From Arenicellales bacterium (GTDB taxonomy: Bacteria; Pseudomonadota; Gammaproteobacteria; Arenicellales; JAHEKD01): a stretch of DNA of 64,000 nucleotides. The notes below the pieces were generated by a model that was not told the DNA's origin, did not search any database, and saw nothing but the letters and a program-made list of their open reading frames with translations. The stretch is taken from NCBI GenBank assembly GCA_028284225.1, contig JANQSD010000011.1:248001-312000 (forward strand), read 5' to 3'. This document shows, one piece after another, positions 1-64,000 of the stretch. Each line of letters opens with the position of its first letter. Within the stretch, counting starts at the first letter, position 1. A program made the translations under genes and the position numbers.

Positions 1-1
1 T

Positions 2-1366
2 ATCGAGGTGCAAGTGGTTGAGGTTCAGCCCGGACCTGTGATTACTCGATTCGAAATCGATCCGGCTCCTGGTGTAAAAGCCAGTCAGATCACTAACTTG
101 GCTAATGATTTGGCCCGTGCTCTGTCACTGGTCAGCATCCGTGTGGTTGAAAATATTCCGGGCAAGTCGTTTATCGGAATTGAAATTCCCAACGAAAACC
201 GTGAAATCGTCAATATCGTAGAAGTCTTGTCGTCTGAAGCGTATGAACAAACACCGTCGCCATTAACCTTGGTTTTAGGTAAGGACATAGGCGGTGAACC
301 GGTGGTTGCAGATTTGGCGAAAATGCCACATTTATTGATTGCAGGAACGACAGGCTCCGGTAAGTCTGTTTGTGTCAACGCCTTGATTTTAAGCCTGCTT
401 TATAAGGCTTCTCCCGAGCAGGTGCGGTTGATTATGGTCGATCCTAAAATGCTGGAGTTGTCGATTTATGAAGGCATTCCGCATTTATTGTGCCCGGTAG
501 TGACCGACATGGAAAAAGCTGCTAATGCACTGAGGTGGGCTATCTTCGAAATGGAGCGTCGCTATAAATTAATGGCGGCTTTGGGTGTGCGAAATATCCC
601 TGGTTATAACCGTAAAATCAAAGCGGCCTTGGATAAAGATCAGCCCATCATGGATCCATTAGTGCCAGAGGGCGAAGAAGCCGAAGAACTCAGGTCATTA
701 CCCTATATCGTTGTTGTTATCGATGAATTGGCAGATTTGATGATGGTAGTGGGTAAAAAAGTTGAGGAACTGATTACTCGGATCGCTCAGAAAGCGCGTG
801 CCGCAGGCATTCATCTGGTTCTAGCTACACAAAGACCATCGGTTGATGTCATAACCGGTTTAATCAAGGCTAACGTGCCGAGTCGAATTGCATTTCAGGT
901 TTCCTCACGAGTTGATTCGCGCACGGTGCTTGATCAAATGGGGGCCGAACAACTGCTGGGCCATGGGGATATGCTCTACCTGGCACCGGGCACGGCTTTG
1001 CCGGTACGCGTACACGGTTCGTTTGTTGATGACAGCGAGGTCCACAGTGTAGTCAGGTATTTGAAAGAAAACGGCGAAGCAGATTATGATGAAAGTGTGT
1101 TACAGGTTTCCCGGATTGAAGGGGAAAAACCCGTGGCCGGTCTGGATGCAGGTGCAGGGGGAGAAGAAGATCCACTTTATGATGATGCGGTGCGATTTGT
1201 GACGGAACGGCAAATGGCATCGATTTCATCGGTGCAGCGCCAGTTCAGGGTAGGTTATAACAGGGCCGCTAGACTGATCGAAACGATGGAAGAATCCGGT
1301 GTGGTCGGACCACCAGAATCAGGTGGTAAACGCCAGGTGCTGGTTGCACCGCCACCGGAAGTCTGA
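2..1366 (+). CDS. ftsK: DNA translocase FtsK, C-terminal part (5' end cut by window edge)
   Basis: Hexameric ATP-driven DNA pump at the division septum that moves chromosome termini and activates XerCD at dif. The reading frame is open to the left edge, so the membrane domain, linker and part of the alpha domain are missing. Counting from the GTG at 8, a Walker A (GTTGSGKS) lies at residues 113-120 and a Walker B ([11 protein letters not shown]) near 234-243. The last 60 or so residues match the gamma winged-helix domain that reads FtsK-orienting DNA and contacts XerD ([18 protein letters not shown]). The stop is 16 bp before lolA, the usual gammaproteobacterial order. The internal GTG is a codon within the gene, not its start. 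Identity is certain; only the N-terminus is unseen. Confidence 0.97.
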
Positions 1367-1382
1367 GGTTTAAGGAGTTTCG

Positions 1383-2024
1383 ATGAAAAAATTTTTATTA
1401 ATCAATAAGTTATCACTTGGCCTGCTGATGCTTTTTATTCCCAGCATGAGTCAGGCTAATGCATTATCCAGTCTGGAAAAATTCTATGATACGGTGAATA
1501 CTTTGCGAGCAGAATTCAGGCAGACGGTTTTCGACTCGGATCAACAAATCATCGATCAAAGCCGTGGTGCTTTATATATTGCCAGGCCGGGACGCTTCCG
1601 TTGGGAATACGCTACACCATTGCCGCAAAATATTATCTCTGATGCGAATAAAATTTGGGTGCACGATATCGAATTGGAGCAAGTTACTGTCAGAAACTAC
1701 CAGCAAACACTGGCCGGAACACCTGCAGAATTGTTGGCCGGCAATGGTGATATTAGTGAACAATATGAGATTTCCAGCTTAGAGAGCGAAGATGGTTACG
1801 AGTGGTTGTTGCTACAACCAAAGGTTGATGACACTCAGTTTCTCGATATTCGCATAGGTTTTGAAGACGGAAAACTAATCACTATGCGTTTAACCGATAG
1901 CTTTGAGCGCACAACCCAATTGATATTCGACGAGTTGCAGGAAAATGCACCTATTAATCTGTCCTTATTCACATTTAATCTGCCCCAGGGCGTTGATGTG
2001 ATTGATAATACTGAAAATTTTTAA
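1383..2024 (+). CDS. lolA: Outer-membrane lipoprotein carrier protein LolA
   Basis: Periplasmic chaperone that takes lipoproteins from LolCDE in the inner membrane and hands them to LolB at the outer membrane. The 213 aa precursor has a Sec signal peptide (MKKFLLINK, hydrophobic core, likely cleavage after SQANA near residue 27). The mature part has the family pattern: a Q/E-rich start (LRAEFRQTVFDSDQQ), a GALYIARPGRFRWEY segment and an alternating beta-strand body. Size is close to the E. coli precursor. A purine-rich ribosome site (taaggag) precedes the ATG, 16 bp after ftsK. LolB is not in the window. Confidence 0.95.
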   Translation: MKKFLLINKLSLGLLMLFIPSMSQANALSSLEKFYDTVNTLRAEFRQTVFDSDQQIIDQSRGALYIARPGRFRWEYATPLPQNIISDANKIWVHDIELEQVTVRNYQQTLAGTPAELLAGNGDISEQYEISSLESEDGYEWLLLQPKVDDTQFLDIRIGFEDGKLITMRLTDSFERTTQLIFDELQENAPINLSLFTFNLPQGVDVIDNTENF

Positions 2025-2035
2025 CACATCAGAGT

Positions 2036-3337
2036 CTGAAAGCACCGACTAACAATTCATTTGCGCCGCTTGCTGATCGTATCAGGCCGACTCGTTTAGA
2101 GGATATAGTTGGGCAGGATCAGTTATTGGGGCAGGGCAAACCGCTAAAACAATTATTAGAAGCAGGCAAGATTCATTCGCTGGTTTTATGGGGGCCGTCA
2201 GGCACAGGTAAAACAACACTGGCCAGGTTGATGGCAGGTTATGTTGATGCTGACTGGATTCCGGTATCGGCAGTTCAATCAGGTATTAAGGACATACGTG
2301 AAGCGGTGAGCGTTGCTCATGATAACCGTGCTCTATCCCGCAAGACAGTTGTTTTTGTCGATGAGGTACACCGATTTAATAAAGCTCAGCAAGATGCTTT
2401 TTTGCCTTATATCGAAGATGCCACAATTATTTTTATAGGTGCAACTACAGAAAACCCTTCATTTGAGCTCAATAGCGCCTTGTTATCTCGATGTCGTGTA
2501 TTCATTTTAAAACCAATTACACATGAAGATTTATTAACGCTAATTGATAGAGGGTTGACGGATTTAGACAGACGCTATCCTGATTTAACAGTTGCAGATA
2601 AGGTTAAAGCATTAATTGCTGATTTGGCTGATGGTGATGCACGTCGAGCCTTGAATTTGCTTGAAATTAGCATCGATTCATTGGCAGCTGACGATAGGGA
2701 ATTAACTGATTATCATGTTCTGCAAGCAGCGGGTTCGAAGCTACAATCCTATGACAAAGGTGGCGATCAGTTTTATCAACAAATCTCAGCGTTTCATAAA
2801 TCTGTACGTGGTTCTGACCCGGATGCCAGTCTTTACTGGATGGCTAGAATGATCAGCGCCGGTTGCGATCCGTTTTATATCGCCAGACGCTTGACAGTTA
2901 TTGCCAGTGAAGATATTGGCAACGCCGACCCCAGGGCCTTGACTGTGGCCGTTGACGCCTGGGAAGCGCTCAGGCGGCTTGGCCAGCCGGAAGGGGAACT
3001 TGCGTTGGCACAAGCAACCACTTATTTAGCCAGTGCACCTAAGAGTAATGCGTCTTACAAGGCGTATAAATTGGCCAAGGATGATGCCCGCCGTACACCG
3101 GTTGCGCAAGTGCCTGTGCACTTGCGCAATGCAACCACATCGTTGCAAAAAAATCTGGGTTATAAACAAGATTATCATTATGCTCATGATGATCCCCAAG
3201 GATATAGTCCGGGACAAAACTATTTCCCTGATGAGTTATCGAAACAGCAATACTATTATCCGGTTAATCGTGGTCTTGAAAGTAAAATTCGTCAACGACT
3301 GGATTATTTGAAACAACTGGATCAAGAAAAGACATAA
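2036..3337 (+). CDS. rarA: Replication-associated recombination protein RarA (MgsA), probable CTG start
   Basis: AAA+ ATPase of the RarA/WRNIP1 family that acts at stalled forks. The translated product carries Walker A (GPSGTGKTT), Walker B (VFVDEVHRF) and the family stretch IGATTENPSFELNSALLSRCR, then the C-terminal tetramerisation region with HKSVRGSDPDASLYW. Family proteins begin with a segment like FxPLAxRxRPxxLxxxxGQxxLL. Here that segment is encoded from about 2060, but the frame has no ATG, GTG or TTG between its upstream stop (2012) and a TTG at 2126, which would remove it. The best start is CTG 2036, giving 433 aa, near the 447 aa of E. coli. The gap to lolA is 11 bp and crcB follows 2 bp after the stop. 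Function is certain; the start is inferred. Confidence 0.9.
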   Translation: MKAPTNNSFAPLADRIRPTRLEDIVGQDQLLGQGKPLKQLLEAGKIHSLVLWGPSGTGKTTLARLMAGYVDADWIPVSAVQSGIKDIREAVSVAHDNRALSRKTVVFVDEVHRFNKAQQDAFLPYIEDATIIFIGATTENPSFELNSALLSRCRVFILKPITHEDLLTLIDRGLTDLDRRYPDLTVADKVKALIADLADGDARRALNLLEISIDSLAADDRELTDYHVLQAAGSKLQSYDKGGDQFYQQISAFHKSVRGSDPDASLYWMARMISAGCDPFYIARRLTVIASEDIGNADPRALTVAVDAWEALRRLGQPEGELALAQATTYLASAPKSNASYKAYKLAKDDARRTPVAQVPVHLRNATTSLQKNLGYKQDYHYAHDDPQGYSPGQNYFPDELSKQQYYYPVNRGLESKIRQRLDYLKQLDQEKT

Positions 3338-3339
3338 AA

Positions 3340-4981
<1,642 letters not shown>

Positions 4982-5254
4982 TTATATGTTAAATTGAAGT
5001 CTTAGTCGGTAGGTAGCTGAGTTAAAAGCAAGATCCTGATAATAATATATGTATAAAGGATCATTAAAATTATTAATTTAATATCAGTTTAGGCGGGAAA
5101 TTTTTGACGAAAGGGTTGAATAGATAGATTTTGTGATAATGTTAAATTTGATTATTAATCATGCACAAACTATTGTATAAACTATATTTTTGGCTCAAAT
5201 TATGTCAAAATCAAATCAATAATTCGGTTATGTAGGAAGCTGGGTGTACTAGAG

Positions 5255-6727
5255 ATGTTAAATAGAAGAAATTTACTATTGAGTTCACTCGTATCGATAG
5301 CGCTTTTTTCTGCGTCTTCAGCGCAGGCGAGGTACGAGAATGACGTAAGATTGAGCACTTTGTTGGAGTCAGCAATACCTGAATTTGTTTACCCTAAGGA
5401 CTATACAGGCGATACATCAGAGCAGCCTGAACTAGAAGAAGAAATCAAGATATATTTTCAGCAAGGCTATCATCCAGTCTCTGTGTTATTTTATGCCATG
5501 CGCAATGGCATGGGAGCGAATGAAGTCATTGATATTGCAGAAGCTGCAGGGCTTGTGAGAGAGCATCTTGAGGGTGCTCGTTCAGGGTTAGAAGCGGTCT
5601 TGCCAGGTGGCGTATGCGGTACCAGTTATTTTATTAAGGACCCCACCGCTGCCCCAGGGTCTTATTCACTGACAAGCCTCAAACAAGAATTGAAAGATGC
5701 AGCTAATGATGGCTCTGGCGGCGGCCACGAAGAGCCGGCATTAGCCGATCTTTTGAGCAAATATTTTGACGATGAGGATATTATTTCAATCAATCAGGAT
5801 GATCCTAATCTTCATCAAGTTCATAATTCCGACTGGGCGGATACAACCGGTAGTATCCCGTCCGGTGGAGTGCCGGATAATGTCGAAGATTTTATTAATT
5901 CCGGCATTCCTGCACACCTGCATGCCTCAGCTGATGAATTACTGGCTTTAGTTGAGCAATCTAATGATTACTGGTTTTTTGATGATTCGCCAATCCCGCA
6001 AGGAAAAATAAATTCTGAAAGCCTGAATGCTAATGCACCGATTATGATTTCGTTATATACAGATCAGCAGCAGGCTGTTGTAGCACCCGGCCAGATTGAT
6101 CGTATCAACCAAGCCAAACTGGATAACGCCCGATTACCGGTATTGTTGTTCTATAGCAGTGCAAACTTGCGGCCGTTAAGTCAGATTTCGAAAAAAATCG
6201 GTTTTCCCGAGTTAGCTAATGCATACATTAGAAATGGTGTAAAGGTATCGCCTGTACCTAGTTGGGAAGAAGGAAATTACCATACTCAGGCGACAGCTCA
6301 GCAGCTTAAAGATTTATTCGAACTTCCGGCCAAAGAAGACATTCCGGAAGAGCGCTATACCAAAGCCTTGAGCACTATCGATAATGGTCGACCCATACAG
6401 GTAGCCCTTGTAGGCGGCAAGATGTTTTTAGGTGACCCGGATCGTGCTGTGGCTATGGCAGAGGATGGTGGCTATGGTTTGATTCCGCTTAATATCAGTT
6501 ATGTTGACCTGGAACCAAGCGAGAATAACTTTAGCATCTGCGAAGGTGCATTTCCATTCGCGGGAGCTGGATTAGGAGGCATAGGGGGGCCAACACCGAG
6601 CGGTGTGGTTTGTGAACCTGAAACACGCACTATAAGGACTCCTAGAACGATTAGAAGGGAATCACCGACACGTAGAATTACAGTCTTTGATGAGACTGTT
6701 GTAACGATTCCGTGTCCGATAAACTAA
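5255..6727 (+). CDS. Secreted protein of unknown family, first gene of the polysaccharide locus
   Basis: I do not recognise this 490 aa protein. It begins with a clear signal peptide (MLNRRNLLLSSLVSIALFSASSAQA, shown by its ends MLNRR and SAQA), so it is exported to the periplasm or beyond. The mature chain is acidic, with a Gly/Asp/His-rich stretch near residues 155-165. A central part (about 285-320: LPVLLFYSSANLRPLSQ) looks like a buried beta-strand/helix segment. The last 40 or so residues hold a Thr/Arg-rich run (TIRTPRTIRRESPTRR) between two cysteines. Cysteines occur near residues 122, 430, 452 and 488, so disulfides are possible. It lies 40 bp upstream of the beta-barrel gene in the same direction, which suggests a role in polymer export or surface attachment; that is inference only. 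Confidence 0.8.
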   Translation: MLNRRNLLLSSLVSIALFSASSAQARYENDVRLSTLLESAIPEFVYPKDYTGDTSEQPELEEEIKIYFQQGYHPVSVLFYAMRNGMGANEVIDIAEAAGLVREHLEGARSGLEAVLPGGVCGTSYFIKDPTAAPGSYSLTSLKQELKDAANDGSGGGHEEPALADLLSKYFDDEDIISINQDDPNLHQVHNSDWADTTGSIPSGGVPDNVEDFINSGIPAHLHASADELLALVEQSNDYWFFDDSPIPQGKINSESLNANAPIMISLYTDQQQAVVAPGQIDRINQAKLDNARLPVLLFYSSANLRPLSQISKKIGFPELANAYIRNGVKVSPVPSWEEGNYHTQATAQQLKDLFELPAKEDIPEERYTKALSTIDNGRPIQVALVGGKMFLGDPDRAVAMAEDGGYGLIPLNISYVDLEPSENNFSICEGAFPFAGAGLGGIGGPTPSGVVCEPETRTIRTPRTIRRESPTRRITVFDETVVTIPCPIN

Positions 6728-6767
6728 ATGATTATGTTGATGTTTACATAAGTTTAATGCGTAGGGT

Positions 6768-8219
6768 ATGAGTATGGTTCATAAAAGAAATCTCCAAATT
6801 TTGCTGGGTTCGATTGTTGTTGTTGGTGTTATGAACGTGAGTTATGCACAATTTGCCACCGCACCGCAAGCGGAACCCACATTCTCAGCATCTCCCGTTA
6901 AAACTGTTCCCAAGGTCAGCACTTTCGGCGTTCCTATTGGTGTTGTCACTCAGGAACGTTTGAATGAGCCGATTGCAGTACAACGTGTGCGCTGTGGGCA
7001 GGAAGACGCATGTTTCAGGGGCAATGAACCAGAGTCAGAAATTTCTCAGGATGATCAGGTTGAGTCCAGGGCGATTGATCCAAGCACGGTGGATGATGGG
7101 CTTTATGCCTCATTATCCTTGGGTTATACCCATCATGACAATATTGAGCGCTCTGCTACCAATGAAGAAGAGGAAGACGGGTTAGGTTTTGGTTTAGGGT
7201 TACTTTATCGTAATCGTGTGGATAGATTGTCATACCAGGTTGGTGGACAAACTTCAGCAGTGGCATTTGATGACAATGATAATAATGATTTTGACCGTTA
7301 TTCAGTATCGGCCGGATTATTGTACGAATTGACTGAGATTATCGACCTCGGATTACATGCGGGTTATACCAAGGCTAATGAGGAGCGAAATGCCAGTGGT
7401 AGTCGTATCGTCAGAGATGGTTCAGAAACGGATGAGTTTGAGAGTCAAATTGTCGGCGGGCAAATTACAATTGGCCGTCCGCAGAGTCGGTTTCAATTTG
7501 CATTAGCGGCTTCTCATTCAGAGAATGATTTTACTCTGAAGGATCCTGTCGATATAGCATCAGGCGCTATTGATTTGCGTGACCGCGATTATGATCATAT
7601 TAGCGGTACTGTCTTTTACAACACAGAAGGACCAATACGATATTTTCTCGAAGCTAATCTAACGGATATCGACTACGATGTTGATACTATTCGGAATCTT
7701 GATAGTGAGGAAACAGGTTATTATGTCGGTGCCTTGTGGGCTATTAGCCAGATCACAGCCGCCGAAGTTAAAGTTGGCCAGTTAGATAAGGATTTTGAAG
7801 ACCCGGCACTGGATGATGTAGATGAAACGTCATATTCAGCTAAATTACGCTGGCAGCCTACACATCGTGCCTCGTTTACTTTCTATGGCTCAGAACGCTT
7901 TGAAGAGACAACCGAAATTGCTTCGACTTTTTTTGAATCCAGGGTGTTAGGTGTAAATCTCGCCTATCAAGTATTACCTCAGAAACTTGATTTATTAGCC
8001 TACTATAACCGTATTGATGATGACTATAGCTCGGGCCGTGAGGATGAAACGGATGATTATGGCATAGGTCTTATCTATCATCTCAGAAGGTGGTTAGGTA
8101 TCGGATTTAGATATGGTCATGCAGAGAGAGATTCAACGCGTGCGGATGCGAACTATGACGACGATTACTATGATATTTTCATTCAGTTAAATGCTGGAAA
8201 ATCTATAAAACTATTCTAA
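6768..8219 (+). CDS. Outer-membrane beta-barrel protein of a polysaccharide export locus
   Basis: The 483 aa precursor has a signal peptide (hydrophobic core ILLGSIVVVGVMNVSYA), a linker of about 90 residues with two cysteines (CGQEDAC), and then a long run of alternating amphipathic strands from about residue 110. Typical strands are YASLSLGYTHHDNI, LGLHAGYTKANEERN, and VKVGQLDKDF. Strands alternate with acidic, Asn/Asp-rich loops and the chain ends in a strand closing with Phe. This fits the BBP2-like or capsule-locus beta-barrels rather than a TonB receptor, as no plug is visible. Position directly before the Wza-type gene suggests an outer-membrane pore for the polymer. The number of strands cannot be fixed by eye. 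Confidence 0.82.
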   Translation: MSMVHKRNLQILLGSIVVVGVMNVSYAQFATAPQAEPTFSASPVKTVPKVSTFGVPIGVVTQERLNEPIAVQRVRCGQEDACFRGNEPESEISQDDQVESRAIDPSTVDDGLYASLSLGYTHHDNIERSATNEEEEDGLGFGLGLLYRNRVDRLSYQVGGQTSAVAFDDNDNNDFDRYSVSAGLLYELTEIIDLGLHAGYTKANEERNASGSRIVRDGSETDEFESQIVGGQITIGRPQSRFQFALAASHSENDFTLKDPVDIASGAIDLRDRDYDHISGTVFYNTEGPIRYFLEANLTDIDYDVDTIRNLDSEETGYYVGALWAISQITAAEVKVGQLDKDFEDPALDDVDETSYSAKLRWQPTHRASFTFYGSERFEETTEIASTFFESRVLGVNLAYQVLPQKLDLLAYYNRIDDDYSSGREDETDDYGIGLIYHLRRWLGIGFRYGHAERDSTRADANYDDDYYDIFIQLNAGKSIKLF

Positions 8220-8301
8220 ATTTACATTGTAGTAGTCATCTAATAGTTTATTTTTGTAACCTGTGACTGAGTGATCATTTTGTCACTCTTAGAATTTGGT
8301 G

Positions 8302-9087
8302 ATGATTGTCAATATCCATAAGTTTATTACTTTATTTTTGTTGTTATTCTATGGCTGCGTGACGCTGGCACAGAATGACCTGGAGCAAACAGATTTAACC
8401 GGTGGTGACGAGTATAGACTGTCCCCAGGTGATATTGTTTCTGTGACGGTATTTGGAGAACCTGATATTAGTGTTGGAAGTATGCGGGTACCACTTTCAG
8501 GGATTTATAACTATCCTTTGATTGGTGAACTGAAACTAACCGACGAGACCACAGCTACTTTAGCTAAAGAACTGGAATCAAGGCTACGAGCAGGATTTCT
8601 CTCCGACCCCAAAGTTTCAGTTAACATCGTTCAGTATCGACCGGTAATCATTACCGGCTCAGTGGATAGTGCTGGAACCATTAACTATCAAGAAGGAATG
8701 ACGGTTAGGATTTTATCCGCACTTGCACAGGTTGCTACAAACTCCATTGATATGGACAGTATTGAAATACAACGTGGATCATCGACCTTTAATCCGGAGA
8801 ATCTTGATTCGATTATTCTTCCCGGAGATATCGTCTCTTACAATCTTGTTAATAATAAAGGTGATTATTACTATATTTATGGCGAGGTTAATCGTTCGGG
8901 TAAATATGAATTTGAAGATGGTCTAACGATTGAGCAGGCGATTATCGTGGCTGGGGGATATACCCCATTCGCTTCAAAACGCAACATTAGGGTGAGGCAT
9001 AGCGGGGCAGAAGATACGATTAAAACTAAACTTCACGAACTTGTTGAAGCCGGAGATGTGATTACCATAAAGAAACGCTGGTTCTGA
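8302..9087 (+). CDS. Polysaccharide export protein, short Wza/OPX type
   Basis: Periplasmic or outer-membrane export component. The 261 aa precursor has a signal peptide (HKFITLFLLLFYGCVTLAQ); the Cys follows a weak lipobox (FYGC), so lipidation is uncertain. A Poly_export domain starts at YRLSPGDIVSVTVFGEPDI (about residues 35-115) and one or two SLBB regions follow (VIITGSVDSAGTINYQ and YYIYGEVNRSGKYEF). It ends with GDVITIKKRWF, just after the second SLBB, and so lacks the C-terminal helix that makes the outer-membrane pore in E. coli Wza (379 aa). A GTG at 8299 and a TTG at 8296 are alternative starts; ATG 8302 keeps the signal peptide. A hairpin (GAGTGA/TCACTC, 8269-8288) lies just upstream. 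Confidence 0.93.
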   Translation: MIVNIHKFITLFLLLFYGCVTLAQNDLEQTDLTGGDEYRLSPGDIVSVTVFGEPDISVGSMRVPLSGIYNYPLIGELKLTDETTATLAKELESRLRAGFLSDPKVSVNIVQYRPVIITGSVDSAGTINYQEGMTVRILSALAQVATNSIDMDSIEIQRGSSTFNPENLDSIILPGDIVSYNLVNNKGDYYYIYGEVNRSGKYEFEDGLTIEQAIIVAGGYTPFASKRNIRVRHSGAEDTIKTKLHELVEAGDVITIKKRWF

Positions 9088-9127
9088 CTCGGATTTAATC
9101 AAGTTTAAAACTATTACGAATATTTGA

Positions 9128-11263
9128 ATGAACAAAAGCTATCATTTTAACGAAGGACCGGGAGAGGGATCTAACCTGTCTCAGTTATCAGCGATATTTG
9201 ATAGAGAAGAAGCGTCTGGCCAGGCCGGCCATTTTCTGGCTAATCTAGGTTATGCACTAAAGAAATTTAAATACCTGATTATTTTCAGCACCATACTGTT
9301 TACTTTTTTGGGCTGGTATAACACAGCTAAAAAACCAATTCTCTATCGTTCCAGTTTGACTTTGATTAATGAGCCTGATCTAAACTCCGGAGTGGCCGGC
9401 AGTGATGGTGCACGTTTTCTGGTCTATTTAACACAACACTATTATCAAACCCAATTCGAAATATTAACCAGCAAGAAGCTGGCGGAAAAAGTAGCCGAGA
9501 GAATTATTGCTGATGATATCAGTGTTCCAACTGAGGCCACTACTCATTTAAAGCAATCCCCGCTTTATGAATGGGTGGGAGAACTAAAAGCCCGACTTAA
9601 ATCCATTATTAACCGTATTTCCTCCAGTTTTCGCGGCTCAGACATCCCAACGGAGAGTCAGCAAGTTGATGCGGTTCCTGTTACTCAGGAGAACAGATTA
9701 GTTCGTCGATATACAAGTTTGGTCAAGTCAGGATTAAGGGTTTCTGGAGGAACTCGAAGTCAATTACTAACGTTGTCATTTGTTTCGACTGATCGTGTAT
9801 TCGCTGCTGAAATACTGAATTTAATTGCCAGTGTTTATCAAAATTATGTTTTGGAGTCAAAGCAGCAGGTTAATCAAACAACCTTGGGATGGTTAGTTAA
9901 CCAGCTAGAAGCTGCTAAAAGTGAGCTTTTGGACTCGGAAAAACGCTTGATTGACTTTCAAAAACAGGTACAGCTCACCAGTGCCATGAGTATTGAAAAC
10001 CAAAATAATGCTAATCTCAGTGATCTAAGCCGCCAATATAACCAGGCAAAACTTAATTATGATGAGTTATTAGCACGTTATGGTTCAAAACACCCAGAAG
10101 TAAGAAAAGCTTTTATTGAATTAAATTCGTTAAAGAGAACTCTGGACAACACAGCAGGTGAAAATTTAGACAGCCAGGACTCTGTTTTTGAACTGGCTAA
10201 ATTGGAAAAAGAAGTAGAAACAAACCGAGATTTATATTTGAACTATCTGGCCAGGTTCAAAGGCTTTAATATCTCAGGCGACCAAAATGTTAATACTATC
10301 AAGGTACTTGATAAAGCTGAGGTTCCGGGAGCCCCCTTTTCGCCTAACCTGCAAAGAGGAATATTGCTTTGGGGTTTGTTCGGTGTGCTGTTAGGTGTGA
10401 TTTTGTCCTTGTTACTCTCATTTCTTGATAGGACTTATAAAACAGTCGAAGATATAGAGCACAAGCTGAGATTGCCGGTGCTGGGTCAATTACCGTTTTT
10501 ATCTAATAAAGTATTATCAGCATTGATTTCTGGCAAAAAAAATATTTCTGACCCTGAGATTTATTACACATCCAATACGAAATCAATTTTTTCAGAAGCC
10601 ATAAATCATATTCGTACCAACTTACTGTTTTCCAAGATTGACAAGCAACCGCAAACAATACTTATTACATCTTCTGTCCAGGCCGAAGGGAAAACTACTG
10701 TAGCGACTAATTTGGCATTTTCACTTTCGAAAATTGATCAAACTATTTTGATCGACGCTGATTTACGCAAGCCGCGTATTGCCAATGTTTTTCAATCAGA
10801 TTTGCCTGAAGAGGAAGCTAAAGGACTAGTTGATTATCTTGCCGGGCTAGCAACATTTGATGAGGCGTCTTATCAGCATTCAACCTTTAATCAATTGACA
10901 ATATTACCTTCGGGAACAATTCCACCGAACCCTCAGGAATTGTTGGCAAGTTTCAAGTTCAAGGAATTCCTGGATGAATTAAAGCCGAAGTATAAATTTA
11001 TTGTCATCGATACCGCACCTGTTTTGCCGGTTAGTGACTCACTTGTACTGGGAAAACTTGTTGATGTATTGCTGGTAGCGGTTAAGGCCGGATCAACAAC
11101 TATTAAAATGACCCGGGAAACAATCAAGCGATTAAATATTGCCAGAGTCTATCCGACTGGACTTGTGCTCACACAGCTCGATAAGCCTAATAAAGCATAT
11201 GGCAAACATGGCTTGAATTATTATTATTCTTACTATGGAAATGAAGTAAAAAAGTCTGCCTGA
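9128..11263 (+). CDS. wzc: Wzc-type polysaccharide co-polymerase and bacterial tyrosine kinase
   Basis: Inner-membrane protein that controls polymer length and export in the Wzx/Wzy pathway. The 711 aa chain has a Wzz domain between two membrane segments (about residues 49-65 and 411-434), with a periplasmic coiled-coil region between. The proline-rich motif PGAPFSPN before the second segment is present. The cytoplasmic kinase has Walker A (VQAEGKTTVATNL, about 515-528), Walker A' (ILIDADLRKPRI, near 540) and Walker B (FIVIDTAP, near 622). A C-terminal tyrosine cluster (LNYYYSYYGNE) is the expected autophosphorylation tail. It follows the export gene by 40 bp, the classic wza-wzc pairing without a separate wzb phosphatase in the window. 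Confidence 0.96.
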   Translation: MNKSYHFNEGPGEGSNLSQLSAIFDREEASGQAGHFLANLGYALKKFKYLIIFSTILFTFLGWYNTAKKPILYRSSLTLINEPDLNSGVAGSDGARFLVYLTQHYYQTQFEILTSKKLAEKVAERIIADDISVPTEATTHLKQSPLYEWVGELKARLKSIINRISSSFRGSDIPTESQQVDAVPVTQENRLVRRYTSLVKSGLRVSGGTRSQLLTLSFVSTDRVFAAEILNLIASVYQNYVLESKQQVNQTTLGWLVNQLEAAKSELLDSEKRLIDFQKQVQLTSAMSIENQNNANLSDLSRQYNQAKLNYDELLARYGSKHPEVRKAFIELNSLKRTLDNTAGENLDSQDSVFELAKLEKEVETNRDLYLNYLARFKGFNISGDQNVNTIKVLDKAEVPGAPFSPNLQRGILLWGLFGVLLGVILSLLLSFLDRTYKTVEDIEHKLRLPVLGQLPFLSNKVLSALISGKKNISDPEIYYTSNTKSIFSEAINHIRTNLLFSKIDKQPQTILITSSVQAEGKTTVATNLAFSLSKIDQTILIDADLRKPRIANVFQSDLPEEEAKGLVDYLAGLATFDEASYQHSTFNQLTILPSGTIPPNPQELLASFKFKEFLDELKPKYKFIVIDTAPVLPVSDSLVLGKLVDVLLVAVKAGSTTIKMTRETIKRLNIARVYPTGLVLTQLDKPNKAYGKHGLNYYYSYYGNEVKKSA

Positions 11264-11284
11264 TACCGATAAGGCATTATAGAG

Positions 11285-11953
11285 TTGACAGTCAAATTTC
11301 GTATTTTATCTAGACTGATTAGCCTGATCATTCTAGCCTTACTCATATATTTATCAGTGAAGCTATTGGTCGAGATCAATCGACTTCAAGACTCTCTCGA
11401 GCAGATGAATTATTCGTCACAGCAAGCAAGTGTGGGTTCAAATAATGCGCAGCTTGAGAATTTGAAAATCGATAGCAAGGATTTTCAATTCTTATCGTGG
11501 GACTCAGAGATCAGTTATACGCTTGCATCGGCCAATTTATATTCAATCAGACATACTGATAATAAAGGTTTACAGCAAGCCCTTTTATCCGAGGCTCAAA
11601 ATCTGCTGAACAAGGCTCAACACTTTTCTCCTTTAAATATCAATTCGGCTATTTCGAATTTATCGATATTGATCGATCAAGGTGCACCTTTGAATTATTT
11701 GTTACCAAAAATAGATAAGCTGATTGATTTAGTACCGAAAGATCAAGACTTAAAGGCAGATATAGCAAGGTTATGTTTTAAGTTAAGTGTCATCAATAAT
11801 GATGCAATGAGTCAGGCTGAGATTATAGATAGATTAAATAAACTGTTTATTTTCTCAATGGATTATCGCGGTATGACACAGGTGAATCGTTATGCAAGAC
11901 TGTTTAATCAAAACGAGTTGCTTGCAAGGGTGAAAACCAATGTCCGCAATTGA
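11285..11953 (+). CDS. Single-pass membrane protein of unknown family in the polysaccharide locus
   Basis: Not recognised. The 222 aa product has one N-terminal membrane segment (LISLIILALLIYLSVKLLV, residues about 11-29), a short coiled-coil-like stretch (INRLQDSLEQMN) and then an all-helical, Leu/Asn-rich region that could be TPR-like and should face the periplasm. TTG 11285 is the only start that keeps the membrane segment; the next Met is at residue 41. The gene begins 21 bp after wzc and its end overlaps the next gene by 14 bp, so it is clearly part of the operon. A role in organising polymerase and co-polymerase is possible but unsupported by any motif. Confidence 0.75.
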   Translation: MTVKFRILSRLISLIILALLIYLSVKLLVEINRLQDSLEQMNYSSQQASVGSNNAQLENLKIDSKDFQFLSWDSEISYTLASANLYSIRHTDNKGLQQALLSEAQNLLNKAQHFSPLNINSAISNLSILIDQGAPLNYLLPKIDKLIDLVPKDQDLKADIARLCFKLSVINNDAMSQAEIIDRLNKLFIFSMDYRGMTQVNRYARLFNQNELLARVKTNVRN

Positions 11954-13313
11954 TTTAAAACGTCACGCGGCCTTGGACTATTTTTTGCTTTTGTTATTGT
12001 GCTTTTGCTTAATAGTATCACTGCTTCCATTTCATCTCATCTACAAAGAAAATATTTCTTTAATCTTTGCATTAATCACTGTCAGCTTATTCATCTTTTA
12101 TGCCGGGCGATCTTGGCAGTCAGAGAACATAGATCGTAGTTTCTTGATTAGTCGATTGTTGTTTGCATATTTGATTTATATATTGATTCAAATTATCCCT
12201 TTACCAACAGAATTAATGAGTCGAATTTCTGTTCCACGTTCGTTAATTTGGCAAGCAGGTGCATACGGACTCAAGGATTATGCAACATTAAGCCTGGATA
12301 TCAGTGCGACGGTCTGGTCTGTGATTCTGTTAGCTTGTTATTTCTCTATCTTTTTATTGACCACTAATTTGGTTATTACACAAAGGAGATTATTGATAGT
12401 TGTCTTTGTAATATTTTCACTCGGCATTTATCAAATTGCTTTTGATTTGATATCAAAGTCACTGGGGTATCAATATATTAGTTCCTCAGAGACAGACGGG
12501 CACTCATACCGTTTAACCGGTACTTTTATCAATAGCAACAATCTTTCGGCACTGATTAATATATCATTCGCATCTGGGTTAGCCTTACTAATGATATTGT
12601 TTGACCGCTTTAAGTCAGGCAAGAAAATTATTAGCCTGGGGCTCATCATACTTGTGATTGCCGGACAGATTATTCTCTTATACGGAAGCATACAATCAGG
12701 GTCTGCCGGTGGACTTTTGTCATTGTTTCTGGCTGTAGCAGTGATCCTCACTTTGTTATTGTGTAGACGCCTGGAATTGAAAGGTTTGATGCTCATCTTT
12801 GGGTTTTTTGTATGCACTATCAGTTTGTTAGTGTTTTATGGAAGTCGTGAACTCAATATTGAACAATTAACTCAAAGACTTACACTTAGTGGTAGACCTG
12901 ACCTGTGGATGGCTGTGATTAACATGTGGAAAGATTTCCCGGTCTTTGGTGTCGGCGCCGGAGCATTTGAATGGACATTCCCGGGTTATAAGACTGATGA
13001 GTTGTCACCACTAAGAATTGTTAATGCACATAGCACTTATTTGAATTTACTTGTTGAAACTGGTTTGGTCGGAATATGTTTTATGATAATGATTGTATAC
13101 ATATACATAAAAAATATTATGATGCTGGTCAAAGCCAATCCAAATCTGGTTTATCTGGTAGGATGTTTGATGACAGGCTGGGTTGCATTTATGACACATG
13201 AAGCAGTGGAAAACAATTTTTTGCTGCCATCGGTAGCGATGCCGTTTTTTTGTCTGATGGCGTTAGTGCTTTGTGTAGGGAAAATAGACTTTAATTTAGG
13301 TAAGGCAAATTGA
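11940..13313 (+). CDS. O-antigen ligase/polymerase family membrane protein (Wzy_C), first copy
   Basis: A 457 aa polytopic inner-membrane protein with about ten to twelve hydrophobic segments. The Wzy_C signature is seen as [18 protein letters not shown] (near residue 190) and, in the large periplasmic loop, [27 protein letters not shown] followed by [14 protein letters not shown] (key residues: Arg of GRPDLW and His of AHSTYLN). Such proteins either polymerise undecaprenyl-linked repeat units (Wzy) or ligate glycan to an acceptor (WaaL); sequence alone does not decide. It overlaps the upstream gene by 14 bp and the downstream gene by 4 bp, so translation is coupled. A second protein of this fold is encoded at 17137. 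Confidence 0.9.
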
Positions 13314-14251
13314 AAAGAATATTAGTTACCGGCGGAGCGGGTTTTCTGGGCTCTCATCTGTGTGAAAAATTGCTGCAAAATGGTAATGAAGTCATTGCTG
13401 TAGATAATTTTTATACGGGCTCAAAAGCCAATATTGCTCATTTAATGGGTGAGTTCAGATTCGAGCTAATACGCCATGATGTTACTTTTCCGCTTTATCT
13501 CGAGGTTGATGAAATTTACAATCTGGCTTGCCCCGCTTCACCTGTGCATTACCAAAATGACCCTGTCCAAACTACAAAGACCAGTGTCCATGGTGCTATT
13601 AATTTATTAGGGTTAGCGAAACGATTAAACATCAGAATTCTTCAGGCTTCAACGTCTGAAGTCTACGGTGATCCTGATATACACCCGCAAACCGAGGATT
13701 ATTGGGGTAATGTTAACCCGATTGGTGTGCGTTCTTGTTACGATGAAGGAAAAAGATGTGCTGAGACATTGTTCTTTGACTATCACCGCCAACATAATCT
13801 ACCAATCAAAGTGGCCAGAATTTTTAACACCTATGGTCCCAGGATGCATCCCAATGATGGGCGAGTAGTGTCCAATTTTATTGTTCAAGCTTTATCAGGA
13901 AAGGGTATAACGGTTTATGGCGATGGTTCACAGACTCGGTCCTTTTGTTATGTTGACGACATGATTGATGGCTTGATCGGTCTTATGAATAGTGAAACGT
14001 CTGTTACTGGACCTGTTAATATCGGTAACCCGGTTGAATTTACTATTTCGACATTGGCTGAAAAAGTGATTGAATTGACGGCGTCTAAATCAAAGGTTAT
14101 TTTTAAACCTTTACCGTTTGATGATCCAAAACAGCGTCAGCCAAATATTCAATTGGCAGGTGATTTATTAGATTGGAAGCCTGCGATTGAACTTGAGCAA
14201 GGACTAGTAAAAACCATCGAGTATTTTAAGCAAATCTTACCCAAAGAATAG
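13310..14251 (+). CDS. UDP-glucuronate decarboxylase (UDP-xylose synthase)
   Basis: Extended short-chain dehydrogenase that converts UDP-glucuronate to UDP-xylose with bound NAD. The 313 aa protein has the nucleotide motif GGAGFLGSH (residues 8-16), the UXS hallmark [18 protein letters not shown], the catalytic YxxxK as SCYDEGKR (Tyr144, Lys148) and a conserved [21 protein letters not shown] (key part [12 protein letters not shown]). These separate it from UDP-glucose epimerases. It starts at TTG 13310 in a TTGA overlap with the previous stop, behind a good ribosome site (TAAGG). No UDP-glucose dehydrogenase is in the window, so UDP-glucuronate must come from elsewhere. Predicts xylose or a derived pentose in the polymer. 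Confidence 0.95.
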
Positions 14252-14286
14252 GCCCAAACTCCTGTGAGTACGTTAGGATAATTGAT

Positions 14287-16107
14287 GTGTGTGGTATCGC
14301 CGGAATTTATAATTTTGAGCAAACCCAGGCCGTCGACGCTGATTTGTTAGTGCAAATTAACCAAAGCATGAATCGACGTGGCCCGGATTATTCAGGTTTT
14401 TGGTATTCAGATAATCATCAAATTGGCTTGGCCCATAATAGACTTTCGTTTGTTGATCTTCACCCAAGATCAAATCAGCCGATGCAATATTTAAATGGTC
14501 GCTATGTCATTACTTACAATGGAGAAATTTATAATTATAAAGAACTCAGGCAAAAACTAATTAACAAAGGTTATGAGTTTCAAACAACTTCTGATACTGA
14601 AGTTATCACGGCCATGTACAGTTGTTATGGTTCGGCTATGCTGACGATGTTGCGAGGAATGTTTGCATTTGTAATTTGGGATAATGACGAGCACAAGCTG
14701 TTTGCTGCAAGAGACTTTTTCGGGATTAAGCCTTTTTATTATTACCATGATAAAAATAGATTCGTATTTGCCTCACAGGTTAAAGCTATTTCGCAGCGCC
14801 GGGGATTTAAGCTGACCGCTTGTGCAGCCGGGTGGTGCGGTTTTATCCGTCATGGAAGTGTCCCGCAACCCTACACCATCTTCAATGAGATTAGAGCATT
14901 GCCATCTGGGCATTATTTAGAAATAAGTCAGGGATCGGGATTAAAACTCAAGCCTTATTTCTCCATTTACGATGAATTCGCTAGCATTGAAAATTCATCC
15001 GGGTTAGGCGTCGACTTTGCAGAAATTGACCAGGCACTATCTGCTAGTGTCGAGCATCATTTAGTGGCAGATGTCCCGGTTGGCCTGTTTTTATCGTCCG
15101 GTATCGATTCAACCGTGCTCGCAAGTTATCTGGCAGAACAACAAGACAAACCCGTCGCATTTACTCTGGATTTCAGTGAATTTGATCCAGGGCGTAATGA
15201 ATCACGACTTGCCAGTCAGACAGCTGCTGCCTATCAGCTCGATCACAAGGTGATTGAAATTGAATTAGATGATGCTGCACTGATACTGGATAAATTCTTT
15301 GCCTCTATGGATCAGCCCAGTATAGACGGTTTGAATGTTTGGCTGATTAGTCAGGCTGTTGCCGCAGCAGGTTACCGGGCTGTTCTCTCAGGGCTGGGTG
15401 CAGATGAGGTTTTAGCCGGTTATCCCTCCTTTTCCGATGTGCCGAAATACTCAAAACTATTGCAAATAGTAAATAAAATTTCCAAAACCGGAATACCACT
15501 AGAACAAATTACTGAACTCAATTTATTAAAGAAATTAACGCATCCGAAATTAAGGGGATTTACTTATTTCTCACAAGCACCTTTTTTATCCGCATACTAC
15601 TTAAAGCGCAATTTATTTCTGGAGCATGAGTTTGGCTTGTTTTTTGATTCTGAATTTTTGCAGGCTGGGCAACAGAAATTGAACGAAGACGATGCTGAAT
15701 TAGCGGGTAATCTAGCCCAGATTGAAAACTCATACCTAAAAGTTTCTGCGTTGGAAATTGACAATTATATGAAAAACCAGTTATTAAATGATGCAGACTG
15801 GGCCTCAATGTATCATTCACTGGAACTGCGAGTTCCTTTTGTCGATTGGCCGTTAATCAAGGCGTGTGCGACGCAGCTGGTAAAACTAACAAAGCCAACT
15901 AAACGAAATGTCATAGCGAAAACTTTAAATGGACGCTTGCCGGAACAAATTCTTCACAGAGAAAAAACCGGCTTTGAAACACCGGCAGAAAAATGGCTTA
16001 ACGATATTCCCGCATTGCAAGGATGGAAATCGAAACCGGAATTTACTCAGCCAAATTATCCGTGGGCCAGGCGTTGGGCCTATGAAGTGAAGCAAAGATT
16101 TGCTTAA
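14287..16107 (+). CDS. Asparagine synthase-like glutamine amidotransferase (AsnB family)
   Basis: A 606 aa two-domain enzyme. The start is GTG 14287, which makes Cys2 (MCGIAGIYNF) the N-terminal nucleophile of the class II glutaminase domain (about residues 1-210), with RGPD and NGEIYNYKELR motifs. The synthetase domain has the PP-loop at residues 269-275 (LSSGIDS; SGGxDS is commoner) and a late SLELRVPFVDW motif. Family members either make asparagine or amidate sugar carboxylates in capsule and O-antigen loci. Its place between a uronate-processing enzyme and glycosyltransferases favours amidation of a uronic acid or similar glycan substrate, but this is context only. The start lies 35 bp after the decarboxylase. 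Confidence 0.92.
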   Translation: MCGIAGIYNFEQTQAVDADLLVQINQSMNRRGPDYSGFWYSDNHQIGLAHNRLSFVDLHPRSNQPMQYLNGRYVITYNGEIYNYKELRQKLINKGYEFQTTSDTEVITAMYSCYGSAMLTMLRGMFAFVIWDNDEHKLFAARDFFGIKPFYYYHDKNRFVFASQVKAISQRRGFKLTACAAGWCGFIRHGSVPQPYTIFNEIRALPSGHYLEISQGSGLKLKPYFSIYDEFASIENSSGLGVDFAEIDQALSASVEHHLVADVPVGLFLSSGIDSTVLASYLAEQQDKPVAFTLDFSEFDPGRNESRLASQTAAAYQLDHKVIEIELDDAALILDKFFASMDQPSIDGLNVWLISQAVAAAGYRAVLSGLGADEVLAGYPSFSDVPKYSKLLQIVNKISKTGIPLEQITELNLLKKLTHPKLRGFTYFSQAPFLSAYYLKRNLFLEHEFGLFFDSEFLQAGQQKLNEDDAELAGNLAQIENSYLKVSALEIDNYMKNQLLNDADWASMYHSLELRVPFVDWPLIKACATQLVKLTKPTKRNVIAKTLNGRLPEQILHREKTGFETPAEKWLNDIPALQGWKSKPEFTQPNYPWARRWAYEVKQRFA

Positions 16108-16117
16108 CCATCCTGCT

Positions 16118-17140
16118 ATGTTTGTAATCAATAAAGCGCGTTACTTATTATCTGTATTGCTCACGGAGTTGCCCGATTATTTGTATAAATTGAAACAACC
16201 TACTAATGATTGGTTATATATTACCAATAGAAAGCAAAAGCATATACCTGCTCCGCTTGGTTCGGGTGTGTGTTTTTTGAGCGATTATACCTCGCAATTA
16301 AGAGCTCCAAACTTAGTACCGGCTCTGTCGAATCGGCTTTTCAAAAAAGCAATTGAGAATTTTGAGTTTGGACTTAGCTCAAATCGTTTAAGGTGTGAAA
16401 AACCAAAAGTTAGCTTCATTATAGGCCATAAGGGTGAAGACAAAATTGCACATCTGCTTTTAGTTATTCAATCAATAGCCGCACAGTCCTTTGATTTGAT
16501 AGAGTGTATAGTGGTTGAGCAATCAAAATATGTACAGGCCCGTGAGCAACTGCCTGAATGGGTTGATTATTATCACCTGGAAACACAAGAGTCTGATTTA
16601 TATAATCGTTCGTTATCCTTTAACTATGGTGCGCAAAGGGCTAAAGGTGAGTACCTGATATTGCATGATAATGATCTATTAATACCCGTTTGTTACACGC
16701 GATCTCATGTTAAACTGTTTGAAGCTGGGTTTGATGTGGCTAATTTAAAGCGTTTTATTTTCGGATTAAGTGAAAAAGATACAGAAAATACATTTTCCAC
16801 TAATGAAATTAATGCGCATTGTACTCCTGACTATGTATTGCAGAACGCCAAAGGCGGGGGAAGTTTAGCGATTGCAAAATCAGCTTATGAAGCAATTGGG
16901 GGCTTTGATGAACGCTTTTGCGGCTGGGGCGGTGAAGATAACGAATTTTGGCAGCGAGCTCAGGTACTTAAGATTTACCCGTTTGCTGATTTACCCTTGA
17001 TTCACTTATGGCATGCTCCGCAGCAAGACAAGCGCAAGGGTCAGCGCGGGGGAGGTCAATATACCGAGGCCTTATTAGATGAGCTATCACAAATTCCGAT
17101 TTATAATAGGATTAAATCGTTAACTACAGCTAAACCGTGA
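16118..17140 (+). CDS. Glycosyltransferase, GT2-like with a GT7-type acceptor motif
   Basis: Predicted cytoplasmic glycosyltransferase. The GT-A fold is seen from KVSFIIGHKGEDKIAHLLLVIQSI (key part VSFIIGHKG, near residue 97), with a metal-binding LILHDNDLLIP motif (the DxD equivalent is DND) about 85 residues later. The C-terminal part has GGGSLAIAKSAYEAIGGFDE and FCGWGGEDNEFWQRA near residue 265-277, the motif shared by beta-4-galactosyltransferases and chondroitin-polymerase-type enzymes. About 90 N-terminal residues before the catalytic core match nothing I know. I chose ATG 16118; TTG 16100 is an alternative that overlaps asnB by 8 bp, and neither has a good ribosome site. Donor sugar cannot be told. 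Confidence 0.85.
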   Translation: MFVINKARYLLSVLLTELPDYLYKLKQPTNDWLYITNRKQKHIPAPLGSGVCFLSDYTSQLRAPNLVPALSNRLFKKAIENFEFGLSSNRLRCEKPKVSFIIGHKGEDKIAHLLLVIQSIAAQSFDLIECIVVEQSKYVQAREQLPEWVDYYHLETQESDLYNRSLSFNYGAQRAKGEYLILHDNDLLIPVCYTRSHVKLFEAGFDVANLKRFIFGLSEKDTENTFSTNEINAHCTPDYVLQNAKGGGSLAIAKSAYEAIGGFDERFCGWGGEDNEFWQRAQVLKIYPFADLPLIHLWHAPQQDKRKGQRGGGQYTEALLDELSQIPIYNRIKSLTTAKP

Positions 17141-18510
17141 TTCTTACATTTTTCATTCTGATTTGTGTCTGCCTGGCGGTGCTGTTAACCAATTGGCGCT
17201 GGGGTATATATTTAATCATTTTAGCCGGGTTTATTCAGGACCCGGTGAGAAAAGTGATAGAAGGTCAGCCTGTCGCTTATTCAACAGTGGTGATATTCGT
17301 CTTTGCATTAAGCTTACTATTAGCTTTCATGGCCAACAATTCCTGGCGGGTTCGTCATCTTACATTGGATAATCCGCATTTAGAGTTTTCGATGGGCCTG
17401 TACATCTTATTTGTTATATTTTCTTCATCGTACAGTTTTGTTAGTTATGGCAATCCTACTATCGCAATCATTGGAATTTCAATTTATCTGGGACCTATTG
17501 TAGCGGCAGTTTATGCGAGCCTGGTTTTCGATAATTACAAAGCGATTGCCAGTTTTATTACCTTTTATTTAATTGGTATCGGCATATTGAATCTGACGAT
17601 ATGGCTGTCAGTATTTGGAGTAGAGTATAAAATCCTGGAGGAAATTGGTGGTGGTATCGATATTTATGAGCATTCGATTCGGGGTTATCTGGATGTTCAT
17701 TCCGGAATCGCACGCACCAGTGAAATAGCCGCCTGGCATTTGGCGACCGGCGCGTGTTTTAGCTTGATTTTGGCTGTCCATGTAAACGGTGGATTAAAGA
17801 AAATAATTCTTTATCTGTTAACCATTGCCTGTCTGTTTTCAGGAATTTTTACCGGGCGGCGTAAAATGTATGCTTTGTTTGCAATTTTTTGTTTGACATT
17901 ACTGTTGCTGGCTTTGTACGAATCTAAGGCCAAGCATAAGAATTTTGTGTTTTTAGCCACCATAATCATATGCATTATTACGATTTCATTATACGCGGTT
18001 TTCCAAAAACAAATCTTGATGTTGTCATTTGCCAGTGATTATTTATCAAGAGCGTTCACGTTATTTGGCGATACCACCGATAGGTTATCGACGACTGCCG
18101 GTTCATTTACTTACACACTACAAAACATAGAATTCATAGGTGACGGAATCGGCTCAACCGGTCAGGGAGTGGCTGATTTTTCGGCGCGCCAATCCAGTTG
18201 GAATGCCGAAACCGGTCTTGGGCGTTTGGGTAATGAGTTGGGTGTATTAGGATTAATTATCATTGTGGTTATGTTGGTGATGTTGTTTTCCCATATCGTA
18301 GTGACTGATCGGATTATAAAACGTCAAGATTTTCAATTGAGTTTTTTCCAAAGATCATTGATGGCGTTTCTATTCGCCAATGCCATCAATTATTTTAATG
18401 CCGCCCAGGCCTATAATGATTTGTTCATATTATTGATTTTGGGTTTGACGCTTGGGTGTGTGCTTTCTACACCTAAAATTTTTTACAAAGCTGCAACTCG
18501 ATTGGCTTAG
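17137..18510 (+). CDS. Polytopic membrane protein, O-antigen ligase/polymerase-like, second copy
   Basis: A 457 aa inner-membrane protein with about eleven hydrophobic segments and a large loop near residues 180-215 (SGIARTSEIAAWHLATGACF) and another near 300-365 (TDRLSTTAGSFTYTLQNIEFIGDGIG by its key part DRLSTT...GDGIGSTGQG). The overall plan, including a late loop with Arg/Asp and Gly-rich motif before the last helices, resembles Wzy-type polymerases and O-antigen ligase-like proteins, but the Wzy_C signature is less clear than in the protein at 11940. GTG 17137 overlaps the previous stop by 4 bp (GTGA). Having two such proteins suggests one polymerase and one ligase, or two polymers. A Wzx flippase is an alternative I consider unlikely. 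Confidence 0.75.
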   Translation: MILTFFILICVCLAVLLTNWRWGIYLIILAGFIQDPVRKVIEGQPVAYSTVVIFVFALSLLLAFMANNSWRVRHLTLDNPHLEFSMGLYILFVIFSSSYSFVSYGNPTIAIIGISIYLGPIVAAVYASLVFDNYKAIASFITFYLIGIGILNLTIWLSVFGVEYKILEEIGGGIDIYEHSIRGYLDVHSGIARTSEIAAWHLATGACFSLILAVHVNGGLKKIILYLLTIACLFSGIFTGRRKMYALFAIFCLTLLLLALYESKAKHKNFVFLATIIICIITISLYAVFQKQILMLSFASDYLSRAFTLFGDTTDRLSTTAGSFTYTLQNIEFIGDGIGSTGQGVADFSARQSSWNAETGLGRLGNELGVLGLIIIVVMLVMLFSHIVVTDRIIKRQDFQLSFFQRSLMAFLFANAINYFNAAQAYNDLFILLILGLTLGCVLSTPKIFYKAATRLA

Positions 18511-18642
18511 CCCGTAACTCACATCAGTAAGAATTATATAAATGTGTACCAATCATCAAGTGAAGTATCGGCCAATCGTTTTGTGCAGCTGGATATATCC
18601 TATATTCTCTAATATTGATGCAAAATTTGAACCAGGGATGGC

Positions 18643-19803
18643 TTGCATTTGAAAGTTTTGCACGTTGTCCCAACTTATTGGCCTGCTGTGCGCTATGGTG
18701 GCCCCATTTACTCTGTTCATGGCCTTTGTGCAGCATTGGTCGCTAACGGTGTTAATGTTAGTGTTTTCACAACCAGTGTAGATGGCAAGACCAATTCTGA
18801 TGTTGATCATGGCAAGGTGTATCTAAAAGATGGGGTTAAAATTTTCTATTTTGAATCTAAATTTTTAAGGCGAATTTATTTTTCCACTGCGCTTAAGCAA
18901 GCGCTTAATGAGCAAATCAACCAGTTTGACATCGTCCATTTGCATTCAATATTTTTGTATCCCACGAATATTGCTGCTCGAATTGCGGCAAAGAATAAGG
19001 TTCCTTACGTGGTTTCACCCAGGGGGATGCTGGAAAAGTCATTAATAAGAAATAAATCGAAATTTGTCAAAATGGCCTGGTTGAAAATGATCGAAAGAAA
19101 AACACTTGAACAAGCTGATTTGATTCACTTAACCTCTGCTCGCGAATTAAAAGAATTAGCTAAATTTAATTATGGATTTCCCAAAACAGTCTTGATTCCT
19201 AATGGCATTGATTCTGACCTGATTTGTGACAATACGGACAGTGTCCATTTTCCTATATTTCAGATATTGTTTATCGGCCGCATAAATTGGAAAAAACAAA
19301 TTAATAAGCTGATCGAATCATTGTTGTATTTGGATTTTCCAGTCAGATTAATAATTGCCGGTAATGATGAGGAACAATACCAGGTATATCTTGAAGAGCA
19401 GATCGATAAACTGAAAATTAGAGAGTCTGATTATATTAAAATTGATTTCGTTGGGGCCAAACACGGTGACCAAAAAAAGGAACTGTTTGAACGTTCCGAT
19501 GTAATGGTGTTACCGTCCTTATCGGAAAATTTTGGTAATACGGTCATTGAGTCGATGGCGGCCGGCTGCCCTGTTATAGTAACACCTGAAGTTGGTGCCA
19601 GTGAGGTCGTTGAACAGTCACAAGCAGGACTCATCACTAACGGAACCCCTCAAGATATTGCAGAAAAATTGTCCTACCTGAAGAAAAATCCCGAGCAAGC
19701 CAATCGAATGGCCATTAACGGAATCGCTGAGGTTAAGCAAAATTATCTGTGGTCGAATATTGCAGATACAATGAACACGGCCTATAGAGGGTTGTTAGCC
19801 TAG
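18643..19803 (+). CDS. Glycosyltransferase family 4, first copy
   Basis: GT-B retaining glycosyltransferase of 386 aa. The N-terminal Rossmann domain starts VLHVVPTYWPAVRYGGPIYSVHGL (key part PTYWPAVRYGG), with HLHSIFLYP and SPRGMLEKSLI. The nucleotide-sugar domain has LFIGRINWKKQI and the family EX7E pattern near SLSENFGNTVIESMAAGCPVI (the two glutamates of SEN and VIE). This arrangement is typical of GT4 enzymes adding hexose to lipid-linked sugars at the membrane. No ATG is available in frame: TTG 18643 or TTG 18649 is the start, and an AGGG at 18634-18637 could serve either. A 132 bp gap separates it from the upstream gene, and the carbamoyltransferase follows with no gap. Confidence 0.93.
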   Translation: MHLKVLHVVPTYWPAVRYGGPIYSVHGLCAALVANGVNVSVFTTSVDGKTNSDVDHGKVYLKDGVKIFYFESKFLRRIYFSTALKQALNEQINQFDIVHLHSIFLYPTNIAARIAAKNKVPYVVSPRGMLEKSLIRNKSKFVKMAWLKMIERKTLEQADLIHLTSARELKELAKFNYGFPKTVLIPNGIDSDLICDNTDSVHFPIFQILFIGRINWKKQINKLIESLLYLDFPVRLIIAGNDEEQYQVYLEEQIDKLKIRESDYIKIDFVGAKHGDQKKELFERSDVMVLPSLSENFGNTVIESMAAGCPVIVTPEVGASEVVEQSQAGLITNGTPQDIAEKLSYLKKNPEQANRMAINGIAEVKQNYLWSNIADTMNTAYRGLLA

Positions 19804-21561
19804 ATGATAAACATACTTGGAATTAACGCCTACCATGCTGATGCGTCGGCATGTATTATAAAAGATGGAAAGCTTATTTTCGCTGTAGAAGAAGAACGAT
19901 TAAACCGGGTCAAACATTGGGCCGGGTTCCCTGTGGAATCAATTAATGCCTGTTTGGATTCGGCCGGGTTGCAATTACAGGATGTTGATTTTATAGCCTT
20001 CAACTCTAACCCTTATACCAATCTTGCTAAAAAAATTTATTATGTCCTGAAAAGACAACGTTCTTTGCAATTCATAAAATCAAGAGTAAAAAACACGCGC
20101 ACACGGCTGAATGCTGAATCTGATTTTGATAAGCATTTTCCTGGTATTGATGTTAAGTCTAAATTCAAAAAAATTGAGCACCATCAGGCGCATTTGGCAT
20201 CAGCCTATTATGCGTCTGATTTTGACCAGGCCTGTGTGTTGTCGATAGATGGATTTGGCGATTTTTCCAGTGCGGCATGGGGCTATGCCCAGGCCAATGA
20301 AATTAATATTGGTCACTATGTGAACTATCCACATTCACTGGGTATTTTTTACCAGGCAATTACCCAGTATTTAGGTTTCAAACATTATGGAGATGAGTAC
20401 AAAGTCATGGGTATGGCAGCCTATGGCAATCCTGTTTATGTAGAGCAACTGCAACATTTGTGCATCTATAATCGCTCCGGTCATTACGAACTCGATCTGG
20501 ATTATTTTCTTCATCATACGAATGAATCAACCTACGGTTTTGATTCCGGGCAACCTGTATGTAGTGATTTCTTCAGTTTCAAATTAGTTGAATACCTGGG
20601 CCCAGCCAGAAATCCGACTGATCCTATTGAACAGCATCACAAAGATTTAGCTTGCTCAGCTCAGGTCGTCTATGAGCGTGCCTTTTTCAATTTATGTAAC
20701 CGGCTCTACGATCAGTATCAATCCGATAATCTGGCTTTAGCGGGAGGTTGTGCCATGAATTCTCTTGCAAACGGTGGAATATCAAAACAAACACCATTCA
20801 AGCAGGTATATATTCAGGCTGCTGCAGGTGATGCGGGTGGGGCAGTGGGCGCGGCGTTTAGTGTAGCCATTGATCAGGGAGTAGATAGAAACTCCCTGAC
20901 TATGCCACATGCTTATTGGGGGCCGGCGTTTTCGGATCAAGACTATCAGCGGTGCATCGAGACCTACTCAAAAGATTTTAAGCAAGCGGATTGTGATATC
21001 AGGCACATAGAAAATACCGATGAACTTTGCCTTGAAGTTGCTTCAGCAATTAATTCTGGCTTGGTAATCGGCTGGTTTCAGGGAGCGGTTGAATGGGGGC
21101 CAAGAGCATTGGGTAATCGTTCAATATTGGCTGATCCAAGGCGCGAGGATATGCAGGATATACTGAATTTAAAGATCAAACGGCGAGAGTCATTCAGGCC
21201 GTTTGCGCCCTCAATTCTGATTGATCAAGTTGCTGATTGGTTTGAACAAGATACCGAAGTGCCGTTTATGGGTCAGGTGTTTATGATTAAAGAGAATAAG
21301 AGAAAATTAATTCCGGCGGTTACTCATGTGGATGGTAGCGGGCGGCTACAAACCGTCAGCCAACAATCTAATGACCTTTACTACAAGCTGATAACAAAAT
21401 TTTTTGAATTAACCAGTGTGCCGATTCTGCTAAATACCTCATTTAATGAAAATGAACCCATCGTTTGTCGACCGCAAGAAGCAATAGAATGTTTTCTGCG
21501 AACTAAAATGGATTATCTGGTACTGGGCAACAACATTATTTCTCGTGCTGAGCAAGAGTAA
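19804..21561 (+). CDS. Carbamoyltransferase, NodU/CmcH family
   Basis: Transfers a carbamoyl group from carbamoyl phosphate to a hydroxyl of a sugar or small molecule through a carbamoyl-AMP intermediate. The 585 aa chain opens INILGINAYHADASACIIKDG, with the VEEERLNRVKHWAG segment following. A metal/carbamoyl-AMP histidine motif EHHQAH sits at residues 125-130, with SIDGFGDFSSAAWG and the ATP-site block LALAGGCAMNSLANG downstream. The C-terminal domain has RESFRPFAPSIL and NTSFNENEPIV, characteristic of the family. The start ATG abuts the preceding TAG. In a polysaccharide locus the target is probably a sugar in the repeat unit. Its 3' end overlaps the convergent glycosyltransferase by 26 bp. 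Confidence 0.95.
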   Translation: MINILGINAYHADASACIIKDGKLIFAVEEERLNRVKHWAGFPVESINACLDSAGLQLQDVDFIAFNSNPYTNLAKKIYYVLKRQRSLQFIKSRVKNTRTRLNAESDFDKHFPGIDVKSKFKKIEHHQAHLASAYYASDFDQACVLSIDGFGDFSSAAWGYAQANEINIGHYVNYPHSLGIFYQAITQYLGFKHYGDEYKVMGMAAYGNPVYVEQLQHLCIYNRSGHYELDLDYFLHHTNESTYGFDSGQPVCSDFFSFKLVEYLGPARNPTDPIEQHHKDLACSAQVVYERAFFNLCNRLYDQYQSDNLALAGGCAMNSLANGGISKQTPFKQVYIQAAAGDAGGAVGAAFSVAIDQGVDRNSLTMPHAYWGPAFSDQDYQRCIETYSKDFKQADCDIRHIENTDELCLEVASAINSGLVIGWFQGAVEWGPRALGNRSILADPRREDMQDILNLKIKRRESFRPFAPSILIDQVADWFEQDTEVPFMGQVFMIKENKRKLIPAVTHVDGSGRLQTVSQQSNDLYYKLITKFFELTSVPILLNTSFNENEPIVCRPQEAIECFLRTKMDYLVLGNNIISRAEQE

Positions 21562-22813
21562 GCATCAATAGTTCGTCCCATTTATCTATAATAATTTTTT
21601 TAGAAAAGTTATTCGTGTAGGCATTAAACGCATTTTGCTTCCATTGCTCAAGCAACTGTGGCGCTTCAGCAAAACGAATCAGATCGTTCGCGATTTTATC
21701 GAGGTTGTGTTCGGTTAAACTAGCGCCGATATTAAATTTCTCTATCCAATAACCAATGGCTGAATCTTTGGGGCCATGAAAAAGTAAGGGCCTGCCAACA
21801 GCCAATGATCCAAAAAATTTAGACGGCACTACAATTCCAGACCATTGATCTTTTAAGCTGATTAAATGTATATCGGCACAACACAGCCGATCTTCAAGCT
21901 CGCCAATTGCCGCAAAAGGGAGTAATTTTATATTGCTGTCGTTTTCAGTAATTTGAGATTTAAATTCTTCAAATTTGTTGCCTGACGAGGAAAATGCAAA
22001 AATGATATCAGGGTTTTTACTACGCACCAGGCGCGCCAATTTTAAAAACAGCTGATATTGATGAGCGTGACCCAAGTTTCCAGAATATAAAAGGACCAGC
22101 TTGGCATTCCCAAACAGTGCCTGCCGCTTGTCTGGCTTTACTTCAAGTGTGGCCTGTGGTTCGGTTAATGCCCAGGGGGTTAAAGTGATTTGTTTGGCTT
22201 TGTGTTGATATTGCTGTAATCGCTTTTGCATGCAAATGCCGATGTCCACCATGACATCGACAAATTTATATAGAAATTTGAATGCAGGTTTGCTGAATTG
22301 GCAAAATCGGATTAAAACCGGGTTGTTTGTATTGGCAATAACTGCTTCTGGATAAAGGTCATGGCACCAGTGAATGATTTTAGTTTTTGGTGAGATCAGC
22401 TTTAGTACCGGGAATAAAAACTGTGAGAATTGCGGGTCAGTGCCGAAAATATAAAAGTCAGGTTTTTTCGAAATCAGTGTATTAATGACCCAGCCCAGAC
22501 TAATAAAAAATCCATTTGCTAATCTGCCTATATTACTGGCCTGCCTGAAGGCAGGGCGCCAGCTGCGCTTTACATTGACTGCGTTTATATTTTCAACAGA
22601 AGGTGATATTTGGCCGGCTTTACGGCAATAGCGATTGCTGGTGAAAACAGTCACCTGCCAGCCTCTTGCAGCTAAGCCTTCACACAAATCCTTGAAAAGT
22701 TCCGCACTAACCACGTCATCGGGATAATAGAAATGATAATAAACATTTAAGCTACCCTTGGAATTGATTGGCTGCATTATTTCAGTGCTATCAATGCCAG
22801 GCTTTGTCGACAT
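21536..22813 (-). CDS. Glycosyltransferase family 4, second copy (convergent)
   Basis: A 425 aa GT-B enzyme on the strand opposite to the rest of the locus. The N-terminal domain has NVYYHFYYPDDVVSAELFKDLCEGLAARGWQVTVFT (key part YYPDDVVSAELFKDL), much like WbnH/WcaI-type transferases. A KIIHWCHDLYPEAV motif and LLYSGNLGHAHQYQLFLKLA follow, then LISLKDQWSGIVVPSKFFGSLAVGRP, which holds the sugar-nucleotide site. The C-terminus overlaps the carbamoyltransferase by 26 bp tail to tail, so the two transcripts are partly antisense. Its promoter must lie in the gap to the right (22814-23234). Substrates unknown. Confidence 0.9.
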   Translation of the reverse strand: MSTKPGIDSTEIMQPINSKGSLNVYYHFYYPDDVVSAELFKDLCEGLAARGWQVTVFTSNRYCRKAGQISPSVENINAVNVKRSWRPAFRQASNIGRLANGFFISLGWVINTLISKKPDFYIFGTDPQFSQFLFPVLKLISPKTKIIHWCHDLYPEAVIANTNNPVLIRFCQFSKPAFKFLYKFVDVMVDIGICMQKRLQQYQHKAKQITLTPWALTEPQATLEVKPDKRQALFGNAKLVLLYSGNLGHAHQYQLFLKLARLVRSKNPDIIFAFSSSGNKFEEFKSQITENDSNIKLLPFAAIGELEDRLCCADIHLISLKDQWSGIVVPSKFFGSLAVGRPLLFHGPKDSAIGYWIEKFNIGASLTEHNLDKIANDLIRFAEAPQLLEQWKQNAFNAYTNNFSKKIIIDKWDELLMLTLAQHEK

Positions 22814-23234
22814 TCATTAACTTTCCTCATTAGTACTGAAAAGTAGCCTGAATGGTAAGAGAGTGTAGCTTGATTACGCCAACTTACATTGCGATGAGTC
22901 ATTGCCATATATTACTTAATTCGTTGATAAGTGGTTATGGTTTTTTACAAATCTGCTTCGCCGAGATGAAGCTGGCATTAAAAATACCCCACCTAACCTC
23001 CCCTAAGAGGGGAGGGATGAGTTCTCCCCCTTTCAAGGGGAGTTAGAGGGGGTTAAAACACCTCTATAAGCATAGTAATCGTAGTTTAATTAACACTAAT
23101 AATTTATACAAACCTTCCCACAGACCACTCCTGTGGTCTTTTCCTGCGGGTGCGCTGTTTAAATCCAATAACTTAGCAAGATTATATATGCATATCAGTT
23201 CAATAGAACGGTTAGCATATTTTCAATGTCTAAA
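22814..23234. other. Intergenic gap with palindromic repeat and a second hairpin
   Basis: This 421 bp gap separates the start of the GT4 gene (leftward) from the end of serA (leftward). It holds copy 1 of the dispersed palindromic element (22987-23052). A second hairpin has arms AGACCAC and GTGGTCT at 23122-23139 with a 4 nt loop; it lies about 95 nt after the serA stop but is not followed by a T-run on that strand, so it is a poor terminator. A 64-codon reading frame at 22852-23046 runs through the repeat and has no recognisable features. No gene is supported here. Confidence 0.6.
22987..23052. repeat. Dispersed palindromic element, copy 1
   Basis: A 66 bp element nearly identical to 44841-44908. 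It has an inner hairpin (CCTCCCCT-AAG-AGGGGAGG), a second hairpin (CTCCCC-CTTTCAA-GGGGAG), and complementary outer ends (CCTAACCTCCCC against GGGGAGTTAGAGG), so the whole unit can fold as one imperfect palindrome. It encodes nothing plausible. Behaviour as a REP/MITE-like element is inferred from structure and recurrence. Confidence 0.85.
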
Positions 23235-24821
23235 TTAGAGTGAAATAACCTTGGCTTTAATCACATCTTCTAGTGCGATGATCTGATCGATAACACCTGG
23301 ATCGGGTTCGCTATCAAGATTAATAAAGGCCATGGCTTGTTCACCGGCTTTAGTCCGACCCAGGCGCCATTCGGCGATATTAACGTTGTTATCGGCCAGA
23401 ATAGTACCGACTTTACCAATAACACCGGGTCGATCATGGTTAAGCATAATCAAAATAATACCGTTTGGATCGATATCAAGATGATAATCACTAATTTGTA
23501 CTATCCGAGCAAGTTTGTCCAACAAGCTGCCGGAAATTAATCGATTACCGCCATTTTTGAAAAAGCATCGGGCACTGACCAACGTGCTGTATTCGCCTTG
23601 TTGATGGGTTTGGGTCTGAGTGATTTTGATGCCGTGGAATTCCGCCAGTGTAGGCGCACTAATATAGTTTACGATACCACCATGAATATGATCCAGCAGA
23701 CCTTTTAGCAGTCCACACGCTACTGGTTTGACCAGTGAATCGGCTTGCTCGCCGGTTATCTGTATTTCAACTTTCGAAATCGTATCGTCGGCCATGTGGT
23801 AATGCAAGGCACCGATTTTCTCAGCCAGCAATATATAGGGTTGTAAACGCTCATAGTCAGGCCCGGTGCTAAACGGCATATTAATGCTATTCTTAAAGTC
23901 ATCACCCCTGAGTGCATCAACTACTTGCTCGACGATTTGTATGGCTACATCGCTTTGTGCTTCTTGAGTACTGGCACCCAAATGAGGGATGGTGAGTACG
24001 TTGTCAAGGCCGAATAGGGGATGATCCACAGCAGGGGGTTCTTGTTGATAAACATCAACCGCTGCAGCTTTTACATGCCCGGATTTAAGTGCCTGGGCCA
24101 GGGCCTGTTCATCAATCAGTTTACCGCGGGCAGAATTGATAATGATCACCCCGGGTTTCATTTGTTTGATAGTTTGCTCATTAATAATGTTTTCTGTTTC
24201 TGGGGTGGCTACAGTATGCAATGAGATGTAATCCGATTCAGCCAATAACTCATCCAGATTGACTAACTTTATTTGGTGTTCAGCCGCAACACTTTCAGAA
24301 ATAAACGGATCATAAGCAGCAACGTCCATATTAAATGCCTTGGTATACTTGCACACTAATCTTGCTATGCGACCAAAACCAATCAGGCCAAGCTTTTTAC
24401 GGTAAAGCTGCTGCCCGGTAAATTTAGATTTTTCCCATCGTCCGGACTGGACAACCTGGTGTGCCGGTGCAGTATGGCGACTAATAGCCAGCATCATGGT
24501 CATCGCGTGTTCTGCTGTTGCGATGGTATTGGCCTGCGGAGTATTCATGACGATGATGCCATGTTCAGTGGCTTTATTAATATCAATATTATCAACACCG
24601 ATTCCCGCACGGCCAATGACTTTTAGGTTCTCTGCGGCTTCAATGATCCGGGCATCGGGTTTGGTTGCACTGCGAACAATTAAGGCATCATAGTCAGGAA
24701 TTATTTTGCATAATTCGCCATGTGATAAGCCAGTATTTATGTCGTATGTGACATCTTCAAATTGATTTAATCGGTCAATGCCGGGTTGCCCCAGCTTGTC
24801 TGCGACAAGAATCTTAAACAT
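23235..24821 (-). CDS. serA: D-3-phosphoglycerate dehydrogenase, long form with ASB and ACT domains
   Basis: First step of serine synthesis: 3-phosphoglycerate to 3-phosphohydroxypyruvate with NAD. The 528 aa chain is the long (type I) form. The substrate domain starts KILVADKLGQPGIDRL, the NAD motif LGLIGFGRIARLV lies at residues 144-156, the catalytic arginine is in NSARGKLIDE and the histidine in IPHLGAST. An allosteric substrate-binding (ASB) domain of about 140 residues follows, then a C-terminal ACT domain (ILIMLNHDRPGVIGKVGTIL, from about residue 455) that may bind serine. It is 17 bp downstream of serB, so the two form a serine operon. Confidence 0.96.
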   Translation of the reverse strand: MFKILVADKLGQPGIDRLNQFEDVTYDINTGLSHGELCKIIPDYDALIVRSATKPDARIIEAAENLKVIGRAGIGVDNIDINKATEHGIIVMNTPQANTIATAEHAMTMMLAISRHTAPAHQVVQSGRWEKSKFTGQQLYRKKLGLIGFGRIARLVCKYTKAFNMDVAAYDPFISESVAAEHQIKLVNLDELLAESDYISLHTVATPETENIINEQTIKQMKPGVIIINSARGKLIDEQALAQALKSGHVKAAAVDVYQQEPPAVDHPLFGLDNVLTIPHLGASTQEAQSDVAIQIVEQVVDALRGDDFKNSINMPFSTGPDYERLQPYILLAEKIGALHYHMADDTISKVEIQITGEQADSLVKPVACGLLKGLLDHIHGGIVNYISAPTLAEFHGIKITQTQTHQQGEYSTLVSARCFFKNGGNRLISGSLLDKLARIVQISDYHLDIDPNGIILIMLNHDRPGVIGKVGTILADNNVNIAEWRLGRTKAGEQAMAFINLDSEPDPGVIDQIIALEDVIKAKVISL

Positions 24822-24838
24822 ATTTTTCCCTTGTTGGA

Positions 24839-25660
24839 TTAAGTAAGCAGATGTTTTTCCAGTTTTTGATCTGTAAACCGAACGGCTGTTTTAAGGTGAT
24901 TTACCGCTTGTTGATATAAATCAGCATTTGAGTCAGTTAATGATTCGATCAACGGTTTGCCGCCGGCAAGAACAAGAATGGGCGATAGCGATTCACATTG
25001 AATAAAAATTTCAGACTTGAGTTTCACGTTTTCCCTGGCAACCACACCGCCATAGCCCACAAAGGTGTCAACTTCAGTAGCGGCCAGTAAGTCGCTCATG
25101 CCATCACCGATCAACATGCTCCGGCCCGGTTTATTGCCAATTAATTCTGAAATAATTGTTCTTTTGCCTTCACTTAGAGTGAGCGGACTTTGGTGAAAAT
25201 TAAGATATTCAGGACTCCAGTCAGTTTGTGCCATGTTGCCGTTTAGCCACCACTGACCGCTAAGCTGATTGTAATCAACACCGACCGCCCTAATATTGGC
25301 TTCCGGCACACCTATGGAAATGCCGAATTCACGTACAGGCTCTAATAAGCCACCGCTAACAATATAGACATCGTGATCATAGTCTTTCAACAACTGAATG
25401 ACAGTCTGGGCATCTTGAGTTGCCGTGTTCTTATAGGCTTGCTTGAGCTTAAAGATATCATCTTGAGTGGGTTTGATTAATTCAAGCCGCTTGCCATAGA
25501 CTTCTTCTAATGCGATTGAACCTGCCATCGCTGCATCAGTCATCTGTTTAACTTGCTCGGTAACGCCGGCAATTTCTGCAAGTTCATCAATGCCTTCGAT
25601 TCGAGATAAGGTCGAATCGCAATCAAAAATGACATGTTGATGTCTAAACCATCTAAACAT
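24839..25660 (-). CDS. serB: Phosphoserine phosphatase
   Basis: HAD-superfamily hydrolase for the last step of serine synthesis. In this 273 aa protein the nucleophile motif is FDCDSTLS (Asp13, Asp15), motif II is VSGG (residues 101-104) and motif III/IV is IGDGMSD (184-190) with a preceding conserved lysine. The second residue of the DxDST loop and the cap helices (EGIDELAEIAG) fit SerB rather than a generic HAD enzyme. It lacks the N-terminal ACT-like extension of enteric SerB. It leads a two-gene unit with serA. A 20 bp perfect palindrome lies 38 bp upstream of its start. Confidence 0.92.
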   Translation of the reverse strand: MFRWFRHQHVIFDCDSTLSRIEGIDELAEIAGVTEQVKQMTDAAMAGSIALEEVYGKRLELIKPTQDDIFKLKQAYKNTATQDAQTVIQLLKDYDHDVYIVSGGLLEPVREFGISIGVPEANIRAVGVDYNQLSGQWWLNGNMAQTDWSPEYLNFHQSPLTLSEGKRTIISELIGNKPGRSMLIGDGMSDLLAATEVDTFVGYGGVVARENVKLKSEIFIQCESLSPILVLAGGKPLIESLTDSNADLYQQAVNHLKTAVRFTDQKLEKHLLT

Positions 25661-25698
25661 GAGTATTAACTAAATAAATGATTGTATAAAAATTTAAA

Positions 25699-25718
25699 AT
25701 ATAAAGAATTCTTTATAT
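25699..25718. promoter_or_regulatory. 20 bp perfect palindrome upstream of serB
   Basis: ATATAAAGAA followed directly by its reverse complement, centred on GAATTC. It lies in the 237 bp gap between the mutS stop and the serB start, 38 bp from the serB ATG, and so in the likely promoter region. A perfect 20 bp palindrome is expected by chance less than once in a window of this size if bases were random; AT-rich sequence raises that. It could be an operator for a dimeric regulator. No regulator is identified, and the gap shows nothing else clear. Confidence 0.45.
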
Positions 25719-25897
25719 GATATCAGCTGTTATTCAAAAAATCAGCATCGATTTTGAAAATGTTTAATTTTTTATTGCTAATGTTCCATTTGCGAGAAGA
25801 GAAACTGGTATTCATTCCTAGCCTGATTCTGATACGGCAATTACTCTCACTGTCAGTGTAGTTAAACTTACAGGCAATTTTTACTGGAACTGCAGTA

Positions 25898-28474
25898 TTA
25901 GTTTTTATATTTGGCTTTTAACTGATAGAGCATTTCCAGTGCCTGTTTGGGTGAAAGTTCATCAGGGTTAACTTCATCTAATAAATCAAGAACTTCAGCG
26001 TTAAATTCAGATTCAGATGAAACCTGGAACAATGGTAATTGATCGTGCTGTTCGATTAGCTGTTGATTCTGCATTTGTTCCAGCTCTAGTAGTTTATTTT
26101 TGGCCTGGTCAATAACGGATTGTGGAATACCGGCTAATTTGGCGACTTGCAAACCGTAACTTTGACTGGCCGGGCCGGGTTTCACGGCATATAAAAACAC
26201 AATGGAATGTTCGTACTCAACCGCTTCTAAGTGTACATTGATACAATTATTGAGTTGTTCTGGCAGGGTCGTCAGCTCAAAATAGTGTGTTGAAAACAGG
26301 GTGAAAGCCTGTTTACCTGATAAACGTACTGCACAGGCCCAGGCCAAAGCCAGGCCATCAAACGTAGAGGTACCACGGCCGATTTCATCAACTAAAACCA
26401 GGCTTTGAGGTGTCGCATTTCTGAGTATTAACGCCATCTCCGTCATTTCAACCATAAACGTTGATCGACCGGAGGCCAGATCATCTGAAGCACCGATTCG
26501 AGTGAAAATCCGATCAAAGTTGCCTATAGATGCATTAGTTGCGGGTACAAAGCAGCCGGTATGTGCCATTAAGGTAATAATGGCAGTTTGGCGCATATAA
26601 GTGCTTTTACCTCCCATATTGGGTCCGGTAATTAATTGCATTCTGGTTGTTGTATCCAGACTAATATCATTAGCAATGAACTGATTCTGTCCGAAGTGTT
26701 CCACCACGGGATGACGTCCTTGCTCAATCTTTAAAATATTATCGTTGACTAACTCAGGTTTATTTAAGTTCAAGCGTCTACTTTGCAGGGCAAAATTACA
26801 CAGCACATCGATTTGGGCAATTGATTTGGCACAACTATGAATCGTGGCAACATAGTCGAAAAGTGACTTTAGCAGCTCGGCATACAGTGATTTCTCCAGC
26901 GTCAAGGCTTTTTCGTTTGCACTTAGGATTTTATCTTCGAACACTTTTAACTCTTCGGTGATAAAGCGTTCTGCATTCTTTAATGTTTGGCGACGGATAT
27001 AGCCCTCTGGCAAGGTATCACCGACACTGCGTGGTAATTCAATATAATAGCCATGTACACGGTTATATTGGACTTTTAGATTTTTAATGCCGGTGCGCTG
27101 TTTTTCTGAATTTTCAAGCTCCAGTAAAAACGCACCTGAGTCCGATTTCAATTTTCTTAACTGATCTAAGTCCGCACTGAATCCTTCGCGAATAACATTG
27201 CCGTCACGCAGATGCACTGCAGGTTCATCTTTTATGGCGTTTGATAGCAATTCGAGCAGGTCGGGGAAGGGTCCAAGTTGAGCTCTGAGCAGCTTAAGTA
27301 TCGGCAGATTGGAATCGTTAAGCGCTTCGATTAGTTGTTCAAGTACAGCAACAGCTTCACGTAGCTTGACCAGATCGCCAGGCCTGGCGGTTTCCAGAGC
27401 AATGCGGGTAGCAATGCGTTCAATATCCCCGATTGATTTGAGAATACTGCGAATAGCCTCGTAATCATTCTGCAAGAAATATTCAATCGCGGCATGGCGT
27501 TGGCGTAATGCTTGATGATCACGAATTGGATTATTTAACCACTGATTTAACAACCGGCCGCCCATGGCAGTATTGCATTGATCGAGTAGGGCAATAAGCG
27601 AAAAGCGTTTATCGCCTGAGTTGGATTCGGAGATTTCCAGATGAGTTCGGGTAGAGGCATCAATCTGTAATAGCGCATCGCTTTTATAGAATTTCAATTC
27701 TTGCAAGTGGGGAAGCTGGCGCCCATACATATCCTTGGCATAATACAGCAACGATCCGGCCGAGCGGATGGCTAATGGGTTTTCCTCAATATCAAAGGCT
27801 TTTAAATCCTGAGTGTGGAAGCTTTCAGTAAGAATATGTCTGGCACGGTCATAATCAAATTGCCAGTCAGCAACCGTTTGCACCGGTGCGATTGCATCGA
27901 TATCGAAACGCAGTTTTAATGACTCGGGTAATAATATTTCTGCTGGTTTCAGGCGCACTAATTCGTCAACTAAATGTTCCGCCTGATCGATTTCTATGGC
28001 AGCAAAACTTCCGCTTGCAACTTCCATCCAGGCGATGCCGGCTTTTTCATTGTTATCGATATAACAGGCGGCCAGCAAGTTCTCTTTGCGGTCCTCCATC
28101 AAACTTTCATCGGTCAGTGTGCCGGGCGTGATAACACGCTGAACTTTTCGTTCTACAGGCCCTTTAGAGGTTCGCGGATTTCCGACTTGCTCACAAATAG
28201 CCACGGCATAACCTTGCTTGACCAACTTAGCTAGATACTGATCGGCGCTATGGAAAGGCACACCTGCCATCGGAATCGGTTTGCCGGCCGAGGTTCCACG
28301 CTTGGTCAAAGTGATGTCCAGCAACTTCGCTGCTTTTTCGGCATCCTCGAAAAACAGCTCATAGAAGTCACCCATACGGTAAAAAAGCAGGGTTTCAGGG
28401 TAATCCGCTTTGATGCGCAGAAACTGCTGCATCATGGGGGTGTGTTGCTGAAGCTTCTTAGGGTGAGTCGACAC
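25898..28474 (-). CDS. mutS: DNA mismatch repair protein MutS
   Basis: Mismatch-recognition ATPase acting with MutL. The 858 aa chain has the N-terminal mismatch-binding domain with the phenylalanine-glutamate motif in [17 protein letters not shown] (GDFYELF), a connector and lever region, and the ABC-type ATPase with Walker [14 protein letters not shown] near residues 613-625. Walker B is [16 protein letters not shown] and the dimer-contact STHYFELT follows. The C-terminal end ([15 protein letters not shown]) matches the tetramerisation segment. Length is like E. coli (853 aa). It lies 3 bp after suhB on the same strand. Confidence 0.98.
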
Positions 28475-28477
28475 GCT

Positions 28478-29263
28478 TTAGTTTTTAAGGTTTTTGCGCA
28501 GGATTTTAGTGAGTTGAATAAACACTTTAGGGTTGGCAGCAATAATATTGCCGGAGTCTAAAAACTTATCTTCACCGTTGAAATCTGAAACCATACCGCC
28601 GGCTTCTTTTATTAGCAAACAGCCGGCAGCGGTATCCCAGGGCTGTAGATCAGCCTCCCAAAATCCATCTAATCTGCCGCAGGCAACATAGGCCAGATCA
28701 AGTGCAGCCGAGCCTGCGCGGCGAATACCGTGGCAGCTGTCCATAACTTCTTTCATGCAAGCCAGATAGGTTTCAACGTCCTTATCCTGGCGATAGGGAA
28801 AGCCGGTTCCGATTAACGATTGCTGCATGGATCGTGCTTTACTCACCCGAATTCTGACATCGTTTAAGCGGGCACCGCGACCACGGGTTGCGATAAACAA
28901 CTCATTACGCAATGGATCATAAATCACGCCGTGTTCCAGCATATTGTCTTGCTTAATGGCTATTGAGACACAAAAATGCGGAAAACCATGCAGATAATTG
29001 GTTGTACCGTCAAGCGGGTCAATAATCCACTGCACCTCATTATCACCACTTTGCCCTGATTCTTCACCCAGGATGGCATGATCAGGATAAGCCGTTTTGA
29101 TCGTATAAATAATTTCTTCCTCGGCCAATTTGTCTACTGAACTAACAAAATCATTACGTCCCTTGGCCTGGATTTCAATCTGATCAAGCTGATCAATATG
29201 ACGGACAATAACAGAGCCGGCTTTGCGGGCCGCTTTGGTGGCAATATTTACAAAAGGATGCAT
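28478..29263 (-). CDS. suhB: Inositol-1-monophosphatase family protein SuhB
   Basis: Mg-dependent phosphatase fold; in E. coli SuhB also joins the rRNA antitermination complex. The 261 aa chain has the metal motifs GEESG (residues 66-70), IDPLDGTTNY (81-90) and, late in the chain, LQPWDTAAGCLLIKEAGG. These are intact, so catalysis is likely. It is divergent from trmJ with about 100 bp between and lies just upstream of mutS, with which it may be co-transcribed. The nusA/NusB-type role is known for the family and not visible here. Confidence 0.93.
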   Translation of the reverse strand: MHPFVNIATKAARKAGSVIVRHIDQLDQIEIQAKGRNDFVSSVDKLAEEEIIYTIKTAYPDHAILGEESGQSGDNEVQWIIDPLDGTTNYLHGFPHFCVSIAIKQDNMLEHGVIYDPLRNELFIATRGRGARLNDVRIRVSKARSMQQSLIGTGFPYRQDKDVETYLACMKEVMDSCHGIRRAGSAALDLAYVACGRLDGFWEADLQPWDTAAGCLLIKEAGGMVSDFNGEDKFLDSGNIIAANPKVFIQLTKILRKNLKN

Positions 29264-29367
29264 GTATTATTGAATTAAAATCGGATAGTGGATTTTAACC
29301 AGTCATGATCGTGGCGCAAAGTGATATAAGGATATAATCGAAAAATTTAAGTCAATAGGACTAAATT

Positions 29368-30108
29368 ATGTCAACTGAGCCTGATATGGATCAAATTCGA
29401 ATTGTATTGGTGCGACCCAGTCACCCCGGAAATATTGGCGCTGCGGCCCGGGCGATGAAGAATATGGGGTTAAAGCAGTTGGTTTTGGTTGCGCCTGAAG
29501 CATTTCCCAGTGATGTGGCTACCGCCAGAGCCAGCGGTGCTGAAGATGTTTTAATCAATGCGCCGATTTGTGATCGATTAGAGCATGCCATTAGCGATTG
29601 TCATCACGTAGTTACCACCACGGCACGTAACCGTTCCTTACAATGGGATAATGTCGATGCGCGTAAAGCAGCAAATCAAGTCATTAGACAGAGCCGTCAG
29701 GGTCAAGTGGCTGTTGTGTTTGGGCCGGAAAGAACAGGATTAAGTAATCAGGAAATAGAATTAAGTCACCAGTTAGTACACATACCGGTTAATGACGATT
29801 TTTCATCAATGAATTTGGCCGCAGCGGTAATGTTGATGTGTTATGAATTGCGTATGGCCTTTATCGATGAGCCTGAGTCGTATATTTCCGAATCCGAGAT
29901 TGAGAAAAAGGCAACTTCCGGGCAGGTTGAGGGTTTTATTCAGCATTTGCACGAGATTATGGCTCAAATCGGGTTTTTAACGAATAAACCCTCAGATCGA
30001 CTAATGGGCCGAATCAGGCGCTTGTATAATCGTTCACATATGTCTGAACAGGACGTCAATATTATGCGTGGTATCCTGGCTGGCATTCAGTCCAGAATTA
30101 AGCGTTAA
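29368..30108 (+). CDS. trmJ: tRNA (cytidine/uridine-2'-O-)-methyltransferase TrmJ
   Basis: SPOUT-class methyltransferase that 2'-O-methylates position 32 in the tRNA anticodon loop. The 246 aa protein has the family start IRIVLVRPSHPGNIGAAARAMKNMG (key part PSHPGNIGAAARAM), the trefoil-knot SAM motifs VAVVFGPERTGLSNQE and IPVNDDFSSMNLAAAV, and a helical C-terminal extension typical of TrmJ (LMGRIRRLYNRSHM). A TATAAT at 29333-29338 lies 29 bp before the ATG, although no good -35 was seen. In many gammaproteobacteria the isc operon follows; here only an IscA-type gene does. Confidence 0.95.
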   Translation: MSTEPDMDQIRIVLVRPSHPGNIGAAARAMKNMGLKQLVLVAPEAFPSDVATARASGAEDVLINAPICDRLEHAISDCHHVVTTTARNRSLQWDNVDARKAANQVIRQSRQGQVAVVFGPERTGLSNQEIELSHQLVHIPVNDDFSSMNLAAAVMLMCYELRMAFIDEPESYISESEIEKKATSGQVEGFIQHLHEIMAQIGFLTNKPSDRLMGRIRRLYNRSHMSEQDVNIMRGILAGIQSRIKR

Positions 30109-30182
30109 AAAACCGTTAAAAAATTTCAGAAAATTGTTAAGAATTCACTTAAAATTCAAATATTAAGACTTATAGTATCAGC

Positions 30183-30512
30183 ATGAGTATTACACTGACA
30201 GATTCAGCGGCCCAACAAGTCCAGTCCTATATCGACAAGGATAGTGTCAAAATTGGTTTGCGCTTTGGTGTGCGAACATCCGGGTGTTCCGGTTTCGCTT
30301 ATGTAGTCGAGTTGACGGATACAGTCGATGCTGATGATCAAGTATTTGAGTCAAACGGCATTAAAGTTATCGTCAACAGCGAAAGCTTGCCTTATGTCGA
30401 AGGGACTGAAATTGATTACACCCGAGAAAACCTGTCGGAAACATTTGTTTTTCATAACCCCAATGTCACCGCCAGTTGCGGCTGTGGCGAGAGTTTTACC
30501 ACTAAACACTAA
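30183..30512 (+). CDS. iscA: A-type iron-sulfur carrier protein, IscA-like
   Basis: Small Fe-S cluster carrier of 109 aa. The three conserved cysteines are Cys35 (TSGCSGFAY) and Cys99/Cys101 (SCGCGESF), with no other family motif lost. The sequence VRTSGCSGFAYVVELTD and the ending GCGESFTTKH fit IscA better than ErpA or SufA. It sits 74 bp after trmJ without iscR, iscS, iscU, hscBA or fdx, so it is an isolated member. The next gene encodes aconitase, an Fe-S enzyme, which is a plausible client; that link is inferred from position. Confidence 0.9.
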   Translation: MSITLTDSAAQQVQSYIDKDSVKIGLRFGVRTSGCSGFAYVVELTDTVDADDQVFESNGIKVIVNSESLPYVEGTEIDYTRENLSETFVFHNPNVTASCGCGESFTTKH

Positions 30513-30577
30513 TTTCTCAAGCTCTGAAACTATTCAGTTTCCGCACGGTCATAACATCAGCTATACATATTGCTAAA

Positions 30578-30606
30578 GATTATTAGTGTTATAAATACTA
30601 ATAATC
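30578..30606. promoter_or_regulatory. Inverted repeat overlapping the presumed acnA -35 region
   Basis: Ten-base arms GATTATTAGT and ACTAATAATC flank a 9 nt loop. The repeat ends 11 bp before an extended -10 (TGCGATAAT, 30615-30623), so its right arm lies where a -35 box would be. It could be an operator, or a weak AT-rich terminator for the iscA-like gene, since no T-run follows. Arms of this length with a short loop are near chance expectation for one window; the position is what makes it notable. Confidence 0.4.
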
Positions 30607-30614
30607 GCTGCCTA

Positions 30615-30623
30615 TGCGATAAT
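30615..30623 (+). promoter_or_regulatory. Extended -10 promoter element for acnA
   Basis: TGC followed by GATAAT, a good extended -10, ending 43 bp before the acnA ATG. A ribosome site (GAGAGGAAT) follows nearer the start. No consensus -35 is seen 17 bp upstream, where the inverted repeat lies. Confidence 0.5.
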
Positions 30624-30666
30624 GCTCTGCACGATGTCAATCTAATGCTATGAGAGGAATCCTGAC

Positions 30667-33348
30667 ATGACCAACAGTTTTAATGCCAAAACAACTCTAG
30701 ATGTTAATAACAAATCTTACGAGATTTATTCATTTCAGGCTTTGCGGGACAAGCATGATTTAAGCAGGCTCCCATATTCATTAAAAATTTTATTGGAAAA
30801 TCTTCTGCGCTTTGAGGATGGTGTCAATGTCACTGCAGCTGACGTTGAGGCGTTACTGAACTGGGACCCGAAGGCGCAGCCGGATAAAGAGATTTCCTTT
30901 ACGCCTTCAAGGGTGTTAATGCAGGATTTTACCGGGGTGCCTGCAGTTGTGGACTTGGCTGCCATGCGCGATGCCATGAGTGCCCTGGGCAGTGATCCAA
31001 CTTTAATTAATCCGCTTTCACCGGCCGATTTGGTGATTGACCATTCAGTCATGGTAGACCACTTTGGTAAACAAAATGCACTGGATTTGAATGCTCAGCT
31101 TGAATTCAAGCGTAATCAGGAGCGCTATACATTTTTGAAGTGGGGTCAACAGGCATTTGATAATTTTCAGGTGGTGCCGCCGGCTACGGGTATTTGCCAT
31201 CAGGTCAACCTGGAATATCTGGCGCAAGTTGTGTTTAACCGCGTTAATAACGGTGTACTACAGGCTTATCCGGACACATTAGTCGGCACTGACTCACACA
31301 CCACCATGATCAACGGTCTGGGCGTGTTAGGCTGGGGAGTGGGTGGTATCGAGGCCGAAGCCGCGATGCTGGGGCAGCCGATCACTATGCTGATTCCACA
31401 TGTGATTGGTTTTAAGCTTAACGGCAAGTTAGCGGAGGGCGCTACCGCTACTGACCTGGTGCTGACAGTTGTGCAAATGCTGCGTGAAAAAGGCGTGGTT
31501 GGTAAATTTGTTGAATTCTTTGGTGATGGTCTTGATCATCTTTCATTAGCTGACCAGGCGACAATTGCCAATATGGCACCGGAATACGGTGCGACTTGCG
31601 GTATTTTTCCAGTCGATTCAGAAACACTGAATTATCTACATCTAAGTGGCCGTACTGAAGAGCAAATCGCCCTGGTTGAAGCCTATGCCAAACATCAAGG
31701 CATGTTCAGAGAATCCGGTAGCGCTGAAGCTGAATATACAGATGTACTGGAACTTGATTTAGCTGCGGTTGAGCCGTCATTAGCGGGCCCTAAACGTCCG
31801 CAGGATAGAATAACCCTTAAGTCTGCGTCTACGGAAATCAGCCAATTAATCAGTGACATGCGGGCCGAAGATCCTGATTCTGGCCAGGCTGTACAAGTCA
31901 GTCACGAAGGCCAGGAGTTTGAATTAACCGATGGTGCAGTGGTCATTGCGGCCATTACCAGTTGTACTAATACTTCTAATCCTGATGTCATCATGGGTGC
32001 AGGATTGCTAGCTAAAAATGCAATTGCCAAAGGCTTGAAAGTCAAACCCTGGGTCAAGACTTCACTGGCTCCAGGTTCACAGGTGGTCACTGAGTATCTT
32101 AAAGATTCAAATTTACTCGAGCCGTTGGAGCAGCTGGGTTTTGATGTGGTGGGTTACGGTTGTACAACCTGCATTGGTAACTCCGGGCCATTGCCTGAAC
32201 ATATCAGCGCAGGTATTAAAGACAACAATTTGATCGCTACTTCTGTTTTATCCGGTAATCGAAACTTCGAAGGCCGTGTACATGCCGAAGTTAAAATGAA
32301 TTTTCTAGCCTCTCCCCCTTTAGTGGTGGCCTATGCATTGGCCGGCAGGGCAGATTTTGATATTTATAATGAGCCGTTGGGTCAGGATGATGCAGGCAAT
32401 GACGTTTATCTAAAGGATATCTGGCCGTCACAACAGGCGATCAACGAAGTGGTAGCGTCAACAATTTCCAGAGAAATGTTTCAGGCTAAATACTCCGATG
32501 TATTTAAAGGAGATAAAAACTGGGCAGAAATATCTTCGCCTGAATCAAGCTCCTATCAGTGGCAAGCTGATTCAACCTATATCCAGAACCCTCCTTATTT
32601 CGTCGGCATATCGGCTACACCTCCGGGCGTGCCTGAAATTAAAAACGCGCGTGTGTTGGCCCGGTTGGGCGATAGTATCACTACAGATCATATATCTCCG
32701 GCCGGTGCGATTAAAGAAGATTCACCAGCCGGCGAATATTTGAAGGGCAACGGTGTAAGTAAAGTCGATTTCAACTCTTACGGTTCACGGCGTGGAAATC
32801 ACGAGGTCATGATGCGCGGTACATTTGCCAATATTCGCCTGCGCAACGAGCTGGCACCGGGTACTGAGGGTGGGTGGACATGTCATCAGCCCAGCGGCGA
32901 GCAAATGACGATTTACGATGCCGCAATGCGATACCAGAATGAGGGTACGCCTTTATTAGTTATCGCCGGTAAAGAATACGGCACCGGCTCATCTCGGGAC
33001 TGGGCAGCTAAAGGTTCTATCTTGTTGGGTATTAAGGCCGTGCTTACTGAGAGCTTTGAGCGTATTCACCGCTCCAATTTGATCGGTATGGGTGTATTAC
33101 CGCTGCAGTTTAATCCGGGCGACAGCCGTGATTCTTTAGGCTTAACCGGCAAGGAGCTCTATAGTATTGAAGGCATTGAAGCGGGCGCCGAATATGTGAC
33201 TATTGTTGTCAATGATAATGGGCAAGAAAAACGCTTCGACGTTAAAGTGCGAATCGATACGCCCAAGGAGTGGGAATATTATCAACATGGCGGGATTTTG
33301 CATTATGTCCTCAGGCAACTTGCAGCCAGCGATCAAAAAGCAGCCTGA
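30667..33348 (+). CDS. acnA: Aconitate hydratase A
   Basis: Interconverts citrate and isocitrate in the TCA cycle with a [4Fe-4S] cluster. The 893 aa chain matches the AcnA/IRP1 type: cluster ligands Cys433 ([10 protein letters not shown]), Cys499 and Cys502 ([11 protein letters not shown]). The early [24 protein letters not shown] block is seen as [11 protein letters not shown], and the swivel domain has [10 protein letters not shown] and [15 protein letters not shown]. Length equals E. coli AcnA within a few residues. It is preceded by an extended -10 and followed by a modest hairpin terminator. Confidence 0.98.
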
Positions 33349-33360
33349 TAAACCTAGAAT

Positions 33361-33390
33361 CCTCAGTTAACCACTCCACCTGAGGGTTTT
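33361..33390 (+). terminator. Possible terminator after acnA
   Basis: Arms CCTCAG (33361-33366) and CTGAGG (33380-33385) with a 13 nt loop, followed by GTTTT. The stem is short and the loop long, so termination is probably partial. It begins 12 bp after the acnA stop and partly overlaps the glnB promoter region. Confidence 0.45.
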
Positions 33391-33413
33391 AGCTTAAAAC
33401 TCTTTGCTATAAT
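33385..33413 (+). promoter_or_regulatory. Promoter of glnB, extended -10 type
   Basis: TGC plus a perfect TATAAT (33408-33413) preceded at 17 bp by a poor -35 (GGTTTT). The glnB ATG is 41 bp downstream with ribosome site AGAGGA at 33442-33447. No NtrC or sigma-54 site was seen. Confidence 0.6.
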
Positions 33414-33436
33414 CCGAGCAGATTGAACGTCAATAG

Positions 33437-35447
<2,011 letters not shown>

Positions 35448-35559
35448 GGCGCGTTCTCACACTTTAATCATTATTGCATTCAATAATTTTATAGGTGGTA
35501 TCTAGTATTTCTTTTTTGTATTCAAGTAAAGACTGTCAGATAGTCGCAGGACTATGTAT

Positions 35560-35928
35560 TCAAGATTTAGGCGGAACCTCAATCAAGTCGACGAATTGTA
35601 GGACTTGTTTGAGTTGATTTTCGCTGCACCGGTTTAGTTTTTTATTGATTTGACTGATCAGGTGATTAGTTTGGTAGTGCTCGTTGGCTTCTTTTATGGT
35701 GTTCTGTTCGACTTCAGGGAAATTACCGTCGACAAAATCTTCAATATTGACTTTAAAATAGTTAGCCAGTTTTTGCAGTGAACGAGTGCTGGGGTTGGCG
35801 CTTTCGCCGGTGCGGATTCTGTGAATGGTGGCTTGGGTTAGGCCGGTCTTTCTCGATAGGTCACCTTCGCTTTTAATGTCGAACTTTTCCCATAGATAGT
35901 TTAATGTTTTAGCCGCCCTAGTATGCAT
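35560..35928 (-). CDS. XRE-family transcriptional regulator
   Basis: A 122 aa DNA-binding protein. The helix-turn-helix runs from about residue 20 to 60 (DLSRKTGLTQATIHRIRTGESANPSTRSLQKLANYF; recognition helix around QATIHRIRTGE). The C-terminal half is polar and ends with a helix (QLKQVLQFVDLI) that may dimerise. The phage Cro/CI-like form often controls its own promoter, and two inverted repeats lie just upstream of its start. No toxin, phage or recombinase gene adjoins it. It converges with the Sel1/SPOR gene; a short hairpin (ATTATTG/CAATAAT, 35470-35487) lies in the gap. Confidence 0.85.
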   Translation of the reverse strand: MHTRAAKTLNYLWEKFDIKSEGDLSRKTGLTQATIHRIRTGESANPSTRSLQKLANYFKVNIEDFVDGNFPEVEQNTIKEANEHYQTNHLISQINKKLNRCSENQLKQVLQFVDLIEVPPKS

Positions 35929-35931
35929 GTA

Positions 35932-35957
35932 AGTATTATTTAATAAAAAGTAATACT
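35932..35957. promoter_or_regulatory. Inverted repeat next to the XRE regulator start
   Basis: Arms AGTATTA and TAATACT with a 12 nt spacer, three bases upstream of the regulator's ATG. The position fits an autoregulatory operator or a hairpin in the 5' leader. AT-rich, so chance is not excluded. Confidence 0.4.
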
Positions 35958-35975
35958 AAAGCGGGTTAGCTATAT

Positions 35976-35993
35976 TCATACATTAACGTATGA
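35976..35993. promoter_or_regulatory. Near-palindrome upstream of the XRE regulator
   Basis: TCATAC and GTATGA arms around ATTAAC, 18 bp with one mismatched pair, 47 bp from the start of the XRE regulator. A dimeric HTH protein could bind here. Its sequence differs from the other nearby inverted repeat, so at most one is likely to be the cognate site. Confidence 0.4.
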
Positions 35994-36310
35994 TCTGTTT
36001 TTAATACGGGCAATGTAAGAAAAACAATCAAATTGCAGTCGCCAAAATGGTTGGTTCAAAGGACGCATGTTGGATGTATGTGGTAAAAAGACTATCCACC
36101 TGTTTCAGTGATGAGGCCCGATAAAATGGACATGAAAATAACGCTAACTGCTATCACTCTTATGCCACAGGCTGAATCATTAAAAATATAGTTATGGACG
36201 GTGTATGCGCGTGACCGCTTAAATGCTGCACGAATTCTCTAGAAAACAAACTGCCCGTAAAATGTTATTCTTAGCTAAAGGCTCCCACATAGTGATAATC
36301 AGTAAGTATC

Positions 36311-37084
36311 GTGTTTCATCCTTTATTTAGTCGTTTACAGATTGAATTAGACATCTGGCTTCAGGCCGGTTTATCTGCTACGTTCTGGTGGCGTGATGAT
36401 GATGCTGTATGCGCGTCATCCGCACTTGACCGTTTGATCAGCGCATCCAGCGAGGCAGGTTTGTTGCTTGCAACAATTCCTAAGCAGGCCGATTCGTCAT
36501 TAGCTGATGCTATTGCAAGTCATGCCCACATTACGATTGCCCAGCACGGTTATGCCCATATCAATCATGCACCTCGCGGCCAGGGGTTGGGGGCCTGGGA
36601 GTTAGGATTACATCGTGGTGAGCAGGCGGTAATGGATGATTTGGCTCAAGGTTACGAAATGCTGTCCGGTTTGTTTGCTGACCATCTTATTGCCGTTGTT
36701 GTGCCACCCTGGAATCGAATTGATCCGGCTTTGTATCAGCCGCTACAACAATCCGGATATTGCGGCGTATCAGCTTTTGGCTCTAATCAATTGCTTGAGC
36801 CGGTGAGTGGATTAATCCAGCTGAATTGCCATTGTGATCCGATCAATTGGAAAACAGGAGCGCGTTTTACCGGAACTGAAAAGTCAATTGCCATGATTTG
36901 TGAACATTTACAATCACGTAGAAATGAAACTACGCGACTGGATGAACCCACTGGCTTGTTGACGCATCATCTCGATATGGATGACGAAAGTTGGGATTTT
37001 GTTTCGCAGTTGAATCAAGTGATTATTGAACATCCTGCGGCCTGCTGGTGTGATCCTAAACAATTATTTAATGCTAAACCATGA
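36311..37084 (+). CDS. Polysaccharide deacetylase-like protein (NodB fold)
   Basis: A 257 aa protein of the NodB/glycoside-deacetylase superfamily. The metal-site aspartates are in WWRDDDA (residues 26-32), and the histidine motif is HGYAHINH (79-86). A later PPWNR motif (near residue 137) is the expected substrate-loop arginine. There is no signal peptide, so the enzyme should be cytoplasmic and act on a small or lipid-linked sugar rather than on exported polymer. The GTG 36311 start has only a weak ribosome site. Its stop overlaps the acetyltransferase start by 4 bp, so the two products probably act together. Confidence 0.82.
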   Translation: MFHPLFSRLQIELDIWLQAGLSATFWWRDDDAVCASSALDRLISASSEAGLLLATIPKQADSSLADAIASHAHITIAQHGYAHINHAPRGQGLGAWELGLHRGEQAVMDDLAQGYEMLSGLFADHLIAVVVPPWNRIDPALYQPLQQSGYCGVSAFGSNQLLEPVSGLIQLNCHCDPINWKTGARFTGTEKSIAMICEHLQSRRNETTRLDEPTGLLTHHLDMDDESWDFVSQLNQVIIEHPAACWCDPKQLFNAKP

Positions 37085-37944
37085 CAAATACGCCTTTCAT
37101 TCGGCCCGCTATAGCCAGCGATATGGACTCAATCTGCATGTTACTGCATTCCAAGATGAATCAGAAAATTCAACCTGAGCGCTGGCGCAAATTATTCACT
37201 TATGAATGGTTAAAGGAAAAACCTGATTTAGGCAGGGTAGTTGAACACCGTGGTGAAATTTTGGGTTTTCTGGGTATGGTCTACTCTGATCGTGAGATTA
37301 ACCATCATAATCATCGAATCGTTAATATCTGTGCCTGGTATTTGGATAAATCGTTACGTGGTTTGGGCCTGGGTAAGGGGATTATGGCGGATGCTACATC
37401 CGATCCGGCCATGAGTTATACCATTATGACCAGTTCAAAGAATACGGTGGGTATACTCGACGAAGTGGACTATCGGATTTTAGATGACAGCCGCTATATC
37501 TGGCGCAGACAAGCCAATAGCGAGTCAATGTTAACCTTGATCACTGATTACGAGCAGATTCATCTTGAATGTTCGCAGAAACTAAAAAAATTGCTGAATG
37601 ATCATGCCCAACTTCCAGTGACACCGATATTAGCGAAATTCCAGGATCAGCACTGCCTGTTGTTGTTTTCGGTTAAGCGCAAAGCCCAAGATGTGCTTTA
37701 TTTTGATGTGCTACTTACCAGCGACAGGGTTTTTCTTGGCCAACATGGGCAATACCTGGCCAATCTGTTATTGCCGGAGCAAACGGCGCTGCTAACGGCA
37801 GATTGCCGCTTGGTGGAAAATGCCGTCGCGGCGGATATTGAGACGCTACCTGTTCCGCGATTTTATAAGACCACGCAATTATCAGCATACCACTTCGACC
37901 ATCTTTATACCGAGTTGCAGTTGCTTGATTTAAAACTGGATTGA
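37081..37944 (+). CDS. GNAT-family acetyltransferase with an extra C-terminal domain
   Basis: A 287 aa protein. The N-terminal 150 or so residues have a GNAT layout: FIRPAIASDMDSICMLL (beta 1/alpha 1), FLGMVYSDREINHHNHRIVNICAWYLDKSLRGLGLGKGIM, where RGLGLGKGIM is the acetyl-CoA pyrophosphate loop near residue 94-103. The remaining 135 or so residues match nothing I recognise. It begins in an ATGA overlap with the deacetylase gene. The pair could exchange an acetyl or other acyl group on an amino sugar; the substrate is unknown. Confidence 0.8.
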   Translation: MTNTPFIRPAIASDMDSICMLLHSKMNQKIQPERWRKLFTYEWLKEKPDLGRVVEHRGEILGFLGMVYSDREINHHNHRIVNICAWYLDKSLRGLGLGKGIMADATSDPAMSYTIMTSSKNTVGILDEVDYRILDDSRYIWRRQANSESMLTLITDYEQIHLECSQKLKKLLNDHAQLPVTPILAKFQDQHCLLLFSVKRKAQDVLYFDVLLTSDRVFLGQHGQYLANLLLPEQTALLTADCRLVENAVAADIETLPVPRFYKTTQLSAYHFDHLYTELQLLDLKLD

Positions 37945-37989
37945 TGTAGTCCTGCGGATTAAACGGGTTTTCTTAAAGCCATATTGCTA

Positions 37990-38019
37990 TTGCATCTTGC
38001 GGGTTTAATCCCTTAGAAT
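37990..38019 (+). promoter_or_regulatory. Promoter of the rpsF operon
   Basis: TTGCAT (37990-37995) and TAGAAT (38014-38019) with an 18 bp spacer, followed by a GC-rich start (CGCGG) usual for ribosomal-protein promoters. A 9 bp inverted repeat (GGATTAAAC at 37956-37964, GTTTAATCC at 38003-38011) has its right arm inside the spacer. Confidence 0.65.
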
Positions 38020-38040
38020 ACGCGGTCTTTGTTTCTCCTT

Positions 38041-38064
38041 GCTTCACCGGATAGGCCGGGAAGC
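38041..38064 (+). promoter_or_regulatory. Leader hairpin before rpsF, candidate S6:S18 autoregulatory element
   Basis: Stem GCTTC-CCGG pairs with CCGG-GAAGC around the loop ATAGG, with one bulged A: nine pairs in all. It is followed by a CCCGAAGGGAG ribosome-site region before the rpsF ATG. S6:S18 is known to repress rpsF by binding a leader with a bulged CCG that mimics 16S helix 22; whether this leader has that motif is inference. Confidence 0.5.
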
Positions 38065-38088
38065 TACTAACCCGAAGGGAGCCTTAAA

Positions 38089-38511
38089 ATGAGACATTAT
38101 GAAATAGTATTTCTGGTCCATCCGGATCAGAGTGAACAAGTGCCAGGCATGATTGAACGCTATAAGACCCTGGTCGAAAATTCTGGCGGCAATGTGCATC
38201 GCCAGGAAGACTGGGGGCGCCGTCAGCTTGCCTACACAATCAACAAAATCCACAAAGCGCATTATGTTTTAATGAATATCGAATGTGATGCTACAATTCG
38301 TGAAGAGCTTGAAAATATTTTCAAATATAACGATGCTATCATTCGTTCGCTAGTCATCAAGCGTAATTATGCAATTACCGGAGATTCACCGCTTAAAGAA
38401 GAAGAGGAAGAATCTAAACCTAAATCGGCCCCTTCGCAGCAATCCGATGACTCGGATGCTGATTCTGAAGCACCGGCTGAAACCCAGGAACAAACTGAGG
38501 AGGCTGCATAA
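38089..38511 (+). CDS. rpsF: 30S ribosomal protein S6
   Basis: Central-domain protein of the small subunit that pairs with S18. The 140 aa chain has the family core [25 protein letters not shown] (start [12 protein letters not shown]), the [22 protein letters not shown] strand set (key part [11 protein letters not shown]) and a C-terminal acidic tail from about residue 104 ([18 protein letters not shown]), which could be glutamylated in enterics. Its stop and the rpsR start share a TAATG. priB, present in enterics between rpsF and rpsR, is absent. Confidence 0.98.
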
Positions 38512-38741
38512 TGAGTCGTTACTTTAGAAGACGTAAATATTGTCGTTTTACAGCTGAAGGTATTGATGAGATAGATTACAAAGATCTGGAAATCTTAAAA
38601 GGTTATATCACCGAGACAGGCAAGATTATTCCCAGTCGTAACACCGGTACAAAGGCGCGTTACCAGCGTCAGTTGGCTACGGCGGTGAAGCGAGCAAGGT
38701 TTTTGGCGCTGCTTCCTTACACCGACCAGCATGATCGCTAG
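38511..38741 (+). CDS. rpsR: 30S ribosomal protein S18
   Basis: The 76 aa protein contains [23 protein letters not shown] (key part [12 protein letters not shown]) and [29 protein letters not shown] (key part [10 protein letters not shown]), complete and of normal length. It binds S6 and the central domain of 16S rRNA. Gene order rpsF-rpsR-rplI is retained and the rplI start is 9 bp downstream. Confidence 0.98.
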
Positions 38742-38750
38742 GAGGGTTGC

Positions 38751-39206
38751 ATGGAAATTATATTGCTACAAAAAATTCAAAATCTGGGTCAGCTTGGTGA
38801 TGTTGTCAACGTTAAGCCGGGTTATGCCAGAAATTACTTGATTCCACATGGCAAGGCCGTGCGTGCTTCAGAGCAAGCCAAGGCTGAAGTTGAATCACGC
38901 AAAGCTGAATTGTTGGCGCAAGAACAGGATGTATTGGCTAAAGCTCAAGGGCGGGCCGATTTAATCAATGGAATGATGATAGAAGTGCCGGCCAAGGCCA
39001 GTGAAGAAGGTAAATTATTTGGTTCTGTTTCGGCTGCAGAGATTTGTGATTATGTCATTAAAGCCGGTAACGAACTGGAACGCTCAGAAGTATTGATGCC
39101 GGATGGCCCAATTAAGGAAATAGGTGATTATCAAGTCGATATTCAGCTCCATCCGGAGGTTCGTGCTGAAATTAATGTTAAAGTTGTTCCTGAAGATATG
39201 GCTTGA
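38751..39206 (+). CDS. rplI: 50S ribosomal protein L9
   Basis: Large-subunit protein that binds 23S rRNA near the L1 stalk. The 151 aa chain starts MEIILLQKIQNLGQLGDVVNVKPGYARNYLIP (key part VNVKPGYARNYLIP), then the long connecting helix rich in Ala/Glu/Lys, and a C-terminal domain with EEGKLFGSVS. Last gene of the ribosomal cluster; a strong terminator follows 24 bp after the stop. Confidence 0.98.
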   Translation: MEIILLQKIQNLGQLGDVVNVKPGYARNYLIPHGKAVRASEQAKAEVESRKAELLAQEQDVLAKAQGRADLINGMMIEVPAKASEEGKLFGSVSAAEICDYVIKAGNELERSEVLMPDGPIKEIGDYQVDIQLHPEVRAEINVKVVPEDMA

Positions 39207-39229
39207 ACCACTTGATATATTGTTATCGA

Positions 39230-39258
39230 AAAAGCGGTGTTACAGCACCGCTTTTTTA
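39230..39258 (+). terminator. Rho-independent terminator after rplI
   Basis: Stem AAAAAGCGGTG (39230-39240) with CACCGCTTTTT, loop TTACAG, followed by a T-run. It separates the ribosomal operon from dnaB. Confidence 0.92.
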
Positions 39259-39353
39259 TTTGCTATTTGCTTAGATTTAGCTGCTGATCACATGGTATAT
39301 TCTATGGCATTACAAACATCAATAATGTAAGTATAGACGTTCGAAAATTCCTA

Positions 39354-40739
39354 ATGGCTCAACAAATCCAAACCGATAATATTACCCAGATTATGAAAGT
39401 TCCGCCGCAAGCACTGGAGGCGGAACAGTCGGTTCTGGGCGGTTTAATGCTGGATAACCAGCGTTTTGATGATGTGGTCGATGCTGTCAGTACTGAGGAT
39501 TTTTATACTCATACACATCAATTGATTTTTGACGCGATTTTAGCAATACAGGCCGATAATGATCCGGTTGATCTGGTCACGGTTCGTGATTTGCTGGATA
39601 AGCGTAAGGATTTGGACAAAATAGGGGGCCTGGCTTATCTGGATTTATTAGTCAGGAACACACCAAGCACCGCTAATCTTGTGACTTACGCGAATATTAT
39701 TCGAGATCGTTCTATTTTGCGTCAGTTGATTAATGCCGGTAATAAAATCATTGAGCACGCCTATTCTCCCAATGATCTTGAACCGCGTGAAATTCTTGAT
39801 CAGGCGGAAAAAATAATTTTTGATATTGCTCAAAATCATGCAGCCGGCGAGAGTTCCTTTAAATCTGCAAAAGAGCTGGTCAAGGCTACAGTGGATAAAA
39901 TTGAGGAGTTGATTCAGACCAAAGGCCAGTTAACCGGAATGGATACCGGCTATTCGTCTTTGAACGATATGACTTCCGGGTTGCAGCGTTCTGATTTGGT
40001 CATTATCGCCGGCCGACCCTCTATGGGTAAAACCTCATTTGCCATGAATGTGGTCGAGAATGTTGTCAGAGAGAACAAATTGCCTGTCGCTGTCTTCAGC
40101 CTGGAAATGCCGGCTGAGCAGCTGATTATGCGATTTTTAAGCTCCTTGAGTCGGGTCAGTATCAAGAGTATTCGCACCGGTGACCTGACTCAGGCTGATA
40201 TTGATACCTTGGCATCAAGTACTCGTATATTGGCTGATTTACCTATCTTTATTGACGATACCCCCGGTATGAATACATTGGAAATTCGCAGCCGGGCTCG
40301 GCGTCTGGCACGTTCCCTGGAACAGCCTCTGGGCTTGATCGTCATCGATTATTTGCAATTAATGCAGGCCACTACCGATACCGGTAATCGAGTCGCAGAG
40401 TTATCAGCGATGACACGCTCATTAAAAATGCTGGCTAAAGAATTAAATGTGCCGGTAGTTGTTATCTCCCAGCTTAGTCGTAATCCTGAACAGCGACCCA
40501 ACAAACGTCCTATAATGTCCGACCTGCGTGAATCAGGCGCCATTGAGCAGGATGCCGATGTAATCTTGTTTGTTTATCGTGACGAGGTGTATAACGAAGA
40601 CAGCCCGGACAAGGGCACGGCTGAAATCATTATCAGCAAACAGCGAAATGGACCCATTGGCACGGTACGATTGACATTTCTGGGTGAATTTACCCGTTTT
40701 GAAAACTTTGCTCCTCATTTTTCAGCGCCTGATTTCTAA
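39354..40739 (+). CDS. dnaB: Replicative DNA helicase DnaB
   Basis: Hexameric 5'-3' helicase at the fork. The 461 aa chain has the N-terminal helical domain from PPQALEAEQSVLGGLMLDN and a RecA-like motor with Walker A GRPSMGKTSFA at about residues 219-229. Walker B is LIVIDYLQLM, and the DnaB-specific SDLRESGAIEQDADVILF follows, with the arginine finger region near KQRNGPIGTV. No intein interrupts it. Its stop overlaps the alr start by one base (TAATG). Confidence 0.98.
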   Translation: MAQQIQTDNITQIMKVPPQALEAEQSVLGGLMLDNQRFDDVVDAVSTEDFYTHTHQLIFDAILAIQADNDPVDLVTVRDLLDKRKDLDKIGGLAYLDLLVRNTPSTANLVTYANIIRDRSILRQLINAGNKIIEHAYSPNDLEPREILDQAEKIIFDIAQNHAAGESSFKSAKELVKATVDKIEELIQTKGQLTGMDTGYSSLNDMTSGLQRSDLVIIAGRPSMGKTSFAMNVVENVVRENKLPVAVFSLEMPAEQLIMRFLSSLSRVSIKSIRTGDLTQADIDTLASSTRILADLPIFIDDTPGMNTLEIRSRARRLARSLEQPLGLIVIDYLQLMQATTDTGNRVAELSAMTRSLKMLAKELNVPVVVISQLSRNPEQRPNKRPIMSDLRESGAIEQDADVILFVYRDEVYNEDSPDKGTAEIIISKQRNGPIGTVRLTFLGEFTRFENFAPHFSAPDF

Positions 40740-41827
40740 TGCGTCCCCTTATTGCCGAGGTTAATCTGGCGGCCCTTAAATACAATTTCTCAGTTGCTCA
40801 ACAGGCAGCACCGGATAGTAGAAACTTTGCCGTTATCAAGGCGGATGCCTATGGGCACGGCGCAGTTCAATGTGCTCAAGCCTTGCAAACCAGCGCTGAC
40901 GGATTTGCTGTGGCCAGCATTGAGGAGGCTGTTGAGTTGCGCATAGCGAAAATTAGTCTTCCAATATTGGTTTTATCTGCGTTTAGTCAGTCAGAAGAAG
41001 TCGAATTGTTAGCCCACTATGAGTTAATGCCGGTGGTACACAGTATTTATCAGCTGGATATCTTGGCGCAGAATAATCAGTCTCGGACACCTATTGAGTG
41101 CTGGTTGAAAATCGATAGCGGTATGAATCGGTTGGGACTGAACAAAAGTGAATATTTGCAAGCACAGGCAAAGATAAACGGTATAGATTTAATACAAGCA
41201 GTGGGTGTGATGTCGCATTTTGCCTGTTCGGATGAAACGCACAACAACTTCACTCAGATACAGATCAATAATTTTTCAGAACTTACTGATACCATCAAGT
41301 TGCCGTTAAGCCTAGCAAATTCCTGCGCCGTGATGGCATGGCCGGCCAGTCATAAACACTGGAATCGACCGGGTATTATGCTCTATGGCACATCGAGTAT
41401 CGATAACGGCCAGGACAGTCACTTACAGCCTGTGATGCGATTTTATTCACAAATTATTGCTGTTAAAAATATCCGCAAAGGTCAGTCAGTGGGGTATGGA
41501 CAGACGTTTGTTGCAGATAAAGACATTAAGGTTGGTGTTGTGGCCTGTGGTTACGCCGATGGTTATCCTCGCGGGATTGCAAATGATAGCCCAATTGTGG
41601 TCAACGGCTACCGAACACGTATTCTGGGCAGAGTGTCAATGGATACAATGTCTGTGGACTTAAGCCTGGTTCCCCAAGCACAAGTTGGTGATCAAGTGGA
41701 GTTGTGGGGCGAACGATTGGCGGTTCGAGAGGTTGCCGATGCAGCACAGACAATTCCCTATGAGCTGCTGACCCGGGTGTCAAAACGTGTGCCCAGGGTT
41801 TATCTGATGGATGTTGACAAATCTTAA
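40739..41827 (+). CDS. alr: Alanine racemase
   Basis: PLP enzyme making D-alanine for peptidoglycan. The 362 aa chain has the PLP lysine in FAVIKADAYGHG (Lys34 or so), the RPGIMLYG motif in the cofactor phosphate site and the catalytic tyrosine in SVGYGQTF near residue 253 with GRVSMDTMSVDL later. It overlaps dnaB by one base (TAATG), an order found in many gammaproteobacteria. There is one copy in this window. Confidence 0.97.
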   Translation: MRPLIAEVNLAALKYNFSVAQQAAPDSRNFAVIKADAYGHGAVQCAQALQTSADGFAVASIEEAVELRIAKISLPILVLSAFSQSEEVELLAHYELMPVVHSIYQLDILAQNNQSRTPIECWLKIDSGMNRLGLNKSEYLQAQAKINGIDLIQAVGVMSHFACSDETHNNFTQIQINNFSELTDTIKLPLSLANSCAVMAWPASHKHWNRPGIMLYGTSSIDNGQDSHLQPVMRFYSQIIAVKNIRKGQSVGYGQTFVADKDIKVGVVACGYADGYPRGIANDSPIVVNGYRTRILGRVSMDTMSVDLSLVPQAQVGDQVELWGERLAVREVADAAQTIPYELLTRVSKRVPRVYLMDVDKS

Positions 41828-41831
41828 ACTG

Positions 41832-43202
41832 ATGGCAGCAAAAACAGTATTTATTTGCTCTGATTGCGGTGCCCATTATCCTAAATGGACCGGACAATGT
41901 CCCGAATGCGGTCAGTGGAACACACTGGCTGAATCACAGCTGCAAGCTGAACCCAAATCATCGGGTTCAAAGCGACGATTTACTGAATTTGTCGAGCCCC
42001 AAAAGATTCAGTTGTTAGCAGATGTACAACCCTCTAAGTCGCTCAGAGTCGGTACCGGGCAACAGGAGCTGGATAGAGTGTTAGGAGGTGGTCTGGTGGC
42101 CGGATCAGTCGTTTTGCTGGGCGGGGATCCCGGGATTGGTAAGTCTACATTATTGCTGCAGGCACTGGCGGCGATAAGCGCAAATTTGTCGGTGTTATAT
42201 GTGTCCGGCGAAGAGTCGGTAGAGCAGATCGCTATTCGCGCAAAACGCCTGAATATCAGTGGTGACAGAATTCAAATAATTGCTGACAATCTTCTGGAGC
42301 GGACGCTGAAAGCCTGTCAAAGCAACAATCCGCAGGTTTTGGTGATCGATTCGATCCAGACATTTTATAGTGAATCGTTTCAATCAGCACCGGGAAGTGT
42401 TACCCAGGTCAGGGAAACAGCGGCGGCTTTTGTACGGTTAGCTAAGCAAACGGGCTGCATAGTATTATTGATAGGCCATGTTACCAAAGACGGGTTGCTG
42501 GCAGGTCCTCGTATTTTGGAGCATATGGTCGATACCGTGTTGTATTTTGAAGGTGATCGTTCTTCCAGCTTTAGATTGATCCGCGGCATTAAAAATCGTT
42601 TCGGTGCGGTTAATGAGATAGGTGTGTTTGCGATGACCGATCAAGGTCTAAAGCAAGTCAGTAATCCATCGGCAATGTTTATTTCGAGGCAGAGTGATCC
42701 CGTGCCGGGTAGTATCGTTCTGGCTGCAATGGAGGGGAGCAGGCCACTATTGGTTGAGGTGCAAGCCTTGGCCGATAAAAGCCAATTGGCTAATCCGAGG
42801 CGCTTAACGGTAGGGCTTGAAGCGACGCGTCTAGCCATGATATTAGCGGTTTTACATCGCCATGCAGGTTGTCCTCTGTATGATCACGATGTATTTGTTA
42901 ATGTTATAGGTGGAGTTAAAATTCAGGAGCCGGCTGCTGACCTGGCGATTGCAATTGCCATACTGTCCAGCTATCAAAATTTAACTTTGCCGTCCAAACT
43001 GGCAGTGTTTGGGGAAATCGGTTTGACCGGTGAAATAAGACCTGTGCAAAAAGGTCAGGAGCGAATTAAAGAAGCAAATAAGCTGGGATTTGATCAAATA
43101 CTAATCCCAAATGCTAATTACATTAAAAAATCTAAATATGCACAAAAAATGATTTCAATAAAGCACATTAGTGAAATCCCAACGCTGTTAAGGGAGTTAT
43201 AA
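41832..43202 (+). CDS. radA: DNA repair protein RadA
   Basis: RecA-like ATPase involved in recombination and branch migration. The 456 aa chain has an N-terminal zinc finger (Cys9, Cys12, Cys23, Cys26: CSDCG and CPEC). Walker A is GGDPGIGKSTLL at about residues 97-108, and the RadA motif GIKNRFGAVNEIG lies near 252-264. The C-terminal part is Lon-protease-like (VNVIGGVKIQEPAADLAIAIA). ATG 41832 is preferred over ATG 41811 because the family starts just before the finger. It begins four bases after alr, completing a dnaB-alr-radA run. Confidence 0.96.
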   Translation: MAAKTVFICSDCGAHYPKWTGQCPECGQWNTLAESQLQAEPKSSGSKRRFTEFVEPQKIQLLADVQPSKSLRVGTGQQELDRVLGGGLVAGSVVLLGGDPGIGKSTLLLQALAAISANLSVLYVSGEESVEQIAIRAKRLNISGDRIQIIADNLLERTLKACQSNNPQVLVIDSIQTFYSESFQSAPGSVTQVRETAAAFVRLAKQTGCIVLLIGHVTKDGLLAGPRILEHMVDTVLYFEGDRSSSFRLIRGIKNRFGAVNEIGVFAMTDQGLKQVSNPSAMFISRQSDPVPGSIVLAAMEGSRPLLVEVQALADKSQLANPRRLTVGLEATRLAMILAVLHRHAGCPLYDHDVFVNVIGGVKIQEPAADLAIAIAILSSYQNLTLPSKLAVFGEIGLTGEIRPVQKGQERIKEANKLGFDQILIPNANYIKKSKYAQKMISIKHISEIPTLLREL

Positions 43203-43265
43203 GGATTGATTTCAGCCAGGTCGCCTGGTGTTGTGATGAGCCTTTAATGAACACTTGAAAAGTAA

Positions 43266-43288
43266 AATGCCCCGCATCGCGGGGCATT
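43266..43288 (-). terminator. Terminator of yegP on the minus strand
   Basis: Stem AATGCCCCGC/GCGGGGCATT around ATC. On the minus strand the stem is followed by TTACTTTTC, a fair U-rich tail, while the plus-strand tail is A-rich. It lies 21 bp past the yegP stop and 63 bp past the radA stop. Confidence 0.75.
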
Positions 43289-43309
43289 GGAAAAGAAAAA
43301 GTCGGAGGT

Positions 43310-43645
43310 TTATTTTTCAACCTGCACTACTTCTGCATCCGGAGCATTATTCATAATCGACTTAATGCCGTTATTCAAACCGGAGCGGCTCTTGTACATT
43401 TGACTTTTGGCTATTACTTGTCCGTTGCTTGCCATTAAGTTAAAAAATACACGGCCGTCTTTGGCTACTTTTTTATCAAAATTTTTGATATCAGCAGCAT
43501 GTTTTTTTACCGATTTAATGCCGTTATTGCAGCCGCGCTTATCTGCATAGCCCTGGCTTGCTAAAATTGGAATACCATTGTTTGCTTTAAGACGAAAATA
43601 CTGCTTGCCGCGGCTTCCTGTAAATACTTCAAATTTTCCGGCCAT
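43310..43645 (-). CDS. yegP: YegP family protein (DUF1508), two tandem repeats
   Basis: A 111 aa protein made of two copies of a YegP module of about 50 residues: KFEVFTGSRGKQYFRLKANNG...RGCNNGIKSVKKHA and GRVFFNLMASNGQVIAKSQMY...SGLNNGIKSIMNNA (each shown by its key part NNGIKS). The module folds as an isolated alpha/beta unit of unknown function. It is a single-gene unit between radA and dapD with its own strong terminator. Confidence 0.93.
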   Translation of the reverse strand: MAGKFEVFTGSRGKQYFRLKANNGIPILASQGYADKRGCNNGIKSVKKHAADIKNFDKKVAKDGRVFFNLMASNGQVIAKSQMYKSRSGLNNGIKSIMNNAPDAEVVQVEK

Positions 43646-43715
43646 GATTACCTCTTGTTGAATGTGTATGTAAATGTTAAAAGCTCGGGGATTTTAACAT
43701 CTTTGAGATTAAAAA

Positions 43716-44537
43716 TTAAATGCCTCTGATTAATTCATTAATACCAACTTTACTACGGGTCTTCTCATCCACGCGTTTTACGATGACAGCACAGTATAGA
43801 CTATGGCTGCCATCCTTGGCTGGCAGGTTGCCGGACACAACAACCGAACCGGCCGGGATTCGCCCGTAGCTGACTTTTCCTGTTTCACGATCATAGATTC
43901 GGGTGCTTTGGCCAATATAGACGCCCATCGATATTACCGATCCTTTTTCAACGATTACGCCTTCGACGACTTCACTGCGGGCACCGATAAAACAATCGTC
44001 CTCGATAATCGTCGGTGAGGCCTGTAAGGGCTCCAGGACTCCGCCAATGCCGACACCGCCAGAAAGGTGTACATTCTTGCCGATCTGAGCACAGGAGCCT
44101 ACCGTCGCCCAGGTATCAACCATAGTGCCTTCATCCACATAGGCACCGATATTGACGTAACTGGGCATGAGCACAGCGTTAGGTGCGATAAAAGCGCCTT
44201 TACGAACTACTGCAGAAGGTACAACTCGAGCGCCATCGTTAACGAAATCGTTGCGGCCGTAATCGGCATATTTAAGTGGAACTTGATCAAAAAAATTGGT
44301 GTAGCCCGCCGCTATTACGGATTTATCCTGGGTGCGAAAAGATAACAGCACTGCTTTTTTCATCCACTCGTTAACAACCCAGCGGTTACGCTTTTTTTCT
44401 GCAACCCGGATATCTCCTCTATCCAGGGCATAAATGACATCGGCTAATGCATCACGTAGTTCGGCAGATGCATTCTGAGCGTTAATATGCTGGCGCTTTT
44501 CAAATGCCTGCTCGATGATTTTTTTCTGTTTGTGCAT
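43716..44537 (-). CDS. dapD: 2,3,4,5-tetrahydropyridine-2,6-dicarboxylate N-succinyltransferase
   Basis: Lysine/diaminopimelate pathway enzyme using succinyl-CoA. The 273 aa chain has an N-terminal helical part and a left-handed beta-helix of hexapeptide repeats (about residues 100-230: [61 protein letters not shown] by their key parts). The substrate motif [10 protein letters not shown] and the ending GINELIRGI agree with DapD rather than DapH. A good promoter (44568-44596) lies 30 bp upstream. dapE is not in the window. Confidence 0.97.
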
Positions 44538-44567
44538 GATCGTTGTTGTTTAAGTGTCGGGCGTTTG

Positions 44568-44596
44568 ATTATAGAGTTTGTTGATCCTCGCTACAA
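44568..44596 (-). promoter_or_regulatory. Promoter of dapD
   Basis: On the minus strand TTGTAG (44591-44596) and a perfect TATAAT (44568-44573) are spaced by 17 bp, with the dapD ATG 30 bp further on. Confidence 0.7.
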
Positions 44597-44707
44597 TTGC
44601 ATAAGCGTCAAATACTGTCCGAGTCGGAATGATGTATACAAAACCACCTCCTAACTTTTACCGACAAGACAATGTATGGGTAATGATTCAGAGTTTGACA
44701 GTTCAGA

Positions 44708-44848
44708 TTAGCTTTGCTCTATTTCACTGGGAAATGAAAACGTGCATTGGTAAAGAACCTCCCCTGATAGGGACAGGCAATGAAATTCGGGTTAGTTTTG
44801 ATCTTATTCACCGGGAAATGAAACGTGCATTGGTAAAGAACCCCACCT
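44708..44848. repeat. Imperfect direct repeat beside the palindromic element
   Basis: Two units of about 58 bp start at 44708 and 44791. Both run through TTTCAC or TTCACC, GGGAAATGAAA, CGTGCATTGGTAAAGAAC and end with C-rich sequence that in the second copy merges into the palindromic element and in the first (CCTCCCCTGATAGGG) looks like a truncated one. The first copy may therefore be a decayed duplicate. Confidence 0.7.
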
Positions 44849-44908
44849 AACCTCCCCTGAGAGGGGAGGAATACCAGTTCTCCCCCTTTCAGGGGGAGTT
44901 AGAGGGGG
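44841..44908. repeat. Dispersed palindromic element, copy 2
   Basis: A 68 bp relative of 22987-23052: same outer ends, same two hairpins (CCTCCCCT-GAG-AGGGGAGG and CTCCCCC-TTTCA-GGGGGAG), differing at two point positions and a short spacer. Base changes keep the pairing: in the second hairpin both arms have one more pair here. That pattern suggests selection or copying of structure. Confidence 0.85.
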
Positions 44909-44929
44909 CCTTAAAACACACCTTCCGTG

Positions 44930-47563
44930 CTAACCACCCAGGGCAGTTAAAATTGATTTCTCCAGTTGTTTAAGAACACTGCTGTCATCGATCTGATGTC
45001 CATCTCTGTCGGTGATAAAGAAGTGATCCTCAACACGCTCGCCCAAAGTATTTATTCGGGCAGTGTGCAGGTGAATTTTATTTTCAAGTAATGCACTGGT
45101 GATATGGTAAAGCAGCCCCGGTCTGTCCTGGGCGATGATTTGCATAATGGTTAGATTGCCGGTATCTGACTGCGTGAAACTAACTTCAGTATTGATAGGG
45201 AAATGCTTGCTGCGACGGCTGATAATTCGTTTTTTGGGTCTTAAGTCTTTTTGTCCAAGCCTTAATAGATTATTCAAATAATGCTTGGCTTCCTTTAGCC
45301 GCCAATTTTCATTTACAGCACTACCTTGTTGGTCAGTAGTCACAAATGCAAGCAGGCTCATGCCGTTTTTTAGTCGCTCGATTTGGGCATTAATGATACT
45401 AAAATGAAGGTGATCAATTGCGCCGGAAACTATCGGTAACAGCGTGTCGTGTTCAGGGGCATAAACCAGAATTTGATTGGCTTCTAAATCCTTGTTGTAA
45501 CGTATGTTAGCGAGAGGAATTTCACTGGCAGAAGCTGACAATATGGTTTGTTGTTGCCAATAAATGGCATCGGTGCCGAAATGTAAAAAATACTGTGGGT
45601 CGAGGCTTTGCCAAAAGGTTTCGACTGCGGTTTTGGACGTGTTCTTGGCTAATCGCTTTAATACAACTTCCTTTGCTTCGTTGATGCGGTTGGTGACATC
45701 TTCACTCGTAGGTAGATCTCGGCTTAACCAGCGTGAAGTCGAAATATATAAATTCCATAACAACTTGCCTTTCCAGCGGCTCCAGACTTTGGGGCTGGTG
45801 GCTTTAATATCGGCTACGGTGAGTAGATAAAGGCAATTTAAATGCTGTTGATCACCGACTAACTCGGCAAACTTTTTAATGACTTGCGAATCACTAATGT
45901 CTTCTCGCTGTGCGGTCCAGGACATGACTAAATGATGGCGTACCAACCAAGCGATAAAATTTGTATCATGACTACTCAAATCAAGATATTTGCAAAAGCG
46001 CAGTGCTTCTTTTTCTCCGAGTATTGAATGATCACCGCCCCGGCCTTTGGCGATGTCATGAAATAGTGCGGCTAAAAATAATCGCTCACGTTTGGTGACC
46101 TGACTCATCACATTAAAGGCGTCGGTTTCTTCACTTTTGTGCTTTCTCAAACAAAACCGTCTTAAGTTTCTAAGCACAAACAACGAGTGCGCATCGACGG
46201 TGTAGACATGAAATAAATCGTGCTGCATTTGTCCGACAATACGATTGTAAGCCGGGATAAAAGCCGCTAAAACACCGTAAGCATCCATGTTGCGCAAGGC
46301 ATGAGTTTGACCACTTGGATGCCTCAGAATCCTCAGAAAAATTTGTTTCGATTCGTCATAGCGCCTGATTTTAGTTGCAATCTTGGCCAGGCTGTCGGTA
46401 ATCAATCGGATTGTGTTTGCGCGTATGCCTTTAAGTCTGGGGTTGGCTTGCAATAAATAAAATATTTCCAATAAAGCCGGCGGATGTTCAATAAACACCG
46501 ACTCATGACTTGCTTCAAGATAACCTTGTACACTATTAAAACGAGGGTTAATCTTTTTAGTTGTCAGCCTTCTTCTTTTACCGGCTTCCTGAAAGTATTG
46601 AATTAATGTTTGGTTTAGCAGGCGGATTTCCTTGGCTGTTCGGTAGTACCTTTTCATCAAAAGCTCGACAGCAAGGTTATGTTTATTGTCCTGGTAGCCG
46701 AAATCAGCAGCCAGAGTCCGTTGATGATCAAATAACAGACGATCTTCCTTGCGTTTTGCATGCAGGTGTAAACCGATTCGCAGTTTCCAGAGGAAATTAC
46801 GGCATCGGATTAAGGTCTGGGATTCTTGTGTAGACAGGATTTTTTCTTCACTGAGAATTTTCAGATCTACTTTATTGTAGTGACGACCGACCACCCAGAT
46901 TATGGTTTGAATGTCGCGTAATCCACCGGGGCCATCTTTTATATTCGGTTCCAGATTATGTTCGGTATCATCAAAAGCCAGGTGGCGTTGTTGTTGCTCA
47001 CTAACTTTGGCAGCTGTATATTTTGGGGCAGGCCAGAACCTGGTTGAATTTAATTCATCTAATAAACTTTGCTCGAAATCTTGTTGATCAGCTAGTGCCC
47101 TTGATTCCATCAATGTTGTTAAAACGGTGATGTCCTTTTTGGCGAGCTGTACAGATTGTTTAATTGTGCGAACACTATGTCCTACCTCCAGGCCGATATC
47201 CCAGAGCAGGCGGATAAATTGGGCAATTTGATCGCGTTGTTTTTTGTTAATCGGATCAAATGAGCCGACTAACAAATCAATATCAGAGTAGGGATGCAGT
47301 TCGCCGCGGCCATAGCCGCCGACGGCTAATAGCGACACTTTCTTTTCTGTTAGCTCTGAATTGGCCCAGATATGGCAAATCAGTAAGTCAATAAATGAAG
47401 TGTAATTGCTGACAATTTTTGCGGCTGAATTACCGCTTAAGTAATCGCGGTGGACTTGCTCTCGACAATCTTTTAGCAGGTTCTTATAGTGTTTAATCGA
47501 AGTGGTTTGATCAAGTTGATTAAGGGTATGGCCGAATGATTTTAAACTGAAAGTTTTGCTCAT
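44930..47563 (-). CDS. glnD: Bifunctional uridylyltransferase/uridylyl-removing enzyme GlnD
   Basis: Senses glutamine and adds or removes UMP on P-II (GlnB Tyr51, encoded at 33455). The 877 aa chain has the nucleotidyltransferase motif GGYGRGELHPYSDIDLL (residues 82-98), a PII-UT helical domain, and an HD phosphohydrolase with FHDIAKGRGGDHS near residue 500. Two ACT domains end it (about residues 697 and 805 onward; NLTIMQIIAQDRPGLL marks the second). All four units are complete. It follows map by 12 bp, so map-glnD form one transcript. Confidence 0.97.
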   Translation of the reverse strand: MSKTFSLKSFGHTLNQLDQTTSIKHYKNLLKDCREQVHRDYLSGNSAAKIVSNYTSFIDLLICHIWANSELTEKKVSLLAVGGYGRGELHPYSDIDLLVGSFDPINKKQRDQIAQFIRLLWDIGLEVGHSVRTIKQSVQLAKKDITVLTTLMESRALADQQDFEQSLLDELNSTRFWPAPKYTAAKVSEQQQRHLAFDDTEHNLEPNIKDGPGGLRDIQTIIWVVGRHYNKVDLKILSEEKILSTQESQTLIRCRNFLWKLRIGLHLHAKRKEDRLLFDHQRTLAADFGYQDNKHNLAVELLMKRYYRTAKEIRLLNQTLIQYFQEAGKRRRLTTKKINPRFNSVQGYLEASHESVFIEHPPALLEIFYLLQANPRLKGIRANTIRLITDSLAKIATKIRRYDESKQIFLRILRHPSGQTHALRNMDAYGVLAAFIPAYNRIVGQMQHDLFHVYTVDAHSLFVLRNLRRFCLRKHKSEETDAFNVMSQVTKRERLFLAALFHDIAKGRGGDHSILGEKEALRFCKYLDLSSHDTNFIAWLVRHHLVMSWTAQREDISDSQVIKKFAELVGDQQHLNCLYLLTVADIKATSPKVWSRWKGKLLWNLYISTSRWLSRDLPTSEDVTNRINEAKEVVLKRLAKNTSKTAVETFWQSLDPQYFLHFGTDAIYWQQQTILSASASEIPLANIRYNKDLEANQILVYAPEHDTLLPIVSGAIDHLHFSIINAQIERLKNGMSLLAFVTTDQQGSAVNENWRLKEAKHYLNNLLRLGQKDLRPKKRIISRRSKHFPINTEVSFTQSDTGNLTIMQIIAQDRPGLLYHITSALLENKIHLHTARINTLGERVEDHFFITDRDGHQIDDSSVLKQLEKSILTALGG

Positions 47564-47575
47564 TAGAATCTGGAT

Positions 47576-48343
47576 TTAAAGTTCACGACCTGGTAATCGG
47601 GTTAAAGCCTCACAACCCTCTTTAGTCACTAACACCGTATGTTCCCATTGTGCTGAAGGTTTGTGATCACGGGTGACAACGGTCCAGCCGTCAGCCAGCA
47701 GCCGGGTTTCCTTTTTCCCCGCATTAATCATCGGTTCGATGGTAAAGGTCATGCCTTCTTGCAATGCCATGCCCGTTCCGGGCGCGCCGTAGTGCAATAT
47801 TTGTGGGCTTTCATGAAATTCTTTGCCTATACCATGGCCGCAGTATTCTCTGACGACTGAAAATCCGTTTTTTTCTGCATGGGTTTGAATTGCGTGGCCT
47901 ATATCGCCCAGCGTCACCCCGGGTTTAACTGTATCTATGCCTATCACCAGACATTCGTGGCTGATTCGCATAAGCCGTTGTTCTAATATACCGACTTTGC
48001 CAATGCCAAACATTTTGCTGCAGTCACCGTGGTAACCGTCTTTAATGACAGTTATATCGACATTGATAATATCGCCTTTTTTAAGTTTTTTTTCACCGGG
48101 GATGCCGTGGCAGATGACGTGATTCACGGATGTGCAAATGGACTTCGGGAAACCCTGATAGTTCAAGGGTGCAGGAATGGCGTTAAGCTCATCGACAATA
48201 TAGTCATGACAAAGTGTGTTTAATTCGTCAGTGGTAATCCCGGCCTTGACATGTGGTTCAATCATTTCCAGAACTTGCATCGCGGCCTGCCCGGCAGCGC
48301 GCATTTTGAGAATTTCTTCAGCAGATTTGATTTTTACATTCAT
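47576..48343 (-). CDS. map: Methionine aminopeptidase, type I
   Basis: Removes the N-terminal methionine from new proteins. In this 255 aa protein the dinuclear metal ligands are Asp96, Asp107, His170, Glu203 and Glu234 (motifs VDITV, GDCSKMF, GHGIGKEFH, FTIEPM, QWEHT), and His79 lies in the substrate pocket. Class Ia, no N-terminal extension. It is the first gene of a map-glnD unit and divergent from an MFS gene 77 bp away; the usual rpsB-tsf neighbours are not present. Confidence 0.97.
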   Translation of the reverse strand: MNVKIKSAEEILKMRAAGQAAMQVLEMIEPHVKAGITTDELNTLCHDYIVDELNAIPAPLNYQGFPKSICTSVNHVICHGIPGEKKLKKGDIINVDITVIKDGYHGDCSKMFGIGKVGILEQRLMRISHECLVIGIDTVKPGVTLGDIGHAIQTHAEKNGFSVVREYCGHGIGKEFHESPQILHYGAPGTGMALQEGMTFTIEPMINAGKKETRLLADGWTVVTRDHKPSAQWEHTVLVTKEGCEALTRLPGREL

Positions 48344-48420
48344 TAGATATCTATAGATTCTTCACGGTCGTAATCTTACCAGCAAATAAATCCATCAATC
48401 ACCTAAAAATAGTTATCATT

Positions 48421-49626
48421 ATGGAAATTCAACCACTAACTAATGCATTCGTGAATAAAGATATATTGCGCCTGTCTGCTTGTCAGGCTTTATTTATGAG
48501 TTCGAGCTCGATCATGATCACCACCAGTGCCATGATCGGTGCAAATCTTGCTGAGCAGGTTCAGTATGCAACCATGGGTGCAGGAATGACGTTTCTGGCA
48601 ATGATGTTATGTTCTTATCCCATGTCGATGTTGATGGGCAGAATTGGTCGACGGGGCGGTTTTATCGTTGGGGCAATAACCGCAATGTCCGGGGCAGTGC
48701 TGGTGGTTATCTCCATTTTAAAGCACGATTTTTTATTATATTGCCTAAGTGCGTTTATCATGGGTTGCGGAATGTCCTGTGGCCAATATTTGCGTTTTGC
48801 CGCGGTTGAAGTGGCCGGTACTTTATACAAAGGCAAAGCTATATCTTATGTGCTTGCCGGCGGCATTGTTGCTGCGGTATTGGGTCCGAATCTGGCCCGT
48901 TTTACACGTGATTTATTAAATGTTGAGTTTGCCGGTGCATATGTTGGTGCAGCGCTGTTGTACATGTTGATGATTTTAATCATCTTTTTTGTCGATTTTC
49001 CCGATGTTAAAAATAAAACTCAATCAACATTTACGACACCATTGCTGCAGATTATTGCAAGACCTGTTTTTATTGTGGCTGTTGTTTCTGCATTAACAGC
49101 ATACGGCTCCATGAATTTAATCATGACTGCTACGCCGTTAGCCATGCACCAGCACGGTCACGAATTTTCCAAGGCAGCAGTTGTAATTCAATGGCATATT
49201 CTGGGCATGTTTGTACCGTCGTTGTTTACCGGTGCGTTAATCCAGCGCCTAGGTCTGGTGCCAATGATGATGTCAGGATGTTTGATGATCATGCTGTGTA
49301 CATTGTGTAATTTGTCCGGATCGAGTTATGCTCAATATGTGTTAGCGCTTGTGCTATTGGGTGTTGGCTGGAATTTTTTATTTGTCGGGGCTACCCAATT
49401 ATTGACCAATGCCTACAGCGAGGCTGAAAAATCAAAAACTCAAGGGGCTAATGATTTGTTAGTGGCGTTTTCAGTCGCTATTACTGCATTGAGTTCAGGC
49501 TGGTTTTTAAGCAAACTCGGCTGGCTATTTATGAATACCATGGTGTTAGCCAGTGTGGGTGTAACATTAGTCATTTTAATCGTATTTAACTTTTCTGCTT
49601 ATCGTCATAGAAGTTACGCAGATTGA
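48421..49626 (+). CDS. Major facilitator superfamily transporter
   Basis: A 401 aa integral membrane protein with about twelve hydrophobic segments. The loop motif MGRIGRRGGFIVGAI (near residue 72) matches the MFS loop 2-3 signature, and a charged loop after helix 6 (VDFPDVKNKTQ) marks the domain linker. No substrate can be inferred; the sequence resembles the broad YnfM/AraJ-like branch of drug and solute exporters. It is monocistronic, between divergent map and mmsA. Confidence 0.85.
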   Translation: MEIQPLTNAFVNKDILRLSACQALFMSSSSIMITTSAMIGANLAEQVQYATMGAGMTFLAMMLCSYPMSMLMGRIGRRGGFIVGAITAMSGAVLVVISILKHDFLLYCLSAFIMGCGMSCGQYLRFAAVEVAGTLYKGKAISYVLAGGIVAAVLGPNLARFTRDLLNVEFAGAYVGAALLYMLMILIIFFVDFPDVKNKTQSTFTTPLLQIIARPVFIVAVVSALTAYGSMNLIMTATPLAMHQHGHEFSKAAVVIQWHILGMFVPSLFTGALIQRLGLVPMMMSGCLMIMLCTLCNLSGSSYAQYVLALVLLGVGWNFLFVGATQLLTNAYSEAEKSKTQGANDLLVAFSVAITALSSGWFLSKLGWLFMNTMVLASVGVTLVILIVFNFSAYRHRSYAD

Positions 49627-49772
49627 TGTAAGATTGAAGTGGCTTGCAAGGCTTTTGGCGGTTGGTACTAAACTGGTTATTGCAGAGTGCTAGACTCAGC
49701 TATTATTGGCTGCAATTAGATAAATAGATTACACTCGGCAAATATAATTATTCTCAAACTACAGGTGATTTA

Positions 49773-51272
49773 ATGACTGAAACATTGACACATTATATTA
49801 ACGGAGAACGAGTTGAAGGCACTTCGGGGCGATTTTCTGACGTTTACAATCCCGCTGAAGGTACGGTGATTGCCCAGGCGCCACTTGCCAGTCTTGAAGA
49901 AATTGATAAAGCAGTTGCAGCGGCAAATGCTGCGGCTGAACAGTGGGCTGATACAACGCCGATTAGACGGGCACGTATTATGTTCAACTATCTTAATATA
50001 ATTAAGCAGCGTAAAGATGAGGTTATTGAGGCACTAAGCCGTGAGCATGGTAAAGTTTGGAGTGATGCTGAAGGGGAATTGACACGTGGCATGGAAGTGA
50101 TTGAATTTGCCTGTGGTATTCCCAGCCATTTGAAAGGTGAATTTACCGAACAAGTAGGAACAAAAATAGATTCTTATGCCATACGCCAGCCATTAGGGGT
50201 TTGCGCCGGGATCACACCTTTTAATTTTCCTTGTATGGTGCCGATGTGGATGTATGTGATGGCAATCGCCTGTGGCAATACTTTTATACTAAAACCCTCT
50301 GAGCGCGATCCATCCGCACCGCTATTGTTGGCCGATTTATTTAAAGAAGCCGGCCTGCCAGATGGTGTATTCAATGTTATTAATGGTGACAAGCTGGCCG
50401 TTGACCGCTTGCTTGAACATCCGGATGTGGCTGCAGTTTCATTTGTAGGGTCAACGCCCATCGCGGAATACGTTTATCGAACAGGCACTGCAAATAATAA
50501 ACGAGTTCAGGCACTTGGTGGAGCGAAAAATCATTTGGTCATCATGCCCGATGCAGATCTTGATCAGGCCACAGATGCGTTGATTGGAGCCGCATACGGT
50601 TCAGCCGGTGAGCGTTGTATGGCTATTTCAGTGGCAGTAGTAGTTGGAGATGAGACCACCGATAAACTCATCGAGAAATTAAAACCACGTGTTCAGGCGC
50701 TGAAAATCGGCACCTATAAAGACAGCGATGCTGAATTGGGGCCGGTGATTACCAAAGATGCCAAAGAGCGGATTGAAGGTTATATTGACTCCGGGCTTGA
50801 ACATGGTGCCAAGCTGATTGTTGATGGTCGTGGTGCCAAAGTGGAAGGTCACGAGGATGGCTTTTTTGTGGGCGGTTGTTTATTCGACAACGTTGGTCAG
50901 GACATGAGCATTTATACTGACGAAATTTTTGGCCCGGTGTTGAGTATTGTACGTGTCGACGATTATGAAACAGCATTGAAAATGATCAACGATCATGAAT
51001 ATGGTAACGGTACCAGCATTTATACACGTGATGGCGATACCGCCAGACATTTCACCCGTTATGCCCAAATAGGCATGGTCGGTGTTAATGTGCCTATACC
51101 TGTGCCGGTTGCTTATCATTCTTTTGGTGGCTGGAAGCGTTCATTATTTGGTGACTACAGCATTCATGGTATGGAAGGTGTACGTTTTTATACCCGGTTG
51201 AAGACAGTGACTACGCGGTGGCCGACCGGTATCCGCGCTGGTGCAGATTTTAATATTCCTACACTATCCTAG
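49773..51272 (+). CDS. mmsA: Methylmalonate-semialdehyde dehydrogenase (CoA-acylating)
   Basis: Converts methylmalonate or malonate semialdehyde with CoA and NAD to propionyl- or acetyl-CoA, in valine, thymine or inositol breakdown. The 499 aa aldehyde dehydrogenase has the family-specific sequence [20 protein letters not shown] (near residues 144-163), [17 protein letters not shown], and catalytic Cys282 in [11 protein letters not shown]. The usual ALDH general base is replaced, as in the MmsA family. A strong terminator follows. No mmsB or valine-pathway genes are adjacent. Confidence 0.93.
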
Positions 51273-51322
51273 AATCTTCAGTTGCCTGCTGTGAAATACA
51301 CTTAAGTGTAATAACGAAAATT

Positions 51323-51356
51323 AAAAAGTGGTAACACAAAGTTACCGCTTTTTTTT
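51323..51356 (+). terminator. Rho-independent terminator after mmsA
   Basis: Stem AAAAAGTGGTAAC pairs with GTTACCGCTTTTT (one G-T pair), loop ACAAA, then a T-run. It lies between mmsA and nhaD. Confidence 0.9.
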
Positions 51357-51412
51357 ATGTTTGCAACCGCATTCGGGTGTATCATACGGCCGTCAAAAAT
51401 TAACCAGTAGTA

Positions 51413-52849
51413 ATGCATTATTTAGTTTTTATTTTGGGGTTAGTCTTGTCGCTTGGTGTCTGGGCGGCAGGATCACAATCAGATTCAGTACATATTCTTA
51501 ACCTGACCAACAGTAAGCTGGGTTATACCTGCTTGTTTATCTTTACGGTGGCCTATATTGCCGTGATTCTTGAAGAATACACAGACATGCGCAAATCCAA
51601 ACCGGTTCTACTGGCTGCCGGCTTGATTTGGGCTTTGATCGCATTTGCTTACAGCCAAAATGGTAATGGCGAGATCGTAGGGGATGCGGCGCGGCATAAT
51701 CTACTGGAATATGCAGAGCTGATGCTGTTTCTGTTGGTGGCGATGACCTATGTCAACGCTATGGAAGAGCGTAATGTGTTCGAAGCGCTAAAAAGCTGGT
51801 TAACGCGCAAAGGGTTTAGTTTAAGACAGATTTTCTGGATGACTGGGTTGCTATCATTCGTCATTTCTCCGGTTGCCGATAACCTGACTACAGCACTGAT
51901 TATGTGTGCGGTCATCATGGCAGTAGGCGGTCATAGTAAACGTTTTATAGCGGTAGGGTGCACGAATATTGTAGTAGCGGCCAATGCCGGAGGGGCCTTT
52001 AGCCCATTCGGTGATATAACAACCTTGATGGTCTGGCAAAAGGGAGTGGTTGATTTTACTGAATTCTTCAGGTTGTTTGTTCCTTCAGTGGTGAATTGGT
52101 TAATTCCGGCTGCTTTTATGATGACGGCTGTGCCAAATGATAAGGACACGATGCAATCACAAAAACAAATATTGATGAAGCGCGGCGGGGTAGGCGTTAT
52201 TGTCTTCTTTTTATTAACCATCGTTACAGCGGTGGTGTTTCACAATAATCTACATTTACCACCGGTAATGGGCATGTTTACCGGATTGGCCTACCTGCAG
52301 CTATATGGCTATTATCTCAAGAAAACCTATAGCTATTCATACCTGGCCAGAAAATACGGCATGGACATTGAAGAAGTAAGGCGAAATGCCAGGCTGGGCA
52401 GCATGGTGCCATTTGATGTTTTTCGTAGGGTGGCACGTTCCGAATGGGATACACTGTTATTCTTTTATGGGGTGGTGCTGTGCGTAGGCGGCTTGAGTTT
52501 GCTCGGTTATCTGGCTGCGACTTCGGAGTTAATGTACGCCCAACTGGGGCCGACTGTAGCCAATACTTTAGTGGGTATTCTATCTGCAGTTGTCGATAAT
52601 ATCCCGGTGATGTTTGCAGTATTGACCATGAACCCGGATATGTCTCATGGACAGTGGCTATTAGTGACACTTACAGCTGGAGTGGGGGGCAGTCTGCTAT
52701 CTGTGGGCTCTGCTGCTGGAGTGGCGTTGATGGGGCAGTCAAAAGGTTTATATACGTTCATGGGTCATCTGCGCTGGACACCTGTTATTGCATTAGGTTA
52801 TGGCGCCAGTATTCTGGTGCATTTATTCGTTAATCAGTCAGTGATGTAG
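51413..52849 (+). CDS. nhaD: Na+/H+ antiporter NhaD
   Basis: Inner-membrane sodium/proton antiporter of the ion-transporter (IT) superfamily. The 478 aa protein has an initial hydrophobic segment and about twelve more. The conserved SPVADNLTTALIMCAV (near residue 150) and GGAFSPFGDITTLMVW (near 192) carry the ion-site Asp, Asn and Thr residues, and the second half repeats SAVVDNIPVMFAVL near 400. These distinguish NhaD from NhaA and NhaB. It is common in marine and haloalkaliphilic proteobacteria, consistent with a salt-exposed habitat. Confidence 0.94.
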   Translation: MHYLVFILGLVLSLGVWAAGSQSDSVHILNLTNSKLGYTCLFIFTVAYIAVILEEYTDMRKSKPVLLAAGLIWALIAFAYSQNGNGEIVGDAARHNLLEYAELMLFLLVAMTYVNAMEERNVFEALKSWLTRKGFSLRQIFWMTGLLSFVISPVADNLTTALIMCAVIMAVGGHSKRFIAVGCTNIVVAANAGGAFSPFGDITTLMVWQKGVVDFTEFFRLFVPSVVNWLIPAAFMMTAVPNDKDTMQSQKQILMKRGGVGVIVFFLLTIVTAVVFHNNLHLPPVMGMFTGLAYLQLYGYYLKKTYSYSYLARKYGMDIEEVRRNARLGSMVPFDVFRRVARSEWDTLLFFYGVVLCVGGLSLLGYLAATSELMYAQLGPTVANTLVGILSAVVDNIPVMFAVLTMNPDMSHGQWLLVTLTAGVGGSLLSVGSAAGVALMGQSKGLYTFMGHLRWTPVIALGYGASILVHLFVNQSVM

Positions 52850-52896
52850 GGGTTTGTCAGCAGACACTGATCTGAGAGTGTGTTAACCTGCCAGCT

Positions 52897-53445
52897 ATGG
52901 CTGAGAATCAACTGGATCAAATTCTCGAGCGAATAAAGAACACCAACCTCCCGCCCGTGCATAAGTGGAACCCAACACTGACAGGTTCCATGGACATGCG
53001 TATTGCCGCTAATGGTGATTGGTATCATCAGGGTTCACTAATTCAACGAAAACGCTTGGTAAAACTGTTCTCGACAATTTTGAAAAAGGAACTGAATGAT
53101 TTTTTCCTGGTTACTCCTGTTGAAAAATATCAAATTCAGGTTGATGATGCACCTTTTGTTGCCGTTGAAGTTGATCGAATCAACTGTGACCGTCAAACCT
53201 TAGTCTTTCGAACAAATGTGGATGAACAGATCATTGCTGATGTTGATCATCCGATAAATGTTAAGGTGGATGTTGAAACAGGAGAACCAAGGCCTTACCT
53301 GCATGTCAGAGATGGCTTAAATGCCTTGCTTCATCGTAATGTGTTTTATCAACTGGTTGAATGGTCACTAGAAGAACCTCATTTAAATGGATCTGTCTTA
53401 GTTATTGAGAGTAGCGGTCAGAAATTCCAATTAGGTCAATTATGA
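52897..53445 (+). CDS. DUF1285 domain protein
   Basis: A 182 aa soluble protein whose sequence fits the DUF1285 family: PPVHKWNPTLTGSMDMRIAANGDWYHQGS (key part GDWYHQGSLIQRKRLVKLFS) and FLVTPVEKYQIQVDDAPFVAVEV (key part VTPVEKYQIQVDDAPF). The family is of unknown function, and several structures show a beta-rich fold. It lies 47 bp after nhaD and overlaps the cyclase gene by 4 bp, so the two are translationally coupled. Confidence 0.88.
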   Translation: MAENQLDQILERIKNTNLPPVHKWNPTLTGSMDMRIAANGDWYHQGSLIQRKRLVKLFSTILKKELNDFFLVTPVEKYQIQVDDAPFVAVEVDRINCDRQTLVFRTNVDEQIIADVDHPINVKVDVETGEPRPYLHVRDGLNALLHRNVFYQLVEWSLEEPHLNGSVLVIESSGQKFQLGQL

Positions 53446-54605
53446 AAAAGTACGAATTTACAGATTGGTTGTTAAACAGCGGGCGCTTTAACACTGATTT
53501 TGCCAGTTTTATGAGTGCGGTTTGCACTAAACTGCTTGATTTCGGCATTCCAATCAACAGGGTAAGAATAAGCTTCAGAACATTACACCCGCAGGTTCTG
53601 GCCTGGACTTGTGTCTGGGATGATCAAAATGGTGCGCAGGTTGTGGAGGTGAACAGAGAAATTCAGGAGACGGACGATTTTATCGGCAGTCCAATCGAAT
53701 ACATATATCAAACAGGCAAACCGTTCCGGCGTTCATTATTGACGCTTTCTGACGATGCTCATTCTGTTTTATTTGAATTACGTTCACAGGGTCTGACTGA
53801 TTACTTTGCTGCACCCATTGAGTTCAGCACTGATCTGGTTAATGTAGCCACCTTTGCAACCAATAATCCAAAAGGATTTTCTGATCATTGCATTGAATTT
53901 TTATCAGAACTTGCCGTGATCATCGCGCCGTTTATTGAAACCTTGGCAACCCGGCGATTGGCCCGAAACTTGCTGGAAACCTATATCGGACCGAGAACCG
54001 GCCGGCGAATTTTGGAAGGACAGATCCAGCGTGGCGACGGTGAGGAAATCAAAGCAGCAATCTGGTTTAGTGATTTTCGTAACTTTACTCAGTATACCGA
54101 AACCTTATCGCTCGAGCAGATGTTAGAAACTCTGAATCAATATTTCGAAATTGTTCATGAAAATGTTGAAAAAAACGGAGGAGAGATTTTGCGTTTTATT
54201 GGTGATGCGATGTTGATTGTATTTCCCGTTGATGCAACGCGCACCCTGGCTCAGGCCTGTGAAAGTGCATTGTCCAGCGCATTATCGGCGCAACAGCAAG
54301 CTAAAGAATATAATTTAAAACGCAAAAAACAAAATAAACCTATGATTGAGTTTGGCGTGGGTTTGCATGAAGGTTGCGTAATGTATGGGAATGTTGGTGC
54401 CCCGCGCAGGCTGGATTTTACTGTGATGGGGGTAGCGGTTAATCGCACAGCCAGGCTTGAAAGTTTAACCAAGGAACTAAATTGCCCTGTTTTAATCTCC
54501 GGTGATTTTAATAATCAAATTAACCAAATTGGTCACTTTAAAGGTGAATATGCTGTCAAAGGTGTTAAGCAAGACCTCAGGGTTTTTTCTGTAAATTCAA
54601 ATTAG
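53442..54605 (+). CDS. Class III adenylate/guanylate cyclase with an N-terminal sensory region
   Basis: Makes a cyclic nucleotide, probably cAMP. In this 387 aa protein, residues about 1-190 form a GAF-like or related sensing region (RVRISFRTLHPQVLAWTCVWD). The catalytic domain follows: the metal-binding FSDFRNFTQYTE (Asp), GDAMLIVFP (Asp, with Arg in place of the common Lys two residues before the motif's Phe: LRFIGDA), the substrate-selecting DFTVMG (Asp, as in adenylate cyclases) and the transition-state Asn and Arg in VNRTARLE. No membrane segment is seen, so it is cytoplasmic. The ATGA overlap couples it to the DUF1285 gene. Confidence 0.9.
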   Translation: MKKYEFTDWLLNSGRFNTDFASFMSAVCTKLLDFGIPINRVRISFRTLHPQVLAWTCVWDDQNGAQVVEVNREIQETDDFIGSPIEYIYQTGKPFRRSLLTLSDDAHSVLFELRSQGLTDYFAAPIEFSTDLVNVATFATNNPKGFSDHCIEFLSELAVIIAPFIETLATRRLARNLLETYIGPRTGRRILEGQIQRGDGEEIKAAIWFSDFRNFTQYTETLSLEQMLETLNQYFEIVHENVEKNGGEILRFIGDAMLIVFPVDATRTLAQACESALSSALSAQQQAKEYNLKRKKQNKPMIEFGVGLHEGCVMYGNVGAPRRLDFTVMGVAVNRTARLESLTKELNCPVLISGDFNNQINQIGHFKGEYAVKGVKQDLRVFSVNSN

Positions 54606-54747
54606 TTATTTAAAAACAATAATTTAAATGTATTATTTGAAGTTATATCTTACCTAGTTAATGTAGGTTAAGTTTTCTATGCTACACTGCACCCGCCGCT
54701 TCTGACAGGGGTTGGCAGTATTTTCAATATTTACGAGGAAAAACAAA

Positions 54748-55401
54748 ATGGTAGATGCAGTTGATGCAATTAAAATTCTTGGTGGCTTGCTTGGTAAACA
54801 AGGCGGTGCCTCCAGTGCCGGTGGTGATATTTTAGGTAACATTCTTAAAGGTGCATTAGGTGGCGGCGGCGGTAGTGCCGGGCGCGGTGGTAATGATTTG
54901 CTTGGTGGTTTGCTCGGTATGGCGATGAAGCAATTCACGCAAAAGGCTCCTCAGCAAAGACAAACGACTCAGACGCCAGGCGGTGGTGGTTTTTTTAAAC
55001 CGGACTTCGGTCAAGCCGAACCTGAGCCTCAAATTGAAAGGCAAGAGGCCAACAATCAGGCAGCTGTTCTAATCAGAGCCATGATCAATGCGGCAAAATC
55101 TGACGGCAAAGTGGACAAAGAAGAAGGCGAAAATATCATTAAGCAACTTGGTGATGTTTCCCAGGCAGAAATGGACTTCGTTCGCAATGAAATTGCACAG
55201 CCTTTGGATGTACAAAAGTTTGCACACAGTGTTCCCAGGGGGCTTGAGCAAAATGTTTACGCGATTTCACTCATTGCTATTGATCTGGACACCAACAAAG
55301 AAGCTCGTTATTTGCACGAATTAGCACAATCTATGAACCTGTCTCCACAATTGTGCAACCAGATTCATGACAAAGTGGGTGCACCTAAGATTTATACCTA
55401 A
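54748..55401 (+). CDS. DUF533 (YebE/TerB-like) protein
   Basis: A 217 aa protein. The first 75 residues are Gly/Ala/Leu-rich with GGGGGSAGRGG and could be membrane-associated or disordered. The last 110 residues form a TerB-like helical domain (RAMINAAKSDGKVDKEEGENI, an acidic metal-like motif, and AISLIAIDLDTNKEARYLHELA) as in E. coli YebE. ATG 54748 has a good ribosome site (ACGAGGAA), so a longer version from 54712 is rejected. Function unknown; YebE is linked to envelope stress in E. coli. A TACACT preceded by TG (54680-54688) may be its -10. Confidence 0.88.
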   Translation: MVDAVDAIKILGGLLGKQGGASSAGGDILGNILKGALGGGGGSAGRGGNDLLGGLLGMAMKQFTQKAPQQRQTTQTPGGGGFFKPDFGQAEPEPQIERQEANNQAAVLIRAMINAAKSDGKVDKEEGENIIKQLGDVSQAEMDFVRNEIAQPLDVQKFAHSVPRGLEQNVYAISLIAIDLDTNKEARYLHELAQSMNLSPQLCNQIHDKVGAPKIYT

Positions 55402-55425
55402 AGCTGGATCAACAGCTCTAATTGT

Positions 55426-55457
55426 AAAAAGGACGTTGCCAGGCAACGTCCTTTTTT
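55426..55457. terminator. Bidirectional terminator between DUF533 gene and HIT gene
   Basis: Stem AAAAAGGACGTTGCC pairs with GGCAACGTCCTTTTT around one base, with T-runs on both strands. It ends transcription of the DUF533 gene (plus) and of the HIT gene (minus). Confidence 0.93.
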
Positions 55458-55474
55458 ACTTTATTTGCCTAAAA

Positions 55475-55822
55475 TCAGGCTGACAGCATCCTCCCAAGCG
55501 GCTTGCCGCCGAACAAATGCATGTGCAAGTGCATGACTTCCTGATGACCGTGTTCTTTGCAATTGACTAGCAGTCTATAGCCGTCTTCAGCAACCCCTTC
55601 TTTTTCAGCGATTTTTCTGGCCACGGTAAACATGCGTCCCAGTGCTGCTTCGTCCTCCACCTCGACATCGGCGGCGGTGGGAATGAGTTTGTTTGGGATA
55701 ATCAGAATATGCGTAGGGGCCTGAGGATTAATATCGCGAAAGGCAGTGACCAAGTCATCCTGGTACACAATATCGGCTGGAATCTCTTTGCGAATAATTT
55801 TACTAAAGATAGTTTCTTCCAT
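55475..55822 (-). CDS. HIT family purine-nucleoside phosphoramidase (HinT-like)
   Basis: A 115 aa nucleotide-binding hydrolase. The histidine triad is [13 protein letters not shown] with His98, His100 and His102, preceded by [17 protein letters not shown], which contacts the nucleotide. It closely fits bacterial HinT, which hydrolyses AMP-linked amines. It is divergent from acuI (about 100 bp apart). Confidence 0.95.
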
Positions 55823-55923
55823 TGTTCGGTCTCTCTGTAATTTTAAAAATTAGCTTCATTTATCTTATTCTATGTTAAAACGTACACTATAAATAACTAA
55901 CTTTATCATCAGGAGACGTTGGT

Positions 55924-56910
55924 ATGACGTTCAAGGCTTACCGCATTAATAAAACCGAGCAGGGTATTGAGGCCGGATTCACGCAAATGGACATTGATGA
56001 GCTGACTGAAGGTGATGTGGTCATCCAGGTTCAGTATTCGTGTATTAATTATAAAGATGCATTAGCAGCAACCGGTACAGCCCCAATTTTGCGCACTTAT
56101 CCTTTAAATGGCGGTGTAGATCTGGCGGGTATTGTGCATACGTCCACGCATGCTGATTACAAACCAGGAGATGTAGTACTGGTTAACGGTCAGGGTTTAT
56201 CCGAAACGGTTGATGGCGGTTATGCCGAGTTTGCCAGAGTAAATGCCAAAGATATTATTACTATCCCGGATGGGATGGATGCATATACCGCAATGGCAGT
56301 GGGTACAGCAGGTTTCACAACTGCATTAGCCTATGAACGCATGGAAAAAATGGGTCAATCTCCCGATATGGGGCCTATTGTGGTTACAGGCGCTACTGGT
56401 GGAGTGGGTTCGTTCGCCGTCGATTTATTTGCATCCAAGGGATTCGAAGTTATTGCTGTGACTGGGAAACAAGATCAGCATGATTATCTAAAAGCTTTAG
56501 GTGCCAGTTCATTTTTGGGTCGTGAAGACACTGCGGCTGAGAAAACGCCGCTGGCAAAGGCTCAGTGGGGCGGCGCTGTGGATTCAGTTGGTGGGGATAC
56601 ATTGACCTGGTTAACGCAGACCACTCGGCCCTGGGGTAACATCGCTTCAATCGGATTGGCCAGTAGTTTTAAGCTGAATACAACAGTGATGCCGTTTATT
56701 CTGCGTGGCGTGTCTATACTGGGTATCAATTCGATTGAGATGTCGCAGCAGTGGCGACAGCAAGTATGGAATCGAGTCGGCAATGATTTGAAATTTAATC
56801 ATCTTGATAAAATCGTGCAAAAGACTATTGAGTTTGATGACCTTCCTGATGCCTTTGATGCATTTATTAAAAGCAAGGTGACAGGTAGAGTAGTGGTCAA
56901 AGTCGCTTAA
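55924..56910 (+). CDS. acuI: Acrylyl-CoA reductase AcuI/YhdH (MDR family)
   Basis: NADPH-dependent medium-chain reductase that turns acrylyl-CoA into propionyl-CoA; it protects against acrylate made from DMSP. The 328 aa chain has YKDALAATGTAPILRTYPLNGGVDLAG (key part NGGVDLAG), GYAEFARV, and the nucleotide motif VVTGATGGVGSFAVDL near residues 153-168. The ending DAFDAFIKSKVTGRVVVKVA fits YhdH. A ribosome site CAGGAGA precedes the ATG by 7 bp. It is followed after 5 bp by the TfoX-like gene. Confidence 0.88.
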   Translation: MTFKAYRINKTEQGIEAGFTQMDIDELTEGDVVIQVQYSCINYKDALAATGTAPILRTYPLNGGVDLAGIVHTSTHADYKPGDVVLVNGQGLSETVDGGYAEFARVNAKDIITIPDGMDAYTAMAVGTAGFTTALAYERMEKMGQSPDMGPIVVTGATGGVGSFAVDLFASKGFEVIAVTGKQDQHDYLKALGASSFLGREDTAAEKTPLAKAQWGGAVDSVGGDTLTWLTQTTRPWGNIASIGLASSFKLNTTVMPFILRGVSILGINSIEMSQQWRQQVWNRVGNDLKFNHLDKIVQKTIEFDDLPDAFDAFIKSKVTGRVVVKVA

Positions 56911-56915
56911 CCGAA

Positions 56916-57251
56916 GTGTCGCAATACGTTGAATATCTGAAAGAATTATTTGAATCATTCGGCGCTGTGCAAATGCGGCGAATGTTCGGTGGTCATGGCG
57001 TTTTTTATCAAGGTTTAATGTTTGCACTGGTTGCTGATGATGTGCTTTATTTTAAGGCTGACAGTACTTTGGCCAGCGAGTTTGAGAAACAGAACCTTGA
57101 GCCGTTCAGGTATACTAAAAAGAATCAAATCGTCAAACTATCCTATTACCAGGCCCCGGAGGACGCGCTTGAAGACCCCGACCAACTGGCAATATGGGCC
57201 AATAAGTCTTTTCAAGTGGCTGTTACAGCAAAGGCCGGGAAAGTTAAATAA
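56916..57251 (+). CDS. TfoX N-terminal domain protein
   Basis: A 111 aa protein that matches the TfoX_N domain alone: QMRRMFGGHGVFYQGLMFALVADDVLYFKAD (key part MRRMFGGHGVFY). The C-terminal TfoX domain needed for competence control in Haemophilus and Vibrio is missing, and many single-domain relatives occur in other bacteria with unknown roles. Starts at GTG 56916, five bases after acuI, and its stop shares a TAATG with glcD, so all are likely on one transcript. Confidence 0.87.
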   Translation: MSQYVEYLKELFESFGAVQMRRMFGGHGVFYQGLMFALVADDVLYFKADSTLASEFEKQNLEPFRYTKKNQIVKLSYYQAPEDALEDPDQLAIWANKSFQVAVTAKAGKVK

Positions 57252-58705
57252 TGGACAGACATGAACTAAGCCGACTATTTAAAGACTTTTTACCTGGTGA
57301 AGCAGTCATCGATCATCCGGTTTCGCTTAAGGCTTATGAATGTGACGGTTTAAGTGCTTATAAACAGCAGCCGCTACTAGTGGTTTTGCCGCAAACTATT
57401 ACACAAGTACAGGCTTGTGTCAGTCTGTGTAGTGAGTATCAAATTCCTATTGTTAGCCGGGGTGCTGGAACCAGCCTTTCTGGGGGAGCTTTGCCGCATG
57501 CTCAGGGCATTGTTCTGAGTCTGGCAAAAATGAATCGCATTTTGGATATAGATGAGTATAACCGCACCGCGACCGTTGAACCGGGAGTTCGAAATTTAGC
57601 TATTTCCCAAGCCGTAGAGCATCTGGGTTTGTATTATGCTCCCGATCCTTCTTCGCAAATTGCGTGTTCCATTGGCGGCAATGTGGCCGAAAATGCCGGC
57701 GGTGTGCACTGCCTCAAGTATGGTTTAACCGTGCACAATATTCTCGAATTGAAAGTGGTCACTATTGATGGGGAGCTCATTACCATAGGTAGTAAAGCCC
57801 TGGCTAATCCAGGTTATGATTTACTGGCCTTAATGGTGGGTTCTGAAGGTATGTTGGGAATCATTGTCGAGGTCACAGTGAAATTGCTGCCGCAACCGGA
57901 AACAGCTAAAGTTCTGATGGGGGTATTTGATTCAGTTGAACAAGCAGGTGATGCCGTGGCGGCAATTATCGCTGACGGTATTATTCCAGCCGGTATTGAG
58001 ATGATGGATAATCCTGCCATTCGCGCTGCCGAAGACTTTGTACATGCTAACTACCCGGTAGATGCACAGGCAATTCTGTTGTGTGAACTGGACGGTACTG
58101 AACAAGAGGTAAGTGTTTTATGTCAGCGGGTTAAATCGATTCTTAATCAACGTGGCGCAAACGAAACCCGGCTTGCTAAAAATGAGGCTGAACGGGCATT
58201 GTTTTGGTCGGGACGTAAAGCTGCTTTTCCGGCAGTAGGTCGGATATCGCCTGATTATTACTGCATTGATGGCACTATTCCCAGAAAAACCCTAGGACCT
58301 GTGCTCAACGAGATAAACCGGTTATCTGAGCAGTATCAATTGCGAGTTGCGAATGTGTTTCATGCCGGTGATGGTAACCTGCACCCCTTAATTCTTTATG
58401 ACAGCAGTATTCCCGGACAGCTTGAGCAGACAGAAGAACTAGGTAGCAAAATCTTGCAACTGTGTATAGAAGTTGGCGGTACAGTAACAGGAGAGCATGG
58501 TGTTGGTGTTGAGAAACTGGGTGAAATGTGTATTCAATTCAATGAAGAGGAGCGTAACCAATTTCACCGCCTGCGCGAAGCCTTTGACCCGGATAAGTTA
58601 CTCAATCCAGGTAAAGCTATTCCGACGCTGGCCCGGTGTGCCGAGCATAATGCAATGCATGTTCATAAAGGTGAAGTGCCGTTTCCGGAGCTCGACAGGT
58701 TTTAA
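57251..58705 (+). CDS. glcD: Glycolate oxidase FAD subunit GlcD
   Basis: FAD-linked subunit of the membrane-associated glycolate/lactate oxidase GlcDEF. The 484 aa protein has the FAD_binding_4 domain at about residues 45-215 (PIVSRGAGTSLSGGALPHAQGIVLSLA by its key part GAGTSLSGGA, and PDPSSQIACSIGGNVAENAGG). A FAD-oxidase C-terminal domain follows with VANVFHAGDGNLHPLILYD, GEHGVGVEK and FDPDKLLNPGKAIP. It overlaps both neighbours by one base (TAATG), so glcDEF is a tightly coupled unit. Confidence 0.96.
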   Translation: MDRHELSRLFKDFLPGEAVIDHPVSLKAYECDGLSAYKQQPLLVVLPQTITQVQACVSLCSEYQIPIVSRGAGTSLSGGALPHAQGIVLSLAKMNRILDIDEYNRTATVEPGVRNLAISQAVEHLGLYYAPDPSSQIACSIGGNVAENAGGVHCLKYGLTVHNILELKVVTIDGELITIGSKALANPGYDLLALMVGSEGMLGIIVEVTVKLLPQPETAKVLMGVFDSVEQAGDAVAAIIADGIIPAGIEMMDNPAIRAAEDFVHANYPVDAQAILLCELDGTEQEVSVLCQRVKSILNQRGANETRLAKNEAERALFWSGRKAAFPAVGRISPDYYCIDGTIPRKTLGPVLNEINRLSEQYQLRVANVFHAGDGNLHPLILYDSSIPGQLEQTEELGSKILQLCIEVGGTVTGEHGVGVEKLGEMCIQFNEEERNQFHRLREAFDPDKLLNPGKAIPTLARCAEHNAMHVHKGEVPFPELDRF

Positions 58706-59769
58706 TGGATAATAACGCAGAACGAAGCCTAGTCGAGCAAGTCCTGAAGTCTATCTCTGACAAGCGAGCCATTAATATTGTCGGTGGTGACAGTAAATCT
58801 TTTTATGGTCGTACACCTTGTGGCAATGTGCTGGATGTCAGCAAGCATGCAGGTGTAGTGAATTATGAGCCCAGCGAACTTGTTATTACGGCCAGGGCGG
58901 GAACACACATCAATGAAATAGAAAAATTGCTGGCTGAGAATCAACAGATGTTGGGCTTCGAGCCGGCGTTTTGCAATCAATACTCGACCCTAGGTGGAGT
59001 GATTGCCGCTGGCCTGTCAGGGCCAAGAACGGCATCATCAGGTGCCGTGCGTGACTTTATCCTGGGCGTGAAAATCATTAATGGCTATGGGCAGGTGTTG
59101 AGGTTTGGCGGACAGGTAATGAAAAACGTAGCCGGATTCGATCATTCAAGATTGATGGTCGGTTCATTAGGGACCTTGGGTGTTTTGTTAGAAGTCTCGA
59201 TGCGTGTTATGCCGATCCCAGAAACTGAGATGACAGTTTCGTTTGAACACGAAGATGCCAATAATGCCATCGAATTTTTCAATAAATTGGCAGCTAAGCC
59301 CTGGCCGCTTTCAGCTTCAGCGTGGCTGCAAGGGCAATCAAAGATTCGTTTGTCAGGGACTGAAAACGGTGTTGTAGAAACGATAAAGAATATCGGTGGT
59401 GAACAAGATGATAATGCAGATCAGTTTTGGATTGATTTAAAAAATCATGACCTGCAACAATTCAAACAAACTGACTTTATTCAAAGGGTTAGCATGCCTA
59501 GTGCAGCTGAACTATCAACCAACCCAGCTGAACAGGTTATAGAATGGAATGGCGGGCAAAGGTGGTATTTTGATCAGGATGATGTGAAGCAATTTCAAAG
59601 TCAGGTTGAACTTGGCAACGCCAGCTTGACACAATTTCGCGGCGGTGATCGTAATGCAGAAGTGTTCAGCAAGCTTGATCCGGTATCAATGCGATTACAT
59701 CAAAATATCAAAAATGCATTTGATCCAGATCGAATTCTTAATCCCGGCAGAATGTACAAGGATTTGTAA
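58705..59769 (+). CDS. glcE: Glycolate oxidase FAD-binding subunit GlcE
   Basis: Second FAD-binding subunit of the glycolate oxidase. The 354 aa chain has ITARAGTHINEIEKLLAENQQMLGFEPAF (key part TARAGTHINEIE), GGVIAAGLSGPRTASSGAVRDFILG and the end FDPDRILNPGRMYKDL. It resembles GlcD but lacks the GlcD C-terminal histidine motif, as is normal for GlcE. Immediately followed by glcF with no spacer. Confidence 0.95.
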   Translation: MDNNAERSLVEQVLKSISDKRAINIVGGDSKSFYGRTPCGNVLDVSKHAGVVNYEPSELVITARAGTHINEIEKLLAENQQMLGFEPAFCNQYSTLGGVIAAGLSGPRTASSGAVRDFILGVKIINGYGQVLRFGGQVMKNVAGFDHSRLMVGSLGTLGVLLEVSMRVMPIPETEMTVSFEHEDANNAIEFFNKLAAKPWPLSASAWLQGQSKIRLSGTENGVVETIKNIGGEQDDNADQFWIDLKNHDLQQFKQTDFIQRVSMPSAAELSTNPAEQVIEWNGGQRWYFDQDDVKQFQSQVELGNASLTQFRGGDRNAEVFSKLDPVSMRLHQNIKNAFDPDRILNPGRMYKDL

Positions 59770-60987
59770 ATGCACACCGAATTGAGCCCACAGTTTACCA
59801 ACACCAGAGAGGGTGAAATTGCCAGGCAGGTGATTGCCAAGTGTGTACACTGCGGTTTTTGTAATGCAACTTGTCCTACCTATCAACTATTAGGCGACGA
59901 GCTTGATGGACCGAGAGGGCGAATTTATCAAATCAAGCAGGTGTTTGAGGGAGAACAGCCGACTAAGGAACTGTCCTTGCACCTTGATCGTTGTTTAACT
60001 TGCTTGAATTGCGAAAGCACATGTCCGTCAGGCGTGCAGTATCACAAGTTACTTGATATAGGCCGAAACATTGCTGAGCAACAGGCATCAAGGGGTTGGT
60101 TTGAGCAATTACAGCGTTGGGGGTTGAAAACTTTTTTAAGTCACCGTCAGCTCGTCACGCCGATGATGCGCATGGCTCAGTTGTTTAGAGGTTTAATGCC
60201 GGCATCGATTAAAAAAAGTATTCCGACAAAGCAGTCGAGAGGTGTTTGGCCCACTAATCATCACGCCAGAAGGATGTTGCTATTGGACGGTTGTGTACAA
60301 CCGGGAATGAAACCGTTGACTAATTCGGCCGCAGCGCGAGTGCTGGATAAACTGGGTATCTCTGTAGTTCGGGAATCAAGCGACGGTTGTTGCGGGGCCT
60401 TGAGTTTTCATCTAAATGACCAGCAACAGGCGAAACAACAAATGCGCCGAAATATTGATGCCTGGTGGCCGCATCTTGAAGCGGGAGTTGAAGCGATTAT
60501 CAGCACGGCCAGCGGCTGCGGAGTGATGGTAAAAGACTATGCTGATGTTTTGGCTGACGATCAGCAGTATAGTGAAAAGGCTAAGGCTATTGCCGAATTA
60601 ACCAAGGACATAAGCCAGGTTTTACTTGAAGAAAACCTGGAACAACTACAAGTCGAAACTAAACAAAAGATCGCGTTTCACCCGCCGTGTACATTGCAAC
60701 ATGGTCAGAAACTAAGCGGTGTGGTTGAGACGATTTTAAAACGCTGCGGTTTTGACTTAACGCCTATTGTTGATTCACATTTATGTTGTGGTTCAGCAGG
60801 TACGTATTCGATTTTTCAAAAGCAACTTTCAGCGCAGCTGTTAGAAAACAAACTCAGTTCAATCTATGCGGGCAAGCCTGAACTGATCGCGACGGCTAAT
60901 ATCGGTTGTCAGCTGCACCTGGAAAGTGCAGCTGAGCTACCGGTTATTCACTGGATAGAGTTGCTGGATCAGGCTATAAACCGCTAG
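59770..60987 (+). CDS. glcF: Glycolate oxidase iron-sulfur subunit GlcF
   Basis: Electron-transfer subunit with two [4Fe-4S] ferredoxin motifs: Cys25, Cys28, Cys31 and Cys35 ([12 protein letters not shown]), and Cys75, Cys78, Cys81, Cys85 ([12 protein letters not shown]). Two CCG-domain motifs follow ([15 protein letters not shown], and [13 protein letters not shown]), which in related proteins bind a further cluster. Length 405 aa, normal. Its end overlaps the convergent trpA by 14 bp. No glcC, glcG or glcB is present. Confidence 0.95.
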
Positions 60988-61777
60988 CCAGCTCTTTAAC
61001 TTTATCCTGAACTTTATTGGCTAGAGCTTGGCTTTCCATGTCCTGGTTGGCTTCGATGATTTGCACAATGGCGGAACCGACGACAGCGGCGTCGGCATGT
61101 TGAGTCATAGCGTTAACATCTGCGCCGGTTTTTACACCGAATCCAACAGCGATAGGCAAATCTGTGCTTCGGCGAATAAATGCGACCCGTTGCTTAATCA
61201 CTTCTTCCTTGGCACTGTCGGTGCCGGTAATGCCGGCGATTGAAACGTAATATAAAAAGCCACTGCTTTTTTCCAATAGCTTTTCAAGTCGGGCCTGATC
61301 AGTGGTTGGTGTAATCAAATGAATTAAGTCAATATCCGCAAGTTTGGCAGGCTCTAATAACTCGTCATTTTCTTCCGGTGGAAGATCGACAATGATCAAG
61401 CCATCGACACCTGCCTGCTGGCAGTCATCAATAAATTTTTCGACACCATAGTGGTAAACTGGATTGTAATAACCCATCAAAATTATCGGTGTGGTTTGAT
61501 CGCGGTTGCGAAACTCTTTCACCATGTCGATAATTTTTACCAACGTCATTCCAGCATCAATAGCACGTAAACTTGAGAGCTGAATGGCTGGACCATCCGC
61601 TACCGGATCTGAAAACGGCATACCCAGTTCGATAATGTCGGCCCCTGCGTCACTAAGAGAATTCAGTATTGCACTTGATGTTTGCGGGTTTGGGTCGCCT
61701 GCCGTAATAAAAGTAATTAAACCGCCGCGGCCTTGGGATTTGAGCTGTTCAAATTTTTGCGATAAGCGTTGACTCAT
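60974..61777 (-). CDS. trpA: Tryptophan synthase alpha chain
   Basis: Cleaves indole-3-glycerol phosphate to indole and glyceraldehyde 3-phosphate. In this 267 aa TIM barrel the catalytic acids are Glu50 ([11 protein letters not shown]) and Asp61 (ADGPAIQ), and the phosphate loop [10 protein letters not shown] is intact. It overlaps trpB by 4 bp (ATGA), so the alpha-beta pair is translationally coupled. Its C-terminus overlaps glcF tail to tail. Confidence 0.97.
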
Positions 61778-62982
61778 AGTTCCACCCCCAATACTTTAGC
61801 GACAGTGAACACATCTTTATCACCGCGTCCACACATGTTCATAACGATAATTTCCTCTTTAGAGCACGTGGGTGCAAGTTCGCTGACATAGGCCAGTGCA
61901 TGAGAGGGCTCCAATGCTGGCAGAATGCCTTCCATACGTGAACAAAGCTTGAAGGCCTGCAATGCCTCATCATCGGTGATGCCGACATAATTAACTCGAC
62001 CAATGTCATTCAAAAATGAATGCTCAGGCCCGATACCCGGATAATCGAGTCCGGCGGAAATAGAATGGGCATCGATAATCTGGCCATCATCGGTTTGCAG
62101 TAAATAAGTACGATTACCGTGCAAGACGCCGGCTTCACCGCCATTTAATGAGGCCGCATGCTTGCCGGTTTCAATGCCGAGCCCGGCAGCTTCCACCCCG
62201 TACATCTGGACACTTTCATCCTCCAGGAAGGGGTGAAACAAGCCAATTGCATTAGAGCCGCCACCGATACAGGCAACTAATTTATCCGGCAAGCGTCCTT
62301 CAGCTTCAGTAATCTGTTCTTTAAGTTCACGGCCGATAATTGATTGAAAATCTCTAACCATTGCAGGATAAGGATGAGGACCGGCGCAGGTGCCGATAAT
62401 ATAGAATGTGTCGTCAACATTTTTGACCCAATCGCGCAAGGCTTCATTCATCGCATCTTTTAGAGTGCCGGTACCGCTGGTAACCGGAACGACCTCAGCA
62501 CCGAGTAGCTTCATGCGGAAAACATTGGGGGCCTGACGCTCGATGTCGGTTTCGCCCATGTAGACGATACAGGGCAGGTTAAACAGGGCGCATACGGTTG
62601 CGGTGGCCACACCATGCTGACCAGCACCTGTTTCTGCAATAATGCGGGTTTTGCCCATGCGCTTGGCTAACAGTATCTGGCCCAGGGTGTTGTTAATCTT
62701 ATGAGCTCCTGTATGGTTTAGCTCGTCGCGTTTGAAGTAGATCTTTGCACCGCCAAGGTGTTCGGTTAAACGTTGGGCGAAATAAAGCGGTGAAGGTCGG
62801 CCGATGTAATGCTTGGCATAATAATCGAAGTCTTGTTGAAATTGCGGATCATTCCTAGCCTGATCATAGGCTTGTTCAACTGACAAAATGAGTGGCATCA
62901 AGGTTTCGGCAACATAACGTCCACCATAAATACCGAAATGTCCCTTTGAGTCGGGGCCATTAAATTGAATTGATGTGTTCAT
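61774..62982 (-). CDS. trpB: Tryptophan synthase beta chain
   Basis: PLP enzyme joining indole to serine. The 402 aa chain has Lys95 in HTGAHKINN (the PLP Schiff base), the loop [13 protein letters not shown] for cofactor phosphate and the Glu in AETGAGQHG. The upstream 244 bp gap to the right-edge gene shows no clear trp leader peptide or attenuator hairpin; the 12 bp palindrome at 63153-63164 is within chance. Only trpBA are here, so the rest of the tryptophan pathway lies elsewhere. Confidence 0.98.
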
Positions 62983-63226
62983 ACTAGAATACCTATAGTT
63001 TGGTAAAAACCGGTGTGTAGCGATTAGAAAAGTGACAGGCCGGCAGCGACCCAGGTTGGGGGATGTTATGGGTGTGCCAGAGCAGTGCGCTTGGTCAGCA
63101 CGAATTTGACTTTGTTACAATAGGATTTACCACGCATAAGGCTATTATTAACTGATCCGGATCATATTTCAAAGAAAATTGTTAAAAATTTCGAATCCTC
63201 AATAAATCGTTTAATAGCCCCGTGCT

Positions 63227-64000
63227 TTATTTTTTGCTTCGCTGAAGCAATTTTAAATCAAGCTTTTGCTCAGTAAATGTCCCGTCTGGATGTTTTATAA
63301 TCCAGTCGTCTAATGCTGGCGTCCACTGCGCATCATGTGGTTTTTCTGCAATAACGATATTGTCGGATAATAGGGCAGCGGTATAACTGAACAGGCTTTT
63401 AGCTGTCACCAGAATATCGGCCTTCACCAGCATAGAGTGTGTCCAAATTGGGTCAGCATCAAGGTGGAAATTAATCTCTAACCCTTGAATTTTTTTAAAT
63501 TGATCTGGACTGCCCTGTGAGAATAGGTTTATTTCGAACTCAAGATTAGACTTATTCAATTGAGTGAGTAGTTGCTTGATGGTGTTATAAATATCATCTT
63601 CAGATGTCCACATATGCGAGGCATGATTAGGCGTGACATCGCCACGTCTGACATGTATGCAGACTAGCAATTTTTCATTTTTTACTCGCTTGTCTTTGTT
63701 AAAGAAATACTTGTGTTTGATAGTCGTTATCGCTTCACTGAGAATTTGCCTGTTGTTTGACAAGCCCAGCAGCTGGGCCATGTGATACATAATTAAAGAG
63801 AAATCTAATGCATCACTGTCATCTTTAGCCAGCTGTTCATCTAATCCGAGACTAAAATAATTTTCCCATGCGCCTGCAAATTCATCCATAGGTCGGTCGG
63901 CATGGGCTAATTCAGAAAATGGAGTATGTATATATTTACCCCGCCTCGAATTGGCCACACACATCGCCATTATTATTAACCAGGCATGTATACCGGCTCC
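63227..64000 (-). CDS. Fucosyltransferase-like glycosyltransferase, 5' end cut by window edge
   Basis: The frame is open to the right edge with coding-like residues (IHAWLIIMAMCVANS) upstream of the ATG at 63970, so the gene most likely begins outside the window. The visible 247 aa after that ATG carry KYIHTPFSELAHADRP and WENYFSLG near the start and the motif CIHVRRGDVTPNH, the HVRRGD GDP-fucose-binding type of signature of alpha-1,2/alpha-1,6-fucosyltransferases. A conserved tail (VTAKSLFSYTAALLSDNIVI) resembles the family's acceptor-end block. Family assignment is by motif only. It could belong to a second glycan locus to the right. Confidence 0.72.
   Translation of the reverse strand, partial: GAGIHAWLIIMAMCVANSRRGKYIHTPFSELAHADRPMDEFAGAWENYFSLGLDEQLAKDDSDALDFSLIMYHMAQLLGLSNNRQILSEAITTIKHKYFFNKDKRVKNEKLLVCIHVRRGDVTPNHASHMWTSEDDIYNTIKQLLTQLNKSNLEFEINLFSQGSPDQFKKIQGLEINFHLDADPIWTHSMLVKADILVTAKSLFSYTAALLSDNIVIAEKPHDAQWTPALDDWIIKHPDGTFTEQKLDLKLLQRSKK

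Follow-up and report, generated by a model that had tools for sequence, protein, structure and literature searches.

A probable composite OPX/beta-barrel translocon and its conserved upstream gene in a polysaccharide locus of Arenicellales

Introduction

OPX (Wza-type) proteins without a pore helix have been described together with separate beta-barrels from several bacteria. Schwabe et al. 2022 report 453 OPX proteins of no more than 280 aa that are without the helix and have a coupled barrel, and VpsN/VpsM of Vibrio cholerae are named in that work (PMC9601211). All five OPX proteins longer than 250 aa that were examined by Schwabe et al. have the make-up D1D2D2, and a lipoprotein is predicted for every myxobacterial D1D2 OPX protein except one (PMC9601211). 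The experimental precedent is the EpsX/EpsY pair of Myxococcus, in which the barrel and the OPX protein interact and stabilise each other (PMC9601211). Class 3 OPX proteins and Wz porins were defined by Saidi et al. 2022 (PMC9603273). In a Sphingomonas cluster, polymer formation needs both the barrel and the OPX protein (PMC11340318). The brpN gene of Vibrio vulnificus was considered as a further relevant gene; it is described as an acyltransferase and is unrelated.

The DNA discussed here, referred to as the window, is a stretch of 64,000 nucleotides from an Arenicellales bacterium of the Gammaproteobacteria (assembly GCA_028284225.1, contig JANQSD010000011.1, positions 248,001 to 312,000). 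It holds a short OPX gene, a beta-barrel gene directly upstream of it and a third conserved gene that precedes both.

The locus and its closest relatives

The genes that are central to this analysis are the following.

5255..6727, + strand: third gene, encoding a probably secreted protein of 490 aa with a helical N-terminal domain and two ParB/sulfiredoxin-like domains (suggestive); Pfam and NCBIfam gave no match
6768..8219, + strand: outer-membrane beta-barrel of the BBP2_2 family, 18 strands predicted, barrel part at about 7098-8195 (Pfam 1.5e-32, AlphaFold2 model)
8296..9087, + strand: OPX (Wza-type) protein without pore helix, D1-D2-D2, the second D2 being read from the alignment (Pfam, NCBIfam, alignments)
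9128..11263, + strand: Wzc-type chain-length protein fused to a tyrosine autokinase (TIGR01007 above cut-off; GNVR, AAA_31)
11940..13313, + strand: Wzy_C membrane protein, polymerase or ligase of the locus (Pfam 1.4e-18)

The barrel and OPX genes are both open on the + strand with a gap of 76 nt between them, and they are flanked by the third gene and the Wzc-type gene. The context is that of a polysaccharide locus, with the Wzc-like kinase as the next gene after the OPX gene and Wzy_C three genes on. In the 20 proteins scanned (window 1-25660), Pfam identified neither a Wzx flippase nor a priming transferase. Scans of 4900-9300 for promoters (13 vs a shuffle mean of 12.4) and terminators (3 vs a shuffle mean of 2.9) gave numbers about equal to those of the shuffles. 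The gene that follows the Wzc-type gene (11285-11953) encodes a protein of 222 aa with no convincing family match and, among the loci scanned, was found only in the window and in a sister genome. Two other genes of the polymer locus, an asparagine-synthase-like gene (14287-16107) and a carbamoyltransferase gene (19804-21561), may modify sugars.

The window resembles EpsY/EpsX (WzaX/WzpX) of Myxococcus xanthus, where a short OPX protein without pore helix also stands beside an 18-stranded barrel in a polysaccharide locus. However, EpsY consists of D1D2 only and belongs to the kind that are nearly all predicted lipoproteins, whereas the window OPX protein is D1-D2-D2 with a probable ordinary signal peptide. 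The window barrel also differs in that it matches BBP2_2 and is preceded by the third conserved gene. VpsN/VpsM of V. cholerae are, like the window pair, a gammaproteobacterial couple of short OPX protein and barrel (PMC9601211). Another Vibrio locus (L114), used here for the comparison, has the same barrel-OPX-Wzc order, but its OPX protein has one SLBB match in 176 aa and its upstream neighbour looks by eye like a priming enzyme.

The best-scoring NCBIfam models for the pair are those of EpsL/EpsE from XrtB/PEP-CTERM exopolysaccharide loci, yet both scores lie far below the curated cut-offs, with 47.5 bits vs 275 for the barrel (EpsL, TIGR03014) and 116.4 bits vs 262.65 for the OPX protein (EpsE, TIGR03028), and the pair was therefore not assigned to these equivalogs. 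The Poly_export and SLBB parts of the OPX protein align with solved chains of the class 1 OPX protein Wza of E. coli, which has a C-terminal membrane-spanning helix domain that is absent from the window protein.

The OPX protein and its C-terminal end

The OPX protein has 263 aa and matches Pfam Poly_export (4.6e-18) and SLBB (7.8e-13). Its listed start is TTG 8296, and ATG 8302 is the likelier one. Residues 39-261 align with positions 1-237 of the 239-position EpsE model. The C-terminus, ...AGDVITIKKRWF, is the last SLBB strand with zero residues beyond it, and therefore no space is left for a pore helix; Wza_C is not among the Pfam matches at E up to 1. A lipoprotein is unsupported, the lipobox being poor by eye and the relatives having no conserved Cys in the alignment. 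Judged by eye, the protein probably carries an ordinary signal peptide.

The same end is found in other OPX proteins that have such a barrel upstream. In 101 of 104 distinct barrel-paired proteins the last residue is a Phe, at or near the point where the window protein stops (16 relatives were compared in the alignment); the exceptions are L068, which ends in Leu, L041, which ends in Trp, and L073, which is fragmented. The loci L078-L157 were collected by a peptide pattern a few residues before the OPX end and are not independent there. For the class sample L185-L224 only the barrel served to select the loci, and the OPX end is the same there. A further 25 OPX hits of the same collections are unpaired by the rule used, which required the barrel upstream, so that this group holds L097 and L099 (barrel after OPX) as well as L149, whose reading frames overlap too far. 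These end in Phe (13), Tyr (11) or Arg (1). Since 24 of the 25 unpaired proteins end in Phe or Tyr, an aromatic C-terminal end is common to short OPX proteins generally.

The first two claims of the preliminary description, that the export protein stops after its SLBB region without a pore helix and that a beta-barrel gene lies directly upstream, are borne out by the end of the OPX protein, which is that of its paired relatives, and by the BBP2_2 gene at 6768-8219. What does not hold is the implied novelty of the arrangement in a gammaproteobacterium, VpsN/VpsM being already published among the 453 pairs (PMC9601211).

OPX proteins that stand away from barrels were compared in the same way. 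In the order, 42 of 79 OPX matches are not near a BBP2_2 match. Forty of these were examined, the two at contig ends being excluded, and two more were unusable (L291 runs off the contig and L305 is unlike an OPX end), leaving 38. By eye, a helical-looking C-terminal tail of at least about 20 residues is present in 25 of the 38, of which 12 (L293-L304) are one set of weak Poly_export matches, and is absent in 13. The second OPX protein of the window genome (L076, 333 aa) is one of the 25 and has by eye both a C-terminal tail and a lipobox; no barrel was hit in the 12 kb fetched around it, and it has no match to Pfam Wza_C. An OPX protein of a sister genome (L077) is without tail and there is no barrel hit on its 11.8-kb contig. 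The rule that a helix-less OPX protein comes with a barrel is strong, but because of this sister-genome protein it is not absolute. As 13 OPX proteins that are not near a BBP2_2 match are without tail, L077 among them, a helix-less OPX protein does not always have such an adjoining barrel.

The barrel and its co-occurrence with OPX proteins

The barrel protein has 483 aa and matches Pfam BBP2_2 (Putative beta-barrel porin 2) at 1.5e-32. Its AlphaFold2 model, made from an alignment of 32 sequences, has a mean pLDDT of 81.2 and 18 long strands within residues 111-476. The top Foldseek rows are mostly siderophore and other TonB-dependent receptors at TM of about 0.4 and are little informative.

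Among the 109 genomes of the order, Poly_export is matched in 43 and BBP2_2 in 34. Both are present in 34 genomes, the barrel only in 0, the OPX protein only in 9 and neither in 66 (Fisher p about 3e-20, uncorrected for kinship). The pairing is far beyond chance. The split pore of the preliminary description is supported by this co-occurrence, all 34 of the 34 BBP2_2 genomes also having an OPX match, together with the missing C-terminal helix. Within the order, 38 of 41 BBP2_2 matches lie no more than 2,330 nt from an OPX gene, always on the same strand and with the barrel upstream (a single broken gene accounts for two of the 38). The other three have no OPX on the contig, and one of them is a weak partial match. 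Also among the three is the BBP2_2 match of L042, which is without an OPX despite 5.5 kb of downstream sequence.

In the class sample of 274 genomes, BBP2_2 is matched in 111 and in 100 of them above the cut-off; many of the matches are short weak stretches. Among 40 class loci, which are stronger BBP2_2 matches outside the order and not a complete run down the list, an OPX gene lies downstream of the barrel in 32, and the eight loci without OPX include two contigs of less than 4 kb. A scan of named genomes found the order barrel-OPX-Wzc also in Arenicella, Vibrio, Endozoicomonas, Kistimonas, Neptunomonas, Paraglaciecola, Marichromatium and Mariprofundus. Two cultured strains with this order are Marichromatium bheemlicum DSM 18632 (L125) and Kistimonas asteriae KMD 001 (L123), the tail gene of the latter being divergent.

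Variations on this layout were also observed. In two Marithrix records (L097:5853-8927 and L099:5826-8927) an OPX protein of 1024 or 1033 aa precedes the barrel, so that the usual order is reversed. In family f2, which is Arenicella-like, the OPX proteins paired with a barrel have an N-terminal extension of about 200 aa (L048:5572-7101, L053:3241-4659, L060:5531-6868, L065:5165-6451). Two of these extensions were scanned, and they weakly match bacterial SH3 domains (SH3_3 at 2.8e-5 in L060, below the cut-off, and at 0.09 in L048).

The third gene

The preliminary description was silent on the conserved gene just 5' of the barrel. This gene appears undescribed; the few terms tried in open-licence PMC papers gave no description of it. 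In a profile search of the order, 30 of 39 barrel loci have a relative of it immediately 5' of the barrel; the 39 are the window and 38 fetched loci (the weak match G004:C53 was left out). Nine barrel loci are without it. One of them, L070, starts 54 nt before the barrel, and another contig of that genome ends in the third gene (L236). A second, L075, has a weak barrel match and no OPX. In the remaining seven (L038-L041, L064, L072, L074) the OPX proteins are short, at 179-243 aa. Where the third gene is present, complete OPX proteins measure 259-545 aa, a range that leaves out L044 (cut by the contig end), L073 (fragmented) and L042 (no OPX). Counted by genome, the third gene is found in 35 of 109 in the order and in 4 of 274 in the class sample, three of those four belonging to the order. 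Genome G003 has a broken copy near serS (L237:5809-6711) and neither a barrel nor an OPX match.

In other genomes of the order, CHASE2-adenylate cyclase genes identified by Pfam precede paralogues of the third gene (L230, L231, L232); in L234 such a cyclase gene was recognised by eye. FecR-like genes are present too in L231 and L232, and the paralogues in L230 and L235 end in -PSPS. No barrel was hit near the paralogues of L230-L235 in the stretches fetched. Because paralogues stand behind CHASE2-adenylate cyclase genes with no barrel hit, the family also serves outside barrel loci.

Three domains are distinguished in the third protein.

5414..5614, + strand: N-terminal helical domain, related to small secreted proteins whose genes precede barrels in other bacteria (hhalign of profile A11 vs A10, Prob 96.0, E 4e-9, where A11 is nine hand-picked alike small proteins, three of them already hit by the third-protein profile)
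5912..6172, + strand: first ParB/sulfiredoxin-like domain, suggestive (repeat of the second; ParB_N profile Prob 76.5)
6248..6514, + strand: second ParB/sulfiredoxin-like domain, suggestive (ParB_N profile Prob 83.6, E 8e-6; sulfiredoxin Z 5.5)

Domain three repeats domain two (hhalign Prob 98.3). The ParB_N comparison used 13 ParB sequences, and the N-terminal domain as negative control gave 0.1. Sequence searches with the second ParB/sulfiredoxin-like domain were not significant (PDB ParB 0.35; Pfam ParB_N 0.21 in one of 12 members), and with the first the PDB sequences gave no hit at E up to 10. The structural model of the protein is poor (mean pLDDT 64.3). Foldseek with this model returned nothing at E 0.001 or better, a structural second look gave rows for sulfiredoxin (best), ParB and free serine kinase at Z of 5.5 or less, and the best match in a PDB sequence search with the whole profile was SbnI at 0.033. 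On these grounds a known fold for the whole protein was set aside. A ParB/sulfiredoxin-like fold is proposed for domains two and three because the weak structural hits and the profile comparison point to one fold; since the sequence searches were not significant, it is a suggestion only.

The tails of secreted proteins at this position were compared across 103 non-redundant pairs with at least 600 nt upstream. Immediately 5' of the barrel these pairs have 63 distinct ORFs whose start resembles a signal peptide. For 44 of the pairs, Vibrio L114 included, the crude rule used found no secreted ORF upstream of the barrel. An S[PGD][SNHD] end is present in 19 of the 63 vs 6 of the remaining 397 ORFs with such a start in these loci (Fisher p 2.7e-13, uncorrected for kinship and optimistic, the pattern having been chosen after the tails were seen). 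Of the six control hits, five belong to this kind of protein as well, namely those of L042 and L205 and three that are divergent to the barrel (L107, L113, L123). In other bacteria, a good part of the small secreted proteins encoded before barrels have -SPS or -SPN as their C-terminus, and Ser-Pro occurs in the last 12 residues of 27 of the 36 sequences matched by the third-protein profile, three small proteins and two fragments being included in the 36. The window protein itself ends in -TIPCPIN, without a Ser-Pro tail. FecR-like secreted proteins were also seen upstream of the barrel in L222:2600-3631 (2.5e-6) and L116:3206-4363 (only 0.19), and upstream of the OPX gene in L076:6854-7771 (0.0054); all three have Gly- or Pro-rich tails.

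Judged by the place of its gene and the relations of its domains, the third protein may have an accessory function as a periplasmic or secreted protein. It may belong to a secreted family that has a small helical domain in common throughout gammaproteobacteria; behind this domain there would often be a flexible tail rich in Gly and Pro, with Ser-Pro-Ser or Ser-Pro-Asn as its last residues. Such a family would be encoded mostly directly upstream of the barrel; in the order of the window it would have gained the two ParB/sulfiredoxin-like domains, and its presence would go with the longer D1-D2-D2 OPX proteins. We consider it possible but rather doubtful that the protein is an unrecognised third part of the translocon, whose tail may dock in the barrel or the OPX ring and there act as a plug or gate or guide the polymer, or which may be a protein anchor of the polymer.

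That the third gene stands outside the translocon and codes for a secreted protein with another reason to stay in the locus, such as a sensor or a matrix protein, has a little less than an even chance. The paralogues behind CHASE2-adenylate cyclase genes and the rarity of the family beyond the order are consistent with this. So is the finding that deletion of prmB in Sphingomonas, a hypothetical gene listed between the priming enzyme and the barrel, had no effect on polymer (PMC11340318), prmB being comparable to the third gene in its position. However, such a role fits less well with the position directly upstream of the barrel in most barrel loci of the order, with an N-terminal domain that is common to small proteins at the same position elsewhere, and with the broken copy of G003, where the barrel and OPX were not found.

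Discussion

Schwabe et al. 2022 describe the composite translocon as an OPX protein of no more than 280 aa that has a Poly_export domain and neither a C-terminal alpha-helix nor a Wza_C domain, with a barrel of at least 16 strands within five genes. The window OPX protein has the Poly_export domain in 263 aa and neither the helix nor Wza_C, and the adjoining gene encodes a barrel with 18 strands modelled. By each criterion examined here, the window pair agrees with the composite OPX/beta-barrel translocon published in 2022, and the arrangement is not new.

The barrel and the helix-less OPX protein very probably form a composite outer-membrane translocon in which the barrel is the pore and an OPX ring links it to the Wzc-type protein. 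A polymer, presumably a sugar polymer, would be made by the downstream genes and would leave the cell through the barrel and OPX translocon. The 18-stranded barrel would be the outer-membrane pore, and the OPX protein would form a periplasmic ring of D1-D2-D2 subunits that joins the periplasmic mouth of the barrel to the Wzc-type protein (9128-11263).

The predicted fold of the barrel is that of a large outer-membrane barrel, and fold alone is no proof of a polymer pore. In a structural second look against the PDB the Occ/Opd porins (Z 18.9) and the alginate exporter AlgE (Z 18.6, rmsd 4.8, 312 aligned) are tied, so that diffusion porins match as well as a polysaccharide exporter. Wzi is an accessory outer-membrane barrel of group 1 capsule. 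Table 1 of Saidi et al. has many Wzi-like barrels in the neighbourhood of OPX genes (PMC9603273). Both points would suit a barrel that is an accessory, either a surface lectin or a diffusion porin, with the OPX protein using some other, unlinked outer-membrane protein. We regard this as improbable, as the barrel-OPX-Wzc order recurs across the order and the class, the OPX protein has no segment able to cross the membrane, and the equivalent barrel and OPX protein of Myxococcus interact and stabilise each other (PMC9601211). That the OPX protein is instead a Wza-type protein of a damaged classical system, its pore helix lost by a frameshift or a misread end, is hardly credible, nothing having spoken in its favour, and was ruled out, since the C-terminal end is conserved in 101 of 104 barrel-paired proteins and the OPX protein of the sister genome (L069) ends alike.

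The composite translocon of the window supports, in a little-studied gammaproteobacterial order, the rule that a helix-less OPX protein goes with a dedicated barrel, and it does so with a contrast within one genome. The third-gene family would be an obvious candidate for gating or guiding split pores and is the part worth following.
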